Source of the DNA: Trinickia caryophylli
Lineage (GTDB): Bacteria > Pseudomonadota > Gammaproteobacteria > Burkholderiales > Burkholderiaceae
Reading direction: 5' to 3'
Length of the DNA stretch: 64,000 nucleotides
Assembly (NCBI RefSeq): GCF_034424545.1
Contig: NZ_CP139971.1
Coordinates: 682,001-746,000, forward strand
Below, in pieces: positions 1-64,000 of this stretch (the first letter of the stretch is position 1; each line of letters opens with the position of its first letter). Below the pieces are notes generated by a model, which did not search any database, was not told the origin of the DNA, and worked only from the letters and a program-made list of their open reading frames with translations. Position numbers and translations under genes: made by a program.

Positions 1-156
1 ATATGCGGGGCGCTGCCTCACGATTGAAGCGCTTTCAGGCGCCATCCGCAAGGGCGCGCCGGTGCGCCCCCGAGCTGTTCGCGTCGATTGCAGGCTGACG
101 CTTGCGGTGGCCAGCCGACGAGGGACGGTACTCGCTCGGTTGAATAGGCCTGGGGC

Positions 157-1023
157 CTAACCCCCCGTTTGCTCCACGAGCCAGCTCTTGAACGTCTGCA
201 TTGCCGGCGTCATGCGTTTCGACCTCAGCCACGTGAGCCAGTAGCTGCCCGCGTCCACGTCGAGATCGAACACGCGCGTAAGACGCCCCGATCGCAGTTC
301 GCGCTCGAACATGCTCGAGGGCGCGAGCGCAACACCCGCGCCTTGCATCGCCGCTTCCACCATGAGCCGCGACGAGTCGAATACGGGACCGCGAATCGTC
401 CATGGCTCGAGCCCGGCGGCGGCAAGCCAGTGCGACCATTCGTCGGCCCGGTACGATCGCAGCAGTGTCTCGTTCGCGAGATCGGACGGCGTACGCAAGC
501 GCGCGGCCACTTCGGGTGCGCCCAGCACCGCGAGCGGCGCGGCACAGAGCCGCACGGCGTGAATTCCGGGCCAGGCGCCGGCACCGAAGCGGATCGCGCA
601 ATCGATCCCCTCCGCGGCAACGTCGACGAGATTGTTGTGCGTGAGCAGGCGCAGTTCGACGAACGGGTGCGCCGCACGGAATTGCTTGAGTCTCGGCATC
701 AGCCAGCCGACGGCGAACGTGCCCACTGCACCGACCGTCAGCACCTCGTGGAAATGACCGCCATCGAATTGCCGAAGTACCGCATCGATTCGGTCGAAGG
801 CATCGCTCAGCACCGGCAGCAGGGCCAGCCCCTCGTCGGTCATGGCGAGCCCGCGCGGCAGGCGCCGGAACAGCACGGCCCCGAGCCGCTCTTCGAGCGC
901 CCGCACTTGCTGGCTCACCGCCGCCTGCGTGACGTTGAGCTCGCGCGCCGCACGCGTGAAGCTCAAATGTCGCGCTGCGGATTCGAATGCGCGCAGCGCA
1001 TTCAACGGCAGATAACGTCCCAT
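157..1023 (-). CDS. LysR-family transcriptional regulator, GcvA/AmpR-like
   Basis: A 288-residue LysR-type regulator. The N-terminal winged helix opens with PLNALRAFESAARHLSFT and continues TQAAVSQQVRALEERLG, the wording typical of the GcvA/AmpR/PenR branch; the substrate-binding domain fills the rest. I start it at 1023 because the HTH must lie near the N-terminus; a longer open frame to 1149 adds 42 residues without family character. It diverges from the FAD oxidoreductase at 1222 with a 198-bp gap carrying an 8+8 inverted repeat, so it probably controls that gene and itself. The ligand cannot be read. No beta-lactamase gene is adjacent, so a PenR role is not supported here. Confidence 0.9.
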   Translation of the reverse strand: MGRYLPLNALRAFESAARHLSFTRAARELNVTQAAVSQQVRALEERLGAVLFRRLPRGLAMTDEGLALLPVLSDAFDRIDAVLRQFDGGHFHEVLTVGAVGTFAVGWLMPRLKQFRAAHPFVELRLLTHNNLVDVAAEGIDCAIRFGAGAWPGIHAVRLCAAPLAVLGAPEVAARLRTPSDLANETLLRSYRADEWSHWLAAAGLEPWTIRGPVFDSSRLMVEAAMQGAGVALAPSSMFERELRSGRLTRVFDLDVDAGSYWLTWLRSKRMTPAMQTFKSWLVEQTGG

Positions 1024-1166
1024 TGCAAATCGATCCCCGGCGATGTGTTTCGTGCGCAAAAATATCACCGATCGCCGCAGGGCAGCGCCGAACATGCCAA
1101 ATCGCCGCGCACGTGGAAAAGACGCAGAGTCGCATGCGTCTGGGCACACATACGCACCGGATGGCG

Positions 1167-1186
1167 GGCATCATGCCGATGATGCC
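1167..1186. promoter_or_regulatory. Perfect 8-bp inverted repeat, candidate operator
   Basis: GGCATCAT and ATGATGCC flank a 4-bp GCCG spacer. The site lies 35 bp before the start of the FAD oxidoreductase gene and inside the divergent interval shared with the LysR gene. Position and symmetry fit an operator, but the arms do not show the classical T-N11-A LysR pattern, so the binding protein is unassigned. Confidence 0.35.
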
Positions 1187-1221
1187 GTGCGCTCGTTCAA
1201 CGAATCAGGAGGAAACCGGTC

Positions 1222-2511
1222 ATGTCGATGCATGCCCGCAGCTACTACGAGGCCACCGTCGAGCGCCCCGCTTTCGCGCCGCTGCGCGGCCGGCACGACG
1301 CCGAAGTATGTATCGTGGGCGGCGGGCTCGCGGGCCTTTGCACCGCACTCGGACTCGTCGAGCGCGGCTGGCGCGACATCGTCGTGCTCGACGCGGAGCG
1401 TGTCGGCTTCGGCGCGTCCGGGCGCAATGGCGGCTTCGTGTTCGGAGGTTTCAGCCTCGACAATGCCGCGCTCGCACGGTTGCTCGGCGAGCGCGATGCG
1501 CGCGCGCTTTACCGGTTGACGACCGATGCCGTCGCGCTGATCCGCTCGCGGATCGCACGCTACGAAATAGCCTGCGATGCCGTATTCGCGGGCGCCCTCC
1601 TCGCCGACTGGTTCGGCGAACCTCGCATGCTCGAGGCGCAGCGACGCCTGATGCAACGCACGTTCGGCGTCGAATGGATGCCGGTCGCGCAGGCAGAACT
1701 GCAAGGCCGGCTCAAGACGCAGCGCTATCGCGGCGGCCTGCTCGAGCCGAACGGCTTTCACTTCCACCCGCTGAAGTACGTGCTCGGCATCGCCCGCGTG
1801 CTCGCGCAGGCGGGCGTGCGGATCCACGAACACAGCCCCGCGACCTCGATCGAATGGCAAGGTGCGGCGGTGTGCGTGAGCACGGCCCAAGGCTCCGTCA
1901 CCGCGCCGCACGTCGTCATGGCCGGGGGTGGCTACCTTCACCGCGCCTATCGGCACGTCGAACGTGCCGTTCTGCCGATCGCCACCTATGTGATGACGAC
2001 CGAGCCGCTCGGCGCGCGGCTGAAAGAAGCCATCGACTGCGAATGGGCCGTCTACGACACGCGCTTCGCATTCGACTATTACCGCGCGCTCCACGATACG
2101 CGTGTGCTCTGGGGAGGCAGAATTTCGATCTTCGAGCGCCCGGCCGCCACGGTAAAGCACCTGCTCGCCCGGGACATGCGGCGCGTCTACCCCCAACTCG
2201 CCGACGTGAAGATCGACTTCGCATGGGGCGGGCTCATGAGCTATGCGCGGCATAAAATGCCGCAGATCGGCCGCACACCCGATGGCGTCTGGCATGCGAC
2301 GGGTTTCGGCGGGCACGGCATGGCGCCGACCACGGCTGCGGGCGAGCTGCTCGCGGCCGCGATCGCCGGGGCACAGCCGATACCGCCCGTGCTTGCGCGC
2401 TTCGGCCTGGCGCCCGTGCACGGGCTGCTCGGCCTCGCGGCGGCGGAGCTTACCTATCTCACTCGAATCGGCCTCGATGCGGCGCGCGAGCGCCTCCGCG
2501 CCATGCGCTGA
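1222..2511 (+). CDS. FAD-dependent amine/amino-acid oxidoreductase (DadA/PuuB-like)
   Basis: A 429-residue protein with an N-terminal Rossmann FAD site (VCIVGGGLAGLCTALGL, about residues 29-45), then FGASGRNGGFVFGG, the typical second motif of DAO-fold oxidases such as gamma-glutamylputrescine oxidase. Near the C-terminus GFGGHGMAPTTAAGELLA matches the conserved FAD-contacting end of the fold. The family oxidises C-N bonds of amines or amino acids; the substrate is not evident. Start 1222 is supported by an AGGAGG ribosome site about 8 nt upstream. It appears monocistronic and diverges from the LysR regulator. Confidence 0.88.
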   Translation: MSMHARSYYEATVERPAFAPLRGRHDAEVCIVGGGLAGLCTALGLVERGWRDIVVLDAERVGFGASGRNGGFVFGGFSLDNAALARLLGERDARALYRLTTDAVALIRSRIARYEIACDAVFAGALLADWFGEPRMLEAQRRLMQRTFGVEWMPVAQAELQGRLKTQRYRGGLLEPNGFHFHPLKYVLGIARVLAQAGVRIHEHSPATSIEWQGAAVCVSTAQGSVTAPHVVMAGGGYLHRAYRHVERAVLPIATYVMTTEPLGARLKEAIDCEWAVYDTRFAFDYYRALHDTRVLWGGRISIFERPAATVKHLLARDMRRVYPQLADVKIDFAWGGLMSYARHKMPQIGRTPDGVWHATGFGGHGMAPTTAAGELLAAAIAGAQPIPPVLARFGLAPVHGLLGLAAAELTYLTRIGLDAARERLRAMR

Positions 2512-2531
2512 GGCGGGTACCGCCGCTGCTG

Positions 2532-4004
2532 CTACTGTTGCGCGACCGGACCGTAGGGCCCATCCGGCCCGGGCCCCGCCGGTCTGAACGCCCCGCCGGA
2601 CTCGATCATCGCGCGCTGCAGCAGCCCCTTCGCATCGGCACTGCTCGAATCGGCCGCCAACGCATCGCCCGCGTGGTGCCATGCGCAGTTCCACCGCTGC
2701 TGCACGGCGCACGAGCGCGCCTGGCTCAGCGCGTCGTCGCGCGCGCGTTCACGCAACGTCAGGTCCTGCTGCAGCGAGTACGCCTGGCTGTTGCCCGGCT
2801 GAATCGAGCGCACCGTCGCCAATGCCTGCTTCGCAAGCGCGAGATTACCCTTGGCGAGCCCGGTTTGCGCAAGTGCAAGCGAGCGCGATACCGATGCAGC
2901 CCGTCGCTCGGCCCCGCCGCGCGTAGAAGCCGTCTGCGCGGGGGGTGGCGAGGACATCGCCGCCGGCACACGCTCGAGCGAGCCTTTCCTCGGCACCTTG
3001 ACTTCGGCCACAGCCCGGTTCGCGCGACCGTCGTCACGGGCCATGGCTGGCGGTGCGACGCCGTCATCGGGCTCGCGGCCTGCTGCCGGTGCCGGTGCCG
3101 GCGCCGCATTCACGAGGTGCGACGGGCTCGACCGCGGCAGCGGTTCGGTCCCCGCCCCGCGCTGTGCCAACCGAGCGGGTTCGGCCGGTTGCGTGGGTTG
3201 AACCGGTTGTGCCGGTTGTGCCGGTCGTGCAAGCTGATCCGCGCCCGGCATTGGCGCCGTGCGGGCGGGCGGCGCCGCTGTCCCAGGCGGTTGCACGGAG
3301 GCCAGCGCGCCATCGACGCGCGATGTCTGATCCCGGCGTGCCGCGCGAATGTCGGCGTCGTTTGCGCTGTTCGAACCCGGATTCGCATCAGCCCGGCCCG
3401 ATGCACCGTCGAATCCCTGCGAAGGCGTCGCCATCGACGTGGCGGGGGCGGACAACTCAGCCGAAGGCAGTCCTCGCTTGTTTCCCGACGCCTCGTTTGG
3501 CCGGACGATGCCATCGACGCTCTGGGTCGCGGCCTCTTGCACGCCCTGTGCCGCGCCATCACCGTCATTGCCACGCTGCAGCAGCGCCACGGCGCCGAAG
3601 CCGAGAACGAATGCAGCCAGCACGACAGCAGTTCCGATCTTGAGCCCCCACCGCCTGCCGGCGCGTTCGTCCATCGGGTATCGTCCGCCGAAGTCGAAGC
3701 CGGCATCGGTCGACGTTGCAAAGAGCGGTGTGGGACGCGCGGGCCAAACCGGCTCGCCGCGCGGGGCAGGCCGTCCCACGGACGGCTGCTCCGGTCGCAG
3801 CCGCGGCTCCGGTCGCTGCGGCTGCGCCGATCGCGGTGGCTGTTGCGCGCGCGGCTGTCCCACGCGTGGAAGCTCGCCGTTGCCGAAGGCAAACCGCGCG
3901 TGCGCGCCGCAAAACGGGCAGAACGAAACGGGTTCCGGCACGCTTGCGCCGCAGCGCTTGCACTCGGCCGGGAACTGAATGGCGCCATGGTTGTCGTTGC
4001 GCAT
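2532..4004 (-). CDS. Zinc-ribbon, single-pass membrane protein with Pro/Ala-rich linker
   Basis: A 490-residue protein of unknown function. It starts at MRNDNHG, preceded by GAGGAGG at good spacing. Residues about 12-32 hold two CxxC pairs (CKRC and CPFC), a zinc ribbon. A low-complexity Pro/Gln/Arg segment follows, then one membrane helix around residues 160-180 (VVLAAFVLGFGAVALLQ). The next roughly 200 residues are Pro/Ala-rich, with AQP/TQP short repeats near 3180-3235. The C-terminal roughly 110 residues read as TPR-like helices (LALAQTGLAKGNLALAKQAL). The layout suggests a cytoplasmic zinc ribbon tethered to a periplasmic helical module. It is convergent with the FAD oxidoreductase, with a 20-bp gap. 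No function is assigned. Confidence 0.8.
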   Translation of the reverse strand: MRNDNHGAIQFPAECKRCGASVPEPVSFCPFCGAHARFAFGNGELPRVGQPRAQQPPRSAQPQRPEPRLRPEQPSVGRPAPRGEPVWPARPTPLFATSTDAGFDFGGRYPMDERAGRRWGLKIGTAVVLAAFVLGFGAVALLQRGNDGDGAAQGVQEAATQSVDGIVRPNEASGNKRGLPSAELSAPATSMATPSQGFDGASGRADANPGSNSANDADIRAARRDQTSRVDGALASVQPPGTAAPPARTAPMPGADQLARPAQPAQPVQPTQPAEPARLAQRGAGTEPLPRSSPSHLVNAAPAPAPAAGREPDDGVAPPAMARDDGRANRAVAEVKVPRKGSLERVPAAMSSPPPAQTASTRGGAERRAASVSRSLALAQTGLAKGNLALAKQALATVRSIQPGNSQAYSLQQDLTLRERARDDALSQARSCAVQQRWNCAWHHAGDALAADSSSADAKGLLQRAMIESGGAFRPAGPGPDGPYGPVAQQ

Positions 4005-4303
4005 GCTTACCTCCTCGGCATGCGGGCCTGCATCGGCCCGGCATGCTCGGCGCGCAGCGATCCGCACGCCGGCGAACGGCGGGTCACGCTCCAAATAACA
4101 GATGCAATTGCCATGAATGAAAGAAATACGAGCAACACGATCATGGCCACTATCGGGCACTCGCCCCGGCAGCGTCAAGGCGCAGAGCCAATTCGCATCA
4201 GCGTGCGCGCGCCAGAAGCGAGCACTACCGCGTTAATCGCTTCGGACTCCTATTGTTTCTTGCCCCGCATGCACGGTAACAGCCGAAACGCCCGCTCAAG
4301 CTT
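4005..4303. other. Intergenic interval, no gene seen
   Basis: About 300 bp upstream of the zinc-ribbon protein and downstream of the AraC regulator. It presumably holds the zinc-ribbon promoter. I see no RNA gene, long repeat or convincing terminator. Confidence 0.5.
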
Positions 4304-5077
4304 TCATCGTGCGCCAGTGCCGCTCGTGAGCAACATCCGGTACTCGCTCGGCGTCACGCCCACGGTCGCCTTGAACTGGCGAGTGAACGCGCTGTGATCG
4401 GTGTACCCGCAAAGCGCGGCCACGTCGGTCACCTTGTCGCTCGAAACCAGCAGCGCGGTGGCCGCGTCGAGCCGTGTTTTCAGCAGCACCTGGCGCGGGG
4501 TCAGATGAAACACCTTGTGAAAGTAGCGTTCAAGCTGAGCAACCGACATGCCCGCCATGCTCGCGAGATGCGTGAGGTTCAGCGGCTCGACGTAGTGGTC
4601 CTGGATGTATTGGACGACGTTCGCGAGACGCGTGTAGGCCGGATGCGTCTTTTCGTTGGCATTCAGATCGCGGGAAATGCCGGCGAGGCCGACGATCGCA
4701 CCCTCGGCGTTGCGCAGCGGCACCTTCGAACTCAAGCACCAGCCCGGTTGCCGGCCCGGATAAAGATGCAGCTCGAGCTGATCCATCATCGGCGCCGCGC
4801 CACCGAGGATCGCACGGTCTTGCGCCATGTAAGTGCTCGCGAAACGGCTCGGAAACACCTGCTCGGTCGTCTTGCCGATGAGCGCCTGCTTTTCCTTGCA
4901 ACCGCATCTCGTCGCCAGCGTTCGATTGACGAGCGCATATCGCGACTCGCCGTCCTTGACGAAGAAAACGACATCGGGCAGCGCATCGAAAACGGGCTCG
5001 AGCTGATAAAAGGACGGCAGCATTTCGGCAAGCGTCATCGCCGCCGGCATTGCCGGCAAGGAAAGCATCGGCGTCAT
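4304..5077 (-). CDS. PAS-domain AraC-family regulator, probable hydroxyproline regulator
   Basis: A 257-residue regulator. Residues about 25-140 form a PAS-like sensor (VFFVKDGESRYALVNRTLAT... GIVGLAGISRDLNANEKTHP-type ending). The AraC/XylS double HTH occupies about 155-250, including LTHLASMAGMSVAQLERYFH and VTDVAALCGYTDHSAFTRQF. The start lies 22 nt after the stop of the upstream dehydrogenase gene on the same strand, so it may be the last gene of the hydroxyproline operon. P. aeruginosa carries an AraC-type activator, LhpR, with its hydroxyproline genes, and the context here agrees with that role. The ligand itself is inferred. Confidence 0.88.
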   Translation of the reverse strand: MTPMLSLPAMPAAMTLAEMLPSFYQLEPVFDALPDVVFFVKDGESRYALVNRTLATRCGCKEKQALIGKTTEQVFPSRFASTYMAQDRAILGGAAPMMDQLELHLYPGRQPGWCLSSKVPLRNAEGAIVGLAGISRDLNANEKTHPAYTRLANVVQYIQDHYVEPLNLTHLASMAGMSVAQLERYFHKVFHLTPRQVLLKTRLDAATALLVSSDKVTDVAALCGYTDHSAFTRQFKATVGVTPSEYRMLLTSGTGAR

Positions 5078-5099
5078 CGTCCGTGTTTCGCGCGCCGCT

Positions 5100-6422
5100 T
5101 CAATGGTCGCGCTCGAAAGTCGAGGATGCGCCGATTATAGGGCGCGAAAAATCGCCTGCCGCGAGTGTCGCGATCCGCGCGGGTGCGATCGGCGGCCGCG
5201 CCGCGGTCACATCCCAGCCAAAGTAGACATTCGCCGCGGCACCGCATATCCGTCCCTGGCAGGCCCCCATGCCGCAACGCGTGTGCAGCTTCGCATCGCG
5301 CCAGCTCGCATGCGCGGCGACCGCGGCAAACGTCGCATCTTCGCAGCGGCACAACAGCGTCTCACCGGGCGGGTGCGCCCGCGCGCGCGGGCCGAGCGCG
5401 AAGGCCTGGGCGAGACCGACGGCGAATCGGCGCCAACGGTCGCGCTCGCGCCCAAGCGTCGCGGGTATCGCCTCCCCGCTCGCCGCGATGCCCGCTATAC
5501 GCCCTTCGACGCACGCAAGCTCGACGCCACCGATGCCGGTGCATTCGCCCGCGGCGAAGATGTTGCCGACCGAGGTACGGCCGTGCCCGTCGATGGCGAT
5601 GGCGCCATCGGTCAATGCGCATCCAAGCGCCTGAGCGAGCGTCGTATTCGGCACGAGCCCGTAGCCGATCGCGAGTCGATCGCACGCGATCGTCTCGCGA
5701 CGAGCGCCCCGCTCCACAACCACCGCTTCCAATCGCTCGCGGCCGCACGCCTCGGCTATGACGCTTCCTGTCAGGTAGCGCGTGCCGGCGAACCCGCGCG
5801 AGAGACGGGCGGCTTGCCAGAGCTTGGCGGGCGTGCGCGCCAGCGCGGCACCGAAGCGCGCGACGGCGGCGAAGGGCGCTTGTTCTATCACCGCGACGAC
5901 GTTCGCACCGGCCGCACGCGCCGTAGCAAGCGCCGCGAGCAGCAGCGGCCCGCTGCCCGCAATCGCGATGCGTTGCCCACGCACAGGCACACCACCCTTG
6001 ATCAAGGCCTGGAGCCCGCCCGCACCGGTCACGCCCGGTAGCGTCCAGCCCGAGAACGGAAGCAGCCGCTCGCGGGCGCCCGTTGCAACGATCAGGCGCG
6101 AGTACAGAACCGTACTTGCCTCGTCGCGACCCGTTCCGCGGCCCATTTCCAGCAAGAGTCCGTTGGGCGGCGCAGCGGCAACGATGCGCGCCCCCGCGAA
6201 CATCGTGACGTTGGCGCGCTGCCGCAATTCATCCAGGGCGCGCGCAAGCGGCTCACTCGCAGTATGCGCAGGCCCCTGACGCCAAACCTGCCCGCCCGGG
6301 CGCGGGTTGTCGTCGATGACGGCAACGCGCATGGCGCGTGACGCGGCAACGCCCGCCGCCGCCAATCCAGCGGGCCCCGCACCCACGATGACGAGGTCGA
6401 ATTCGACACAGCGCTTCATCAT
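5100..6422 (-). CDS. D-hydroxyproline dehydrogenase, FAD/NAD(P)-binding HcnB-like subunit
   Basis: 440 residues. It opens with a Rossmann FAD fold (VIVGAGPAGLAAAG) followed by PGGQVWRQG; a second nucleotide-binding glycine motif (IAIAGSGPLLLAALATA) sits mid-protein. The C-terminus has a BFD-like cysteine cluster (LLCRCED... TRCGMGACQGRICG) for an Fe-S centre. This architecture is the alpha-type subunit of three-component opine/hydroxyproline dehydrogenases (HcnABC-like). The start is the first of two ATGs and overlaps the Fe-S gene stop by 4 nt, indicating translational coupling. With the two upstream genes it would oxidise cis-4-hydroxy-D-proline to pyrroline-4-hydroxy-2-carboxylate; the substrate is inferred from the linked epimerase. 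Confidence 0.87.
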   Translation of the reverse strand: MMKRCVEFDLVIVGAGPAGLAAAGVAASRAMRVAVIDDNPRPGGQVWRQGPAHTASEPLARALDELRQRANVTMFAGARIVAAAPPNGLLLEMGRGTGRDEASTVLYSRLIVATGARERLLPFSGWTLPGVTGAGGLQALIKGGVPVRGQRIAIAGSGPLLLAALATARAAGANVVAVIEQAPFAAVARFGAALARTPAKLWQAARLSRGFAGTRYLTGSVIAEACGRERLEAVVVERGARRETIACDRLAIGYGLVPNTTLAQALGCALTDGAIAIDGHGRTSVGNIFAAGECTGIGGVELACVEGRIAGIAASGEAIPATLGRERDRWRRFAVGLAQAFALGPRARAHPPGETLLCRCEDATFAAVAAHASWRDAKLHTRCGMGACQGRICGAAANVYFGWDVTAARPPIAPARIATLAAGDFSRPIIGASSTFERDH

Positions 6423-6691
6423 CGGTCGTGCTCCGTCTCGATCGCCATGCCATGGCAACAAACCGTCTGGCAGGCGAGCACGTGACGACACCCGTCGACC
6501 GATACACGGCACTCCTGGCAAACGCCCATGCCGCAAAGCGCCGCGCGCGGACCGCCTGTTACCGAGCGCCGTGTGCCATCCGTCCCGTATGCAATCGCCA
6601 ATGCGGCAGCCACGCTCGCCCCGGGCGGCACGCACACGGCAATATCGTCTACCGTCACCACGAGTTGTGTTTCGAATTCGATTGCGCTCAT
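6419..6691 (-). CDS. D-hydroxyproline dehydrogenase, small [2Fe-2S] HcnA-like subunit
   Basis: A 90-residue ferredoxin-like subunit beginning [24 protein letters not shown] supplies three cysteines of a plant-type [2Fe-2S] site, and a later cysteine (HVLACQT) completes it. Proteins of this size sit between the two flavoprotein subunits in HcnABC-type dehydrogenases and carry electrons between flavins and the acceptor. It overlaps both neighbours by 4 nt (ATGA), so the three genes are read as one coupled unit. Confidence 0.88.
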   Translation of the reverse strand: MSAIEFETQLVVTVDDIAVCVPPGASVAAALAIAYGTDGTRRSVTGGPRAALCGMGVCQECRVSVDGCRHVLACQTVCCHGMAIETEHDR

Positions 6692-7875
6692 TGCCGCTCG
6701 TGCTCCATCACATCGGCTCCGCCCCGTAACGCGCGAAACCGGCCCGGCAAATACGGCGTCGCATCGAGTTCCGCATGCGAGCCGATCATTTGCGAGGCGA
6801 GCAGGCGGGCCGTGGCAAGCGCGGTCGTCACGCCGAGCCCCTCGTGCCCCGTTGCCACCCAAATGCCCGCCCCTTTATCCGCCGCTTCATGCGATCTCGT
6901 GCCGTCTTCGTCGCTCTCCATGCGGCCGATCAGCGGCAAACCGTCTGGCGTCGCGGCGCGCAGGCCCGTCCAGGCACGGATGCCATTCAGTCCCGCGAGC
7001 GCAGGCAGGTAGTGTGTGCAGCGCTCGAGCATCTGGGCGAGCACCGGCAGTTCGACGGCGGGGTCGGACGTCTCGAACTGGCGCGACGAGCCCAGCAGTA
7101 TCTGGCCGGTCGGCCGCGGTTGGGCATTGAATGCCACCGAGGTGCCCGCATGCTGGTGCGCGCTTTTGATGTAGCCGAGTTCGAGCAGTTGGTGAGAAAT
7201 GAAGCCGGGATAACGATCGGTGATGAGCAGGTGGCCTTTTTTCGGGGCGAGTGGCAGCGATGGCACAAGCCGCCTCGCCTCGAGCCCGCTCGCGACCACG
7301 ACGAAGTCCGCGCCGACGCGTGTGCCGTCGGCAAGCGTCACGCTCGATGAATCCGCGCGGACCACCGCTGTCGACGTCTGCAACCGAATACGCGGCGCGC
7401 CCGACGATCGAGTCAGCAACCACTCGGCCGCTGTCGGCGCATAGACGATGCTGTCGTGCTCGACGAGCAATCCCCCCGCCATCGCCCGCGACAATTGAGG
7501 CTCGCAGGCGAAGAGCGCAGGCGCGTCGAGCAACTGCGCGGCAACTTCGTTCGCGGCGAAGGTGGCATGCAGCGCGCATGCCGCAGCCCACTCCTCCTCG
7601 TCCGCCGCGACCCACAGCGTGCCGCAACGGCGAAACGCATCGATCGCGCGCAACTGCGGCGCCAATTCGAGCCATAGCGCACGGGAGTATCGCGCCAGCG
7701 CGAACTCGGCAGGCGAGTCGTTCATCACGACGATATGCCCCATGCCCGCAGCCGTGGTTCCGCCGCCAATGCCGCCCGCGTCGAACACCCGAACGGCCAT
7801 GCCGTGGGCCGCGAGCTCCGCCGCGCAAGCGGCGCCGACGATCCCGGCGCCCACCACGATGGCGCTCGCGCTCAT
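6688..7875 (-). CDS. D-hydroxyproline dehydrogenase, DAO-fold catalytic subunit
   Basis: 395 residues with FAD motif [18 protein letters not shown] at the extreme N-terminus, [13 protein letters not shown] next, and [20 protein letters not shown] at the end, all diagnostic of the D-amino-acid oxidase/DadA fold. It is the HcnC-like subunit expected to hold the amino-acid site. Its start overlaps the epimerase stop by 4 nt and its stop overlaps the Fe-S subunit start by 4 nt. The adjacent 4-hydroxyproline epimerase makes cis-4-hydroxy-D-proline the likely substrate, though homologues also take other D-amino acids or opines. Confidence 0.88.
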
Positions 7876-8861
7876 GCGCCGCGCGAAAGCACGATGCCCG
7901 CCGCGAAAGGATCATCGTCCTCGAAGCAGAGCTGCCCTTGCGCCATGATGTGGGCGCGACCTCTGATGGTCGGCACGATGGTTGGCCCCGCGTCTGGCGC
8001 GCAATCGACCGAATCGATCGTATCCTCGCACGGTACGTAGCTCGCCTCGAAGGCACTGCCGATGATGCTTTCCTGACGCCATACGTCGCCCGCGGCGAGC
8101 TTGCCGTCCGCGGCGAGGCATGCCAGCTTGGCGCTCGTACCGGTGCCGCACGGCGAGCGGTCATAGGCGTCGCCCGGACAAAGCACGAAGCTGCGGCTGT
8201 CCGCACGCCCGCTCGGGCTCTGCGCGAAAAGTTCTATGTGATCGATGAGTGCGCCCTGCGCCCCGGTGATCCCCTGGGCGACCAGCGCTTCACGCACGTC
8301 ATGTGTGAACGCGGTGAGCTCGCCGATATGCGCAGGCGTCAGCGCACGCCCATGCTCCGACACCAGGAAGAACCAGTTGCCTCCCCAAGCCACATCGCCC
8401 ACAAGCGGCCCATGGCCCGGCACATCGACGACGACCGCGCGACGGTAGCGATACGCCGGCACGTTGCGCACCGATACGCTGCCGTCGCGGTGCAGCACCG
8501 CCTCGACGATGCCAACCGGCGTCTCGATGCGGTGCTCGCCCGGCGCGATCCTGCCGAGATGCGCGAGTGATGCGATCAACCCGATCGTGCCATGGCCGCA
8601 CATGCCGAGATAGCCGACGTTGTTGAAAAAGATGACGCCTGCGGCGCAATCGTTCGCGTGCGGTTCGCATAGCAGCGCGCCCACCACGACATCCGAGCCC
8701 CGCGGCTCGGTGACGACACCGGCGCGCCAGTCGTCATGACGCGCACGCAGTATCTCGAGCCGTTCGGGCAACGGCCCGCGGCCCAGGTCGGGGCCGCCTT
8801 CCATGACGAGCCGCGTCGGCTCGCCGCCTGTGTGGGAATCGATGATCTGTATCGTCTTCAT
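7872..8861 (-). CDS. lhpA: 4-hydroxyproline 2-epimerase (proline racemase family)
   Basis: A 329-residue proline-racemase-fold enzyme that converts trans-4-hydroxy-L-proline to cis-4-hydroxy-D-proline in the cytoplasm. Both catalytic cysteines are present: Cys88 in [12 protein letters not shown] and Cys238 in DRSPCGTGT. That separates it from trans-3-hydroxyproline dehydratases, which replace the first cysteine by threonine. N-terminal [10 protein letters not shown] is also typical. I start at MKTIQIID; a longer open frame to 9317 crosses the divergent promoter region and has no family match. It is the first gene of the coupled dehydrogenase operon. Confidence 0.93.
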
Positions 8862-8890
8862 GTCGCCATGGTAGAAACGCGACGCACCCG

Positions 8891-8997
8891 CCGTCTTGGC
8901 GCCGATATGCGCGACCGATGCCGATTTCAGCATAGCCACGGCGGCGCGCCGGCTGTGCCGAAATCGGCATCGCCGATGCGCGAAGCACGCAAGACGG
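8891..8997. promoter_or_regulatory. Nested inverted repeats in the divergent hydroxyproline promoter region
   Basis: All symmetry shares one centre at 8944. The inner arms are 8916-8937 and 8951-8972; they pair 20 of 22 bases and include a perfect 13-bp block (CGATGCCGATTTC / GAAATCGGCATCG). The outer arms are 8891-8897 (CCGTCTT) and 8991-8997 (AAGACGG). Each inner arm holds a TGCCGA-N2-TCGGCA-like dyad (8919-8932, 8956-8969), about 37 bp apart. The element lies between the epimerase start at 8861 and the deaminase start at 9064, so one protein bound as a pair of dimers could control both directions. Confidence 0.6.
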
Positions 8998-9063
8998 TCC
9001 GCCCCTCCCCACCTAAACTGCCGGCATATCGCGTCAAATTCGATTCGCTCGAGGAGAGAAGCA

Positions 9064-9969
9064 ATGGCACTTGTTTGGAAAGGCGTTCTACCCGCTGTCA
9101 CGACGAAGTTCCACGAAGATTTCAGCATAGACCGTGCGTGGACAAAGAAGAACATCGAGGCCCAGATCGATGCCGGCGTGGACGGCATCATCGTATGCGG
9201 CTCGCTCGGCGAAGCCTCTACGCTGTCGCTCGACGAAAAGCTTGAGGTGCTCGACGTGGCAGTGGAAGCGGCGCGCGGCCGTGTGCCGGTACTGCTGACC
9301 ATCGCCGAGAACAGCACGCTCGACGGCTGCCGGCAAGCCGAGCGCGCGGCCAGCCGCGGCGCGGCAGGCTACATGGTCCTGCCCGGGCTGCGCTATCTGT
9401 CCGACCGGCGCGAGACGCTCCATCATTTCCGCAGCGTCGCCAACGCCAGCCCGCTGCCGCTCATGGTCTACAACAACCCGCTCGCGTACGGCGTCGACAT
9501 GACCCCCGAGATGTTCGCCGAGATCGCCGACGAGCCGAAGATCGTCGCGATCAAGGAATCGTGCGGAGACGTACGCCGCGTGACCGATCTCATCAACGCC
9601 GTCGGCGAACGCTATGCGATTCTTTGCGGCGTCGACAACCTCGCGGTGGAAGCGATGCTGATGGGCGCGCATGGCTGGGTCGCCGGACTCGTCTGTGCGT
9701 TCCCCCACGAAACGGTGGCGATTTATCGCCTCGTGCAGCAAGGCCGCATCGCCGAAGCGCTGAAGATCTACCGCTGGTTTGCGCCGTTGCTCGCACTCGA
9801 CGTATCGGCCAAGCTCGTGCAGAACATCAAGCTCGCCGAAGCGATCGTCGGGCTCGGCACCGAGCCGGTGCGGCCGCCGCGCCTGCCGCTGGCCGGCGAC
9901 GAACGCAAAACCGTCGAAGCGCTGATCCGGCAGTCCATCGAGACGCGCCCCCCTCTGCCGGCGAACTGA
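9064..9969 (+). CDS. DHDPS/NAL-family lyase, probable pyrroline-4-hydroxy-2-carboxylate deaminase
   Basis: A 301-residue (beta/alpha)8 class I aldolase-fold enzyme. The Schiff-base lysine is Lys164 in VAIKESCGD, with Tyr136 in LMVYNNP as the catalytic tyrosine and [10 protein letters not shown] as the substrate loop. In hydroxyproline catabolism this family member deaminates pyrroline-4-hydroxy-2-carboxylate to 2-oxoglutarate semialdehyde. Divergence from the epimerase/dehydrogenase operon across a shared palindromic region supports that over lysine biosynthesis. GAGGAGAGAAGC precedes the ATG. The next enzyme of the route, 2-oxoglutarate semialdehyde dehydrogenase, is not in this window. Confidence 0.87.
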
Positions 9970-10302
9970 TCCGCCGTTCACACCTTCGTTCGACACGAAG
10001 GCTGCGACCGCCCGGTCAACGCCTTCCCGTGCGCGGCGGACAGCAACGGTTTGCACCGTGCTCATCCGTCGCGCAGGCGGCGCTATCCGCCGCCGGTGCC
10101 TCGTGGCTGCTCGAGCCTGAAGCCTGCTCGCCACCGCGCTCAAAACCTTCCATTACCCTGCGAACTCGTTGCGCGCGCAACGGCTCGCCCCGCCATTGCA
10201 TCGCCATTCGGCGACAAAAGATGGGCCGCGCCTATCATCCGATAATTCGCTTTTATTTTCATTTAACATCGCGCATTTTCACCCAAACGGAGGAATGCCG
10301 AA
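9970..10302. other. Intergenic interval with a short hairpin
   Basis: 333 bp between the deaminase and the secreted glycosidase-like gene. A 7-bp hairpin (9983-9989 with 9995-10001, loop TCGAC) lies 14 bp after the deaminase stop but has no T-run, so it is at best a weak terminator. The last roughly 80 bp are more AT-rich and should contain the promoter of the next gene. Nothing else seen. Confidence 0.45.
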
Positions 10303-11274
10303 GTGGTTATTGAACTGATGAAAGCGCTTACGAGGCGCGCACTGGCGGGGGGTTTTGTCTGCTTTTCATTGATGGTTTCGACGGCGCCCGCCCAGGCCCA
10401 GGTCGAGCCGCTCAAGAATCCGGTCTACGGCGTGACGCTCGACGATTTGTCGAGACTCAACGCAATCGTCAACTCCCTCGCAAACCTGCCCTATCGTCCG
10501 ACGGTTCGCGTCGTATTCGATCCCGATACGCCTGCAAGCGACTACTACGCGCCGCTCTTGCGGCTGCATTCGGTCGCTTACGTGATGGGCGAAGTTCTGG
10601 ACTCGTATTACTTTCCGACGACGCTGACGGCGTACAAGGCCCGCACGCAGGAACTCGTTTCCGCGCTCAAGGGCACTGTGGACGTGTGGGAAATCGCCAA
10701 CGAGATCAATGGCGAATGGTTGCGCGCGCACCCGTCGGGCTCGGACTCCGTCGTCAACGCCGAGGAAACGCAGATCGGGCAGATGGTGGAAGCGGCCAAT
10801 ACGATCGTGAAATCGGCGGGCGGCAAGACCGCGATCACGCTCTACTACAACGACGACAGCAAAGGCAACAACTGCTGGGAAAAACCGCAGGACTACTGGA
10901 AGACGTGGGCCACGACGTTCTTGTCGAGCACCGTCCGTCAGAGCGCGAACTATGCGCTTTTCAGCTATTACCCGTACCAGGATTGCCCGGGCCTGTCGCC
11001 ATCATGGACCAGCGACTTCGCGGCGCTCGAATCGATCTTCCCGAATGCGAAAGTCGGATTCGGGGAAATCGGCACGTCCGATCCCGCAGCCCCGCAGACG
11101 GTGCAGGACAAGCTCATCACGACGTACTACCCGATGGTCAACAGCACGACCGATCCGCGCTTCATCGGCGGGTTCTTCTGGTGGTACTACGCGGAAGAGA
11201 TGATCCCCTATAGCACGAGCCATTACTGGCAGTTGCTGCGCCAGACGATCATCAATCTGAAGGCACCGAGCTGA
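10303..11274 (+). CDS. Secreted clan-A glycoside-hydrolase-like protein
   Basis: 323 residues with a signal peptide (hydrophobic core AGGFVCFSLMVSTAPAQAQ, cleavage probably after AQA). The mature part looks like a TIM-barrel hydrolase. VDVWEIANEINGEW (about residues 126-139) has the Asn-Glu pair of a clan-A acid/base, and KVGFGEIGTS (about 249-258) offers the nucleophile glutamate after a beta strand. The family number is not resolved. A GTG start at 10303 is chosen because CGGAGGAA ends 7 nt upstream; ATG 10318 would be too far. It converges on and overlaps by 23 bp the lipoprotein gene of the nfr-type locus, suggesting a role in trimming that polysaccharide. Confidence 0.65.
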   Translation: MVIELMKALTRRALAGGFVCFSLMVSTAPAQAQVEPLKNPVYGVTLDDLSRLNAIVNSLANLPYRPTVRVVFDPDTPASDYYAPLLRLHSVAYVMGEVLDSYYFPTTLTAYKARTQELVSALKGTVDVWEIANEINGEWLRAHPSGSDSVVNAEETQIGQMVEAANTIVKSAGGKTAITLYYNDDSKGNNCWEKPQDYWKTWATTFLSSTVRQSANYALFSYYPYQDCPGLSPSWTSDFAALESIFPNAKVGFGEIGTSDPAAPQTVQDKLITTYYPMVNSTTDPRFIGGFFWWYYAEEMIPYSTSHYWQLLRQTIINLKAPS

Positions 11275-12190
11275 TGCCGTGGCGGCCCGCCGTCGCGGCG
11301 GTGGCCGCGTCGCGCCGCTTCGCCGCTCGCGGCGCGAGCGCCCGCGTCAGCGCGGCGCTCACGTAGTGCGGGCCGTCGAACAGATACACGCCATAGCCGC
11401 CGTACTCGGTCAGTTGCGCACGCAGTTCGTCCGCGCTTGCCGAGCGAAATCCGCCGCGCGCCGACGGGCGAAACGCCTCGGCGATCACGCGCACGCGGTC
11501 TTTGCCCAGCCGCGAGGCGAGCACGTCGAGATACTCGCGCGCCACGCGCGGCACACGCGCATCAACGCCGCAGCCGTCCTGAAAAAAGATGCCCACGTCG
11601 CCCGGCAGCCAGGAGGCGAGCCAGTCGGCCAGCGTCTGCGCGCCGACGTTCGCGCTGTCATAGACCGTTACCCATAACGGCCGCGGCAGCTTGCCGAGCG
11701 CACGCGCGAACGCGTTCGGCGCATCGCGCCAGGTCGGGTCGATCTCCACTGGAAAGTAGTAGCCGGTTACGTGCAGCCCGAGCGGCAGGCGCGCGAGCGG
11801 GGCCGACATTTCAGCGAGCTTCTCGACGTTGGCGCGCGCACGGCGCTCGTCCATGTACCCGGCAAGTCCGAGAATCACGTTGCGCGCCCAGGGCTCGCGC
11901 CCGATCCGCTCGAAATCGGGCAACTGCCGCGCCTCGCGCCACCCTGTATGTGGCACGAAAGCCGTTTCGTCCACGACGATCCACTGGATCAGCAGCTCGT
12001 GCGCGCCGAGCAGGTCCCAGTCTCCCGCCGGTCGCGTCGTGGCGTCGTCGGCCTGCCAGACGATGCCTTTCACGCGCATGTCGGCCGGCGTGTCGCCGCA
12101 TCCCGTGATCGCCAGCGCGCCCATCATCGCAGCAGCCACGCGCGCGAGCCGGGCCAACGGAAGCCTGTGAGCGGGCGGCACTAGAACCAT
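11252..12190 (-). CDS. Lipoprotein, DUF4434-like, of the nfr-type polysaccharide locus
   Basis: A 312-residue putative lipoprotein: signal segment ARLARVAAAMMGALAITGC with lipobox ITGC. The mature region (GIVWQADDATTRPAGDWDLL... ELLIQWIVVDE... GLHVTGYYFPVEIDPTW) resembles DUF4434, TIM-barrel proteins suspected to be glycosidases. The start at 12190 overlaps the nfrA-like stop by 10 nt, which puts it in the same transcription and translation unit. The longer frame to 12271 is antisense-like extension inside nfrA and is rejected. The family name is from memory of its motif pattern and should be confirmed. Confidence 0.65.
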   Translation of the reverse strand: MVLVPPAHRLPLARLARVAAAMMGALAITGCGDTPADMRVKGIVWQADDATTRPAGDWDLLGAHELLIQWIVVDETAFVPHTGWREARQLPDFERIGREPWARNVILGLAGYMDERRARANVEKLAEMSAPLARLPLGLHVTGYYFPVEIDPTWRDAPNAFARALGKLPRPLWVTVYDSANVGAQTLADWLASWLPGDVGIFFQDGCGVDARVPRVAREYLDVLASRLGKDRVRVIAEAFRPSARGGFRSASADELRAQLTEYGGYGVYLFDGPHYVSAALTRALAPRAAKRRDAATAATAGRHGISSVPSD

Positions 12191-13854
12191 AGCGTCGCTT
12201 GCACCACGAGACCGCGCGCTCGCGCGGCCGATGTCAGCGGGAAACGGTATTGAATCGTCACGTCGGCCCAACTGGCCGGTGCGCTGTAACGATTCTCGCG
12301 GAACCAGAATCGGAATTGCACGCCGGGCCCGATACCCATCGCGGTTTTGTCGATTTCGCGGTTGTCGTGATCGAATACGAACGCGACGTGCGGATAGACC
12401 GTCAGGTGATTGCTGATCGCCGGCAGCGCCCAGGTATGCCCATAGCGCAGCTCCGAATAGAGCACGTAGCGCCCCTGATGGAGAAAGTAGTCAGCTTCGG
12501 CGTAGACCTGCCAGCTGCGCCAGCTCGGCTCCGTCACGCGCAGATCGCTTCCGCCCTCGGACGAGTAGCCGAGACGCGCCAGCCAGTCGTTGGTGGAAAA
12601 TCTGCCGATGTGTACGAGCCGCTCCGCCGCGATCACGAGGTTCTGATCGATGATCGGCTTGTAGCGCGCGCCGATCGACCCTTGCACGGTCGGCAAGCCG
12701 GTCACGTTGCCCGAGCCGTCGTAAGCGGTGCCGTAGCCGCGCACGAAAAACTGCAGGATGCGCCCATTCTGGTAGCCGATTTTCGGTGGCTGCCAGTATG
12801 CTTCGATGCCGGGCTGCAGCACATTGACCGTACCTTGCGGGGAGAACGCCGACACTTGGTAAGGCAGGCTCAGCACGAAGCCCCAGTGCCGCTCGAGCTG
12901 CTGCACCTCGCGCCGATAGCCGAAACGCCGCTGCTCGTCGAATGCGTGCTCGGTATCGTCGGCATCCAGGCTTTGCTTGAAAAGCTGGACTGCCTCGTCG
13001 TTTTCGCCGAGGCGCTTGGCCGCATAGCCCGCGTCGGCATAATTGCCGGCCGTGCCGGCGCCGCTGCTCAGCCCGCGCCGGAACGCCTCCAGCGCCTCTT
13101 CGTCCTTGTTCTCGCGCAGCAGATCGTAGGCGGTCTGCAGCGTCTGACGAGCGGTATCGTCCTTCGGCTCGGGCTCGTTCGCGAACGCAATGATCGTGGC
13201 GGCAGCTTGCCGGTCTTCGTCCGTGGACGCATGGCTTTGTGCGAGTTCGGCCGCGTGCCGCGCGCCGTCGCGATCGCCATTGCGCAGGCGCAGTTGCGCG
13301 ATGCGCAGTTGTACTGCCGTATCCGGCTCCTGTTCGTAGGGCGCGAGCGCACGCGTCGCCCGCTCCGGCTGGTGCGCCGCCAATGCGCTATCGGCCAGTG
13401 CAAGGCGCAGGTTGCGCTCCTCGGCAGCACTCCAGTTACGCGCGCCGAGCGCCGCATCGAAATCTTCCATTGCCGCTTCGTATCGCTGTTGCCCCTGCTG
13501 CAGGAATCCGTGCCGCGCGAGCACGAGCGGATCGCCGGGGTGTCGCCGCTCGAGCGCTTCGGCCGCGTCGTCCGCCTCGGCCACCTTGCCTTGCCTGACG
13601 TAGACGTCGACCATCAGGAGCCCTAACTGAAGACTGCCCGGCTGCGCCTTCAGCGCGCGCGATGCGTAATTTTCGGCACGCGGGAGGTCGCCTGCCGCAA
13701 TCGCCTTGTACGCCGCATCGGCCAGGCGGTACGCGCGCGGTGTGAGCGTCTCGGCACCGCCCGCATGAATCGCAAGCGACGCGAGCGCGGCAGCGCTCCC
13801 CAAGCGAACGAGTATCGCCCAGCGCACCGCCCGCGCGATCGTCGACTGCTTCAT
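12181..13854 (-). CDS. nfrA: NfrA-like outer-membrane polysaccharide export/phage receptor protein
   Basis: 557 residues. Signal peptide residues 1-34 (ending IHAGGA). TPR-type helical repeats span about 35-300 (AGDLPRAENYASRALKAQPG, KDEEALEAFRRGL, GENDEAVQLFKQSL). The C-terminal roughly 230 residues form a beta-barrel-like domain with alternating aromatic strands, ending in LVVQATLWF with the terminal Phe of outer-membrane barrels. The C-terminal domain matches bacteriophage N4 adsorption protein A. E. coli NfrA is near 990 residues, so this one has a shorter periplasmic repeat region. Its start overlaps nfrB by 4 nt. The role, by analogy, is export of the polymer made by NfrB. Confidence 0.8.
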   Translation of the reverse strand: MKQSTIARAVRWAILVRLGSAAALASLAIHAGGAETLTPRAYRLADAAYKAIAAGDLPRAENYASRALKAQPGSLQLGLLMVDVYVRQGKVAEADDAAEALERRHPGDPLVLARHGFLQQGQQRYEAAMEDFDAALGARNWSAAEERNLRLALADSALAAHQPERATRALAPYEQEPDTAVQLRIAQLRLRNGDRDGARHAAELAQSHASTDEDRQAAATIIAFANEPEPKDDTARQTLQTAYDLLRENKDEEALEAFRRGLSSGAGTAGNYADAGYAAKRLGENDEAVQLFKQSLDADDTEHAFDEQRRFGYRREVQQLERHWGFVLSLPYQVSAFSPQGTVNVLQPGIEAYWQPPKIGYQNGRILQFFVRGYGTAYDGSGNVTGLPTVQGSIGARYKPIIDQNLVIAAERLVHIGRFSTNDWLARLGYSSEGGSDLRVTEPSWRSWQVYAEADYFLHQGRYVLYSELRYGHTWALPAISNHLTVYPHVAFVFDHDNREIDKTAMGIGPGVQFRFWFRENRYSAPASWADVTIQYRFPLTSAARARGLVVQATLWF

Positions 13855-15788
13855 AGCCGTTCCCCCGGACGCCCCTCAGGCGCAACACGGCGCAAAGCCG
13901 CCTCGGCAGCCGTGCCGTGTTCGAAAAAGTGCGCGTGTCGTTCGAGCTCGGCATCGACCTCCTCGTCGCTCGCGACGAAGTAGGCGACATTGGAGCGCGC
14001 GCCGCGCTTGACGATCTCGCGCTCGTCGCCGCTGAGCGGGCTGCCTACCGCGACGTTCAACGTGCCGTCGTCGCTCGTAGAAAACGGGACGACCCGATAA
14101 GTCTTCTGCAACTCGAATGCGAGAGATTTGCTGAAATGGCCCACAGCGACGTTCGCAAGGCTCACGCGGGGCAATTCGGCCTGCTCGGCGAGCGCATCGG
14201 CCACCGATTCCGCGCTCACGACCCCGCTCTCGACCAGCAGGGCGCCGAGCCGGCGCCCGCAGCCTGCCTGCCGGGTGAGCGTCGCCTCGAGCTGCGCCTC
14301 GGTCAGCACCCCCCATCCGACGAGAATCTCTCCCAGCTTGCATCGCGTTTTGCCGCGTGCCTCGGTCGACAGATAGGTGTGGTTCGTCTTGTCCCAGGCG
14401 ATCGGCTTGCCGGTGGCGAGATGGCCGATGAAGATCCGCCACGCGCGGCACACCGCCAGAAAGTTGATGACGTTGTTGACGAAGATGCGCGGCAATGAGA
14501 GCAGCCCTTGCAGCGGCCCGTTGAGCCTTGCCACGAAGTAATAGCGCTGCGCCAGCCGTGCGCCGAGCAAAACGGCGTTGATCGACAGCAGCGGGGCCAG
14601 CCACGCGCTCGAAAGCGCGCGCAGTTCGACCTCCGGCGGCGCGAGCCCCGCGGCGCGCAGGCCGGCCAGTGCAAGGTACTGCGCCAGCACGATATAGGCG
14701 AAGACCGAGAAGAGCGACGTGATCATGCCCTTGCGGTCGCGCGCAAGCATATAGCGCTGCATGAAGCTGCCGCTCCAGCGGATCTGCTGCCAGCCGTGAA
14801 ACGCAATCCCGAGAATCCATCGCGCGCGTTGCCGATAGGCCGTGCGCAGCGTGCTCGGAAAGAACTCGCGCGTGGCCAGCAGATTGCGCACGGCGCAACC
14901 GCGCCCCTCGCCTTTCCGGTCGTCGTCGATCGGAAAGTGCGCGAACGATTGCTTCATGCCGAGCGCCTTCAACCGGAAACTGAAGTCGTAGTCCTCCGTC
15001 AGCGAACCGGTATTGAACGGCTTGCCGTCCGACGCGGCAGCAGCCGCATCGATCGCGCGCCTGCTGTAGCACGAGGCGACGCCCGCGCCCGGCACGATTC
15101 CAGTCAGACGCTGCCGTGTCGGCATGTCTTTCTGGTGGGTTTCGCTGAAATCGTCGAGATAGGTGCCGGCGACGAACTCGTTCCACTTGCGCGGCAACGA
15201 CAGCACGGGCAATTGGATCAGGTCGCTCTCGTTCAATGCGTAATTGAAGTACTTGAGCTCGATCGGATGAATGACATCTTCGCAATCGTGCATGACCACG
15301 CCATCGAAACGAAGGTGATGCGTCGTCTCGTAGCGCCCTATCGCGGCAACGATCCAGTTAAGACAATCGGCCTTGCAGGTCGGGCCGTCGTTGAGCACGG
15401 TAGCGCGCGTCACGCGCCCCGGATGGCGCCTGACCATGCGCTCGACTTCCGCGGTCGTTTCGGGATCGTTGTGATAAGTCCCGACGAAGATCACATAATG
15501 TTCGTATTCGAGCGTCCGCAGCGTATGGTCGATCATCTTCGCGATGACGTCATATTCCTTCCACGCCGGCACCATGACGGCCAGATAACGCTCCTCCATT
15601 GCCCGCAGTGCCGCCGCATCGACCGTACGTTCGCTTTGTCCTCGCAAACGCGCACGGATCTCCGAAAACCAATAACAGGCATCGAAAAACAGATCGTCGA
15701 TGGTGCTGATGAAGATAACGACAGCAGTGAGCCATATGACTGCGCTTGCTGCCCCCGCGTAGACCTGCCAGACGGACGTTGCCTGCAT
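13851..15788 (-). CDS. nfrB: NfrB-like inner-membrane glycosyltransferase with C-terminal c-di-GMP-binding MshEN domain
   Basis: 645 residues. An N-terminal membrane helix (SAVIWLTAVVIFIS) precedes a GT2 domain with all processive-synthase signatures: MVPAWKEYDVI, HDCED (D-x-D), TED in GSLTEDYDFSF, and QRARW (QxxRW) before further membrane helices. From about residue 483 come two tandem 24-residue motifs, KLGEILVGWGVLTEAQLEAT and RLGALLVESGVVSAESVADA, each ending in a Gln. These match the duplicated RLGxxLVxxG pattern of MshEN c-di-GMP receptors. E. coli NfrB has the same order and makes a ManNAc-type glycan when c-di-GMP is high. I prefer Met at 15788 because the distance to the conserved IDD then equals E. 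coli NfrB; 15830 is possible. Confidence 0.88.
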   Translation of the reverse strand: MQATSVWQVYAGAASAVIWLTAVVIFISTIDDLFFDACYWFSEIRARLRGQSERTVDAAALRAMEERYLAVMVPAWKEYDVIAKMIDHTLRTLEYEHYVIFVGTYHNDPETTAEVERMVRRHPGRVTRATVLNDGPTCKADCLNWIVAAIGRYETTHHLRFDGVVMHDCEDVIHPIELKYFNYALNESDLIQLPVLSLPRKWNEFVAGTYLDDFSETHQKDMPTRQRLTGIVPGAGVASCYSRRAIDAAAAASDGKPFNTGSLTEDYDFSFRLKALGMKQSFAHFPIDDDRKGEGRGCAVRNLLATREFFPSTLRTAYRQRARWILGIAFHGWQQIRWSGSFMQRYMLARDRKGMITSLFSVFAYIVLAQYLALAGLRAAGLAPPEVELRALSSAWLAPLLSINAVLLGARLAQRYYFVARLNGPLQGLLSLPRIFVNNVINFLAVCRAWRIFIGHLATGKPIAWDKTNHTYLSTEARGKTRCKLGEILVGWGVLTEAQLEATLTRQAGCGRRLGALLVESGVVSAESVADALAEQAELPRVSLANVAVGHFSKSLAFELQKTYRVVPFSTSDDGTLNVAVGSPLSGDEREIVKRGARSNVAYFVASDEEVDAELERHAHFFEHGTAAEAALRRVAPEGRPGERL

Positions 15789-16013
15789 TTTTATCTGCCG
15801 ATGAGATTCCGCCACCCATGGGCCGGCCACGATCGTGCGCTGGCCGCGCGTATCGATCGCCGATTGGAAGCCGGTCCATTCCCCGAATAAAACGCATCGA
15901 AATGCGTGATGCGTGTGCCCGCCTTTTATCCGGCGGGTTCGTTGGATTTATCTTGTGATATGCCGTCTATGCCGACTGTTCGTCCTCGCACAATGCCTGC
16001 AATTCATCGGCGT

Positions 16014-17228
16014 TTACGCCGAGCGCAGTGCAAAGAGGCCCGATGCCACCGCGTTGTGCAGCGAGGCGGCCTGCGATCCAGCCGCATCAGCCGGCAAGAA
16101 TGTTGCCGGTATGTTCTTGAGCGCATCGGCAATCTTCGCGCTCGCATGCCCATCGCCATATGGATTCGTGGCGTGCGCCATCGCTTCGTACTGCGTGCGG
16201 TTCGTCAATAACGCATTCACTTCCGCAACGATCCGATCGGTGCGAGTGCCGACCAGCCGTGCAGTACCGGCGCGAACGGCCTCGGGCCGCTCGGTGGTTT
16301 CGCGCGTGACGAGCACCGGCTTGCCGAGCGCGGGGCCCTCCTCCTGAATTCCCCCCGAGTCGGTGACGATCAGGTAGGACCTCGACATGAGAAAGACAAA
16401 CGGCAAGTAGTCCTGAGGCTCGATCAGATGGACATTGGGCTGGTCGGTGAGAATCGCATAGACGGGGTCGCGCACGTTCGGATTCAAGTGAACCGGATAG
16501 ACGAGTTGGACGTCGTCATGCATTTGCGCGACGTGCTTGAGGGCCTCGCAGAAATGCTTGAAGGGCTCGCCGAAGCTTTCGCGGCGGTGCCCTGTCACGA
16601 GGATCAACCGCCGCGATTCATCGAGAAACGGATAGCGGGCGGCGATGCGCTGCGTGAGCGCGGGATCGTTGTCGAGCTTGTGCTTGACCTGATGCAATGC
16701 GTCGATCACGGTATTGCCCGTCAGCACCACCTGCGCCGCGGGCGCGCCTTCGCTGAGCAGGTTGTGTACGGCCTGCTCGGTGGGCGCGAAAAGCCACGAC
16801 GCGACGGCGTCTGTCACACGGCGATTCAGCTCTTCCGGCCATGGCGACCAGACGTTGCCCGTACGAAGCCCCGCCTCCACGTGTCCGACGGGAATGTACC
16901 GATAAAACGCGGCGAGGCTGGCAGCCAGCGTCGTCGTCGTGTCGCCGTGTACGAGCACCGCGTCTGGCTGCCAGCGGTCGTACACGTCGCCGATCGACTG
17001 CAGGATGCCCGAGGTCAAATCACCGAGCGTCTGCCCGTCGCGCATCATGTTCAGATCGAAATCCGGCACGATGCCGAACAGGTCGAGCACCTGGTCGAGC
17101 ATCTGACGATGTTGAGCCGTTACACAAACTCTTGCATCGAAATCCGCGCGCGCCGCGAGTACATGAACGAGAGGCGCCATCTTGATCGCTTCAGGCCTCG
17201 TTCCGAACACCGTCAATACTTTCTTCAT
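16014..17228 (-). CDS. wecB: UDP-N-acetylglucosamine 2-epimerase (non-hydrolysing)
   Basis: 404 residues, beginning [20 protein letters not shown] with the UDP-GlcNAc-binding Arg and Lys of Wec[38 protein letters not shown] and [19 protein letters not shown] are all diagnostic and complete. It interconverts UDP-GlcNAc and UDP-ManNAc in the cytoplasm. No enterobacterial-common-antigen or O-antigen genes follow. Location just upstream of nfrB on the same strand, 225 bp away, implies that it supplies UDP-ManNAc for the NfrB polymer. The gap may hold a second promoter. Confidence 0.95.
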
Positions 17229-17582
17229 TTCATCCCCCGCCGAACGCACGATGCACGCCGCGTCGCGTTGTGCCGTTACGAATTCGCTGCAGTCAGGTCG
17301 TACGATAGCGTCGGGGCAACGCCCGGTCTGTGGGGCGACCCTCACAGTTTGCGCGCCCGACGAGCGCGCAAACGCCAACGCATGCGTAGCCGGAGGGCAA
17401 CCCGGGTTTCGTCGTTGGTCGGTCGGCAAGCGGAAGACATGAGGGGGCGGGCGATAAGCGCCTCGCATGCGGCCCCTTGCACGCTGCGCAGGGGCTGGAT
17501 CGGCGCGGCAGGCCCGTTCGATGCAACCGACATTTCACGTCGGCCCGAAGCGTCGCGGCGCAACGCCTTTTAGTATCTCTCC
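17229..17582. other. Divergent intergenic interval between wecB and the MFS exporter
   Basis: 354 bp expected to hold the promoters of both wecB (leftward) and the exporter (rightward). It contains a perfect 10-bp hyphenated inverted repeat listed separately. I see no small gene. Confidence 0.5.
17347..17373. promoter_or_regulatory. Perfect 10-bp inverted repeat upstream of wecB
   Basis: GTTTGCGCGC at 17347-17356 and GCGCGCAAAC at 17364-17373 with a 7-bp spacer. It lies about 120 bp upstream of the wecB start. It could be an operator for the polysaccharide locus or for the divergent exporter, or an RNA hairpin in a long leader; there is no T-run. Confidence 0.4.
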
Positions 17583-19058
17583 ATGAACACGCCCACACCC
17601 CACTTCACGCCAGCGCTCGCACGGCTTCTTTGCACCGTGAGCGTCGCGTTCGTCGTCACACAACTCGACGTCACGATCGTCAATATTGCGCTGCCAAGCA
17701 TCAGCGCGCAGTTGCGCGCGCCCGTTTCCAGTCTTCAATGGATCGTCGACGCCTATACGCTCGCATTCGCCGTGCTGATGCTTTCGGCCGGCGTACTGGG
17801 CGACCGCTTCGGCCCGCGGCGCGTATTCGCCGCCGGCATCGCACTATTCGCGTTGTCCTCGCTCGCTTGCGGGCTGGCGCCATCCGCTTTGACGCTCATC
17901 GCCGCTCGTGCCGTGCAGGGTGCAAGCGCCGCCGCCATGCTGCCGAATTCGCTCGCGCTGCTCAACCGCGCGTGCAGCCACGACCCGAGACTCAGAGCCC
18001 GCGCAGTCGGCCTGTGGACGGCTTCTGGCGCCGTGTCGATCGCAGCCGGACCGGTACTCGGCGGCTTGCTGATCGCCGCGTTCGGCTGGCGCAGCATTTT
18101 TCTCGTCAACCTGCCGATCTGCCTGGCCGGCCTGGTCGCGGCCTTCGCGTGGGTACCGCGCAGCCATGACGAGGCCGCGCACACGCCGGACCGATCGAAA
18201 CCCGGTATCGATGTGCCCGGTCAGTGCCTCGCCATCGTGGCGCTGACAGCGTTCACCGCGGCCGTCATCGAAATGCGGCCACTTGGCCTGGGGCACCCGT
18301 TCGTCGTCATGGGGTTCGCCTTCTCCGTGCTCGCTACCGTCGCTTTCGTCGGCGTCGAAGCGAAGAGCCGCGCTCCGATGCTGCCGCTCGCGCTGCTGCG
18401 CGATACGACGTTCAGCGCTGCGGTGCTCTTCGGCGTATGCGTGAACATGGCGTACTACGGAACCGTCTTCATCCTGAGCCTGTATTTGCAGCGCGTGCGC
18501 GGCGACACGCCGCTTCAGGCCGGGCTGGCGTTCCTGCCATTGACGGGCGGGTTTCTCGTTTCGAACGTGGTCAGTGGATGGGTGGTCGCCCGCAGCGGTC
18601 CGCGGCTGCCGATGACGGTCGGAGCAGCGATCGGCGCCGTAGGCTACGGCTTGCTGCACATGGCGGGCCACGATACGCCCTTGCTTGCGCTACTCGTGCC
18701 GTTTCTGCTGATTCCGGCGGGCATGGGGCTCGCGGTACCGGCCATGACGACAGCCGTCCTGGCCTCGGTCGAGCCGAGTCGCGCCGCCACGGCATCGGCA
18801 CTGCTCAACACGGCACGGCAGGCAGGTGGCGCCGTGGGCGTGGCCGCGTTCGGCGCGCTCGCCGGCAGTTCGGGAGCGGCCGGCGTGGTGACCGGCCTGC
18901 AGGCTTCGTCCGCCATCGCGGCGGGGCTGCTCGCCGCCGGCCTCGCACTGAGCCGCCTTGTTCACCCGGAATCGCACGCGGGCAAGCGCCCCGACCGTTC
19001 GCCGACACGGCAGACGGAGCAGGCAGGGCGGACGGCTCGCGCCGATTCCTCCGAGTAA
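17583..19058 (+). CDS. DHA2-family (EmrB/QacA-type) MFS drug exporter
   Basis: A 491-residue major-facilitator protein with the 14-helix layout. TQLDVTIVNIALPSI is helix-1 motif D1 of the DHA2 drug:H+ antiporters, LGDRFGPRRVF is motif A, and SAAAMLPNSLALLNRA with AVGLWTASGAVSIAAGPVLG forms motif C. No EmrA-type membrane-fusion partner or TetR regulator is adjacent, so it likely works alone across the inner membrane. The ATG has no clear ribosome site and follows a TAGTAT element by about 10 nt, so a short or absent leader is possible. The substrate is unknown. Confidence 0.9.
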   Translation: MNTPTPHFTPALARLLCTVSVAFVVTQLDVTIVNIALPSISAQLRAPVSSLQWIVDAYTLAFAVLMLSAGVLGDRFGPRRVFAAGIALFALSSLACGLAPSALTLIAARAVQGASAAAMLPNSLALLNRACSHDPRLRARAVGLWTASGAVSIAAGPVLGGLLIAAFGWRSIFLVNLPICLAGLVAAFAWVPRSHDEAAHTPDRSKPGIDVPGQCLAIVALTAFTAAVIEMRPLGLGHPFVVMGFAFSVLATVAFVGVEAKSRAPMLPLALLRDTTFSAAVLFGVCVNMAYYGTVFILSLYLQRVRGDTPLQAGLAFLPLTGGFLVSNVVSGWVVARSGPRLPMTVGAAIGAVGYGLLHMAGHDTPLLALLVPFLLIPAGMGLAVPAMTTAVLASVEPSRAATASALLNTARQAGGAVGVAAFGALAGSSGAAGVVTGLQASSAIAAGLLAAGLALSRLVHPESHAGKRPDRSPTRQTEQAGRTARADSSE

Positions 19059-19077
19059 CGGAAGACGGCACACCGCC

Positions 19078-19350
19078 TCACAGTTTCGCGGTCTGGACGG
19101 TACCCGTGTCGAGCGCGCGCTCGATCAACCCCTCTTCGCGCGCCTTGCGGATCGCGTCCGCGATGAGCTGCGCCGGAGGCGCCATTTCGGCCTTCAGCGC
19201 GCCGAGCAGCCCTCCGGTGTCGAATACAACCAGCGTTTCCGCGGAATCGTCGCGACTGATGATGACGCGGTGCACCGATTCCCCTTCGCCCAGACTTGCG
19301 CAAAACTGCATCGCCTGGCCGCCAATCGTTTGTTGAAAACTCTCTATCAT
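19078..19350 (-). CDS. Small conserved-looking cytoplasmic protein, function unknown
   Basis: A 90-residue protein beginning MIESFQQTIGGQAMQFCASL. A GGAGGG ribosome site sits 9 nt before this ATG, which favours it over an in-frame Met 6 codons upstream. The sequence is soluble, with an acidic centre and no membrane helix, signal peptide or recognised motif. It is convergent with the exporter (19-bp gap) and shares strand with the DoxX gene 83 bp upstream. I do not recognise a family. Confidence 0.65.
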   Translation of the reverse strand: MIESFQQTIGGQAMQFCASLGEGESVHRVIISRDDSAETLVVFDTGGLLGALKAEMAPPAQLIADAIRKAREEGLIERALDTGTVQTAKL

Positions 19351-19433
19351 TGCAACGCCCTCCGGCACGGCGCCTGAGCGCCGACCCGGAACGATGCAGC
19401 AAGAAACGTGCGCGTGCGGCGTGCCGCGCGATG

Positions 19434-19862
19434 TCAGAGCAAATGCCGCTTCGGCGTGCGCGCGGCATCGACGCTCATGCCGCCCGCACCTGTGACGAAC
19501 AACAGCAGGAAGCCGCCGGCAATACCCACGTTCTTCCAGAAGTGAATGACCATGTCATGCTGGATCGTCGGATCCGTCACGTTCCAGAAGTCATGGCCGA
19601 GCACCGCTGTGGCGATCGTATAGGCCGCCATCACCAGTGCGAGCGGACGGGTAAGGAAGCCGACTACGAGCAAGACGCCCCCGAGCACTTCTATCGCCGT
19701 TGCAATCGGCGCGCCGATCTGGACGAATGGCACACCCTTCGCCTGCAGGTAGCTGACGAAGCCCGAATAACCGAGCAGCTTCATCACGCCACTCCACAAA
19801 AACAGCACCGCCAGCGCAAAACGAGCGATGAGAATGACGCCGGAATCGACGGGACGCGTCAT
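19434..19862 (-). CDS. DoxX-family small membrane protein
   Basis: 142 residues with four membrane helices: ILIARFALAVLFLWSGVMKL, IATAIEVLGGVLLVVGFL, LALVMAAYTIATAVLGH and NVGIAGGFLLLFVTGAGG. FLWSGVMKLLGYSGF and HFWKNVGIAGG are typical of DoxX/SURF4-like proteins, which are linked to thiosulfate or redox functions in some organisms but mostly uncharacterised. The start is set by GGAGG 9-10 nt upstream of 19862; the in-frame extension to 19925 is rejected. Confidence 0.85.
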   Translation of the reverse strand: MTRPVDSGVILIARFALAVLFLWSGVMKLLGYSGFVSYLQAKGVPFVQIGAPIATAIEVLGGVLLVVGFLTRPLALVMAAYTIATAVLGHDFWNVTDPTIQHDMVIHFWKNVGIAGGFLLLFVTGAGGMSVDAARTPKRHLL

Positions 19863-20054
19863 GAATACCTTCCTCCTTGTTTCGATCGAAATAAAATCGA
19901 TACGATCGCCGGCCGGCGCGCGCATCGATGGTCAGCATATGCGTTGACCCCTTGTTTTCCAAGGCTCAACGATACTTCGACCGGGAAACGGGGAAGAAGT
20001 GCAAACGCGTGCAGGATGTGCAAGGTCGCTTGCGCGACCTTGCATCCCATGCGT

Positions 20055-21500
20055 TCAGGCGGCTTGCTGAGGCCTGGGGGCTCCGCCGCCCGACGGGTCG
20101 GCCGCTACGCCGTCGACAACGCCGAGGTGGCGGATGACGGGGGCCTCCGGCCGCAGGCCAACGGAGTTGAGCAAGCGATAGAGCGTCGCGCGCGACACGC
20201 CAAGCTCGGCAGCGGCGCTCGACAGACTATAGGCGTGCCGCGCCAATGCATCGCGCACCGCGGCGCGTTCCGCCTCGCAGCGCACCTCGGCGAGCGTGCG
20301 TCCGCGCTGGTGCCCCGCATCGGGCAGCCCCAGATCCGCCGCCGTAATGAACCGGCCTTCGGCCATGACCACGGCACGCCTCACGCAGTTGATCAGTTCG
20401 CGCACGTTGCCGGGCCAGGGGTAATTGAACATCGCCGCAATGGCGTCGCTCGAGAAGCCGCGAATCTTCCGGGCGCCGTCGTTTTTGTGCAGCTCGAGCG
20501 CATGGTAGGCCAGCAGCTTGATATCGTGCCCACGCTGGCGCAGCGGCGGCTCGTCGAAACGCAACACGCAAAGCCGGTGAAACAGGTCCGCGCGGAAACG
20601 CCCCGCGTCGATCGCCTGCATCAGGTCGACGTGCGTTGCGGAGACGATCCGCGCATCGATCTTGATCGACGCCGTGCCCCCGAGCCGCTCGATCGTGGCT
20701 TCTTGCAGAAAGCGCAGCAGTACGGCCTGGCATTCGTGCGGCATATCGCCGATTTCGTCGAGAAAGAGCGTGCCGCCGGAGGCGGCTTCGATCCGTCCGA
20801 TCTTTCGCTGCAAGGCGCCGGTAAACGCACCCCGCTCGTGACCGAACAGTTCCGATTGCAGCAGGGACGGCGGAATTGCCGCGCAATTGATCGCGACGAA
20901 TGGCTGACCGGCTCGCGCCGAACGCTCGTGAATGGCCCGCGCCGTCAACTCCTTACCGGTGCCGGATTCGCCCGCGATGAACACGGGCGCGCCCGTGCGC
21001 GCGCATTTCTCGACGCCACGGTAAAGCTGTTGCATCGGCTCGCTCGTACCGATCATCATGCAGCAGCCTTGCACGGGTGGGGGCGGCGCCGCCTTTTCGC
21101 GCAATTCGGACAGCCCATACGCGTGGCCCAGTACCACGGCCAACCGCTCTTCCGCGCACGGCATCGTAACGTAATCGAAGCAATAATCGACGATGAAACG
21201 CTGCACGGCGGGTTTGTCGGCCTGCCCGCGCTGAACGAGCGCAACCCAGGTCGCCTCCGTGTGCGAAACGCTTGCTTCCAGTTCGGCCAATTGCTGCTCG
21301 GTGCATTCCTGCGGCAACGCCACGACGCCCACACGAATGGCGCCCCGTTCGAGCAGGCGTTCGACCTGCTGAGCGGTCTTCGCGTGCACGACCTGCCACT
21401 TGGCCGCAACGAGGCCATCGACGTATGAAGAATCCGGCTTGAGCGAAACAAAAAGAACGGTGCGCTCCGCCTGCAGCGGGTTCGAAGCGTGATGGGTCAT
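20055..21500 (-). CDS. VpsR-like sigma-54-dependent activator with non-canonical receiver
   Basis: 481 residues. The N-terminal roughly 130 residues resemble the VpsR receiver-like domain (VLFVSLKPDSSYVDGL) and lack an obvious phospho-acceptor pattern. The AAA+ domain has Walker A GESGTGKE, the sigma-54 contact loop GAFTGA, Walker B LFLDEIGD and the Arg-finger region. The C-terminal FIS helix-turn-helix is AAAELGVSRATLYRLL. VpsR-type regulators in Vibrio and Burkholderia bind c-di-GMP and activate exopolysaccharide genes, so it may govern the nfr-type or glycosyltransferase loci on either side. That target is inference. A long 848-bp spacer lies upstream. Confidence 0.87.
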   Translation of the reverse strand: MTHHASNPLQAERTVLFVSLKPDSSYVDGLVAAKWQVVHAKTAQQVERLLERGAIRVGVVALPQECTEQQLAELEASVSHTEATWVALVQRGQADKPAVQRFIVDYCFDYVTMPCAEERLAVVLGHAYGLSELREKAAPPPPVQGCCMMIGTSEPMQQLYRGVEKCARTGAPVFIAGESGTGKELTARAIHERSARAGQPFVAINCAAIPPSLLQSELFGHERGAFTGALQRKIGRIEAASGGTLFLDEIGDMPHECQAVLLRFLQEATIERLGGTASIKIDARIVSATHVDLMQAIDAGRFRADLFHRLCVLRFDEPPLRQRGHDIKLLAYHALELHKNDGARKIRGFSSDAIAAMFNYPWPGNVRELINCVRRAVVMAEGRFITAADLGLPDAGHQRGRTLAEVRCEAERAAVRDALARHAYSLSSAAAELGVSRATLYRLLNSVGLRPEAPVIRHLGVVDGVAADPSGGGAPRPQQAA

Positions 21501-22348
21501 GGTCCAGCCCCCCGTGTCGATACGCGTGTGCCTGTGTCGGCACCACGATAAGCGGTCCGCATCGACGCAAATTTGATTTCGATCAGTCCCGGGACGAGCC
21601 GCTTTTGCGCTATTCCAGCTTGACGGAAATCACATTATGGCGAGCCATCTGCCGTGACTCTGCCCATTTCGTCCCGCCATGATTGAACGGGACGTCCGAT
21701 TTACACAACCGACAGCAGCCAGCCCGGCCAACGCCGACCCGGCTAAACCCGCGGTTGTGCCTTCCCTAGCCTCGGAATGATTATTCTTCACGCGCTTTGG
21801 CGTCGCCACGAAGCGGTTTGCGCCCGCAGATGATACCGCGCGTTTCAAACATGCATGCACTGCAACATAGACGAGACGACACGGAATTACCATAAGAAAA
21901 AATACGACTCCGGTTAAATACTGAGTATCTGTTGCCCCGGAGCGACGAAGCACGCCGCGTCATACGCTTGTAATCGGAACTTTTTACGGCCTGCGGCCCA
22001 CAGTCTCCTGCCAAACCCGTGGGCACAACGCCCGCGCCGGCGCCGCGGAGTATATGACCTGGCAATTAAATGATTTCGGAATTCGCCCGTGGCCGCGCTC
22101 CCGGAGCTCGAAGACGATAACTGGGCGAACGGTCATGCTAATCCCGGCCGGCGCGACCGCCTGTAATTATTAAAACACTCGGCATTCGCGTCGGGAGCGA
22201 GCGGTTCAGCATCATCGATGCAAGTACGACATCGCGCGGGGCGAATAATGTTTCGGGCGGCGCTGCAATTAATTGCGCCATCAATTAAATTGCTGCACTG
22301 CCAAAGTTCTCGGAAAGAACCGTCCCATTGTCTGACGGGGCGGCGTTC
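21501..22348. other. Long AT-enriched spacer upstream of the sigma-54 activator
   Basis: 848 bp with no convincing gene on either strand. Local composition falls well below the surroundings, notably 21890-21965 and 22055-22300. Short AT-rich dyads recur: ATACT-G-AGTAT at 21918-21928, GCAATTAATTGC at 22265-22276 and CAATTAAATTG at 22282-22292. On the minus strand it lies between the end of the GtrB-like gene and the start of the activator, so it may contain the activator promoter, a terminator and H-NS-type sites. Confidence 0.5.
22265..22292. repeat. Two adjacent AT-rich palindromes
   Basis: GCAATTAATTGC (22265-22276) is a perfect 12-bp palindrome. CAATTAAATTG (22282-22292), 5 bp away, is a one-mismatch copy of the same core. 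They lie about 57 bp after the stop of the GtrB-like gene on its strand. They may be protein-binding sites; they are not GC-stem terminators. Confidence 0.45.
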
Positions 22349-23410
22349 CTATCGCCCTGCTGCTCGCAGGCGGGGAGCGACCGTGCGCCGCGCATGGTCC
22401 GCCCGCTGGCCGAGCTCGGCTCGCCCCCCGACACGCGTCAGCGGCAAGGTAGTGATTTTCTTTCTCGCCTGGTAGCGGCGGCGGACCAGATATACGGGGC
22501 GTTCCTTCGTCTCGTGATAAATCCGCCCGACATATTCGCCGACGATGCCCACACCGACGAGCTCGATGCCGCCGAGAAACAGCAACACCGAGAGCAGCGA
22601 GGCATAGCCGGGCACCGGGTTGCCAAACAGGAGCGTGCGGCCGATGATGAACGACCCATAGCCGAATGCGAGCACCGCGATCGCGAGCCCGATGTAAGTC
22701 CAGCTGCGCAGCGGCACTGTGCTGAAACTCGTAATGCCTTCCAGCGCGAAATTCCAGAGCCGCCAGCCGGAAAACTTGGATCTACCCGCGCTACGGGCCT
22801 CGCGCTCGTACTCGACGATGACCGTCTTGAAGCCCACCCAGGCGAAAAGCCCCTTCATGAAGCGCCGGCGCTCCGGCAGGCTGCGCAGCGCATTGACGAC
22901 GGCACGGTCCATCAGCCGGAAATCGCCCACGTTTTCCGGCAGCTTCACCTCGGACAGTGCGTTGTGCACGCGATAATAGAGCCGGGCCGTGACGCGCTTG
23001 GCGAACGTATCGCAAGCGCGGCTCGCACGCTTGGCAGCGACAACCTCGGCCCCGTCGAGCCAATGCCGAACCATCGTCGGGATCAGGATCGGCGGGTCCT
23101 GCAGGTCCGCATCGATCGGGATGACCGCATCGCCGAGGGCTTCGTCGAGCCCTGCCGTAAGCGCCGCTTCCTTGCCGAAGTTGCGCGTCAGATCGATTAC
23201 GCGCACGCGGGCGTCGCGTGCGGCGGCGCTCACGAGTTTGTCGAGCGTAGCGTCTGTGCTGCCGTCGTTGATGCAGACGATCTCGAACCGGATGGACGGC
23301 ACGGCTTCGAGCACGGGAACGATCGTGGCAAAGAACATCTCGATCGCCGGCTCTTCGTTGAAGCACGGTACGATCAGCGAGATCAACGGTTTAGTCGTGC
23401 GTGCGGACAT
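22349..23410 (-). CDS. GtrB/DPM1-like polyprenyl-phosphate glycosyltransferase
   Basis: 353 residues. An N-terminal GT2 domain (ISLIVPCFNEEPAIEMFF; catalytic PIDADLQDPP as the D-x-D region; DLTRNFGKEAALTAG) is followed by two membrane helices near 235-305 (WTYIGLAIAVLAFGYGSFII and YASLLSVLLFLGGIELVGVG). This layout is the GtrB/DPM1/ArnC type that loads a sugar onto undecaprenyl phosphate on the cytoplasmic face. The basic C-terminal tail beyond YQARKK is longer than usual. Two GT87-like membrane transferases lie upstream on the same strand, which fits a lipid-linked sugar pathway ending in periplasmic transfer. No GtrA flippase is present. Confidence 0.88.
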   Translation of the reverse strand: MSARTTKPLISLIVPCFNEEPAIEMFFATIVPVLEAVPSIRFEIVCINDGSTDATLDKLVSAAARDARVRVIDLTRNFGKEAALTAGLDEALGDAVIPIDADLQDPPILIPTMVRHWLDGAEVVAAKRASRACDTFAKRVTARLYYRVHNALSEVKLPENVGDFRLMDRAVVNALRSLPERRRFMKGLFAWVGFKTVIVEYEREARSAGRSKFSGWRLWNFALEGITSFSTVPLRSWTYIGLAIAVLAFGYGSFIIGRTLLFGNPVPGYASLLSVLLFLGGIELVGVGIVGEYVGRIYHETKERPVYLVRRRYQARKKITTLPLTRVGGRAELGQRADHARRTVAPRLRAAGR

Positions 23411-23490
23411 GATGCCCCCGAAAAACTTTTATTGAGTACGCGGCCGGCGAGCGGGCACACGTTACGGGGCGCTCGCTCGCCGCCCTGCGA

Positions 23491-24762
23491 TTACCGTTGC
23501 CCGAGCAGATCACCCCAGCGCCTGAACTCGCACCGATCGAGCGCGATCCGCCGGACGAGCCATGCGAGCGTCGCGGCCGAAACCAGCGGCATGAACTGGA
23601 CATGAATACGCGTGACGACGAGGATGCCTGCAAACGGCAACAGCCAAAGCAGAACCAGCCACTCGCGCTCGCCGGCACGCCAGCCTTGCTCGAGGCCATG
23701 CCGACACATCCAGGCGATCAGCACGCCGTACCAGGCAAGGTCGTAGTCGTAGAGATACGGGCTCACCATGAGGCTCGCGCAAACGAGCGTCGCCGCGCGC
23801 AACGCGTGCGAGGCATGCCGCAGCCACGCGTAACAGACCGCCGCGGCGGCCGCCAGCGCGCTCGCCGCCTGCACGGCATAGGCGAGCGTCGTGGGCCCAT
23901 GAGCCAGCTTCACCATCGAAAACATCGACGGAATCCGCGCGAGCGCCGCCTGCCCCGTCTCCACGAAGCCAGCGGCCATATTCATGTTCGCGAGAAACGC
24001 TTCGAGCGTGCCGAAACCGAATGCGAGTACCGAGGCCGCCAGCATCGACAGCGAGATCGCCGAGAACGAAGCCAGCGTGCGCCATGAGCGCGAGCAAAGC
24101 AGCGCGAGCGGAACCAGCACGGCCAACTGCGGCTTCATCGAAAGCAAGCCGAGGCAGAGCCCGGCCAGCACCGGCCGGCGCGGCAGCAGCGAAAGGCCGA
24201 AAGCGATCAGTGATGCTGTCAGCAGTCCGTTTTGCCCCGCCGCGATGGCAAGCGCGGCGCCCGGGAATGCCGCCGCGACGAAAACGGCTTCCCTGACAGG
24301 AACAATGCGGTGCATCGCCTTCATGAAAAGCAGATAGGTGGCGCAAAGAAACGCAGCGGCCGCGATCTTCCACGGCACGAGTGCAAACGGTAGAACGAAA
24401 AGCAGAAAGGTCGGCGGGTAAAGCCATGGGAGGATGCCGACCGAATGCTGGATCGTCGCACTCTCGAGCTTTTCGAGGATGGCGAGGTTGTAGGCGTCGA
24501 CGGCCTGACCGTGCAGCGCGAGATGCGACGCGCTCCAGAACGGCAGAAAGTCGAGCGCCAGCGGACTCATGTATCCATGAGGATTCCAGATCGCCTTGTA
24601 GAAATAGATCGCGAGCCACAGGACGTAGCATACGAGCGCGCCGATCGAATAGAAGCGCAGCCGTTCGCCGGTCGCCCAATGCGGCCGCCGCCTCAGCGCA
24701 CGCAGCCTCGCTGCGAGCAGCGCCATGGCCGCGCCCGGCTCGCCGAGCCTCTGGGCTTTCAT
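23491..24762 (-). CDS. GT87-like (DUF2029) membrane glycosyltransferase
   Basis: 423 residues with roughly ten hydrophobic helices. DFLPFWSASHLALHGQAVDAYN near residue 70 and WLYPPTFLLFVLPFALVPW near 113 are characteristic of GT-C fold GT87/DUF2029 polyprenol-P-mannose-dependent transferases; AAGQNGLLTASLIAFGLSLL and LSMKPQLAVLVPLALL are also family-like. It would act on the periplasmic side using a lipid-linked sugar. Its start overlaps the stop of the upstream paralogue by 4 nt, so the pair is co-translated. The acceptor is unknown. Confidence 0.85.
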   Translation of the reverse strand: MKAQRLGEPGAAMALLAARLRALRRRPHWATGERLRFYSIGALVCYVLWLAIYFYKAIWNPHGYMSPLALDFLPFWSASHLALHGQAVDAYNLAILEKLESATIQHSVGILPWLYPPTFLLFVLPFALVPWKIAAAAFLCATYLLFMKAMHRIVPVREAVFVAAAFPGAALAIAAGQNGLLTASLIAFGLSLLPRRPVLAGLCLGLLSMKPQLAVLVPLALLCSRSWRTLASFSAISLSMLAASVLAFGFGTLEAFLANMNMAAGFVETGQAALARIPSMFSMVKLAHGPTTLAYAVQAASALAAAAAVCYAWLRHASHALRAATLVCASLMVSPYLYDYDLAWYGVLIAWMCRHGLEQGWRAGEREWLVLLWLLPFAGILVVTRIHVQFMPLVSAATLAWLVRRIALDRCEFRRWGDLLGQR

Positions 24763-26003
24763 GGCCGCGCTCCGTCAGCCGCGAAGCGCGTTCTCCGCAG
24801 GACGACCAGCATCATGGCCAGCAGCACGAGCGGGCCGATCTGCGGCGCCAGCATGACCCGGTTCAGATGTTCGTAGATCGGCAGTAGCCACGCTGCGGCC
24901 AGCACCGCCTGCTCTCCCCGCAGCCAGCCGTCCTCGAACGCGAGAGCGGTAAGGCATGCGAGCGCAATGCCCATCCATACCAGCTCGTAATGCCACGCGT
25001 AGGGCGTGGCAAGCAGCGCGGCCACGGCGAGGATCGCGCCGCGCAGCCGCAGATCGTCGGACCGGCGCCAGACTCGGCACGCCGCGCAGATCGCGACCGT
25101 GGCGACGAACGCATGCGCCAGATACGCTGCGACCACCGGCATCCCCGCGAGGCGAAATGCCGCGAAAGCCGTGGGCGACGAGAGCCAGAAGTGCTGCCCG
25201 TGCTCGACGAGTGCACTGCGCAGCACATCCGCATTCGCAAGGAAGCGAGGAACGGACGCAGGACCTGCTATCGCAACGCCCACAGCCGACACCGCGAGGG
25301 CGCCGGCAGCCGCGGCGGCCAGTGTCTTGTAAGCGCGAGCCGCAACGAGCACGAACGGAAACACGATTGCCAGTTGCGGCTTGATCGCCAGCACCCCAAT
25401 CAACAAGCCGGCACGAACCGGCTTGTTGTCGAGCAGGCCAAGCGCGAATCCGGCAATTGCTGCCGTCAGGAGCGAATTCTGTCCGACCAGCGCCGTAATG
25501 AACACGCACGGCGCAGCTGCAATGACGACCGCGCCGAGTCGCGGCGTGTCCATCGAAGCGGAAAGATTCGATACGCGCAACGTCGCCAATACGTAAAGCG
25601 CGACACTTACGCCGGTAAACACCAGATACGCCACGCCGTACGACAGCCAGGCCAATGGTGCAATGACGAGCAGCGATGCGGGCGGATAAAGCCACGGTAA
25701 AGGATGGGCATCGGCGAACGCGCCGAATACTGTGGCGTCCGCATGTGCCAAGGCAAGATGATCGTAGACCTGCAGCGGCGAGCCGTGCTGCAGCAGATAC
25801 GACGCAATCCAGAATATCTGGAAGTCGGCGCCCGGTCGCCCAGCATCCGCCAGCGTGAACCCGTGCGACGTCCAGGCCCACGCTACGAGAAACGCGAGGT
25901 ATGAAACGACAATCGTCACACTCGCCGCCACCAGCCGCCGCGGCGTTACGAAATCCCACGGGCAGCTCATGGCGCTGCCCGCCCCCCGATTCAAGAGATA
26001 CAT
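24759..26003 (-). CDS. GT87-like (DUF2029) membrane glycosyltransferase, paralogue
   Basis: 414 residues, clearly paralogous to the next gene: DFQIFWIASYLLQHGSPLQVYD, LPWLYPPASLLVIAPLAWLS, GQNSLLTAAIAGFALGLL and LAIKPQLAIVFPFVLVAARA align with the same blocks. It has about ten membrane helices and the GT-C fold. It is the first gene of a three-gene minus-strand set with the GtrB-like enzyme last. A 1.1-kb non-coding stretch lies upstream. Met at 26003 has a weak GGGG ribosome site; Met 25970 has none. Confidence 0.83.
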   Translation of the reverse strand: MYLLNRGAGSAMSCPWDFVTPRRLVAASVTIVVSYLAFLVAWAWTSHGFTLADAGRPGADFQIFWIASYLLQHGSPLQVYDHLALAHADATVFGAFADAHPLPWLYPPASLLVIAPLAWLSYGVAYLVFTGVSVALYVLATLRVSNLSASMDTPRLGAVVIAAAPCVFITALVGQNSLLTAAIAGFALGLLDNKPVRAGLLIGVLAIKPQLAIVFPFVLVAARAYKTLAAAAAGALAVSAVGVAIAGPASVPRFLANADVLRSALVEHGQHFWLSSPTAFAAFRLAGMPVVAAYLAHAFVATVAICAACRVWRRSDDLRLRGAILAVAALLATPYAWHYELVWMGIALACLTALAFEDGWLRGEQAVLAAAWLLPIYEHLNRVMLAPQIGPLVLLAMMLVVLRRTRFAADGARP

Positions 26004-26616
26004 GTCGACACCCCATTTTCGCGGCCGATCGATTCCGGTCCTTCGGCCTTATCGTTAATCGTTGTATTCGTGCTCTGCGCCAATGCGTTGCATACGACGT
26101 CACATTGCACAAGCCCATTGTTGAAATAAACCGGCGCAGGATTCAAGTCGGTTTTCTCCCCCCGGCGGCGGATAAATGCGCGCGGACGTGCGGCGTCGAA
26201 CACATCGTTATTTGCCGGCCAAGCCCCCTCCGAACGCGTGTATCAGGAATGAAACGCAAGCCTTCACGCACGGAGTGTCGAGCGCGGATTTTCGGCTGAA
26301 ATGTGCGACACCGCCGACGGATGGCCAAGTCGCCCAACCTCAAGTGGAAACGGCGCGCACGGTGAGGTGGATCGGTTCCACCGAGACCGCGCGGCGAATG
26401 CCTGCCGTCTCAATCCTGCGACAGATTCGGCGAAAACCGCCACGCCGCGAGCGGGGCAGCCGAAGAGGTCCCTTATGCGGCAAGGCTTCCCGCACCATTG
26501 GCATATCGCTTGCGAAATGGTCCGCACGGAAAGTCGACGCAGCAACAGGCGGCCAGCCATACCGATCGCTGGACGAGGGCCGGCAGAGATGGCATCCGCT
26601 GTTGCTCATGGGGGGG

Positions 26617-26666
26617 CCTCCGGCGCGCTCCGCCGCCAGACAGTCAGGCGGCGGGGGCGTCGGAGG
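26617..26666. repeat. Long imperfect inverted repeat (about 20-bp arms)
   Basis: Left arm 26617-26637 starts CCTCCG and ends CCGCCGCC; right arm 26647-26666 starts GGCGGCGG and ends CGGAGG, with a 9-nt AGACAGTCA loop. The arms pair except for a short central mismatch. No T-run follows on either strand, so it is not a standard terminator. As RNA it would form a very stable stem. Confidence 0.55.
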
Positions 26667-26689
26667 ACGATAAGCGAAGCGACGACTTG

Positions 26690-26703
26690 CCGTGGCGCCA
26701 CGG
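26690..26703. repeat. 14-bp perfect palindrome
   Basis: CCGTGGCGCCACGG, 24 bp after the long inverted repeat. Its symmetry fits a dimeric protein site. Confidence 0.45.
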
Positions 26704-26733
26704 TGACATCCGCGGCGCCGGGACCACGCATGA

Positions 26734-26749
26734 TAAGCCGGGGGGCTTA
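26734..26749. repeat. Short hairpin TAAGCC-GGGG-GGCTTA
   Basis: Six-bp arms around a GGGG loop (26740-26743), the third dyad of the cluster upstream of the tad operon. Weak alone; notable because three symmetrical elements fall within about 135 bp. Confidence 0.35.
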
Positions 26750-27094
26750 AGATGAAAAACAACACGTCGACACGGCACCTTCTCCGCCACTCAGGCATGA
26801 CCGCCGATCCGAACGAGTGCTTCGCATTTACGTCGCGCTCGTGCGAACTGCGCCTGCCTCACGCCCCAATAGCATCCCGGCATTGTCCGTTGCGCAGATA
26901 CGCGGCGATAGCCGCCCTGCGCCCGGCATTCCGTTCTTCGCGTATCTGAATACGCCGACGTTCGGAGCGCCGCGTCGGCAGCCAAGACGCAGTTCGACTT
27001 CTTGCAGTGCCCCGCAGCTTCGGCTGCATGGTAGTCCACGCCCGAAACCGTTCGGTCAGGGCTTTTATTTAGTCATCCTAACGGAGATATCGAA

Positions 27095-27265
27095 ATGCAA
27101 AGACTCATTGCACACGTCAAGCGGTTCGCGCGTGAAGACGAAGGCGCCACGATGGTCGAATACGGCTTGATGGTGGCACTTATCGCCATCGTTTGTATCA
27201 CGGCGGTGACCAGTATCGGCACCAATCTCAATCTGGTGTTCAGCGACATCGCGGCCAAGCTCTGA
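27095..27265 (+). CDS. flp: Flp-type pilin 1
   Basis: A 56-residue type IVb prepilin. The leader MQRLIAHVKRFAREDEG ends at the Gly before ATMVEY, the G/XXXXEY processing motif. A hydrophobic helix (GLMVALIAIVCITAVTSIG) and a short polar tail ending DIAAKL follow. ACGGAGAT precedes the ATG. It is nearly identical from the cleavage site onward to the next gene. It is the first of three pilins heading the tad operon, whose product is the adhesive Flp pilus. Confidence 0.92.
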   Translation: MQRLIAHVKRFAREDEGATMVEYGLMVALIAIVCITAVTSIGTNLNLVFSDIAAKL

Positions 27266-27359
27266 TATCGGAAGGCGGGCGAAGCGGCACCTTACCTTCG
27301 CCCGCGATCTGAATTCGTTCACCGCAGTAGTGGTACTCACCCATATCAAGGAGTCGATC

Positions 27360-27578
27360 ATGACCGCAGATCTCATGCAAATGGCAAAACGCAACATCTC
27401 GCGCTATCTGGCATCCGCAGCCGAAGGCGCAAAAACGCTCGTGCGCGACGAACAGGGCGCGACGATGGTCGAGTATGGATTGATGGTGGCGTTGATCGCC
27501 ATTGTCTGCATCACCGCGGTGACCAACATCGGCACGGACCTCAATCTGGTGTTCAGCGATATCGCAGCCAGCCTCTGA
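27360..27578 (+). CDS. flp: Flp-type pilin 2
   Basis: A 72-residue prepilin starting MTADLMQMAK, preceded by AAGGAG 7 nt before the ATG. The leader is about 16 residues longer than in pilin 1. From GATMVEYGLMVALIAIVCIT to the end it differs from pilin 1 at only a few positions (VTNIGTD versus VTSIGTN; ASL versus AKL). This indicates a recent tandem duplication with a divergent leader. It would be processed by the CpaA peptidase encoded at 27911. Confidence 0.92.
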   Translation: MTADLMQMAKRNISRYLASAAEGAKTLVRDEQGATMVEYGLMVALIAIVCITAVTNIGTDLNLVFSDIAASL

Positions 27579-27696
27579 TACGTGGGCATCGAACGATTCG
27601 TTCGCCCAGCATCGGTCCGTCGTCACGCATTGAAAAACGCGCGCACCGCCCGAGCGGTGCCGCACAAACCGTCAAAGTCTCATCGGGGAAATCAGA

Positions 27697-27882
27697 ATGC
27701 GGCCGCCAATCTCGTTCCTGTCGCGCCTGCTGCGTGAAGAGCGCGGCGCCACGCTCGTCGAATACGCGCTGATGGTCGCACTGATCGCGCTGGTGGCCTT
27801 CGGGAGCACCGTCGCCTTCGGCACGTCGCTGCAAGCGCTCTATCAGAACATCCTCGACGACATCGTCGCCGCATTGCCTTGA
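27697..27882 (+). CDS. flp: Flp-type pilin 3
   Basis: 61 residues, MRPPISFLSRLLREERG then ATLVEYALMVALIALVAFGS, with the G/XXXXEY cleavage motif. Past the helix the sequence (FGTSLQALYQNILDDIVAALP) differs from pilins 1 and 2, so this is an older paralogue and resembles the common Flp form. It lies 28 bp before cpaA. Confidence 0.92.
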   Translation: MRPPISFLSRLLREERGATLVEYALMVALIALVAFGSTVAFGTSLQALYQNILDDIVAALP

Positions 27883-27910
27883 CCCGACACGAGCCCGAAC
27901 GAGGTGCCCC

Positions 27911-28450
27911 ATGTTGCTGCCCGCACTCCCTCCCCAGCCGATTCCGCTTTGCGTCAGTGTGCTGGCCATCGCTGCCGCGAGCACGGACCTCGCCGCGCGC
28001 CGCATCCCGAATCCGCTGATCGTGCTCGGCCTCGCGGCCGCGCTCGCCGTGCGCCTCTGGCTCGAAGGCACGCTGCTCGGCGCCGGGCACTGGCTGGCAG
28101 GCGCATTGACGGGTTTTGCGCTGCTTATTCCACTTTATTTCATGCGTGGAACCTCGGCCGGCGACGTAAAGCTGCTGATGGCCATCGGCGCGTGGGTCGG
28201 GCCCGCCATGGTGGTCGAAATCACGCTCGCCGCGTTCGTCGTGGGCGGGATCTGGTCCATCGCCTTCATCGCGCGCGGCGGTCACACCGCACAGGTCCTC
28301 GCGAATCTGCGGCGGATGATACCGGGCCTCTCGCGCGCGGCTTACGCGAACGCTTCGGCATCCGATAGCAAGCGCGCATCGGTCGGCTCCATGCCCTACG
28401 GCGTCGCAATTGCGGCCGGCACCATCGGCATGCTGTTCGCCGCCGTGTAA
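27911..28450 (+). CDS. cpaA: Flp prepilin peptidase CpaA/TadV
   Basis: A 179-residue A24-family aspartic peptidase with several membrane helices. The catalytic aspartates are Asp26 in AASTDLAARRIPN and the Asp of RGTSAGDVKLLMAIG, the GxGD-type motif. It cleaves the leader of the three upstream pilins and probably of the TadE/TadG pseudopilins. Length fits the short TadV/CpaA class without an N-methylase domain. GAGG precedes the ATG. Confidence 0.9.
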   Translation: MLLPALPPQPIPLCVSVLAIAAASTDLAARRIPNPLIVLGLAAALAVRLWLEGTLLGAGHWLAGALTGFALLIPLYFMRGTSAGDVKLLMAIGAWVGPAMVVEITLAAFVVGGIWSIAFIARGGHTAQVLANLRRMIPGLSRAAYANASASDSKRASVGSMPYGVAIAAGTIGMLFAAV

Positions 28451-28512
28451 CGAAGCATGCAAACCACCGGCGCCGAACCGAAAGCTACGGACCGCAACAC
28501 GGGAGACCGAAC

Positions 28513-29913
28513 ATGAGCGAATGCAATATCGAAGCAAGCGAGGGCTCGCAGATCACCGATCCGACGCCCAGCGTCACGACGCCCGAGCGCCGTGGGCATG
28601 CGCGATCGCAGGCAAGCGCGCCGCGCTCGATCGAGGAGACGGGCCTGCCCGCCATTTTCATCGGGCGGCTCGTGCTCAAGTCGACCTGGTTGAACGGCAA
28701 ATCGAGCTTCGCCGACTTGTCGAGCCGGCACTGCTTGTCGGTCGCCGTACTCGAGGACATCCTGGCTTTCCTCGTGCGCGAACGTCTTGCGGAAATTACT
28801 CATCGTGGCGCGACGGACATCGACGTGCATTTCCGCCTCACCGAAGCGGGCCGCATCGTCGCGAAGGAAGCCATGGAACGGTGCAGCTATTGCGGCCCCG
28901 CCCCCGTTTCCTATCAGCAATATGTGTACGCCGTCGAGCAGCACTCCGTGCGCCGCCAGCGCATCAGGCAGCAGCAGGTACAGGAGAAGTTCGCCGGCCT
29001 GTGCATCGATTCGTCGCTACTCGATGCCGCCGCGGCTTCGCTCAACGCCGGCAAGCCGCTGATGCTCTACGGCCCGGCCGGCAGCGGCAAGACCTTCATT
29101 GCCGAGCGGCTCGGCCAGCTGCTGCAAGGCGACGTGCCCGTCCCGTACGCAATTTACGTCGGCGGCGAAATCGTGCAGCTCTACGATCCGCTTTTGCATC
29201 ACGACGCGCAGGATGCCGAAACGCTCATCGCCGACAAACGCTGGCGCCTGTGCCGCCGCCCAGTCGTGCTCTCTGGCGGCGAACTCACGCTCGATGCGCT
29301 CGACCTGCGTTACGACCCTGCCGCCGGCTTCTATCAAGCGCCGCCGCATATGAAAGCCAATATGGGCCTTTACGTCGTCGACGACCTCGGCCGCCAGCGC
29401 GTGGACGCGCAAGCGCTCCTCAACCGCTGGATCATGCCGCTCGATCGCAGCGTCGATCTCTTCACGCTGCAATCGGGCATGCGCTTTTCGGCCCCCTTCG
29501 ACGTGTGGCCGGTCTTCTCGACGAATCTCGATCCAGCCGCGATCGGCGACGAAGCGTTCCTGCGCCGGCTCGGCTCCAAGCTCTTCGTCGGCCCGATGGC
29601 GATCGACCACTACCACGCCGTCTTCGATGCCTGCAGCACTTCGTTCGGGCTCCATACGACCGACGCCGCGTTCGCGTATCTGCTCGACGAACTGCACGGC
29701 GCGAGCGGCAAGCCATTGATGGCCTGCTACCCGCGCGATTTGCTGAGCCTCGTCAGCGCCTCGGCCGAGTATCGGAACACACCGCGCGAAGTGACCCCGC
29801 AGGCGTTGCTCGAAGCGTGGCACGCCTACTTCGGCTCGAACGCCCAATTGGGCGGTACTCACCCGTTCACGTCCTCCGCCCGGAAAGCGGGCAGACGGCT
29901 TGCCGCCGGCTAA
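28513..29913 (+). CDS. Winged-helix/AAA ATPase of the tad locus, role unknown
   Basis: 466 residues. Residues about 45-120 (GLPAIFIGRLVLKSTWLNGK... LSVAVLEDILAFLVRERLAE) read as a winged-helix domain, with a CSYCG pair just after it. From about residue 170 an AAA-type ATPase begins: LMLYGPAGSGKTFIAERLG is Walker A, MGLYVVDDLGRQRVDAQALL covers Walker B, and VFSTNLDP is sensor I. It sits between cpaA and cpaB on the same strand, so co-expression is likely, yet it is not one of the core tad proteins (TadA and TadZ are present separately). It might remodel the pilus machine or regulate it. Confidence 0.75.
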   Translation: MSECNIEASEGSQITDPTPSVTTPERRGHARSQASAPRSIEETGLPAIFIGRLVLKSTWLNGKSSFADLSSRHCLSVAVLEDILAFLVRERLAEITHRGATDIDVHFRLTEAGRIVAKEAMERCSYCGPAPVSYQQYVYAVEQHSVRRQRIRQQQVQEKFAGLCIDSSLLDAAAASLNAGKPLMLYGPAGSGKTFIAERLGQLLQGDVPVPYAIYVGGEIVQLYDPLLHHDAQDAETLIADKRWRLCRRPVVLSGGELTLDALDLRYDPAAGFYQAPPHMKANMGLYVVDDLGRQRVDAQALLNRWIMPLDRSVDLFTLQSGMRFSAPFDVWPVFSTNLDPAAIGDEAFLRRLGSKLFVGPMAIDHYHAVFDACSTSFGLHTTDAAFAYLLDELHGASGKPLMACYPRDLLSLVSASAEYRNTPREVTPQALLEAWHAYFGSNAQLGGTHPFTSSARKAGRRLAAG

Positions 29914-29949
29914 GCAGCCGGTATTTCACGATTCGTTAGGAGTCCTACC

Positions 29950-30795
29950 ATGAAAAGCAGTCGCGCTCTCATCATGCTGGCGACAGCCATGCTGGCCGGC
30001 CTCGCGGCCGTCGTATTCGCCTCGCGCTGGCTCATGAACACGTCGTCGGCAGCCGTGACGCCCGTGGCCGTGGCCGTCGACGACATCAATCTCGGCCAAC
30101 CGCTCAACACGAACCTGATTCGCGTCGTCAACTGGCCGACGGGCAGCGTGCCGCCCGGCACCTTCTCCGATCCGAAGTTGCTGCAAGGCCGTGTCGTCAA
30201 ATCGAGTCTCACGCGCGGCGAGCCGGTGCTCGAATCGAAGCTCTCGCCGGCAGGCACGAAAGGCGGACTTTCCGCCGTCATCAACAAGGGCGACCGCGCC
30301 ATCACCGTGCGCGTGAACGATGTGGTCGGCGTGGCGGGGTTCGCTCTGCCGGGGAACTACGTCGACGTCATCGTCAACACGCAGGCGCCGGGCTCCACCA
30401 ACGATCAACACAGCATTTCCAAGATCGTGCTCGAAAAGATCCTGGTGCTCGCCGTCGCTCAGCAGGTAAGCCGAGACGACACTCAGCCGAAGGTGGTCAA
30501 CGCGGTCACGCTCGAGGTCTCGCCCGACCAGGCCGAGAAGCTCGACTTGGCGCGCAGTGTCGGCACGCTTTCGCTCGTGCTGCGCAATCAGGTGGATACG
30601 GCGTCGCTCGAAACGAAGGGCGCAACCAAAACGACGCTGCTCGGCCAGCCGGCCGCACCTGTGGCCGCCTCGGCGCCCGCGGCCGCGCCGGCCAAACCGA
30701 AGCGCGTTCACTACGCGGCCGCGCCGCGTGCCGAGGCGAAGCGCGACTGCGTGGGCGTGCTGTCGGGCATCTCGGGCGGCATGGAATGTTTCTAG
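29950..30795 (+). CDS. cpaB: Flp pilus assembly protein CpaB/RcpC
   Basis: 281 residues. An N-terminal membrane anchor (ALIMLATAMLAGLAAVVFASRWL) is followed by a SAF domain (VAVAVDDINLGQPLNTNLIRVVNWP) and the RcpC domain (VINKGDRAITVRVNDVVGVAGFALPGNYVDVI). The C-terminal 60 residues are Ala/Pro/Lys-rich and end with two cysteines (KRDCVGVLSGISGGMECF). CpaB links the secretin to the inner-membrane platform and may contact peptidoglycan. The ribosome site is AGGAG before the ATG. Confidence 0.9.
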   Translation: MKSSRALIMLATAMLAGLAAVVFASRWLMNTSSAAVTPVAVAVDDINLGQPLNTNLIRVVNWPTGSVPPGTFSDPKLLQGRVVKSSLTRGEPVLESKLSPAGTKGGLSAVINKGDRAITVRVNDVVGVAGFALPGNYVDVIVNTQAPGSTNDQHSISKIVLEKILVLAVAQQVSRDDTQPKVVNAVTLEVSPDQAEKLDLARSVGTLSLVLRNQVDTASLETKGATKTTLLGQPAAPVAASAPAAAPAKPKRVHYAAAPRAEAKRDCVGVLSGISGGMECF

Positions 30796-30902
30796 TGTCG
30801 GCGTGACCGAGCAAACGAATCGAACGTTTCATTCGCGCGGTCCGAACAAGACGGCATCAAGGATGGACGAAGTACAGGCATCACAACCCGGGGGGGCAAC
30901 AA

Positions 30903-32885
30903 ATGAACACCGAATCGAAATCAATTTCACAGCGCGCGCCGCGACGCGGCCTGCGCAACAGCGCGCTGGTCGCGGCCCTGGTGGCAGCGGGCCTCGCCAG
31001 CGCCGCGCCGGGCCATGCGCAGGACCTGAGAGGCGCGGCCGTGCCGGCGGCCGTCAAAGCAGGCGCGCCCATGCAGATGACAATCAGCATGGCGCCTGTG
31101 CCCGCCGCGGCCGCCGCGGCAGCCGCAGCGCAGTCGGCCGCACTGCGCGGGCCCAACTGCAAGGGCGACGTCAGCGCGCAAAGCAACGTCGAGGTGCCCG
31201 TCGGCAAGTCGACCCTCGTACAGCTCGCCGAACCGACGCGCAACCGCACCGTCGGCAATCCGGCGGTGGTCATGGCCACGCTCGTATCGCCGCGCACGCT
31301 TTATCTCGTGGGCATGTCTGTCGGCACGACGAACATGATCGTGCAAGGCGCGAGCGGCAATTGCCAGGTCATCGACGTCATCGTCGGCATCGACTCGAAC
31401 GGCCTGCAGCAATCGCTGATGCAATTGATGCCCGAGGAGCGCGGCATTCGCGTATCCACGGCCGCGGGCAATCTCGTCCTCGGCGGGCACGTGACGAGCG
31501 CGCAGGCAGCGCAACAAGCGATGGAAATCGCGCGCGCCTATGCGAACAGCCAGCCGAGCCAGACCTCGCAATCGAGCACGTCGAATCCGGGAGGCGGCGC
31601 CGGCAGCGTGAGCGAGCAATTCTCGAGCACGAGTGCAGGCTCGAACATCATCAATATGATGACGGTCGATTCGCCGCAGCAGGTCATGCTCGAGGTCAAG
31701 GTGGCCGAGGTATCGAAAACGCTCATCGATCAGCTCGGCTCGTCGCTGAACCTGCAGGGCGGATTCGGCTCCTGGACGGGGGCGCTCGTCAGCAGCCTGC
31801 TCACCGGTGCGCAGACCATCATCGCCGGCGCCAAGTCGAACAAGCTCCCGCTCTCGGCGGCCATCGACGCGCAAAAGACAGACGAACTGACGAAGATTCT
31901 CGCCGAGCCAAACCTCGTCACGATCAGCGGGCAGGAAGCGTCGTTCCTCGCCGGCGGGAAAGTCTTCATCCCCGTGCCGCAGAGCAATACCACGGGCAGC
32001 ATGACGATCACGCTGCAGGAGGAAGAGTTCGGCGTGGGCCTCAAGTTCACCCCGACCGTGCTCGCCAACGGGCGGATCAACCTCAAGGTCGCCCCGGAGG
32101 TATCGCAGCTCTCCCCCACCGGCGTGACCGTGAGCGCGACGGGCGCGAACACGTCCGCGATCCTGCCGCTCATCACGACGCGGCGAGCCTCGACGACGGT
32201 GCAAATGAACGACGGCGAATCGTTCGCGATCGGTGGGCTCATCAGCAACAACATCACCGGCGCGCTCAAGGCATTCCCGGGGCTCGGCGAGTTGCCCGTC
32301 ATCGGCACGCTGCTGCGCAGCACCTCGTTCCAGCAAGACCGCACGGAACTGGTCTTCATCGTCACGCCGCACCTCGTCAAGCCTCTGCCGGCCGGCGGCT
32401 ATCCGCTGCCGACCGATAGCTTCACGCGCGCGAACGAACTCGATGTCTATGCCACCGGCAACATGGAAGGCCGCGGAGCGGCGCGGCCGAACTCGCGCGC
32501 GCCGGGCAATGCAGCCACCCAGCCGCCCGCCCGACTGCCCGCGCCGTCGGTGCCGCAATCGAACGCGCCCGCAACCGATGCGGCGCCTCCCCCGCGTATG
32601 CCGGCCACACCCGTCGAGACGACGCACGAACCGAAAGACCCGTCGCGCGAAGCCCCGGCGCCCGCCGTGGCAACGCCGGTGCCGGACGTACCGAGCGCCA
32701 CCGTCACGCCGCTGCCCGCGGCGCAACCCGTACCCGAGAGGCAAACGGCGGCGCCCACACCGGCGGCTCCCGACCCGCAGGCCGAACGCGTGGCCCGCAT
32801 CGAGGCAGCGGCAATGCGTATCGCCGCGCGCGAAAACCGGCCCAACCCGATCTGGGGCTCCGCCAACGATCCGATCCGTCAGTGA
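30903..32885 (+). CDS. cpaC: Flp pilus secretin CpaC/RcpA with extended Pro-rich tail
   Basis: 660 residues. Signal peptide to about GHAQ; then the N-terminal pilus-formation domain (NVEVPVGKSTLVQLAEPTRN... GNCQVIDVIVGID), a BON-like segment and the secretin core (VMLEVKVAEVSKTLIDQLG; EFGVGLKFTPTVLANGRINL; FAIGGLISNNITGALKAFPG; LPVIGTLLRS; ELVFIVTPHLV). It forms the outer-membrane channel. After PHLVKPL a roughly 150-residue Pro/Ala/Thr-rich tail follows, longer than typical CpaC, ending NPIWGSANDPIRQ. The next gene encodes a small lipoprotein that may act as pilotin. Confidence 0.92.
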   Translation: MNTESKSISQRAPRRGLRNSALVAALVAAGLASAAPGHAQDLRGAAVPAAVKAGAPMQMTISMAPVPAAAAAAAAAQSAALRGPNCKGDVSAQSNVEVPVGKSTLVQLAEPTRNRTVGNPAVVMATLVSPRTLYLVGMSVGTTNMIVQGASGNCQVIDVIVGIDSNGLQQSLMQLMPEERGIRVSTAAGNLVLGGHVTSAQAAQQAMEIARAYANSQPSQTSQSSTSNPGGGAGSVSEQFSSTSAGSNIINMMTVDSPQQVMLEVKVAEVSKTLIDQLGSSLNLQGGFGSWTGALVSSLLTGAQTIIAGAKSNKLPLSAAIDAQKTDELTKILAEPNLVTISGQEASFLAGGKVFIPVPQSNTTGSMTITLQEEEFGVGLKFTPTVLANGRINLKVAPEVSQLSPTGVTVSATGANTSAILPLITTRRASTTVQMNDGESFAIGGLISNNITGALKAFPGLGELPVIGTLLRSTSFQQDRTELVFIVTPHLVKPLPAGGYPLPTDSFTRANELDVYATGNMEGRGAARPNSRAPGNAATQPPARLPAPSVPQSNAPATDAAPPPRMPATPVETTHEPKDPSREAPAPAVATPVPDVPSATVTPLPAAQPVPERQTAAPTPAAPDPQAERVARIEAAAMRIAARENRPNPIWGSANDPIRQ

Positions 32886-32908
32886 CGCGATATCGAAAGG
32901 GAATCATC

Positions 32909-33223
32909 ATGAAACGCCAACACATTCATTATCTGCGGCGCACGCTCGCCCTCGCCCCGATCTGCGCCGCGCTGGGCGGCTGCATGACGAGCACGCCGAT
33001 CTGGGACGCGCACTTCGGCGAAGCGGTCAGGGCGGTGACCGCTTCGCAGGTCATCGATCCGCAAGCGGCCGAGCGCAACCCATCGAAGCCCGGCATGGAC
33101 GGCACGGCTGCGGTATCGGCCATGCGGACCTACGACAAGTCGTTCGTGGCACCTGGCCGCACCGCCAATCCGTTCGTCATCGGCATCGGCACGGGCAGCG
33201 GCACGGGCTCGAGCGGTCAATAA
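32909..33223 (+). CDS. Small tad-locus lipoprotein (CpaD-position)
   Basis: 104 residues: MKRQHIHYLRRTLALAPICA then lipobox LGGC (Cys about residue 26). The mature part has DAHFGEAVRAVTASQVIDP and ends in a Gly/Ser-rich tail (IGTGSGTGSSGQ). In betaproteobacterial tad loci a short lipoprotein commonly follows the secretin and may help its assembly. It is about half the length of Caulobacter CpaD, so I do not assign that name firmly. The ATG at 32909 is chosen over an in-frame one 27 nt upstream that overlaps cpaC. Confidence 0.8.
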   Translation: MKRQHIHYLRRTLALAPICAALGGCMTSTPIWDAHFGEAVRAVTASQVIDPQAAERNPSKPGMDGTAAVSAMRTYDKSFVAPGRTANPFVIGIGTGSGTGSSGQ

Positions 33224-33246
33224 CGTGCAAGCACGCGGAGGGGATC

Positions 33247-34497
33247 ATGCGTCGCAACACTCTGTCGCATTCGCGCATGAAGGCGCGCCGCAACGAGCGG
33301 GGCGCCATCGCGATCATGGTGGCGCTGGCGATCGTCGCGCTTATCGGGTTCGTCGGGCTCGCACTCGATCTCGGCAAGCTCTACGTCGTCAAAAGCGAGT
33401 TGCAAAACAGTGCCGATTCCTGCGCGCTGGCCGCGGCACGCGATTTGACGGGCGCGACGATCGACCTCTCCGTGCCCGAGGCGGCCGGCATTACCGCCGG
33501 CCATCTCAACTACGCGTTCTTCCAGGACTCGCCGGTGCAACTGCAGACCGACAGCAACGTCCTCTTCAGCGATTCGCTGACCAACGCGTTTCTGCCGAAA
33601 AGCGCGGTCACGTCGCCATCGACGATCAAGTACGTCAAGTGCACGACGTCGCTCGCCAATATCCCGAACTGGTTCATGCAGGTGCTGAACATGTTGCCGG
33701 GTGCCTCGGTTGCGAACGCCGCCGTCTCCGCATTCGCCGTGGCGACGATCAGCCCGGCGCAAACGACTTGTGCGATTCCCGTGTTCATCTGCAAGGCAGG
33801 CACGCAGGTGAACCCTCCGATCGCTGGGCAGAGCTATGCCGTTGGCGACTGGATCGGCTCGAAAGACGGCTCGCCGCCCTCCTATGGCCCCGGCAATTTC
33901 GGCTGGGCCGCACTCGACGGCAGCAACAGCGCCGTAGCCGTGCGCAACCAGCTGACGGGCAACTATTGCAGCCTTCCGGCGACCGGATCGAGCGTCGGCA
34001 CGCCGGGCAACAAGATGACGGACTCGGGCGCATGGAATACGAGGTTCGGCATCTACCAAAACCCCTACGATCAAGCGAGCGGCACGCCCGATTTCACGGG
34101 ATGGACTTACAACCCGACCACCTGGTTGCCTGGACGCGACGCCTACAGCAACTTCGTGACGAAGCGGGCGGCGTTTGCGGGCTACCAGGGCGATGCAACC
34201 ACGCAGATCACCACGGCCGGCTCGTCGTCGTCGACCGTCTACACGGCGGGCGCCGATCGCCGGCTCGCGCTGGCGCCCGAGGTCGATTGCACGCTGCTGC
34301 TTTCGGGCCACTCCGCGCCGATCCTCTGGTGGGATTGCGTGCTCATGCTCGACCCGATGGAAAAAGGCGGCAATCCGGGCCCCGTGCACCTCGAATACCG
34401 CGGCAAGTCCACCGATGCATCCGTGCCATGCGCGACGCACGGCATACCCGGCAACAGCAATTCGGTTGGCCCGCTGGTGCCCGTCCTTGTGCAATGA
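33247..34497 (+). CDS. tadG: TadG-like pseudopilin/pilus-associated protein
   Basis: 416 residues, start set by CGGAGGGG before ATG 33247. The N-terminus RRNERGAIAIMVALAIVALIGFVGLALDLGKLYVVKSELQN-type sequence is the TadG/Flp-associated signature: one membrane helix followed by a helix with QNSADSCALAAARDL. The long extracytoplasmic domain has at least eight cysteines, suggesting disulfides, and repeats of Gly/Ser/Asn. TadG proteins are secreted or anchored minor components required for Flp pilus biogenesis. The upstream open frame overlapping cpaC is not used. Confidence 0.88.
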   Translation: MRRNTLSHSRMKARRNERGAIAIMVALAIVALIGFVGLALDLGKLYVVKSELQNSADSCALAAARDLTGATIDLSVPEAAGITAGHLNYAFFQDSPVQLQTDSNVLFSDSLTNAFLPKSAVTSPSTIKYVKCTTSLANIPNWFMQVLNMLPGASVANAAVSAFAVATISPAQTTCAIPVFICKAGTQVNPPIAGQSYAVGDWIGSKDGSPPSYGPGNFGWAALDGSNSAVAVRNQLTGNYCSLPATGSSVGTPGNKMTDSGAWNTRFGIYQNPYDQASGTPDFTGWTYNPTTWLPGRDAYSNFVTKRAAFAGYQGDATTQITTAGSSSSTVYTAGADRRLALAPEVDCTLLLSGHSAPILWWDCVLMLDPMEKGGNPGPVHLEYRGKSTDASVPCATHGIPGNSNSVGPLVPVLVQ

Positions 34498-34508
34498 GCG
34501 AGGCGATC

Positions 34509-35045
34509 ATGATGATGCATCCGTTCAAGTCGAGACTGCGCAAACGCCAGCAGGGCGCGGCCGTGGTGGAGTTCGCCATCGTGCTGATTCCGCTGATCGT
34601 GCTCGTGATGGGTGTGGCCGAGTTCGGCCATGCGATCTACCAGTACGAGGCGTTGACGAAGGGTACGCGCAACGCCGCGCGCTATCTGTCGACCTATCTG
34701 CCCGGCGATCCGGCCTATCCGAAAGCCGCCGCGCAGTGCCTGGCCGTTTATGGCAACGCAGCGTGCACCGGCAGCGCGCTCGTGGACGGTCTCACGACCT
34801 CGATGGTCGTCGTCTGCGATGCCGCGAACACGGCCGACTGCGCGGACTCGAGCGACCCGCCGCAATTCGCGAACGTGGCGACCTACGACACGAATAACGG
34901 CGCGCCGGGCGGCACGCAGTCAGGCAGCATCAATCTGGTCGAAGTGAAGATCAAAGGCTTCCCCTATACGCCGATCGAGCCGTTTTTCCAGCTCTCGCCC
35001 TTCAACTTCGGCAACATCGTTACCGTAATGAGGCAAGTGTCATGA
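34509..35045 (+). CDS. tadE: TadE-like pseudopilin 1
   Basis: About 178 residues with the TadE signature QGAAVVEFAIVLIPLIVLVMGVAEFG followed by ALTKGTRNAARYLS. Met 34509 lies 5 nt after GAGG, matching the start spacing of its neighbours; ATG 34494, which overlaps the tadG stop, would add five residues. The periplasmic part carries cysteine pairs and ends in a hydrophobic NFGNIVTVMRQ. It is likely processed by CpaA at the residue before AAVVE. Its stop overlaps the next gene by 4 nt. Confidence 0.87.
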   Translation: MMMHPFKSRLRKRQQGAAVVEFAIVLIPLIVLVMGVAEFGHAIYQYEALTKGTRNAARYLSTYLPGDPAYPKAAAQCLAVYGNAACTGSALVDGLTTSMVVVCDAANTADCADSSDPPQFANVATYDTNNGAPGGTQSGSINLVEVKIKGFPYTPIEPFFQLSPFNFGNIVTVMRQVS

Positions 35046-35524
35046 ACACGCGCGCACGTCGGGTCCGGTTGGCGCGCCGGCCCCGCCACAGCCTTCGCAA
35101 TGTCCGCGGCGCGGCGATCGTCGAGTTCGCCATCGTCGCGGCCGTGTTCTGCATACTGCTCGTCGGCGTATTCGAGTTCGCCCGCGTGCTGTATTACTGG
35201 AACACCGCCAGCGAGGCCGTTCGCCTCGGCGCGCGCACCGCCGTCGTATGCGATGCGGACGCCGCATTCGTCAAGACGAAGATGGCGGATCTGCTGCCGC
35301 TGCTGCAGTCGTCGAACGTCAATCTCAGCTATGCGCCTTCGGGCTGCGACTCGGATCCCGACACGGCCCGCGACAGCTGCACGTTCGTGACGGTAAGCGT
35401 CACCGGCGTCAGCGTGCAGACGATGATTCCGTTCGTGCCCCTGACGCTCACCATGCCGCCGCTCGCCACGACGCTGCCGCGCGAAAGCCTGCGCACGTCG
35501 ACCGGCGGGACGGTCTGTCAATAA
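35042..35524 (+). CDS. TadE/TadF-like pseudopilin 2
   Basis: 160 residues: basic N-terminus, then RGAAIVEFAIVAAVFCILLV and FARVLYYWNTASEAVRLGAR, the TadE-like block. It ends TGGTVCQ. Translation is coupled to the preceding TadE by an ATGA overlap. By position it could be the TadF counterpart; the two TadE-like proteins probably form a heteromeric pseudopilus. Confidence 0.87.
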   Translation: MNTRARRVRLARRPRHSLRNVRGAAIVEFAIVAAVFCILLVGVFEFARVLYYWNTASEAVRLGARTAVVCDADAAFVKTKMADLLPLLQSSNVNLSYAPSGCDSDPDTARDSCTFVTVSVTGVSVQTMIPFVPLTLTMPPLATTLPRESLRTSTGGTVCQ

Positions 35525-35554
35525 CGTTTCAACGTTCGATAGCGTGCTTCCATC

Positions 35555-36763
35555 ATGATCGATATCCTCAGCATTTCCAAAGACGCTTCCCGCCTCGCGC
35601 AGATCGTGCGGCAAATCGGCGAATGCGGAAGCTACCGGACTACGCGCGCCGTCGGTAGCCCTTCATCGCTCGCTCAGCGCGGCGACAGCCTCGATGCGTT
35701 CGACGTGCTGATCGTGGATGCGCAGTCGCTCGACGATGCCGAACTCGCCGTGGTGGCGGATCTATGCCGCCGTTACGAGCGCATGACATGCATTCTGCTG
35801 TCGGACGACGCCTCGCCCGAGACGCTGATCGCCGCCATGCGGGCCGGTTTTCGCGATGTGCTGGCCTGGCCGCTCGAACACCGCGCGCTCTGCGATGCGC
35901 TGCAACGCGCCGAAAGCAAGCGGCTGCAGGGCGCGACGCACGAAACGCGCATCGTGTCGTTCATCTCGTGCAAGGGCGGCACGGGTACGACGCTGATCGC
36001 CACGAACGTGGCGCAGGCAATCTCGAAGCTGGAACACCAGCGCGTGCTGCTCATCGATCTGAACCAGCTTTACGGCGACGCCGCGTTCGTGATGACGAGC
36101 GAGGCGCCTCCGTCGACATTGCCCGACGTGTGTGCGCAGATCGACCGGATGGACTCGGCCTTTCTCGATGCGAGCCTGCTCCACGTCAGCGAGACGTTTC
36201 ACGTGCTTGCGGGCGCGGGCGACCCGGTCAAGGCCGCCGAAGTCGGCTTCGAGCGGCTCGAGTGGATCATCGGTATCGCCATTCCGCGTTACGACTTCGT
36301 GATCTTCGATCTCGGCCAGTCGATCAACCCGCTGTCGATGCTCGCGCTCGATCGCAGCGACGAAATCCACATGGTGCTGCAGGCGAGCATGCCGCATGTG
36401 CGCGCCGGACGGCGGCTGCGCGAGATTCTCGGCTCTCTCGGCTACGGCAACGATCGCCTGCGCCTGCTGCTCAACCGTTACAGCCGCGAATTGGAGCGCT
36501 CGCGCACCGCCCTCGAGGAGGTGGTGGACCTGACACCCTACCAGGTGCTGCCGGACGATACGGCCGTGGTCACCGAGGCGCTCGATGAAGGCGTGCCCGT
36601 GAGTACGATCAAGCGCAACTGCGCCCTTTCTCGCGCGTTGCAGCAGCTCGCGGAGAACATCGTCGCCGGCGCTGCCGCACCCGCGCGCGGCAAGGCGCGC
36701 AGCGAGACGCGACCCATCCGCTTTTTCGGGCGCGTAGTCACGCCCAAGCTCAAAACCATGTAA
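35555..36763 (+). CDS. cpaE: CpaE/TadZ pilus-localisation ATPase
   Basis: 402 residues. An N-terminal receiver-like domain (about 1-120, ILSISKDASRLAQIVRQIGE... AMRAGFRDVLAWPL) precedes a MinD/ParA-type domain with deviant Walker A SFISCKGGTGTTLIATN and DFVIFDLGQSINPLS as Walker B region. TadZ/CpaE proteins mark the pole where the Flp apparatus assembles. The C-terminus is basic (RPIRFFGRVVTPKLKTM). It lies 31 nt after the TadE pair and 21 nt before tadA. Confidence 0.92.
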   Translation: MIDILSISKDASRLAQIVRQIGECGSYRTTRAVGSPSSLAQRGDSLDAFDVLIVDAQSLDDAELAVVADLCRRYERMTCILLSDDASPETLIAAMRAGFRDVLAWPLEHRALCDALQRAESKRLQGATHETRIVSFISCKGGTGTTLIATNVAQAISKLEHQRVLLIDLNQLYGDAAFVMTSEAPPSTLPDVCAQIDRMDSAFLDASLLHVSETFHVLAGAGDPVKAAEVGFERLEWIIGIAIPRYDFVIFDLGQSINPLSMLALDRSDEIHMVLQASMPHVRAGRRLREILGSLGYGNDRLRLLLNRYSRELERSRTALEEVVDLTPYQVLPDDTAVVTEALDEGVPVSTIKRNCALSRALQQLAENIVAGAAAPARGKARSETRPIRFFGRVVTPKLKTM

Positions 36764-36784
36764 GCAGGGAACGGGAGAAACATC

Positions 36785-38155
36785 ATGTCGCTGCGTGAAC
36801 AGATATCAGGGCAATTCGTGCAATCGTTCGGCGAACGAAACAGCGGTCCGGGCACGTCCGCAAGCGGCATGGCACGCGCCGCCTATCAAACGCTCAAGCG
36901 CGAAGTCCATCATTCGGTGCTCGACCGCGTCGAGCTCGAACGGCTTTCGCGCATGCCCGTCGATCAGGTCCGCCAGGAGATCGGCGCGCTGATCGGCCGC
37001 ATTCTCGACGAGGAGCGCGTGCCCGCGAGCGATCAGGAGCGCAAGCAGCTCGTGAGCGACGTCTACGACGAAATGTTCGGATTCGGCCCGCTCGAGGCAC
37101 TGCTGCGCGACCCGACGATCTCCGACATCCTCGTCAATACCTCGAAGCAGACCTACATCGAGCGCAAGGGCCGCCTCGAACTCACCGACGTGACGTTCTA
37201 CGACGATGCGCACTTGATGAAGATCATCGAAAAGATCGTCTCCCGGGTGGGGCGGCGCATCGACGAATCGAGCCCGATGGTGGATGCCCGCCTGCCCGAT
37301 GGCTCGCGCGTCAACGCGATCATTCCGCCTTCGGCGATCGATGGTCCACTTGTTTCCATCCGCCGCTTTTCGGTCAATCCGCTGCAGATGTCCGATCTCA
37401 TCGATCTGCAGACATTGACGCCGCCGATGGCGGAACTGCTCGACGCGCTCGCACGCGCAAAAGTGAACATCCTGATTTCTGGCGGGACCGGCAGCGGCAA
37501 GACGACGCTGCTCAATGTCCTGTCCGGCTTCATTCCAAGCGACGAGCGGATCGTCACGATCGAGGATGCCGCCGAGCTTCAGCTTCGGCAGCCGCACGTA
37601 CTGCGGCTCGAGACGCGGCCGCCGAACATCGAGGGACGCGGCGAGATCACGCAACGCACACTGGTGCGCAATGCGCTGCGCATGCGGCCCGACCGCATCA
37701 TCCTCGGCGAAGTTCGTGGGCCCGAAGCGCTCGACATGCTGGCCGCGATGAACACGGGCCACGAGGGCTCGCTCGCGACGATTCACGCCAATACGCCGCG
37801 CGATGCGCTGACCCGCCTCGAAAACATGGTCAGTCTGGCCGGCATGGGGCTGCCGCCGAAGACCATGCGTCAACAGATCGCATCGGCGATCTCGGTCGTG
37901 ATTCAGGCCACCCGCCTGACCGACGGACGGCGCAAGATCGTCAGCATTCAGGAGCTCACGGGCATGGAGGGCGAGATCATCAACATGCAGGAGCTCTTTG
38001 CGTTCAAGCGCACCGGTGTCGATCGCAGTGGCGCGGTGAAGGGCTACTTCGCCGCCACCGGTGTGCGCCCCAAATTCGTCGAACGGTTGCAGGCCTTCGG
38101 CATCAATTTGCCGGACGAGCTCTACGATCCGGCGCGGCGCTTCGAAACGGCGTGA
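36785..38155 (+). CDS. tadA: CpaF/TadA secretion ATPase
   Basis: A 456-residue VirB11/GspE-family hexameric ATPase that powers Flp assembly at the inner membrane. [20 protein letters not shown] is Walker [14 protein letters not shown] the Asp box, [20 protein letters not shown]alker B, and [18 protein letters not shown] the His box. Length and order match CpaF. GAACGGGAG precedes the ATG. An antisense open frame of about 900 codons covers this and the next gene but has no family features. Confidence 0.95.
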
Positions 38156-38185
38156 GGCACTGAACAACAACTCCAGGAGGCCCGT

Positions 38186-39163
38186 ATGGACCCGATCTTC
38201 TACGCCTTTATCGTTCTCGTCTTCGTCGCCGTGGTGCTGGCCGTAGAGGGCGTCTACCTCTGGTGGAACAGCCGCCACGGCCCCGCGGCGCGGCGCATCG
38301 AATCGCGCATTCGCGCGCTTTCCGCGGGTGGTCAGATAGGCAAGGAACGGCTCTCGATTCTCAAGGACCGCATGTTGCGCGACGCAAGCGGCTTCGAAAA
38401 ACTGCTGATGGAGTTGCCGCGCGTACAGACGCTCGATTTGCTGATACAGCAATCCGGCGTGACCTGGACGGCGTCGAAGCTCGTGCTCGCGAGCCTCTTG
38501 CTTCCGCTCGTGGTGCTGATCGCGACCATGCTTACGCCGGTTCCACCCGCGATCGGCGTGCCTGTGGCCCTTGCCTCGAGCGCGCTGCCGTATCTCCACA
38601 TCAAGCGTCGGCGTGCCAAGCGGCTCGCGCAGCTCGAGCGGCAACTGCCCGACATGGCCGATACGATCGGCCGCGCGCTGCGCGCCGGCCACTCGTTCGC
38701 GAGCGCGATCGGGATGGTGAGTTCGGAATTCCCGCAGCCCACCTCGGGTGAGTTCCGCATTACGTTCGACGAAATCAACTACGGCGTGCCGCTCAACGAA
38801 GCGCTCATGAATCTGGCCAAACGTGTGCCGATTCGCGATTTGCGCTACTTCGTCATCGCCGTGCTGATCCAGCGCGAAACCGGAGGCAATCTCGCGGAAG
38901 TACTCGACGGTATTGCGTTCCTGATCCGCGAGCGCTTCAAGCTGTTCGACAAGGTTCGCGTGCTGTCCGCCGAGGGCAAGATGTCCGCATGGGTGCTCGG
39001 TTTGCTGCCGTTCATTACCGGGGGCGCCATGATGGTGCTGAACCGCCCGTTTCTCGAAGTCCTGTGGACGGACCCGGCGGGCATCAAGGTGATTGCGGTC
39101 ATCGCGGGGCTGATGGTGATCGGTATCTATTCGATGCGGCGCATCATCCGCATCCGCGTTTGA
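38186..39163 (+). CDS. tadB: TadB inner-membrane platform protein
   Basis: 325 residues. N-terminal membrane helix (FIVLVFVAVVLAVEGVYLWW), a pair near 95-130, and two at the C-terminus. The T2SF domain is visible in LERQLPDMADTIGRALRAGH and FFVIA-type segments such as RYFVIAVLIQRETGGNLAEV. It pairs with TadC in the pilus base. CAGGAGG precedes the ATG. Confidence 0.92.
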   Translation: MDPIFYAFIVLVFVAVVLAVEGVYLWWNSRHGPAARRIESRIRALSAGGQIGKERLSILKDRMLRDASGFEKLLMELPRVQTLDLLIQQSGVTWTASKLVLASLLLPLVVLIATMLTPVPPAIGVPVALASSALPYLHIKRRRAKRLAQLERQLPDMADTIGRALRAGHSFASAIGMVSSEFPQPTSGEFRITFDEINYGVPLNEALMNLAKRVPIRDLRYFVIAVLIQRETGGNLAEVLDGIAFLIRERFKLFDKVRVLSAEGKMSAWVLGLLPFITGGAMMVLNRPFLEVLWTDPAGIKVIAVIAGLMVIGIYSMRRIIRIRV

Positions 39164-39209
39164 TGCCGCCACCCTTGCGCCACAGCGAGAGATAAAGGAG
39201 AAAATCATC

Positions 39210-40178
39210 ATGCAATCGCCCAATACCATGCACCTGCTGCTGTTGGCAGGGCTGTTCGCCTTCGTGTTCGCCGGGGCGTTCGGCGCCATGTATCTCTTTG
39301 CGCCGCGCGACATGCGAAAGCGCATCGAGCAGGCCGGCGGGGCGCCTCGTGCCGCCGCGGCGGGCGAGGTCGCCTCCCCGGGTGCGGCGTGGCTCGAAAA
39401 AATCGCCGACCTTTCGCAGCCGATCGCCAAGCTCTCCATTCCGAAAGAGGGATGGGAAAATTCGGTGCTGCGCGTGGAGCTGATGAATGCGGGATGGCGA
39501 TCGCCGAATGCGGCCGCCATCTACTTCGCCGCGAAAACCGTGCTTGCGCTGGCACTTCCGCTCGCCGCGCTGCCCTGGCTGCTCGGCGGGTCGCTCGCCG
39601 CGCAGCCGCTCGCGCTTTCGGCCGTGCTGATCGTATTTGGCGGAATTGGCTACTACGTGCCGAACACCTTCCTCAAACGCCGGGTAAGACTGCGCAAGCG
39701 CACGATTTTCGAGGACTTCCCTGACGCACTCGATCTGCTGACCGTATGCATCGAGGCGGGTTTGAGCCTCGATGCCGGGCTCATGAAGGTGACGGAGGAA
39801 ATCAAGGTCCGCAGCACGATCGTTGCCAGCGAACTCGAATTAATGCTGCTCGAAATGCGCTCGGGCTTCACGCGGGAAAAGGCGCTGCGCAACCTGTCGC
39901 TGAGAACCGGCGTGGAAGACATCGATTCGTTCGCGACGATGCTGATTCAGGCGGAGCGATTCGGCACGAGCATTGGCGATTCGCTGCGGGTACTTTCCGA
40001 CACCTTGCGTACACGGCGGCGCATGCGCGCCGAGGAGCAGGCCGCGAAGATCGCGCTCAAGCTGCTGCTGCCGCTCGCGTTTTGCATCTTTCCCGCCCTG
40101 TTGACGGTGCTGCTCGGGCCTGCGTTCATCCATGTCTACCGCGTGCTGCTGCCGACGATGACGGGAACCGGGGGCTGA
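39210..40178 (+). CDS. tadC: TadC inner-membrane platform protein
   Basis: 322 residues with an N-terminal helix (LLLLAGLFAFVFAGAFGAMY), a central helical pair, the T2SF domain (EDFPDALDLLTVCIEAGLSLDAGL; FATMLIQAERFGTSIGDSLR) and C-terminal helices around LLPLAFCIFPALLTVLLGPA. It is the usual partner of TadB and the last gene of the tad operon. AAGGAG precedes the ATG, and a strong hairpin follows the stop. No TPR protein TadD is found after it. Confidence 0.92.
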   Translation: MQSPNTMHLLLLAGLFAFVFAGAFGAMYLFAPRDMRKRIEQAGGAPRAAAAGEVASPGAAWLEKIADLSQPIAKLSIPKEGWENSVLRVELMNAGWRSPNAAAIYFAAKTVLALALPLAALPWLLGGSLAAQPLALSAVLIVFGGIGYYVPNTFLKRRVRLRKRTIFEDFPDALDLLTVCIEAGLSLDAGLMKVTEEIKVRSTIVASELELMLLEMRSGFTREKALRNLSLRTGVEDIDSFATMLIQAERFGTSIGDSLRVLSDTLRTRRRMRAEEQAAKIALKLLLPLAFCIFPALLTVLLGPAFIHVYRVLLPTMTGTGG

Positions 40179-40556
40179 ATTTTGGCCGGTGCGGCATCGC
40201 TCGCACCGGCCAACGCGTCGGGCCGGGTTCGTGCGATTTACGCCACATTCATGCGGCATACCGCCTCACCGGCTGATGCCTGGGCGGCGCCTGCGATTCC
40301 CTTGCCGCACCGCCTCTTGCACGCCCCCGCCCGGGGCGTCGCCGCGCTAAATGCATCTGCGCATCATTCCCATTCTCGTTGACGAATGACCGGCTCCATC
40401 GGTACGATCGTTCCACTTTTCGCGGCAAGCACGAAAACATCGGCGGGCTATGATCGTTGCCCCCCCGCCAGCGCCGACGCTGCCGCAATACCCGAAACAA
40501 GCCGAGCGGTACGGACGTTGCCGATCGGCGCCTCATAAGAAACTTCAAGGATTTTC
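40179..40556. other. Intergenic interval between tadC and oprB
   Basis: 378 bp holding the tad end hairpin and presumably the oprB promoter. I see no gene or other repeat. Confidence 0.5.
40182..40213 (+). terminator. Stem-loop closing the tad operon
   Basis: TTGGCCGGTGC (40182-40192) and GCACCGGCCAA (40203-40213) form an 11-bp perfect stem, extendable by one G-C pair, around an 8-10-nt loop. It starts 3 bp after the tadC stop. A TTTT run lies on the 5' side, not the 3' side, so termination may need Rho, or the stem may protect the 3' end. Confidence 0.6.
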
Positions 40557-41978
40557 ATGGTGTCGACATCCTCGTTCTCGCCCGCGCTGCGCCGGTGCAC
40601 CGTGTCCGTCGCTCTTGCCTTTGCCTGCCTCGGCGGCGCGGGCGCCCGTGCAGCCGGTACGTCCGATTCGGCCGATGCCCAACCCGCGGCGAACGCGAAC
40701 GCGAACGCCAACGGCGCGGCGAATGGCGAAACGCAAGCTCCGCAAGCGGAGCAGAGCCTCTGGACGCGCGACACGCTGCTGGGCGACATCGGCGGCGTGC
40801 GCCCATGGCTCGGCAAATATGGCGTGACGCTCGGCATCGTCGAAACGAGTGAATACCTCGCCAACCTGCGCGGCGGGCTCAGGCGCGGCGGTACCTACGA
40901 TGGCGTCACGACGGTGACCCTCGGTGTCGACACTGAAAAGGCGTTTGGTCTGAAAGGCGGCTCGTTCAACGTCAGCGCGCTGCAGATCCACGGTCGCCAC
41001 TTGAGCGAAAACAATCTGGGCACGCTGAACACGGCGAGCGGCATCGAGGCACAGGATACGACGCGGCTGTGGGAGCTCTGGTACCAGCAGTCGCTACTGA
41101 ACGACCGGCTCGACGTGAAGGTCGGTCAACAGGCGATCGACCAGGAGTTCATGACGAGCCAGTATGCGAGCACGTTCATCGGCACGATGTTCGGCTGGCC
41201 CGGCGTACCCTCATACGATATGCCGAGCGGCGGCCCCGCGTATCCGCTGGCGGCGCTCGGCGTGCGCGCACGCGCGCACATCGCGCCGTCGCTCACGGCC
41301 ATGGCCGGCATATTCGACGGCGATCCGCTCGGCAACGATGCGGGCAACCGCAGCGGCACGAACTTCAATCTGCATAACGGCGCCCTCTATATCGGCGAAT
41401 TGCAGTATGCGATCAATCAGCCCGCCGAGGGCGACGGCGCGCCGGGCAAGACCACGCACACCGGTTTGCCCGGTACCTACAAGATCGGTGTCTGGTACAA
41501 CAATGGGCGCTTTGCGGATCAGCAAACCGCTGCGCTTCATCGCGGCAATTACAGTTTTTACGCCGTTGCCGACCAGATGATCTGGCGCCCGGATCCGAGC
41601 GGCGCCCGCAGCGTAGGGGTGTTCGCACGCGTCATGGGCGCCCCCGGGGACCGCAATCTCGCGAGCGTCAGCGCCAACCTGGGCGTGGTCATGAAGGCGC
41701 CGTTCGCAGGGCGAGAAAACGACAGCGTCGGGCTCGGCCTCGCCTATATCAAGGTGGGCAACCACGCACGCGCCTCGGATATCGACAACGGCTATGTGCC
41801 GCGCGGCAGCGAAACGGCGCTCGAGGCAACCTATCAATACCAGGTCGCGCCATGGTGGCAAATTCAGGGAGACCTGCAATACACGTTCAATGCGGGCGCG
41901 GGCCAGAACCCGAACGACCAGACGAAAGCGCTGCGCAACACGTTCGTCGTCGGCGTGCGCACGAACATCACGTTCTGA
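40557..41978 (+). CDS. oprB: OprB-family carbohydrate-selective porin
   Basis: 473 residues. Signal peptide to about ARAAG, then a low-complexity Ala/Asn/Glu linker (ANANANANGAANGETQA). The mature barrel has OprB hallmarks: LLGDIGGVRPWLGKYGVTLG near the start, LWELWYQQSLLNDRLDVKVGQ, and a C-terminus LRNTFVVGVRTNITF ending in Phe. It allows sugar diffusion through the outer membrane. No sugar transporter or kinase is adjacent, so the specific substrate is open. It appears monocistronic. Confidence 0.92.
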   Translation: MVSTSSFSPALRRCTVSVALAFACLGGAGARAAGTSDSADAQPAANANANANGAANGETQAPQAEQSLWTRDTLLGDIGGVRPWLGKYGVTLGIVETSEYLANLRGGLRRGGTYDGVTTVTLGVDTEKAFGLKGGSFNVSALQIHGRHLSENNLGTLNTASGIEAQDTTRLWELWYQQSLLNDRLDVKVGQQAIDQEFMTSQYASTFIGTMFGWPGVPSYDMPSGGPAYPLAALGVRARAHIAPSLTAMAGIFDGDPLGNDAGNRSGTNFNLHNGALYIGELQYAINQPAEGDGAPGKTTHTGLPGTYKIGVWYNNGRFADQQTAALHRGNYSFYAVADQMIWRPDPSGARSVGVFARVMGAPGDRNLASVSANLGVVMKAPFAGRENDSVGLGLAYIKVGNHARASDIDNGYVPRGSETALEATYQYQVAPWWQIQGDLQYTFNAGAGQNPNDQTKALRNTFVVGVRTNITF

Positions 41979-42067
41979 CCGGTCGGGCGAGAAGTTCGAA
42001 TGGCGTGGCGCGTGGCATAGTGGAAGGCCTCGGACCCATTGCTCGTGCCATTGAAGGAGAGCCTCCC

Positions 42068-42346
42068 GTGATCCGCAAGACCCTCACTGCTTCGCGCCTG
42101 CGCGACGAGGTTGCCCGGCGCATTCATCGCATGCCCGACGTCATCGAGGACGGGGTGAAGATCGCCGTGCCGCGCCCGCAAAAACAGGAGCCGGACACGT
42201 CCGGCTGCAACTGGACGATGAAGCATTTCGGCAACGCCATCGGTTTCGAGCGAACTGTCGAGAACGTGCTCGCGGCCGTGCGTGCCGAATACAACCTGGC
42301 CGATGCCGACGACGGCAAGGATATCCGCAGCCTCTTCGGCGAATAA
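42068..42346 (+). CDS. Small hypothetical protein
   Basis: 92 residues from a GTG start with GAAGGAGA 7-8 nt upstream. It contains DEVARRIHRMPDVIEDGVKI, a CNWTMKHFGNAIGFERTVEN block and an acidic end (ADADDGKDIRSLFGE). Soluble, no motif that I recognise. Longer in-frame extension upstream is unsupported. It stands alone between oprB and the convergent transferase-like gene. Confidence 0.7.
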   Translation: MIRKTLTASRLRDEVARRIHRMPDVIEDGVKIAVPRPQKQEPDTSGCNWTMKHFGNAIGFERTVENVLAAVRAEYNLADADDGKDIRSLFGE

Positions 42347-42379
42347 CCTTCCGAACGGGCTGCCGGCGAAACGCGCGCC

Positions 42380-43468
42380 TTACGCATTGCCCGAAATATC
42401 TCGCTTGGCCGCCTCGAGCTTCGTTTCGCCGGTGCGGCGTGCCGGTGCGAGCAGGCGCCGCCACGCCGGCAGTGTCGCCATCCGGACAAATGGCTTGAGC
42501 GCCGCCCTTGCCCGGCCGAGCCGGTGCCGCCATACGAGCGCCCGCCAAACACAGGCCGGGTCGAACTTATCGCGGCGGGCTTCGCGCTCGATCAGCGATT
42601 TGCTGCCCGGCAAGTGGACGAACGCGCAACGGCTGAACCAATAGAGATTCCGATGCGTGTTGCCGGGCCAATGACGGCCGACCGCCTGATAAGCGCCCAC
42701 CTCGACGAACGCGTGCCCCGCTTGCGCCAGCAGGCAAAGCGCGGCCGAAATGAACGCCTCGTCTCCGTGATGATGCAGATGTCGAACGGCCGCGAGGTAG
42801 CGGCCGAAACAGGCTCGGCCCTGCTCGACGAGCAAGGCCAGAAACGCCTGCGTGCAAAGCAGGAACTCGCCGCCATACCAGCGCGGATTGACGAGGGGCC
42901 CGCCCGCCACACGTTCGAGGTCCGCGATCACGCGCTCGCTGCCGTACGCCGGGAACACCTGGTCGGATATGTCGAACACGCCGGCACCGAGGCGTGCGCT
43001 ACGCGCAACGAGCGCGGCGTCCAGTCCGCGCATGGCCACCATGTCGGTGTCGAGCAGCAGAAAAAGCGCATCCGGCGGTAAGGTCTGCGCGACCTGCATC
43101 ATCAGATCGAGCTTGAAGTGCGCGGCGTAAAACGGTGTGTTCTTGGGCAGATCGCTGCGGGTCGTGGTCAGCAGGTGCACGGCGGGGCGAGCGGCGGCGT
43201 CCGGCAACGCCGCCCACTCGGCGGCCACCGCGTCCGGAGCGTTCGTATAGACGTTGAGCCGGGGCATGCCGGCCGCGAGCAACGACCGGTTCAGACAGGC
43301 CGCCTGCCGGATGTAGGTGCTCGGGTCCGCACTGCGGCAATTCGGGCTAGCGGCCGCCGCGTAGTCGAGATACACCAGCGCGCACGGCACGATCGCCGGC
43401 AACGTCGGACGCTGCACCTGCTCGTGCATACAGCGGGAATCGCAGGTTTGCATAGTCGTTTGCGACAT
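42380..43468 (-). CDS. Putative GT-A-type glycosyltransferase, unassigned family
   Basis: About 362 residues. LIYLDYAAAA-like N-terminal beta strand (CALVYLDYAAAASPNC), then LFLLLDTDMVAMRGLDAALV, with a D-x-D motif after a hydrophobic strand as in GT-A transferases. The later HHHGDEAFISAALCLLAQAG resembles acceptor or metal-side motifs of GT8-like proteins, and GRHWPGNTHRNL follows. No signal peptide or membrane helix. Met 43468 is chosen over 43510; ribosome signals are weak for both. Function uncertain; nothing glycan-related is directly beside it. Confidence 0.6.
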   Translation of the reverse strand: MSQTTMQTCDSRCMHEQVQRPTLPAIVPCALVYLDYAAAASPNCRSADPSTYIRQAACLNRSLLAAGMPRLNVYTNAPDAVAAEWAALPDAAARPAVHLLTTTRSDLPKNTPFYAAHFKLDLMMQVAQTLPPDALFLLLDTDMVAMRGLDAALVARSARLGAGVFDISDQVFPAYGSERVIADLERVAGGPLVNPRWYGGEFLLCTQAFLALLVEQGRACFGRYLAAVRHLHHHGDEAFISAALCLLAQAGHAFVEVGAYQAVGRHWPGNTHRNLYWFSRCAFVHLPGSKSLIEREARRDKFDPACVWRALVWRHRLGRARAALKPFVRMATLPAWRRLLAPARRTGETKLEAAKRDISGNA

Positions 43469-43755
43469 GCCGCGAACGCCCCCCAGTACGGCGGGGCGCG
43501 CAACGCGCATGCCCGCTCGACATCGATGAATGGCCCGGGCGGCATGCGCCCGATCAGCACGCCGCTTGCGGGCGCTCCCAACGATTATGTCCGCTCGCGC
43601 CTTGCCCTATGCGCCATGTTCGCGCCATCGACCGCCCAAAGCGTTCGCAAACGCGCTGAGGCCAGCCTCGCCCGGCGCGGCATGCGTCTTTAACGGTGAC
43701 ATCCGCATTTGCGGGAAAATAGCGGACGTCAGGTCTTCGAGAGCCACTCCGCCCC

Positions 43756-44673
43756 ATGTCGTCCCCATCCCCCCAGCCCGGCTGGTTGCAGCGAGCAATC
43801 GTCGAGCGGGCTCGCCACGCGCTTGCGTGCGGCGCGCTGCAGCCGATCGAGACCTCACTGGCGACGATCGACGACGGCGGCGTGCGCTTCGCCGTGCGGC
43901 AGGTGTCGAGCCTCGTTCGCAAGGCCCGCGAACGGCCGGCCGCCCGCGGCGATGACTTCGATCCGTTCCTGCCCTACGATCCGGATCTGTTTGTCGCCGA
44001 TCTTTCGCCGACGCACGTCGCCTTGCTGAACAAATTCAACGTCATCGACCATCATCTGTTGATCGTCACGCGTGCGTTCGAAGATCAGGAAACACTGCTC
44101 GGACTGGCCGATTTCGAAGCGTGGAATCTGTGCCTGCAGGCGCTCGACGGCTGGCTCGGCTTTTACAACGGTGGCGTGCAAGCAGGCGCCAGCCAGCGGC
44201 ACAAACACATGCAAGCCGTTGCGCCGGCGCTCGGAGAGGCCGGCATGCCACTGCCCATCGCGCCGCTCCTCGATGCCGCGCCGCGAGACGGCCGCGTCTG
44301 CACGGTGGCGGGGCTGCCTTTCGCCCATGCTTTTTGCCGCCTTACGTCCGAGCGCGGCGAGGCGGCGCCGGCGATGCTCGCGGCCTATCGCCGGCTGCTC
44401 GACACGCTAGGCGTGAGCGCGCTCGCCAGCCCCGCCGATGCGCGACAGAGCGCGCCGTACAATCTGCTCGTCACATCTCGGTGGATGCTCGCGGTGCCGC
44501 GCACGGCCGAAAGCGCCGAAGGCGTCGCGGTCAACGCGCTCGGATTCGCCGGCTCGCTGTTCGTGCGCGATGCGACGCAGATGGAAGCCGTCCGCCGAGT
44601 CGGTCCACTGCGGCTTTTGCAGCGCGTGGCCCGCCCGCTCGCCGGCGGCAACCGTGGCAGCAGCGGCGGCTGA
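43756..44673 (+). CDS. Ap4A phosphorylase/ATP adenylyltransferase-like protein
   Basis: 305 residues of the Apa2 branch of the HIT superfamily. The nucleotide-transfer motif is RHKHMQ (H-x-H-x-Q) after NGGVQAGASQ, preceded by LNKFNVIDHHLLIVTRAFEDQE, typical of Apa1/2. It would split Ap4A using phosphate to give ATP and ADP. The C-terminal SAPYNLLVTSRWMLAVPR is also conserved. Upstream a 9-bp inverted repeat with one mismatch (43698-43706 / 43722-43730) lies in the gap from the divergent gene. The NlpC/P60 lipoprotein gene follows 95 bp later. Confidence 0.85.
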   Translation: MSSPSPQPGWLQRAIVERARHALACGALQPIETSLATIDDGGVRFAVRQVSSLVRKARERPAARGDDFDPFLPYDPDLFVADLSPTHVALLNKFNVIDHHLLIVTRAFEDQETLLGLADFEAWNLCLQALDGWLGFYNGGVQAGASQRHKHMQAVAPALGEAGMPLPIAPLLDAAPRDGRVCTVAGLPFAHAFCRLTSERGEAAPAMLAAYRRLLDTLGVSALASPADARQSAPYNLLVTSRWMLAVPRTAESAEGVAVNALGFAGSLFVRDATQMEAVRRVGPLRLLQRVARPLAGGNRGSSGG

Positions 44674-44768
44674 GGCGAGCGTCGATGCAACCGCGTTCGC
44701 GCCGCTTTCCACGAGCTCCTCGGGCTACCCTTTTTGCCGTTTCTTCATTCTTTTCGGACTCCTCATCG

Positions 44769-46334
44769 ATGCGCTTTCTCGACATGGCCGGCAGGCTTCG
44801 ACTGAGCCTTGCCGCCCTGTGCCTCGCGCTGGGCGCGTGCGCCACTCAGCCCTCGCCCACGACCAGGCAGGCCTATACCGATCCGATCGCGCTCTATCCG
44901 ATGGCCGCCTATGACCAGAACGTCGATCGGTGGATCGACCCATCGAGCCCCGGCTATGACAAGCCCTTCCTCGGTGCCGCCGATCAGCGCCGCCACCTGG
45001 ATGCGCTCTACGCGCGTTACTTCGGCACCCTGGCGCGCGACCCGTCCCCGTGGAACGCGGCGTTCATCGACTCGCGAGTCTACGTCAAGCACGGGGAGGA
45101 CATCGTCGACCTTCAGCTCCGGCGCATCGGCCGGTACGACAACGAAGGCAAGGCCGACAAGCGCATCGGCTACGGCCAAAACTATCGCCCTCATACATCG
45201 GCCTGGATCGATGCAATCGAAACGAACATGGATATCGCGCAGTTCACGCGCGCGCCGCACTACGTGCCGGACGCACGGTCGATCGCTGTCGACAACCTGC
45301 TCGTTCGCGAGTTGCCGACCATGGACCCGTCGTTCTTCTCGCATACCCTCGCGGGCGAAGGCTATCCGTTCGACAACCTGCAGGTATCGGGCGTGCGCCC
45401 CGGCACGCCGCTCTATGTGCTCGGGCGCAGCGCCGACCGGGCATGGGCTTATGTGCAAACGCCCGACGTGCAGGGTTGGGTTCAGGCACGGGGGCTCGCC
45501 TCGATCGACGACGCGTTTGCCAACGACTGGCGTCGCGCCGCGCGCGCTTCATGGGGTGCCATCATCGCGGCATCGGCCGCCGTCACCGACGAGAACGGCG
45601 TATTCCGCTTCGAGGCACCGGCGGGCACGCTATTGCCGCTAGTGAACGCAACGGCCGCGGCGACCACCGCAACCGCCAGTGCGCCCGCAACACCCGCCAC
45701 GGCACCCGCCGCCCGCTACACCGTGCTGGTCCCCGCGCGCGGCATCGATGGTCACGCTGTCGCACGCCGCGCCCATCTTACGGCCAACCAGGTCGCACCG
45801 ATGCCGCTTGCGGCCACGCCGCGCCATTTGGCGCAGCTCATCAAGGCGCTGATCGGGCGGCCCTACGGTTGGGGCAACACGGGCTTCTACAACGATTGTT
45901 CGTCGGAACTCCAAAGCATGTTCGCCGCTTTCGGGATCTGGTTGCCACGCCACTCGTCGACGCAAATGAGCGCCGGCCACATGACCGATCTGTCGGCCGA
46001 CACACCCGCCGAGCGCGTCGATTACCTGCTTCGCCATGGAGAGCCGATGCGCACGCTGATATACATCGGCGGCCACGTCATGCTCTATCTGGGACCGATT
46101 CGCCGCGACGGCCAGACCGTCCCGCTCGTGTATCAGGACATCTGGGGACTGCGGCCCGCGGACGACAGCCGGCGGGCCGTCATCGGCGGCTCGGCGATCC
46201 TGCCGCTCTTATTGAGGATTCCCGAGGATCCCGCGCTGCAATCGCTAGCGGGCACACCCACGTTCCAGATGAGCGTCATCGGCTCGCCGAGCGGCTCGGC
46301 ACCGGCCGCCGACGAGGAAAACCCCGCAGGCTGA
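44769..46334 (+). CDS. NlpC/P60 lipoprotein with SH3 domain, cell-wall endopeptidase
   Basis: 521 residues. Signal sequence RLRLSLAALCLALGAC with lipobox LGAC. The N-terminal segment (DQNVDRWIDPSSPGYDKPFL) resembles the NLPC_P60 stabilising domain; SH3 modules cover about 180-330 (LQVSGVRPGTPLYVLGRSAD; YVQTPDVQGWVQARGLASID) around an Ala/Thr-rich stretch. The C-terminal peptidase has the catalytic Cys in YNDCSSELQSMFAAFG and the His in YIGGHVMLYLG. The family cuts gamma-D-Glu-diamino-acid bonds in peptidoglycan peptides. The fit is with the YkfC/Spr-like class. The host membrane and exact substrate are inferred. Confidence 0.88.
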   Translation: MRFLDMAGRLRLSLAALCLALGACATQPSPTTRQAYTDPIALYPMAAYDQNVDRWIDPSSPGYDKPFLGAADQRRHLDALYARYFGTLARDPSPWNAAFIDSRVYVKHGEDIVDLQLRRIGRYDNEGKADKRIGYGQNYRPHTSAWIDAIETNMDIAQFTRAPHYVPDARSIAVDNLLVRELPTMDPSFFSHTLAGEGYPFDNLQVSGVRPGTPLYVLGRSADRAWAYVQTPDVQGWVQARGLASIDDAFANDWRRAARASWGAIIAASAAVTDENGVFRFEAPAGTLLPLVNATAAATTATASAPATPATAPAARYTVLVPARGIDGHAVARRAHLTANQVAPMPLAATPRHLAQLIKALIGRPYGWGNTGFYNDCSSELQSMFAAFGIWLPRHSSTQMSAGHMTDLSADTPAERVDYLLRHGEPMRTLIYIGGHVMLYLGPIRRDGQTVPLVYQDIWGLRPADDSRRAVIGGSAILPLLLRIPEDPALQSLAGTPTFQMSVIGSPSGSAPAADEENPAG

Positions 46335-46384
46335 GCCGAATGCCGAGCGCGGCGGCGCCGCCCTTGCCCGTATTGCCCACTGGC

Positions 46385-47683
46385 TTACTGAGGCAGCGTT
46401 TCGCCGCGCGTCTCGGGCGCGAACGGAATGATCGCCAGACCGATGACGAAGGCGACGGCGGTCAGCGCAACCGGCAAGCCGAGCGTGTGGGTGTGCAGCA
46501 CGGCGGCACCGAGCGCGAAGTTGACGCCAGCGCCTACGAAGCGTCCGAGCGAAGTGCAAAACGCAAAGGCGGTCGCCCTGACGCGCGTCTCGAACTGCTC
46601 GGGCAGCCAGAGGCTGAAGAGTGCGAAGTTGCCGCCGAAAAAGCCCAGCGCGAACAGCCATGCGATGAACGGCGCGAGCCCGTTGGGCAGATAGAATGCC
46701 CAGCCGAAGCTGCCCGCGATCGATATCGCCATGCCCGCAAAATAGACGGCGAGCGTCTTCTTGCGGCCGATGCGTTCGGCGAGCGGCGGCAACGCGAGGC
46801 AGCCGAGAATCGTGCCGATCGACAGCAGTCCGGTCGCAAGCGAAGCCGTCTTGATCGCGTCCGCTTTCGACATGCCGGAACGCATGGCCAGTTGGATGAC
46901 GGCGGAGGGCTCGTAGACGGCGCCAGCCCAGAGACCGACGATGGCGATCGTCAAGAGCGCGCAGGCCACCCAGGTGCGGCGCCGGTAATGCGCACCGAGG
47001 ATTTCGCGCAGTGGGCGCGCCGGCATCGCGCGCGCCTCGGCCTTCTTCCATTTTTCCGGCTCCTTCACGCGCAGCAAAATGATGATCGCAAGCACGACCG
47101 GCACGGCACCCGTGAGGAACATCGCGCGCCAGCCGAAGTGCACGCCGACCGTATAGTTGAGCGCGGCGGCGAGGAAAAAGCCCGCGTAATAGCCGGTCTG
47201 CAGATAACCCGCGCCCATCTTGCGGCGGTCCTCGGGCCACGCCTCCGCCACGTACGTGCCGGCGAGCGCCCACTCGCCTCCGATTCCCACGCCGGCCAGG
47301 AACCGATAGGTCCCGAGTTGCCAGACATCGTGCGCGGTCGCGGCCAACCCCGTGAAGATCGCGAACGTGAAGATCGTGCCGGCCAGCACCTTCGTGCGGC
47401 CGAATCGATCGGCCAGCGGCCCCCAGATGAACGACAGCCCCCATCCGACCAGAAACAGCGCGAAAAGGATCGATCCGGCGAGGCCGATGTTCGCCGGTGT
47501 AGCTTCGTAGCCCGAGCGCGGCAGCAGTTCCGTCAGGGCGGGCGTCAGCACGAGTGCGTAAATAAACGAATCCATGCCGTCGAGCGTCCATCCTGCCCAT
47601 GCGCCCCAGAAGCCCGCTATCTGCGAGCGATTGAGCGGCGTGCGATGTCGTGCCGCACGCGCGCTTTCCGTCATTGAGCTCAT
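46385..47683 (-). CDS. MFS carrier, likely malonate/organic-acid uptake
   Basis: 432 residues, start fixed by GGAGGAG 6 nt before ATG 47683. About 12 helices; motif A is GPLADRFGRTKVLAG and its repeat LPPLAERIGRKKTLAVY, with GIGGEWALAGTYVAE typical of the aromatic/organic-acid and sialate-type 12-helix carriers. It diverges from a GntR regulator that itself heads the mdc genes, so malonate or a related dicarboxylate is the likely substrate. Malonate operons usually carry MdcF or MadLM carriers, which are absent here. Confidence 0.85.
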   Translation of the reverse strand: MSSMTESARAARHRTPLNRSQIAGFWGAWAGWTLDGMDSFIYALVLTPALTELLPRSGYEATPANIGLAGSILFALFLVGWGLSFIWGPLADRFGRTKVLAGTIFTFAIFTGLAATAHDVWQLGTYRFLAGVGIGGEWALAGTYVAEAWPEDRRKMGAGYLQTGYYAGFFLAAALNYTVGVHFGWRAMFLTGAVPVVLAIIILLRVKEPEKWKKAEARAMPARPLREILGAHYRRRTWVACALLTIAIVGLWAGAVYEPSAVIQLAMRSGMSKADAIKTASLATGLLSIGTILGCLALPPLAERIGRKKTLAVYFAGMAISIAGSFGWAFYLPNGLAPFIAWLFALGFFGGNFALFSLWLPEQFETRVRATAFAFCTSLGRFVGAGVNFALGAAVLHTHTLGLPVALTAVAFVIGLAIIPFAPETRGETLPQ

Positions 47684-47800
47684 CTCACTCCTCCGAAAAT
47701 CCGGTTTGGACAAACACGTCTTCCAACGTCGTGCCGCGCATCCGCGGCGCCGCGACGGGCTTCGGGCCGCTTCGCGTCCCAGGGTTTGCCCGCTTTCTTA

Positions 47801-47825
47801 TCGAATATTTTGTATATAATATCGA
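47801..47825. promoter_or_regulatory. AT-rich dyad and -10 element at the GntR/MFS divergent promoter
   Basis: TCGAATATT (47801-47809) and AATATCGA (47818-47825) form an imperfect inverted repeat around TTGTATAT. The centre resembles the TTGTATACAA operator of FCD-type GntR proteins. TATAAT (47815-47820) overlaps it and lies 11 bp before the GntR ATG, which would give a nearly leaderless message and direct autoregulation. The 25 bp stand out as AT-rich in GC-rich DNA. Confidence 0.6.
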
Positions 47826-47830
47826 CCACT

Positions 47831-48613
47831 ATGGATCAAGCAACGAATCGTTTTCCCTTAGACGAGGCCGACGCGCTGCCGCTGGCCATCGCCCCGGCGG
47901 CGCCGCGAATGAGTGCGGCGAAAATGGTGGCCGACGCGCTGCGCACTGCAATCGTCGAAGGCACGCTCGCGCCGGGGGCACCGCTGCGACAGGACGCGGT
48001 TGCACGGCATTTCTCTGTCAGCGCTATTCCGGTGCGCGAGGCCTTGCGCCAGCTCGAGAGCGAGGGCTGGGCGAAAGTCGAGCTGAACAAGGGCGCCACC
48101 GTGGCGCCGCTGTTAGCCGACGAAGCGCGCGAGATCTACGAGATCCGCGCCTCGCTCGAAAGCCTGGCGGTCTCTCTGGCCATACCGGCTCATACGGAGG
48201 CGACGCTGCGCGTAGCGCAAAGCCTCTGCGACGCCGCGCGCAACGAGCCGGATCCGGCGCTTTACGTCGCGCGCAACGAAGCGTTTCATATGAGCCTGTA
48301 CGCCCCGGCGGCAAGGCCGCAGCTGATGGAGCTGATCACCACGCTTCACCGCCGCGGCGAGCGCTATTTGCGCGTGAAGTTCGGCCTGCCCGACCGCAAG
48401 GACGTATCGGACCGCGAGCATGCGGCGATCTTGCGAGCCGTGCGCCGGGGCGAGGTGGCAACGGCGCAGAAATTGCTGACCGAACACCTGCTCGATACGG
48501 GCGAGCTGCTTTATCGTATGCTCGCCGAAGGCAGCTCCGACGCGGGGCGTACCGGCGCCAAACGCGCACGCGAGCGGCGTGCGGCCTCCGCGTCCCACTC
48601 GAAGAAGGCATGA
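47831..48613 (+). CDS. GntR-family (FCD) regulator of the malonate operon
   Basis: 260 residues from ATG 47831. The winged helix spans about 28-95 (ALRTAIVEGTLAPGAPLRQD; FSVSAIPVREALRQLESEGW) and the helical FCD ligand domain about 105-235 with its metal-type residues (ARNEAFHMSLY; DREHAAILRAVRRGE). FCD regulators commonly sense organic acids. mdcA starts 29 nt after it on the same strand. Most malonate operons use the LysR-type MdcR, so this is a substitution or an additional regulator. In-frame extension upstream to 47786 would cross the promoter and is rejected. Confidence 0.88.
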   Translation: MDQATNRFPLDEADALPLAIAPAAPRMSAAKMVADALRTAIVEGTLAPGAPLRQDAVARHFSVSAIPVREALRQLESEGWAKVELNKGATVAPLLADEAREIYEIRASLESLAVSLAIPAHTEATLRVAQSLCDAARNEPDPALYVARNEAFHMSLYAPAARPQLMELITTLHRRGERYLRVKFGLPDRKDVSDREHAAILRAVRRGEVATAQKLLTEHLLDTGELLYRMLAEGSSDAGRTGAKRARERRAASASHSKKA

Positions 48614-48641
48614 CCCGCCCCATTTTCGCGATCGAATCCGC

Positions 48642-50330
48642 ATGCCCATGAACACGACCATCGATACGCCCGCCGCCGCCCGGTCCTGGACGACCTTGCG
48701 CGACGAGAAAGCGCGACGGCTCGCGCTCGTCGAACCCTGGCTCGAAGAGGGCGTGCTGCCGCGCGCGCGCATCGTCGACGCCCTGCAGGCGCTCGTGTGC
48801 CCCGGCGACCGCGTCGCGCTCGAAGGCGACAATCAAAAGCAGGCCGACTTTCTCTCGCGCGCCTTGGCGCAGGTGGAGCCGAAGAAGGTGCATGACGTGC
48901 ATCTGCTGATCTCGAGCATCAGCCGTCCCGAGCATCTGACGCTGTTCGAGCGCGGCATCGCGCATCGCGTCGATTTTTCGTTTGCCGGGCCGCAGAGCCT
49001 GCGCGTCGCGCAACTGCTCGAAGACGGCCAACTCGAAGTCGGGGCGATCCATACCTACGTCGAGCTGTACGCGCGCATGTTCGTAGACCTCACGCCGCGC
49101 GTGGCTTTGCTGTGCGCCGAGCAGGCGGACCGTCACGGCAATCTGTACACGGGGCCCAATACCGAAGACACGCCGACGATCGCCGAAGCGGCCGCATTCC
49201 GGCACGGCATCGTAATCGTTCAGGTGAACGAGATCGTCGACGAACTGCCGCGCGTCGACATTCCCGGCTCCTGGGTGGATGTGGTGGTCGAGGCCGACCG
49301 CCCGTTCGCGGTCGAGCCGCTCTTCACGCGCGACCCGCGCCATATCGGCGACTTGCAGGTATTGACCGCGATGATGGTGATTCGCGGCATCTACGAGCCG
49401 TACGGCGTCACGTCGCTCAATCACGGCATTGGATTCGACACCGCGGCGATCGAGCTGATACTGCCGACATATGGCGCGGAATTGGGCCTCAAGGGCAAGA
49501 TCTGCCGCAATTGGACGCTCAACCCGCACCCCACATTGATTCCGGCGATCGAATCGGGCTGGGTCGACAGCGTGCACTGCTTCGGCAGCGAAGTGGGCAT
49601 GGAAGCCTATATCGCCGCCCGGCCCGATGTGTTCTTCACGGGCAGCGACGGCAGTCTGCGATCGAATCGCGTGCTTTGCCAGCTCGCGGGGCAGTACGGC
49701 GTCGATCTTTTCATCGGCTCGACATTGCAGATCGACGGCGATGCGAATTCCTCCACGGTGACGCGCGGACGGCTCGCCGGATTCGGCGGCGCGCCGAACA
49801 TGGGACATGACCCGCGCGGGCGCCGCCATGCGAGCGAGGCATGGCTCAAATTGATGAGCCCGCAAGGCGCGAACGACGGCGGGGCATCGGGCATCGCGCG
49901 CGGACACAAGCTCGTCGTGCAGCTGGCGGAAACCTACAAGAAAGGCGGCGAGCCAACCTTCGTCGAAGCGCTCGACGCGGTGGCCGTCGGCGAAAAAAGC
50001 GGCATGCCGATCGCACCGGTCATGATCTACGGCGACGACGTCAGCCACGTCGTGACCGAGGAAGGCATTGCCTACCTGCACAAGGCGCAAGGCACCGAGG
50101 AGCGGCGCGCGGCGCTCGCGGCGGTGGCCGGCGTCACGCCCATCGGCCTGCGGGCCGATCCTGCCCGCACAGCGGAACTCAGGCGCCGCGGCATCGTCGC
50201 GTACCCGGAGGATCTCGGCATCCGCCGCGCCCAGGCCAAGCGTTCGATGCTGGCCGCGCGCAGCATCGACGATCTGGTCGAATGGTCCGGCGGGCTTTAT
50301 GCACCACCGGCGCGCTTCCGGAGCTGGTGA
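48642..50330 (+). CDS. mdcA: Malonate decarboxylase alpha subunit (acyl-carrier acetyl/malonyl transferase)
   Basis: About 562 residues of the CoA-transferase fold. Motifs include CPGDRVALEGDNQKQADFL, LNHGIGFDTAAIELILPTYG, CFGSEVGMEAYIAARPD and GRLAGFGGAPNMGHDPRGRR, matching MdcA. It exchanges acetyl for malonyl on the MdcC carrier thioester during decarboxylation of malonate to acetate. Two ATGs (48642 and 48648) are close together; neither has a strong ribosome site. The stop overlaps the mdcB start by 1 nt. Confidence 0.94.
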   Translation: MPMNTTIDTPAAARSWTTLRDEKARRLALVEPWLEEGVLPRARIVDALQALVCPGDRVALEGDNQKQADFLSRALAQVEPKKVHDVHLLISSISRPEHLTLFERGIAHRVDFSFAGPQSLRVAQLLEDGQLEVGAIHTYVELYARMFVDLTPRVALLCAEQADRHGNLYTGPNTEDTPTIAEAAAFRHGIVIVQVNEIVDELPRVDIPGSWVDVVVEADRPFAVEPLFTRDPRHIGDLQVLTAMMVIRGIYEPYGVTSLNHGIGFDTAAIELILPTYGAELGLKGKICRNWTLNPHPTLIPAIESGWVDSVHCFGSEVGMEAYIAARPDVFFTGSDGSLRSNRVLCQLAGQYGVDLFIGSTLQIDGDANSSTVTRGRLAGFGGAPNMGHDPRGRRHASEAWLKLMSPQGANDGGASGIARGHKLVVQLAETYKKGGEPTFVEALDAVAVGEKSGMPIAPVMIYGDDVSHVVTEEGIAYLHKAQGTEERRAALAAVAGVTPIGLRADPARTAELRRRGIVAYPEDLGIRRAQAKRSMLAARSIDDLVEWSGGLYAPPARFRSW

Positions 50331-51256
50331 TGCGGCCCGGCCCGAACACGATGGGCGCGGCCAGCCTCGCCGCGCGCAACGCCGGGGAGACAGAGAACGC
50401 GCTCACCGCCAGACTCGCGTCGTTCGCCGTCGACGCGCTCGTCGAAGAGGCCAACCTCACACCGAAGCCCGCGCTCGTCGACCGGCGCGGCAGCGGTGCG
50501 CATCGCGACCTCGATCTCGCGCGCATGATGCGCTCGGCCCACGCCCTGGCACCCACGTTCGCCGCCTTGGCCCAGGCCAGCCGCACGCGCCGCCCCTCCG
50601 CCTTGCTGCGCACGGACCTCGCCGCCATCGGGCGGGCCGGCGAAGCCGACATGATGGCGGCCACGGGCGGCAGCAATACGCACCGCGGCGCGATCTGGAT
50701 CGTCGGCCTGCTCGTTGCGGGCGCAACGATTTCGCACGATGCGCTGGGCACCTCGGATCCACAGGCAGTCTGCGGCTTCGGCGCGCAGATCGCCTGCTTT
50801 CCCGACTATGCGGCAACGGCGTCCGACAGCAACGGTTCGCGCGTATGCGAACGCTACGGCATAGGCGGTGCGCGTCGCGAGGCGCAGGAAGGATTTCCGC
50901 ACGTACTGCACGCCGGCTTGCCCGCGCTCGTCGCGGCGCGGCGCCGGGGCTACGGAGAAAACGCCGCCCGCATCGACGCGCTGCTCGCCATCATGACCAC
51001 GCTCGACGACACATGCCTGCTGCATCGCGCCGGCATGCCGGCGCTCGTCGCGGCCAAGCGCGGCGCGCGCGCGGTGCTCGATGCGGGCGGCAGCGCGAGT
51101 CTGCCCGGCCGCGCGGCGCTTTATCGGCTCGAACGCGAGCTGACCGCAATGAATGCTTCGCCGGGCGGCGCGGCCGATCTGCTCGCCGCAACGCTCTTCA
51201 TCGACAAGCTGGTGCGCTACGGCACCGGCGGGAGACGAACCGCATGGAACATCTGA
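50330..51256 (+). CDS. mdcB: Triphosphoribosyl-dephospho-CoA synthase
   Basis: 308 residues of the CitG/MdcB family. LTPKPALVDRRGSGAHRDLDL, AATGGSNTHRGAIWIVGLLV and MTTLDDTCLLHRAGMPAL are diagnostic. It makes the 2'-(5''-triphosphoribosyl)-3'-dephospho-CoA precursor of the prosthetic group attached to MdcC. Start by TGATG overlap with mdcA; the 3' end overlaps mdcC by 13 nt. Confidence 0.94.
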   Translation: MRPGPNTMGAASLAARNAGETENALTARLASFAVDALVEEANLTPKPALVDRRGSGAHRDLDLARMMRSAHALAPTFAALAQASRTRRPSALLRTDLAAIGRAGEADMMAATGGSNTHRGAIWIVGLLVAGATISHDALGTSDPQAVCGFGAQIACFPDYAATASDSNGSRVCERYGIGGARREAQEGFPHVLHAGLPALVAARRRGYGENAARIDALLAIMTTLDDTCLLHRAGMPALVAAKRGARAVLDAGGSASLPGRAALYRLERELTAMNASPGGAADLLAATLFIDKLVRYGTGGRRTAWNI

Positions 51257-51576
51257 CCTTCGACTATTCGGCCAAACGCGCGGTCAGGGCACGCGCGCAC
51301 GTCGGCGTGGTCGGCTCGGGCGATCTCGAGATCCTGCTCTCGCCGAGCGACACGATGCAGGCCCGCGTGACCGTGACCACGAGCGTCGACGGATACGGGC
51401 ACATCTGGAAGCACGTTCTCGATCGCTTCTTCTCGCACTACGACGGCGCGGCAACGATCGAAATCAACGATTTCGGCGCGACGCCCGGCGTGGTCGCCCT
51501 GAGGCTCGCCGAAGCCGTGGAGGCAGCCGAAGGCGCGCAGGCTTCGGGCGGCGCGTTGCAAGGAGAAACACCATGA
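51244..51576 (+). CDS. mdcC: Malonate decarboxylase acyl carrier protein (delta subunit)
   Basis: 110 residues starting MEHLTFDYSA. The prosthetic-group serine is Ser25 in HVGVVGSGDLEILLS, the same number as in Klebsiella MdcC. VTVTTSVDGYGHIWKHVLDR and AATIEINDFGATPG are also family blocks. It carries malonyl and acetyl thioesters between MdcA and MdcDE. It overlaps mdcB by 13 nt; mdcD overlaps its stop by 4 nt. Confidence 0.95.
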   Translation: MEHLTFDYSAKRAVRARAHVGVVGSGDLEILLSPSDTMQARVTVTTSVDGYGHIWKHVLDRFFSHYDGAATIEINDFGATPGVVALRLAEAVEAAEGAQASGGALQGETP

Positions 51577-52472
51577 CCGACCGGTTCGACCCCGCGCCTT
51601 TCAACTCGCGCGAGAGCTTCATCGAACTCACGGCCCGCGAACGGGCGCGCGCCCTGCTCGACCCCGGCACGTTCCGCGAGCTGGTCGGTCCCTTCGATCG
51701 CATCATGTCTCCGTGGCTGCCGCTGCAAGGCATCGTCTGCCAGGCCGATGACGGTGCGGTCATCGCACGCGGCACGATCGACGGCGAGCCCGCCGTCGTC
51801 GCCGCGATCGAATCGGCGTTCCAGGGCGGCAGCATCGGCGAAGTGTCGGGCAGCAAGATCGCAGCCGCCCTCGAGCTGGCCCTGCGCGACTGCGAACGCG
51901 GCAGGCCCGTGCGCCCGGTCATCGTCTTCGAAACGGGCGGCGTCCGGCTGCAGGAGGCGAATCTGGGCCTCGCGGTCATCGCCGAAATCCAATCGGCCAT
52001 CGTGGCGCTGCGCAAGCACGTGCCGGTCGTCGGCGTCATTGCGGGCATGGTCGGCTGCTTCGGCGGCATGTCGCTGGCGGCCGCGCTCTGCACGCGCCTC
52101 GTCATGACGCGCCAAGGTCGGCTCGGCATGAACGGGCCCGAGGTCATCGAACAGGAAGCGGGCATCGAGGAGCTCGACGCGAGCGACCGCCGGCGCATAT
52201 GGCAGTTGATCGGCGGCGCACAGCGTGTCGCTACGGGATTCGCCGATGCCCTCGTCGAAGACGACGCGAGCGCCGTCGCCACGGCCGGGCACGTTGCATT
52301 CGCGCAAGGCGTACCGGCTCAGCACCGCAGCGAAGCCGTCGACGCCTATCTGTCGCATCTGGCCCAGGTCGATCCGAGCAGCATCACGCCTGAATCGATG
52401 CGCGCGATCTTCGAGGCCCGCGCCATGCCGCAGGCCGCTCAACACGAACCGGATACCGAGGAGTGCCGATGA
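51573..52472 (+). CDS. mdcD: Malonate decarboxylase beta subunit
   Basis: 299 residues of the carboxyltransferase (crotonase-like) fold. FIELTARERARALLDPGTFREL at the start, IESAFQGGSIGEVSGSKI and VIAGMVGCFGGMSLAAALCT match MdcD. With MdcE it decarboxylates malonyl-MdcC. AAGGAG precedes the ATG. Confidence 0.95.
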   Translation: MTDRFDPAPFNSRESFIELTARERARALLDPGTFRELVGPFDRIMSPWLPLQGIVCQADDGAVIARGTIDGEPAVVAAIESAFQGGSIGEVSGSKIAAALELALRDCERGRPVRPVIVFETGGVRLQEANLGLAVIAEIQSAIVALRKHVPVVGVIAGMVGCFGGMSLAAALCTRLVMTRQGRLGMNGPEVIEQEAGIEELDASDRRRIWQLIGGAQRVATGFADALVEDDASAVATAGHVAFAQGVPAQHRSEAVDAYLSHLAQVDPSSITPESMRAIFEARAMPQAAQHEPDTEECR

Positions 52473-53287
52473 ACGACGCAGACCTTACCCGCGGCGCGCG
52501 CTGGCTGCGTGCGCTCGCCGGCCCATCGCTCACACCCGCCCCCGTGCTCAGCGCCGATGCCGCGCTCGGCGATACGCAGGCTCGCTTCATCGCCGTCGTG
52601 CCCGATGCCGCGAACCGCTTCGTGCGTGCGCGCGAAAACGTCGTGGGCCTGGAGCAAGGCTGGCTGCTCGCCAAAGCCGTGCGCGAGGCAATGGATGCGG
52701 ATGATGGCGCGCAACGGCGGCGCCCCATCGTCGCCATCGTCGACGTCAAGAGCCAGGCATACGGTTATCGCGAGGAGATGCTCGGCGTTCACCTCGCCTG
52801 CGCCGCCGCGGTCGACGCCTATGCCGCGGCGCGGCAGGCCGGCCACCCTGTCGTCGCGCTCATCGTGGGCCCGGCCATGTCGGGCGCATTCCTCGCACAT
52901 GGCTATCAGGCAAACCGGATACTCGCGCTCGACGCGCCCGGCACGATGGTCCACGCAATGGGCAAGGACGCCGCCGCGCGCGTCACGCGGCGCTCCGTCG
53001 AGGCCCTCGATGCGCTAGGCGAGAAAGTAACGCCGATGGCGTACTCGATGTCTGCGTTCGCACGGCTCGGGCTGCTCGATCGTCTCATCGAAGGCATCGA
53101 TGCGGACGCGCCGGACGACGAGCAGATCGAACGCGTGCGCGGGCTGCTCGCCGAAGCCGTGGCGGGCATACGTCAGGCGCCGCGCGATCTCTCCTCGCAT
53201 CGCCTCGCCTCGGATGCCGCGAAGCGCACGCGCGCGGCATCGATCGAAGTGCGGCGCCGGCTCGCCGAGCAATGGGATGCTGCTTGA
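52469..53287 (+). CDS. mdcE: Malonate decarboxylase gamma subunit
   Basis: 272 residues. IVAIVDVKSQAYGYREEMLG and LIVGPAMSGAFLAHGYQANR place it as MdcE, the partner of MdcD in the decarboxylase core. Met 52469 sits 5 nt after GAGGAG and overlaps the mdcD stop; the GTG two codons earlier is less likely. Confidence 0.94.
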   Translation: MNDADLTRGARWLRALAGPSLTPAPVLSADAALGDTQARFIAVVPDAANRFVRARENVVGLEQGWLLAKAVREAMDADDGAQRRRPIVAIVDVKSQAYGYREEMLGVHLACAAAVDAYAAARQAGHPVVALIVGPAMSGAFLAHGYQANRILALDAPGTMVHAMGKDAAARVTRRSVEALDALGEKVTPMAYSMSAFARLGLLDRLIEGIDADAPDDEQIERVRGLLAEAVAGIRQAPRDLSSHRLASDAAKRTRAASIEVRRRLAEQWDAA

Positions 53288-53295
53288 GTGCACCG

Positions 53296-53919
53296 ATGCA
53301 TGAACCGCGGCCCCACGATCTGCTGAAGCTCAAGCGCTCGCCGCTGTCGGCCGACTCGCCGCCGTGGGCACACGATGCGATGCGCGCGGCGCCATTCGCG
53401 GTCGTTCGCCGCGCGCCGGCCGAGGGTGGCCGCGTGCCGATCGGCGTGCGCGGCTCGAGCCGCGGCGAGCGATTCGCCGCCTTCGCCGAACCCGAGGACA
53501 TCGAAACGATCGTCCGCCCGCACGCGCTGTTGGGCATCGATGCGCCGCCCAGCCGCGCCGTGCTGGCGCCTTTCGCGCTGCTGCGCGCATTGCGCGACGC
53601 GGCGGTGTTCGGTGAACTGCGCTGGGGGCCGACCGGCAGTGCCGGTTTCGAGCTTGCAACGGCGCTGCCGACGATCTCCGCCGGTAGCGACCTCGATCTG
53701 CTCGTCGAGGCACCCCATGCCATGACGCACGACGAAGCGGCGCAGCAGCACGACGCGCTGCAGGCATGCGCGCGCGGTGCCGGCGTGCGCATCGACGTTC
53801 AGCTCGAAACGCCGTTCGGCGGCATCGCGCTGGCCGAGTGGGCTGCGCGCAAGCCCCGAACGATGCTGCGGACGGCCGGCGGCCCGCGCCTCGTCGAAGA
53901 TCCCTGGCAAGGAGCCTGA
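53296..53919 (+). CDS. mdcG: Phosphoribosyl-dephospho-CoA transferase
   Basis: 207 residues. The nucleotidyltransferase motif TISAGSDLDLLVEAP has the G-S-x-x-D-x-D pattern with both metal-binding aspartates; MHEPRPHDLLKLKRS and RGERFAAF fit MdcG. It transfers the prosthetic group from the MdcB product to MdcC, making holo-carrier. ATG 53296 lacks a clear ribosome site but sits 8 nt after the mdcE stop; other in-frame starts lie within mdcE. Confidence 0.92.
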   Translation: MHEPRPHDLLKLKRSPLSADSPPWAHDAMRAAPFAVVRRAPAEGGRVPIGVRGSSRGERFAAFAEPEDIETIVRPHALLGIDAPPSRAVLAPFALLRALRDAAVFGELRWGPTGSAGFELATALPTISAGSDLDLLVEAPHAMTHDEAAQQHDALQACARGAGVRIDVQLETPFGGIALAEWAARKPRTMLRTAGGPRLVEDPWQGA

Positions 53920-54857
53920 TGATGCTGGCCTGCCTCTTTCCGGGCCAAGGCGCCCAAAGCCCCGAGTTCTTGCACCGTCTGCCCCATCGCGCAGCGGTTC
54001 GGGCGACCCTCGAGGAAGCGTCCGATGCGCTCGGCGTCGACGTGATGACGCTCGATACCGCCGATGCGCTGCGCTCGAGCGTTGCCGTGCAGATCGCGCT
54101 CGTCGTGGCCGGCGTCGCGACGGCGAGACGGCTCGAGGACGAAGGCTTCGAACTCGCACTCACGGCAGGCCTTTCCGTTGGCGCCTACGCGGCGGCGGTG
54201 ACGAGCGGCGCGCTCGCGTTCGCCGATGGCCTGCGCCTCGTGCGCAGGCGGGCGCAACTGATGGAGACGGCCTACCCGAGCGGCTATGGGCTCGCTGCCA
54301 TCGAGGGGCTCAACGAGCACGAGGTCGAAACGCTGGCCGATGCCCTCGCGAGCGAGGAAGGAAAGCGCGTCTACGTCGGCAATGTGAATGCGCCGCGCCA
54401 GATCGTGGTAGCCGGTGCCAACGACGCGCTCGAACGCTTCGGCGAGCGCGCATTGGCGGCCGGCGCCCATCGGGCGAAACGGCTCGACGTAAGCGTGCCC
54501 TCGCATTGCGAGCTACTGGCGCAGGCCGCCGACGAACTCTCGGCGTTCGCGCGGGAATTGACATTTCGGGCGCCGCGCGCGGTCTACGTCGCCAATCGGA
54601 ACGCGCGCGCGCTACGCACGGGCGACGCCGTACGCGAAGACCTCGTGACCAACATGCGCTACACCGTACGGTGGTTCGATTCCCTGACGGCACTCGTGGA
54701 AATGGGCGCGACTGTCTTCGTGGAAGTCCCGCCCGGCCAGGTGCTCACTTCGATCGCGCAAGTCTCATACCCGGAAATCCCGGCGCTGTCGGCCTGCGCC
54801 ATTCCTGACGAACGGCTGATTCCCCTCTTGCGCAAACGGCTGGCGCCCGGGCAATGA
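53919..54857 (+). CDS. mdcH: Malonyl-CoA:acyl-carrier transacylase
   Basis: 312 residues of the FabD fold. CLFPGQGAQSPEFLHRLP is the N-terminal block, LTAGLSVGAYAAAVTSGAL holds the GxSxG nucleophile Ser, and VPSHCELLAQAADELS has the catalytic His. It primes MdcC with malonyl from malonyl-CoA. ATG 53919 overlaps the mdcG stop by 1 nt with AAGGAG upstream; 53922 is a second option. It ends the mdc operon; no mdcF, mdcL or mdcM follows. Confidence 0.93.
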   Translation: MMLACLFPGQGAQSPEFLHRLPHRAAVRATLEEASDALGVDVMTLDTADALRSSVAVQIALVVAGVATARRLEDEGFELALTAGLSVGAYAAAVTSGALAFADGLRLVRRRAQLMETAYPSGYGLAAIEGLNEHEVETLADALASEEGKRVYVGNVNAPRQIVVAGANDALERFGERALAAGAHRAKRLDVSVPSHCELLAQAADELSAFARELTFRAPRAVYVANRNARALRTGDAVREDLVTNMRYTVRWFDSLTALVEMGATVFVEVPPGQVLTSIAQVSYPEIPALSACAIPDERLIPLLRKRLAPGQ

Positions 54858-54869
54858 CCCGCCGTCGAT

Positions 54870-54885
54870 CCCGGGCCCTCCCGGG
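54870..54885. terminator. Possible bidirectional terminator between mdcH and the hydratase gene
   Basis: CCCGGG-CCCT-CCCGGG makes a 6-bp GC stem with a 4-nt loop, in the 59-bp gap between two convergent genes. No T-run is present. Confidence 0.3.
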
Positions 54886-54916
54886 TCCTATTCCGAGGCT
54901 CGATTTGCCAGCGGCT

Positions 54917-55669
54917 CTACGCAATCTTGAACTCGATGTGGCCGAACCCGTCTATTTCGCCATGCACGACGGCGGGCTCCCTGGTCCAGAACACCGGCGT
55001 ATAGGAGCCGGTCGTGAGCATCGTGCGGGCCGGAATGGAATGACCGGTCTGCAGCACACGACCGACGAGCCAGGCGACGAGCCGGCGCGGGTCGCCGGCC
55101 GGATGTTTCGCGCGCCCACTGAAAACCTCATGTTCGCCGCAACGCAAGCGAACCTGCGGCGTGCAGAAGTCGAAGTTGCGATCGTAGGGCCGGGTATCGC
55201 CGATGACGAGCGCGCCATTGTTCTGCAGATCGGCCAGTTGCAGCAGCGGGTCGACGTTCGGCCAGCTCGCGTAGCGGCTATCGACGACTTCGACCACTAC
55301 CGACATCGTATCGATGGCCTCCAGCGCCTCTTCCGGTCGCTCGGTGAATGTATGGTCGACGTCGACGGCGAAGCTGAAAGCAATTTCGAGCTCGAGCCCC
55401 ACGCGCGCGTAGTCGTTCAGGCGTATGCCGGTTGCGGCGCCGACCACTTTGCGCGCCGGCAGCGGCGCGCATTGCGGCTCGGCCGTGGGGGTGCCCGCCC
55501 CGATCTTGTAGCCGGCGCATCCGCCCAGCTCCGCGAGCACCAATTGCTGCACGACGTAAGCATGCTCGACGTCGGCGGGTTTCAACTCGTCGAGTGCCGC
55601 CGCGCCGATCGGCCTGTGCGTGCGATGAGCTTCGATAAGGCGCGCAGCGAGCGCTTGCGTCGGGGTCAT
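54917..55669 (-). CDS. 2-keto-4-pentenoate hydratase/FAH-family protein
   Basis: 250 residues. GCAGYKIGAGTPTAE corresponds to the GxKxG region, GLELEIAFSF gives the E-x-E metal ligands and LADLQNNGALVIGD is typical of the MhpD/DmpE hydratase branch. These enzymes hydrate 2-hydroxy-penta-2,4-dienoates in aromatic catabolism, but no other meta-cleavage gene is nearby, so the substrate is open. AAGGAG lies 9 nt before the ATG. It is convergent with mdcH. Confidence 0.85.
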   Translation of the reverse strand: MTPTQALAARLIEAHRTHRPIGAAALDELKPADVEHAYVVQQLVLAELGGCAGYKIGAGTPTAEPQCAPLPARKVVGAATGIRLNDYARVGLELEIAFSFAVDVDHTFTERPEEALEAIDTMSVVVEVVDSRYASWPNVDPLLQLADLQNNGALVIGDTRPYDRNFDFCTPQVRLRCGEHEVFSGRAKHPAGDPRRLVAWLVGRVLQTGHSIPARTMLTTGSYTPVFWTREPAVVHGEIDGFGHIEFKIA

Positions 55670-55830
55670 GGTCTGCGTCTCCTTTGTTGCGATGGCCGGC
55701 GACGGGGTGGATGCGGCATCGGTTCGTCGTCAGCATACGCCCGGTGCAAGCCGCGGGCCAACGCGCCCCATGGCCGGAACGCGGTTGGCACAAAGTCGCG
55801 CGCGGCTGCCGACCGCTTCCGGCTCGGTGC

Positions 55831-57009
55831 TCAGAACTTGTGGCGCAGGCCGACGCGCCCGACCACTTGCCGCGACGTACCGGACAGATCGGCCGCGCCC
55901 GGCACGTAGGCCTGATCGAGGCTCGACCCGGTCGAATCGCCGGCCACGCGCTGGTACGCGCCCTGGATATAAATGTCGGTACGCTTCGAGAGGTTGTAGT
56001 CGGCCATCAGCCCAAAGGAGTGGATCCGCGGCTTCGCGGTGCCGAGTGTCGTGCTGTAGCGCTCGAGCGTGTAGACGTACTGCGCGCCGAGGTACAACGC
56101 CGGCGTGAGCTGATACTTGCCGTTGATCTCGAAGTTCTGGAAGCGGATCGAGCCCACGGTTGCACCGGCGAGCGGGCCGGTGATCGGCGCAATGGTCTCG
56201 CCCGTGACCGTCTGGTTCAGATAGCCGTTGGCCGTCGGGTCGCGCACGTCCGTATTCGTATAGACGAAGCCCGCCGTCGCGGGCCCGAATGTGTAGTTGA
56301 CGCCGCCGCCGAAAATGCGCAGCCGGCTCGCGACGAAATCGGTATCGCCGCCGTTGCCGATCGCCCCGCCGGCTGTCGCCGACGGGTTGTTGGCCTGCAG
56401 ATAGGCCGCGGCCACGAGCAGGCCGCCGCTCGTGTACTGGCCACCGAGGCTGTACTGGCGGTTGTTGGCAAAGCCCGTGCTGTTGCTGAAGCTGTATGTT
56501 CCGCCGAAGCGCAGGCCCGAGAGGTCCGGGCTCGTATACTTGACGGTGTTGTTCACACGGAACGTGTTGTCGGTGTTGTCGTTGTCGTAGGGGTGCGAAA
56601 ACAGCAGGCCGCCCCAACTGCCGTTGGCGGTGGCGGGTGCGAGAAAATCGACGACCGAGTCGTACTGACGGCCGAACGTGACCGTGCCGTACCGATCGGA
56701 CGCAAGCCCCACGTAGGCCTGACGGCCGAACATGAGGCCGCCCTGGCCCAACCGCCCGTTGTTGACGTTGAAGCCGTTTTCCAACTGGAACACCGCCTTC
56801 AGCCCGCTGCCGAGATCCTCCACGCCCTTCAGGCCCCAGCGGCTACCTTGCACCAGGCCGCTTTGCAACTCGTACTGATGACTGCCCAGCACGTTGTTGG
56901 TGAAATCGAACCCCTCGTCGATCAAGCCGTAAAGCGTGACACTGTTTTGCGCCATGGCGGGCGCGGCAAATGCCGTCAGCACCGCGAGCGATACGATGTG
57001 TTTTTTCAT
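55831..57009 (-). CDS. Gram-negative trimeric porin (OmpC-like)
   Basis: 392 residues with signal peptide KKHIVSLAVLTAFAAPAMAQ. The mature N-terminus NSVTLYGLIDEGFDFTNN and the block GSRWGLKGVEDLGSGLKAVF are classical betaproteobacterial porin features, as is RQAYVGLASDRYGTVTFGRQ. The C-terminus VVGRVGLRHKF ends in Phe. The start is fixed by GGGAGGG 6-7 nt upstream of 57009; the longer frame is rejected. Monocistronic. Confidence 0.93.
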   Translation of the reverse strand: MKKHIVSLAVLTAFAAPAMAQNSVTLYGLIDEGFDFTNNVLGSHQYELQSGLVQGSRWGLKGVEDLGSGLKAVFQLENGFNVNNGRLGQGGLMFGRQAYVGLASDRYGTVTFGRQYDSVVDFLAPATANGSWGGLLFSHPYDNDNTDNTFRVNNTVKYTSPDLSGLRFGGTYSFSNSTGFANNRQYSLGGQYTSGGLLVAAAYLQANNPSATAGGAIGNGGDTDFVASRLRIFGGGVNYTFGPATAGFVYTNTDVRDPTANGYLNQTVTGETIAPITGPLAGATVGSIRFQNFEINGKYQLTPALYLGAQYVYTLERYSTTLGTAKPRIHSFGLMADYNLSKRTDIYIQGAYQRVAGDSTGSSLDQAYVPGAADLSGTSRQVVGRVGLRHKF

Positions 57010-57265
57010 TTGAACCCTCCCGGCCGTCCGATCGCGAACCGTTTTTCGATTTTTTTTCGCCACCACCAACGCTTCACTCCGGCCACCATCCATACCGCGA
57101 TCATCTTTGCATGACAAAACTGGCGCGTCCATGCTCGTTCGCTCTTTCAATACCCACATTAGGGGCGGCCGCCGACGATCGGCCGCCGAAGCAAATCCGC
57201 CATTGACTCGACCCAACGCAATCAGTGAATTCCCTAAGACGAAAAACCGTCATAATCGGCGCTGG

Positions 57266-57307
57266 ACGCGGCGCACGCGGCGCACGCGGCGCGGGCCGGG
57301 CCCGGCC
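57266..57307. repeat. 9-bp triple repeat followed by a 14-bp palindrome
   Basis: ACGCGGCGC occurs three times head to tail at 57266-57292, followed at once by GGCCGGGCCCGGCC (57294-57307), a perfect palindrome. The block lies about 260 bp upstream of the porin start and may be a length-variable spacer or a hairpin. Confidence 0.6.
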
Positions 57308-57330
57308 GGCAGCCCCGGCGGCACGATGGC

Positions 57331-57350
57331 GCACGTTTATGCACGTTTAT
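57331..57350. repeat. Tandem 10-bp repeat GCACGTTTAT x2
   Basis: Two exact copies, followed by TTTT. On the minus strand this reads AAAA then ATAAACGTGC twice, close to the end of the periplasmic unknown gene. It could be a paired protein site; function unknown. Confidence 0.5.
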
Positions 57351-57369
57351 TTTTCAGCGCCGCCATGCA

Positions 57370-57801
57370 TCAATCGCGGTCGCAAAAAATCGCGGTAATG
57401 AACGGGGCGACATGATGCACGATTGCGGGACTTTGCGCAGCGGTGACGGTAGCCTGCACCTTCTCGGTCGAGCCCCAGACCACCGCGCCGTAAGCGGAGC
57501 GGGAAAGCCGCTTGCCACTGCCCTTGCGAAAGAGCGGATCGTCGTCCTCGTAGCCGACGACCGCGAATACCCGGTAGCCGAAGGCATGCAAGTCGGCCCC
57601 CTTCGCCAGATTGAACGCATTGATGTAATTCGATTCGACGCGCGAGGGCTGCGGATCGATCAGGTTTTCGTCGATGAGCTTGCTGATGAAGGCATGGGCC
57701 GAGACGGTGCAATGCAAGGGATCGTCGAGCGAGCCCGCATGCCCGGCAGCGGGCAGCGCGGTCGAAACGAGAAAAACGGCGGCAGTGACGAATTTTTTCA
57801 T
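57370..57801 (-). CDS. Small periplasmic protein, function unknown
   Basis: 143 residues: signal peptide MKKFVTAAVFLVSTALPAAG then a mature domain of about 120 residues with two cysteines (DPLHCTVSAHAFISKLIDEN; AIFCDRD at the C-terminus) that could form a disulfide. I do not recognise the family. No ribosome site is obvious before 57801, but the signal peptide fixes the start. A longer frame to 58050 is unsupported. It diverges from the phosphonate operon. Confidence 0.7.
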   Translation of the reverse strand: MKKFVTAAVFLVSTALPAAGHAGSLDDPLHCTVSAHAFISKLIDENLIDPQPSRVESNYINAFNLAKGADLHAFGYRVFAVVGYEDDDPLFRKGSGKRLSRSAYGAVVWGSTEKVQATVTAAQSPAIVHHVAPFITAIFCDRD

Positions 57802-58030
57802 GGCGGAGGCCGGAGTCAATCCTATTTGGCTTCGGTTCAGGCACCGGACGGCTGGAGGCAAAGCCGATGCCCGATCCCGCTGAAAACGTGCGGAGGCTGG
57901 CACTGTACCGCCTTTCCCGCCCCCATGCCCACGGGATTCGACTCGCACGCGAATCTCGCCCCGAATCTTGTCCCTGTTGGCGTGCGCGGTTCGAACGCGT
58001 CCTGGAACAAAACCGTATATATTTCTGCGG

Positions 58031-58723
58031 ATGGAAAATTCTACTGACACGGATGCGTGCTATGCGGAGGCCGCAACGCCCCCCGCGCCGCGTACCTGGG
58101 ACGCACGGCTGGCCCGCTGGCTCGTCACGCCGCTCAAGAACACCCGCGTCGTCCCGAACCACCTGACCACGCTGCGCCTCGCCGTCGGGCTCGCAGGCGC
58201 CTATTGCCTGGCCCAGGGCGGCTTCGCGTGGGCGAACGCCGGTGCCCTTTTCGTCGTGCTGTCCAACTTTATCGATCATACGGACGGCGAACTCGCGCGC
58301 ATCAGCGGCAAGTCCAGCAAGCTCGGCCATTTCTACGACCTCGCGAGCGACGCATTCGTCACCGTTGCGCTCTTCGTGTCGATGGGCATCGGCATAGCCG
58401 CGCGTGGGGAGCAGCAGCTTATGCCGATCGCACTCGGCACGCTCGCCGGCGTCGCCGTGGCCCTCATCTTTTACCTGCGCATGCGCATCGAATCGTTCGC
58501 CGGCAAGGCGGGCACGAAGCAGGCCTATGCCGGGGGCTTCGAAACCGAAGACGTGCTCTATCTGCTGCCGCTCGTCACGCTCGCGGACGGTGTCCAGCCG
58601 TTCGTCCTCGTGGCGGCGATCGGCGCTCCGCTTTTTGCCGCGTGGGTCGTGTTCGACTATTGGCGCATCGTGCGTCGCGGCCGGCCGGGCCAGCAAGGCA
58701 CCGAATTGCGGATGTCCCGATGA
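58031..58723 (+). CDS. CDP-alcohol phosphatidyltransferase-family membrane enzyme
   Basis: 230 residues. The full family motif is present: D82-x2-D85-G86-x2-A89-R90-x8-G99-x3-D103-x3-D107 (start DHTDGELARI, end GHFYDLASD), with helices before and after. Enzymes of this family move a substituted phosphate from a CDP-activated donor onto an alcohol, or the reverse. Start Met 58031 is placed 51 residues before the motif. It overlaps the oxygenase gene by 4 nt and leads an operon with two nucleotidyltransferase domains and phosphonate enzymes. A CMP-phosphonate is therefore its likely donor and a diacylglycerol-like lipid its likely acceptor (inference). Confidence 0.87.
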   Translation: MENSTDTDACYAEAATPPAPRTWDARLARWLVTPLKNTRVVPNHLTTLRLAVGLAGAYCLAQGGFAWANAGALFVVLSNFIDHTDGELARISGKSSKLGHFYDLASDAFVTVALFVSMGIGIAARGEQQLMPIALGTLAGVAVALIFYLRMRIESFAGKAGTKQAYAGGFETEDVLYLLPLVTLADGVQPFVLVAAIGAPLFAAWVVFDYWRIVRRGRPGQQGTELRMSR

Positions 58724-59562
58724 ACTCGCAGGCAATCGGATGGAGCGCGCCCGACTTGCGCGCCAAATCGGATAACGGCGGTGCGGATAACGGCGGTGCG
58801 GATGCCGGCGGTGCGGGACTCGAAAGCAGCTTGGCGGCGCAACTGGGCCAGCTCGACGCGAATCGGCTCGAAAAAGACTTCGCCGAGCAAGGCGCGTTTC
58901 TCTACCTTCAGGATTTCCTCCCTGCCGACGTCACGTCCCGGCTCGCCGAAATCGCGCGGGCACTGCTGCCCGCCGTCAACCGCAACTACCTGCCGGGCCA
59001 TAAGCAGGGCGGCAGCGTAAGCCGGCATACGCTCGATAAGCTCGCGCCGTTCGTGGCCGAGCTCTATCGTTCGCCGGCGCTTACGCGGTGGCTCGAAGCG
59101 ATCACGGGCGACAAGCTGCTGCCGTCTCCCGAGGACGATCCGCACGCGTACGCGCTCTACTACTACACGCGCCCCGGCGATCATATCGGCTGGCATTACG
59201 ACACGTCGTATTACGAGGGCCGCCGCTATACCGTGCTTTTCGGCGTGATCGACGATTCCTCCTGCCGGCTCGACTACGAGTTGCACACACGCACGCCCGG
59301 CCGCGCCCCCGTGCCGGGCTCGGTGCAGTATCCGCCCGGTGCGATCGTGCTGTTCGACGGCGACAAGCTGCGGCATCGGATCACGCCGATGGGCGCCGGC
59401 GAAATGCGCGTGTCGCTGACGCTCGAGTACGTGACCGATGCGCACATGCGACCATGGCGCCGGTTCATCTCGAACATGAAAGACGCCGTTGCCTATTTCG
59501 GCTTTCGCCAGGTGTTCGGCAAGTCGAACGCTCCGGCCGGCGGTGGAGGACACGGCGCATGA
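58720..59562 (+). CDS. Fe(II)/2-oxoglutarate-dependent oxygenase
   Basis: 280 residues. The iron triad is His159-x-Asp161 in IGWHYDTSYY and His219 in KLRHRITPM; Arg230 (GEMRVSLTLEY), 11 residues later, fits the 2-oxoglutarate carboxylate site. The domain is prolyl-4-hydroxylase-like. Residues 18-33 are a Gly/Ala/Asp tandem repeat (DNGGADNGGADAGGAG) encoded by three 15-bp units. It is translationally coupled to both neighbours by 4-nt overlaps. In this operon it may hydroxylate the phosphonate head group or the lipid; the substrate is not determinable from sequence. Confidence 0.85.
   Translation: MNSQAIGWSAPDLRAKSDNGGADNGGADAGGAGLESSLAAQLGQLDANRLEKDFAEQGAFLYLQDFLPADVTSRLAEIARALLPAVNRNYLPGHKQGGSVSRHTLDKLAPFVAELYRSPALTRWLEAITGDKLLPSPEDDPHAYALYYYTRPGDHIGWHYDTSYYEGRRYTVLFGVIDDSSCRLDYELHTRTPGRAPVPGSVQYPPGAIVLFDGDKLRHRITPMGAGEMRVSLTLEYVTDAHMRPWRRFISNMKDAVAYFGFRQVFGKSNAPAGGGGHGA
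58771..58815 (+). repeat. In-frame 15-bp tandem repeat, three copies
   Basis: GATAACGGCGGTGCG at 58771-58785 and 58786-58800 are identical; 58801-58815 has GATGCC in place of GATAAC. Each unit encodes D-N/A-G-G-A in the oxygenase N-terminal linker. The unit length keeps the frame, so copy-number changes would only alter linker length. Confidence 0.8.
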
Positions 59563-60548
59563 CGCGCGCCGCCATGGCTTTGCTGACGCTCGGCACGGTC
59601 GTATTCGTCGCGCTGCTCGCGTGGCAAGGCGTCGGTGCCGTGGCCGGCGCATTGGCCGCCGCCGGCTGGGGGCTCGCGCTCGTCGCGGCATTCCACGTGG
59701 TCCCGCTCGCGATCGACGCCGGGGCCATCCGGGTGCTCGCGCCGCGCAGGACCACGTTCAAGGACACGATGTTCGCCCGCTGGGCCGGCGAATCGGTCAA
59801 CAGCCTGCTGCCCGCCGGCCAGCTCGGCGGGCCCGTGCTGATGGCGCGCCATCTCGCGCAGCGCGGCCTGCCGCTTCCGCGCGCGGCCGCGGCCATTACC
59901 GTGAGCACGACGATGCAAGCGTTCGCGCAGATCGTGTTCGCACTCATCGGGCTTGCGGCCTTCGCGGCGGCGGCCACGAGCACGCATCATGCGACGGCGG
60001 GCGTGCGCACCGCCACGCTCGTCGCGAGCGCGGTTCTTGCCGTGGCGATGATCGCGTTCTACGTTGCGCAGCGGCGCGGTCTTTTTGGTGGCTTCGCCCG
60101 GCTGGCATCGAAGGTATTCGGAAAACCCAATGCCGCACTGGCGGCGCGGGCCGACGCGATCGACGTCCGCGTGCAGGCGCTTTACCGCCGCCAGTGGCGC
60201 GTTGCCGCGACGTTCGCGGTGAGCCTCGTCGGCTGGATCGTCGGAACCGGCGAGGTGTGGCTCGCGCTGCGCTTTCTCGGGCATCCGGTCGGCTGGGCCG
60301 AAGCGCTGCTGCTCGAAAGCGTCGGGCAGGCGATCCGCGGCGCGGCGTTCGCCATCCCCGGCTCGCTCGGCGCACAGGAGGGGGGCTATCTGCTGCTCGG
60401 GCCGCTGGTTGGCCTCGCCCCCGAAACGGCCCTTGCACTCTCGCTTGCCAAGCGGGCTCGCGAACTCGCATTGGGCTTGCCAGGCATCGCTTATCTGCAC
60501 TGGAGCGAGCGGAAGTGGCAGCGCCGGCGGGTAGCCGCCCGGTCGTAG
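59559..60548 (+). CDS. LPG-synthase-TM/HpnL-like membrane protein, putative lipid translocase
   Basis: 329 residues with about eight membrane helices. Family features are RWAGESVNSLLPAGQLGGPV near residue 75, AITVSTTMQAFAQIVFALIG, and LLLESVGQAIRGAAFAIPGS with LGAQEGGYLLLGPLVGL near the end, matching the UPF0104/LPG_synthase_TM group that includes HpnL and MprF flippase domains. The soluble aminoacyl-transferase domain of MprF is absent. It would move or handle a lipid, here plausibly the phosphonolipid. Start overlaps the oxygenase stop by 4 nt. Confidence 0.82.
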   Translation: MTRAAMALLTLGTVVFVALLAWQGVGAVAGALAAAGWGLALVAAFHVVPLAIDAGAIRVLAPRRTTFKDTMFARWAGESVNSLLPAGQLGGPVLMARHLAQRGLPLPRAAAAITVSTTMQAFAQIVFALIGLAAFAAAATSTHHATAGVRTATLVASAVLAVAMIAFYVAQRRGLFGGFARLASKVFGKPNAALAARADAIDVRVQALYRRQWRVAATFAVSLVGWIVGTGEVWLALRFLGHPVGWAEALLLESVGQAIRGAAFAIPGSLGAQEGGYLLLGPLVGLAPETALALSLAKRARELALGLPGIAYLHWSERKWQRRRVAARS

Positions 60549-60622
60549 CCACGGGCGGCACCCGGCCGAAGATCATTCAGCAATATCAGCAAGTTCAGCA
60601 AGTCTAGGAAGGAGAACGACAG

Positions 60623-61387
60623 ATGCGAGCGATCATCCTCGCGGCCGGGCTCGGTCTGCGCCTGCAGTTGCCACCCGAGCAACAATATCCGAAATGCCTG
60701 CTGCGCTTCGAGGGCACAACGCTGCTCGAGCGCCATCTGCGCGCGCTGCGCGCCGCGGGCGTGGACGACATCGTCCTCGCGCTCGGCTTCGAGCCGCGGC
60801 AGGTCGAGGCCGAACTCGAACGCCTCGCCTGGCAGCCGCTGCCCGAGATGATCCACAACCCGCGCTACGACCTCGGCAGCGTGCTGACGGTGCATACGGT
60901 CGCCGATGCGATGACGCGCGGCGGCGACGTCCTGCTGATGGATGCAGACGTTCTCTACGACGAAGCGATTCTGCGTGCGCTCGTGGCCGGCGCGAGCGCG
61001 GACCGGCTGCTGATCGACCGCGATTTCGAAGCAGGCGACGAGCCCGTGAAGCTGTGCGTGAGAAACGGCGTACCCGTGGAGTTGCGCAAACAGCTCGCGG
61101 TCGGGCTCGACTACGACACGATCGGCGAATCGGTCGGCTTTTTCCGCTTTCGCGAGCAAACCGCGCGCCGTCTGGCGCAGATCGTTGCGCGCTATGTCGA
61201 CGAAGGGCGCTCGAACATGCCGCACGAAGAAGCCGTGCGAGATCTGCTGCTCGAAAGCGGGCACACGTTCGATATCGCAGATGTGACAGGCATGCCCTGG
61301 ATCGAAATCGACTTTCCCAATGACGTGAAGCGCGCAGCCGACGAAGTGCTGCCGCGCCTCGCACCGGTAACAGGGGTTACACGATGA
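60623..61387 (+). CDS. LicC/PntC-like cytidylyltransferase
   Basis: 254 residues of the sugar-nucleotidyltransferase fold. The NTP loop is [11 protein letters not shown] with Lys24 in [10 protein letters not shown]; Asp107 and Asp109 in [10 protein letters not shown] are the metal site; [17 protein letters not shown] and [15 protein letters not shown] match phosphocholine or aminoethylphosphonate cytidylyltransferases. AAGGAG precedes the ATG. It lies inside a phosphonate operon, so CTP:2-aminoethylphosphonate activation is the favoured reaction; phosphocholine remains possible. It overlaps the PEP mutase gene by 4 nt. Confidence 0.85.
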
Positions 61388-63081
61388 ACGCACGCGAACC
61401 GATTCCATTTACCGACGCAAGCTCGCGCTTTACGCGGCTGCGGGACATGCTCGTCGGCAACGAGCTCGAATTCATCATGGAAGCTCATAACGGCTTGTCG
61501 GCGCGCATCGTGCGTGAGGCGGGCTTCAAGGGCATCTGGGCTTCGGGCCTCGCCATTTCGGCGCAATTCGGCGTACGCGACAATAACGAAGCAAGCTGGA
61601 CGCAAGTTGTCGATACGCTCGAATTCATGGCCGATGCGAGCGACCTGCCGATCCTGCTCGACGGCGACACCGGCTACGGCAACTTCAACAACGTCCGTCG
61701 GCTCGTGCGCAAGCTCGAGCAGCGCGGCATCGCGGGCGTGTGCATCGAAGACAAGCAGTTTCCCAAGACGAACAGCTTCATCGGCTCCGAGCGCCAACCG
61801 CTCGCCGACATCGACGAATTCTGCGGCAAGATCAAAGCCGGCAAGGATTCGCAGACCGAAGAAGATTTCTCGATCGTCGCACGCGTGGAAGCCTTGATTG
61901 CAGGATGGGGCATGGAGGAGGCGCTCAAGCGCGCCGAAGCCTATCGCGTCGCCGGCGCCGATGCGATCCTGATCCACAGCAAGCTCTCGCGCCCCGACGA
62001 AATTCTTACGTTCGCGCGCGAATGGGCCGGCCGCGCGCCGCTCGTCATCGTGCCGACGAAGTACTACAGCACGCCGACCGAAGTCTTCCGGCAGGCCGGC
62101 ATCAGCCTCGTGATCTGGGCAAATCACCTGATTCGCGCGGCAGCGTCGTCGATGCAGCTCGTTGCCCGCGAAATCCATGCGAGCGAGACGCTCGTGAACG
62201 TCGAAGAGCGCATCGCGAGCGTCGACGAGATCTTCCGCCTGCAAGACGCCGAGGAGTATTCGGCGGCCGAGCGGATCTATCTGTCGGCAAGCCGCCAGGC
62301 GTCGTCCGCGGTCGTCCTGGCCGCGAGCCGCGGGCGCGGCCTCGAGGCCGTGACCGAGGACAAGCCGAAGGTCATGCTGCCCGTCGCGGGCAAGCCGCTG
62401 CTGCGCTGGCTCGTCGATGCCTTCAAGCAGCAAGGGGTCAACGACATCACGGTCGTCGGCGGCTATCGCGCCGATGCGATCGATCGGGCCGGCATCAAGC
62501 TCGTGTTGAACGAGCAGCATGCGCACACGGGCGAACTCGCGTCGCTCGCCTGCGCGATCGACGGCATCTCGGGCGACGCCGTGATTTCGTATGGCGACCT
62601 GCTTTTTCGCCATTACATCCTGCGCGATCTCGTCGAGAACGATGCGTCGTTCACCGTCGTCGTCGATTCGTCGATCTCGCAGCCTTCGAACCAGAGCGTG
62701 CGCGATTTCGCCTATTGCTCCGCGCCGGACGATCGCGCGCTCTTCGGCCGCAAGACCTACTTGCAGCGCATCCGCAGCGGCGCGCCCGGCGATCAGCCTG
62801 CCAATGGCCGGTGGGTCGGCCTGCTCGGCGTTCGAGGCAACGGCGCCGAGCGCCTGAAGTCGATGCTCGCGGAGCTGAGGCTGCAGCCCGATTTCGATAC
62901 GCTCGACATGCCGGCGCTCATCAATGCGCTGATCGATGCCGGCGAGCGCATCGAGGTGCAGTACGTGCATGGCCATTGGTGCGGCGTGAACGATCTGGAG
63001 GACTTCCGCCGGGCCGGCGACTTCGCTCATGCGCAAACGCCGCTCGGCGCCGCGCCCCAGGGCAGCGGAGCCGAGCGATGA
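61384..63081 (+). CDS. aepX: Phosphoenolpyruvate mutase fused to a nucleotidyltransferase domain
   Basis: 565 residues. Residues 1-300 are PEP mutase: the signature [12 protein letters not shown] is complete. Asp66, Asp93, Asp95, Glu122, Lys128, Asn130 and Arg167 match the mussel enzyme's catalytic residues with a constant offset of 8. It forms the C-P bond (PEP to phosphonopyruvate). Residues about 308-555 are a nucleotidyltransferase-like domain whose loop reads [20 protein letters not shown]. Here the usual Gly of AAGxGxRL is Ser and the usual Arg is Gly, so its activity is uncertain. It overlaps both neighbours by 4 nt. Confidence 0.95.
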
Positions 63082-64000
63082 TCGAAGCGGCACAGTTCGT
63101 CGAGGCGGCACGCCGTCATGGCTTCCAATGGTATGCCGGCGTGCCCTGCTCGTTTCTCACGCCGTTCATCAACTATGTGCTGCAGGATCCGGCGCTGCAC
63201 TACGTGAGCGCCGCCAACGAAGGCGACGCGGTGGCGTTCGCCGCCGGCGTGGCGCTCGGCGCGCGCAACGGCCTGCGCGCCGTGACGATGATGCAGAACT
63301 CCGGACTCGGCAATGCCGTGAGCCCTTTGACGTCGCTCACCTGGACGTTCCGGCTGCCGCAGTTGCTCATCGTGACGTGGCGCGGCGAGCCGGGCGTGTC
63401 CGACGAGCCGCAGCATGCGCTGATGGGGCCGATCACGCCGACGCTGCTCGAAACCATGGACGTTCCGTGGGAGCCCTTCCCGCGCGAAGCCGAAGCGATC
63501 GAGCCCGTACTCGCACGTGCCGTTGCGCACATGGACGCGACGGGCCGCCCCTACGCGCTCGTCATGCAAAAAGGCAGCGTGGCCCCGTATCCGCTCAATG
63601 CCGCAGCAGCCACGCCGCGCCGGCTTTGCACGCCGGAAGCCCGTTGGCTCGGCACGACCGGCGAGGCATTGCCCACGCGCCAGGATGCCCTGCGGCGCGC
63701 GATCGAGCTCACGCCGGCGGCCTCCACGGTCGTGCTCGCATCGACGGGCTTTTGCGGCCGGGAGCTCTACGCGCTCGACGATCGCGCAAACCAGCTCTAC
63801 ATGGTGGGCTCGATGGGCTGCGTGACGCCGCTCGCGCTCGGCCTCTCGCTCGCGCGGCCCGACCTGCGCGTGATAGCACTCGATGGCGACGGCGCGGCGC
63901 TGATGCGCATGGGGGCTTTCGCGACGCTCGGCACGTACGGACGCGGCAACCTGCGCCACCTGCTGCTCGACAACGGCTCGCACGATTCGACCGGCGGCCA
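63078..64000 (+). CDS. aepY: Phosphonopyruvate decarboxylase, truncated by the window edge
   Basis: The first 307 codons are visible and remain open at the right edge. N-terminal [20 protein letters not shown] and [20 protein letters not shown] are the Ppd pyrimidine-domain blocks, with the catalytic Glu in [22 protein letters not shown] is also diagnostic. The ThDP/Mg site starts at [16 protein letters not shown] and ends near [12 protein letters not shown]. It decarboxylates phosphonopyruvate to phosphonoacetaldehyde, pulling the unfavourable mutase reaction. Start by ATGA overlap with aepX. An AEP transaminase would be expected just beyond. Confidence 0.95.

Follow-up and report, generated by a model that had tools for sequence, protein, structure and literature searches.

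An operon at the right-hand end of the window (the whole 64,000-nucleotide stretch of Trinickia caryophylli DNA analysed here) encodes a set of proteins that, we propose with a probability of about 0.5, makes a phosphonate head group and places it on a hopanoid. The proposal is built on the identities of the genes, their order and conservation, the fusion of the first two in Pandoraea, and their genomic linkage to hopanoid genes, all of which were observed directly; it is the linkage that points to a hopanoid as the acceptor. Because related operons are embedded in clusters of hopanoid genes, the lipid could be a hopanoid, a sterol-like bacterial molecule, and not an ordinary phospholipid. In the proposed scheme, PEP mutase (PepM), phosphonopyruvate decarboxylase (Ppd) and a transaminase would produce 2-aminoethylphosphonate (AEP), which a stand-alone, PntC-like nucleotidyltransferase (NTP1) would convert to CMP-AEP. 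The integral-membrane CDP-alcohol phosphatidyltransferase (APT) would then attach AEP to one of the hydroxyls of an extended (C35) hopanoid, for example bacteriohopanetetrol, with release of CMP; hydroxylation of this head group by the oxygenase OXY would most likely give 1-hydroxy-AEP; and the HpnL-type protein would move the completed lipid across the inner membrane. Family knowledge is the basis for the steps to AEP and CMP-AEP, while hydroxylation, its position, and flipping are suggested by fold and analogy.

Table 1. Genes of the operon, with positions counted from the first letter of the window and family scores in bits.
Gene	Position	Strand	Length	Family match
APT, CDP-alcohol phosphatidyltransferase	58031-58723	+	230 aa	PF01066 50 bits
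OXY, HalD/BesD-fold Fe(II)/2-oxoglutarate oxygenase	58720-59562	+	280 aa	PF23169 48 bits
HpnL-family membrane protein (LPG synthase TM region)	59559-60548	+	329 aa	TIGR03476 331 bits, PF03706 91 bits
NTP1, stand-alone MobA/LicC-type nucleotidyltransferase	60623-61387	+	254 aa	NTP_transf_3, 6pd1 likeness
PepM, PEP mutase fused to second nucleotidyltransferase domain	61384-63081	+		TIGR02320 400 bits
Ppd, phosphonopyruvate decarboxylase	63078-64250 (window ends 64000)	+	390 aa	TIGR03297 439 bits
AEP transaminase (2-aminoethylphosphonate aminotransferase)	64250-65320, outside window (L006:8250-9320)			TIGR03301 415 bits

The first-pass annotation had described six coupled genes at this place, and all six are present on the plus strand (Table 1). 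Four of the five junctions among them are 4-base overlaps, the fifth, between HpnL and NTP1, being a 74-base gap. The AEP transaminase that it had suggested seeking to the right of position 64000 lies just outside the window, its start sitting on the Ppd stop codon, and gives the operon the order APT-OXY-HpnL-NTP1-PepM/NTase fusion-Ppd-AEP transaminase; beyond it come a threonine aldolase and then an arylamine N-acetyltransferase. The family assignments made earlier for PEP mutase, Ppd, CDP-alcohol transferase, Fe/2OG oxygenase and nucleotidyltransferase all hold at curated cut-offs (320 bits for TIGR02320, 312.5 for TIGR03297, 22 for CDP-OH_P_transf, 26 for HalD and 27 for NTP_transf_3), as does the transaminase (TIGR03301, 360.8), and the protein previously called flippase-like is HpnL, well above the TIGR03476 cut-off of 195.65.

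Turning to the synthesis of the head group, residues about 15-300 of the PepM fusion constitute the PEP mutase domain, which matches the solved PEP mutase 1m1b (E 1e-125) and in whose translation we read the EDKxxxxxNS motif that defines these enzymes (PMC6697681); a second nucleotidyltransferase domain begins at about residue 305. The overlapping genes for Ppd and the transaminase place the remainder of the AEP route (Ppm-Ppd-AEPT) in the same operon. Two nucleotidyltransferase domains, the free NTP1 and the one fused to PepM, score 56 and 55 bits against NTP_transf_3; the first-pass annotation mentioned neither that there were two nor that the flippase-like protein was HpnL. Among 8 PDB matches to NTP1, the best is PntC of T. 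denticola (6pd1; positions 2-248, E 1.9e-15), followed by LicC (1jyk). The LAAGxGxR signature is found in 67 of 68 relatives of the free enzyme, the single exception being a truncated match, versus none of the 54 relatives of the fused domain, 38 of which carry LAASRG. CMP activation is accordingly not claimed for the fused domain; from its sequence, we propose NTP1 as a putative PntC-like AEP cytidylyltransferase.

This arrangement resembles the Pnt pathway, in which a PepM-fused NTase is accompanied by a separate NTase nearby, AEP is formed by Ppm, Ppd and AEPT, and a separate enzyme activates AEP with CTP (PMC6697681). The neighbouring genes differ, being LicD-like or glycosyltransferase genes in that pathway and CDP-APT, oxygenase and HpnL genes here. 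The main text of PMC6697681 contains no occurrence of Burkholderia, flippase, dioxygenase or phosphatidyltransferase, and the same source describes the biosynthesis of cell-surface phosphonates past CMP activation as largely unknown as of 2019. One alternative is that CMP-AEP serves to modify a glycan such as LPS or capsule, which has been proposed for oral anaerobes with LicD-type clusters. The clusters in which PntC-type activation was characterised contain LicD-like transferases or glycosyltransferases (PMC6697681); however, the seven proteins match neither family, in line with the earlier remark that the set has no glycan-transfer genes, and on this ground we rejected a polysaccharide-linked phosphonate. 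Here the transferase is instead a CDP-alcohol phosphatidyltransferase integral to the membrane, and export probably falls to HpnL, which together leave a phosphonoglycan improbable.

Across 20 of 20 aligned sequences, APT retains an invariant D-x2-DG-x2-AR-x8-G-x3-D-x3-D, which we take to be the CDP-alcohol phosphatidyltransferase motif. Its AlphaFold model (pLDDT 84.5) has the CDP-alcohol phosphotransferase AF2299 as best fold match, and Foldseek aligns it with 4o6n at E 2.9e-6. We propose that APT takes the phosphonate from its CMP ester and links it to a hydroxyl group on a lipid. Solved relatives use diacylglycerol or CDP-DAG, among others, and nothing in the APT sequence indicates a triterpenoid site.

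The iron site of OXY, consisting of H-x-D and a distal H, is likewise the same in all 20 sequences aligned, and the best fold match of its AlphaFold model (pLDDT 88.6) is HalD (7u6h). OXY shares its fold and iron-site layout with the HalD/BesD amino-acid halogenases and hydroxylases, but has aspartate where HalD has glycine, is 15-21% identical to HalD/BesD entries, and falls outside the BesD equivalog (28 bits versus 450). A halogenase would have H-x-G; because OXY keeps H-x-D, we rejected a halogenase and, judging by sequence, file the protein simply as a probable hydroxylase-type relative of HalD/BesD. OXY and APT form a single reading frame in all 16 named Pandoraea loci. The fusion suggests that OXY works with APT, and by fold and analogy it would hydroxylate the head group. 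Hydroxylation of an acyl chain was considered as an alternative and seems less likely, since the fold relatives of OXY act on amino acids and its Pandoraea counterpart is joined to the transferase for the head group.

All seven genes recur in this order at 11 of 15 other Burkholderiaceae loci, which argues that the operon is more than a chance grouping; of the rest, L047 has the first six genes with no transaminase match, and three loci of one genus, g21 (L052, L054 and L056), have the PepM end only. Within the family the operon is present in 11 of 25 genera, with 69-87% identity among the orthologues listed, and gene order is kept in most loci read. These features bear on the idea of a soluble natural product, a phosphonate that the cell would export: PepM and Ppd open many such pathways, and the Fe/2OG oxygenase is similar to enzymes whose substrates are free amino acids, but such wide, ordered conservation seems unlike that of sporadic antibiotic clusters. 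The operon also encodes a membrane transferase and HpnL, and its seven proteins match no peptide-ligase or efflux family. We consider a soluble product very improbable and, given the conserved, ordered operon with its membrane transferase, rejected a soluble antibiotic.

PepM was found in 174 of 299 family genomes, all 174 of which encode squalene-hopene cyclase (SHC); a 175th, G189, was left out, its match being a paralogue at 42%. SHC presence tracks genome size and descent, so these 174 are not independent, and 40 family genomes have SHC but lack PepM. Outside the family, SHC was present in 4 of 4 PepM carriers in the class draw, versus 54 of 369 genomes overall. Four genomes keep APT and OXY with PepM absent and no Ppd above cut-off.

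A hopanoid gene lies in the same stretch (at most 20.7 kb) as PepM in 41 of 54 named loci, L155 being counted as Nitrospinota, or in 36 if an HpnP-like gene is left out; cyanobacterial queries raised the count from 36 to 41, all five by way of that gene. The other 13 loci have no hopanoid gene, some of them being cut by a contig edge. At the thresholds used, seven loci have OXY alone, none with a hopanoid gene. Eleven named loci outside the family contain HpnN, APT and HpnA consecutively on one strand, with a 4-base overlap within the run in L077. In Salinisphaera, phosphonate and hopanoid genes intermingle on a single strand, in the order SHC-HpnG-HpnN-APT-HpnA-OXY-HpnL-NTP1-PepM-Ppd-PhnW-HpnH-HpnB, and three Nostoc loci place HpnJ-HpnK-HpnI directly before APT-OXY. 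The Nostoc radical-SAM gene that we take to be HpnP-like combines B12-binding, radical SAM and DUF4070 domains and had no NCBIfam match at E 1e-40. Among Burkholderiaceae, dxs and/or hpnN follow the operon in 5 of the 15 other loci (L044, L045, L048, L050 and L053); L085 has the same arrangement, and the six represent four genera. The genome of the window carries SHC and HpnH, with the operon 723 kb from SHC. On this evidence we tentatively suggest, at slightly less than even odds, that AEP or 1-hydroxy-AEP esters of bacteriohopanepolyols occur in many Burkholderiaceae, several Gammaproteobacteria and Nostoc, and that HpnL flips hopanoids bearing large polar heads.

Gene names were checked against curated models in a sample: HpnA, HpnH, HpnN (TIGR03480) and SHC scored above cut-offs, as did HpnI, HpnJ and HpnK of Nostoc. 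The labels HpnB, HpnC, HpnG and HpnM, together with HpnI and HpnJ of the window's genome, come from sequence reading and tblastn. HpnN of L075, L077 and L114 is above TIGR03480 and below the stricter NF052374; in L075 and L077 a neighbouring HpnL-like protein on the other strand scores 149 and 142 bits, below its cut-off.

Alternatively, diacylglycerol could be the acceptor to which APT moves AEP from CMP-AEP; the product, a phosphono analogue of phosphatidylethanolamine, would then be hydroxylated, with the hopanoid-gene link reflecting co-packaging of membrane-lipid genes. Such a glycerophosphonolipid would suit the resemblance of APT to CDP-alcohol phosphotransferases, among them diacylglycerol-using choline/ethanolamine phosphotransferases, and the separation of the operon from hopanoid genes, which are missing from the stretch read in 6 of 10 genera compared, that of the window being one of the six. 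It also fits the wording of the first-pass annotation and a published phosphonolipid prediction for Nostoc, whose abbreviation list includes DAG and HAEP (PMC5987646). However, an unsystematic reading of the operon and loci noticed no glycerolipid gene, and the proximity of hopanoid genes in 41 of 54 loci and the position of APT between hpnN and hpnA in 11 also speak against it; we regard it as a serious but less likely alternative.

The claim that these genes make, modify and translocate a phosphonate-headed membrane lipid is well supported as a scheme, yet it left the lipid unnamed and was not new. A 2018 study of lichen Nostoc (PMC5987646) had already depicted this cluster, together with a Burkholderia homologue, as one for phosphonolipid synthesis, with the same gene set in its Fig. 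7: CDP-APT, OG-Fe(II) oxidase, NTPT, pepM, ppd, AEPT and hpnL. The phosphonolipid reading is thus sound and published, and the news lies in the hopanoid link: the main text of that paper has no occurrence of hopan* or squalene, whereas the Nostoc loci here show HpnJ, HpnK, HpnI and the gene we call HpnP-like beside APT. Among the papers listed by literature searches there was no phosphorus-bearing hopanoid, no phosphonate-hopanoid link and, judging by title, no AEP lipid of Burkholderia. If a phosphonate is indeed placed on a hopanoid, cell-surface phosphonates and hopanoids, fields with no link found in these searches, would be joined; hpnL would gain a role; a large bacterial family would prove to hold a hopanoid class that had escaped notice; and soil and lichen phosphonate could be tied up in a lipid of great stability. 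Hopanoids are a source of geological biomarkers.

Both halves of the proposed molecule have partial precedents. Bdellovibrio stolpii has a 1-hydroxy-AEP sphingophosphonolipid (cited in PMC8154272), a bacterial membrane lipid bearing the head group proposed here; its acceptor, however, is a sphingolipid, and the likeness concerns the head group. The hpnI-hpnK-hpnJ pathway to BHT cyclitol ether places a polar, amine-bearing head group onto bacteriohopanetetrol, but this group is sugar-based and phosphorus-free (PMC12583986); according to the same source, the functions of hpnA, hpnB and hpnL were not established as of 2025. The genome of the window carries genes read as this set, hpnI, hpnJ and hpnK (YdjC), followed by its only other HpnL match.

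The six coupled phosphonate genes recognized by the first-pass annotation are confirmed by their coordinates and overlaps, and the AEP (2-aminoethylphosphonate) aminotransferase that it had proposed to seek right of the window is present there as a seventh. In order, the genes encode a CDP-alcohol phosphatidyltransferase (APT), a HalD-like Fe/2OG oxygenase (OXY), a flippase-like protein (HpnL), a free PntC-like nucleotidyltransferase (NTP1), PEP mutase (PepM) fused to a nucleotidyltransferase domain, phosphonopyruvate decarboxylase (Ppd) and the transaminase. Four of the five junctions among the first six are 4-base overlaps, and a 74-base gap separates the HpnL gene from NTP1. The genome comprises two contigs and 6.59 Mb, with the window at C2:682001–746000; by sequence, its relatives belong to the Burkholderiaceae. 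Following the transaminase are a threonine aldolase and then an arylamine N-acetyltransferase, which we left out of the operon because among 15 related loci only L042, which is from the same genus, has them beside the operon; they also accompany it in L153. This last locus, from Paraburkholderia sp. NMBU_R16, is the closest locus among the best 80 of 357 OXY relatives (PepM 87% identical), and carries the same seven genes with the same two genes downstream.

Operon features in window numbering
Feature	Coordinates	Strand	Remark
Six genes, APT to Ppd	58031–64250	+	
AEP aminotransferase, seventh gene	64250–65320		Right of the window; over curated cut-off
PepM fused to a nucleotidyltransferase domain	61384–63081		Fused domain is C-terminal

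PepM, Ppd and the transaminase all score above equivalog cut-offs; PepM also contains the EDKxxxxxNS motif. The best solved relative of NTP1, across nearly its full length, is T. denticola PntC, a proven AEP cytidylyltransferase. The three clusters shown in the paper on PntC resemble the operon in each pairing a mutase-fused nucleotidyltransferase domain with a separate enzyme, and on our reading the characterized enzymes, Ari1348 and Tde1415, are not the fused ones (PMC6697681). The LAAGxGxR signature is kept by the free nucleotidyltransferase in 67 of 68 relatives and by none of the 54 fused domains scanned; CMP activation is therefore provisionally assigned, on motif grounds, to NTP1 rather than to the fused domain. 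The fused domain is retained in all 54 relatives despite the missing signature.

The CDP-alcohol phosphotransferase motif is complete in APT and does not vary across 20/20 aligned rows; the structure model of APT has AF2299 as the nearest match. OXY should hydroxylate rather than halogenate its substrate, as suggested by a HalD/BesD-type fold with an iron-binding H-x-D that is likewise invariant (20/20 rows). The two probably work together, since they form a single reading frame in 16 of 16 Pandoraea loci (among the best 80 of 357 OXY relatives) and in L044, L048 and L053.

Of 299 Burkholderiaceae genomes, 175 have a match to the PepM fusion, 178 to APT and 178 to OXY. With G189 left out of the PepM set, its match being a 42% paralogue, all 174 PepM genomes encode APT and 173 encode OXY. 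Eleven of 15 family loci compared hold all seven genes in order; L047 has six, without a match for the transaminase, and the remaining three, which belong to genus g21, carry just the PepM end. Because g21 genomes can carry the APT end at another genome site (e.g., G095 and G085), the two halves stay in one genome even where they are not adjacent. In four genomes, G065, G172, G218 and G241, APT and OXY are encoded with no PepM or Ppd over cut-off, which may reflect AEP uptake, another donor or a pathway being lost; L087 is the G218 locus of this PepM-less block. PepM matches in G214 and G271 (genus g10, 3.8–3.9 Mb) are broken into pieces, which may represent decay or assembly error.

The first-pass reading of these genes as a phosphonolipid pathway is plausible but not novel, its outline having been in print since 2018: PMC5987646 draws a lichen Nostoc cluster with a homologous Burkholderia cluster as phosphonolipid, naming hpnL, HAEP and DAG. 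The main text of that paper has no occurrence of "hopan" or "squalene", and a literature search, outside which most subscription papers lay, found no report of a hopanoid–phosphonate link among the papers listed. What is new is this putative link, for which the evidence is the gene neighbourhood in several lineages together with co-occurrence. A first clue is that a curated model identifies the flippase-like protein as HpnL; in PMC12583986, the functions of hpnA, hpnB and hpnL are stated as not established. The one other HpnL match in the window's genome, in L010 (G000:C1:3632001–3650000), comes after genes interpreted as hpnI, hpnJ and hpnK, of which hpnK is a YdjC protein according to Pfam; this trio is the gene set of the hopanoid cyclitol-ether head group.

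A second clue came from OXY relatives outside the family. Such relatives occur in six of 368 other genomes of the class; phosphonate genes adjoin OXY in four of these, and hopanoid genes surround the phosphonate genes in three of the four. HpnH, HpnA and HpnN exceed cut-offs around the phosphonate genes of L075, as does HpnA in L076, and in L077 APT shares 4 bases with HpnN at one end and 4 with HpnA at the other. Some details agree less well: the HpnN proteins of L075 and L077 pass TIGR03480 and not the stricter NF052374, and the HpnL-like neighbours there are on the opposite strand and score under the HpnL cut-off. Within the family, dxs and/or hpnN follow the operon in five of the 15 loci (L044, L045, L048, L050 and L053) and in L085, together spanning four genera (g7, g8, g11 and g17); further downstream, L082, L083 and L085 reach a hopanoid cluster with squalene-hopene cyclase (SHC). 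At the loci compared, six of ten genera had no dxs, hpnN or hopanoid neighbours: g1 (the window's own), g3, g10, g12, g18 and g21.

An OXY profile scan of a GTDB-based collection gave 357 relatives, the best 80 of which were taken as a sample rather than a census; their records are titled Nostoc and other cyanobacteria, Nitrospinota/Nitrospina, Nitrospirae and one Verrucomicrobiota MAG, along with many Gammaproteobacteria and Burkholderiaceae. PepM lies within the stretch in 54 of these 80, and at set bit scores at least one hopanoid gene accompanies it in 41/54 (cyanobacterial 7/8, Burkholderiaceae 15/20, others 19/26), or in 36/54 with the HpnP-like gene left out, five of the seven cyanobacterial loci counting through that gene alone. 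Eleven of the same 80 loci have HpnN, APT and HpnA as direct neighbours in that order, all on the same strand. In Salinisphaera sp. Q1T1-3 (L115) the order on one strand is SHC-HpnG-HpnN-APT-HpnA-OXY-HpnL-NTP1-PepM-Ppd-transaminase-HpnH-HpnB, with a single short predicted frame on the opposite strand between HpnA and OXY; S. hydrothermalis (L114) has the same order, with SHC, HpnN, HpnA and HpnH over cut-offs. HpnJ, HpnK and HpnI directly precede APT in Nostoc L089, L095 and L098 (names over cut-off for L089), and a radical-SAM gene that we take to be HpnP-like lies upstream in 10 of the 12 APT-bearing cyanobacterial loci of the 80. The seven OXY-alone loci of the 80 carry no hopanoid gene, and the OXY family thus probably has other uses too.

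Several further loci bear separate mention. Nostoc L095, L099, L100 and L102 have APT and OXY but lack PepM over the stretch covered, and three of the four adjoin HpnP-like or HpnI genes. A Nitrospinia MAG (L111:9989–12041) has overlapping OXY-NTP1-APT, with PepM absent in the stretch and HpnH ~7 kb upstream. Two records titled Klebsiella pneumoniae MAG, L104 and L109, contain the phosphonate operon next to HpnA or Dxs-HpnH-like genes; these titles look wrong.

Turning to co-occurrence, SHC is encoded in 214 of the 299 family genomes, including 174/174 with PepM and 178/178 with APT; 40 genomes have the cyclase without PepM and 85 have neither. Part of this family-level association is due to descent and lifestyle. 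In a more varied, class-level draw, the cyclase occurs in 54/369 genomes and in all four operon carriers other than the window's genome, an outcome with a chance of about 4 in 10,000 at 53 in 368, two of the four being of one family. G366 and G561, with an OXY paralogue only, are not among the 54. The window's genome is probably able to make extended hopanoids, because it encodes SHC and HpnH (567 bits), but the operon lies 723 kb from SHC.

We propose that AEP would be synthesized and converted to the activated CMP-AEP, from which APT would pass it on to the hydroxyl of a lipid. Since the gene for APT is itself interspersed with hpnN and hpnA, a bacteriohopanepolyol is the most likely acceptor. 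OXY would then probably yield a 1-hydroxy form of the head group, the site of hydroxylation being predicted, and HpnL probably flips the product lipid. The proposed 1-hydroxy-AEP is the same as a known lipid head group of Bdellovibrio stolpii, as cited in PMC8154272.

Two APT paralogues are present per cluster in L107 and L108, one between HpnN and HpnA and the other, 38–40% identical to the window's APT, beside OXY. Finally, a distant OXY paralogue in G366 (L079:5200–8914; HalD, 33 bits) adjoins a DUF3419 gene, presumably a BtaA-type betaine-lipid enzyme, with a calcineurin-type phosphoesterase and, named by eye, methyltransferase-like and glycosyltransferase-like genes nearby; this paralogue is possibly a head-group hydroxylase for another lipid.
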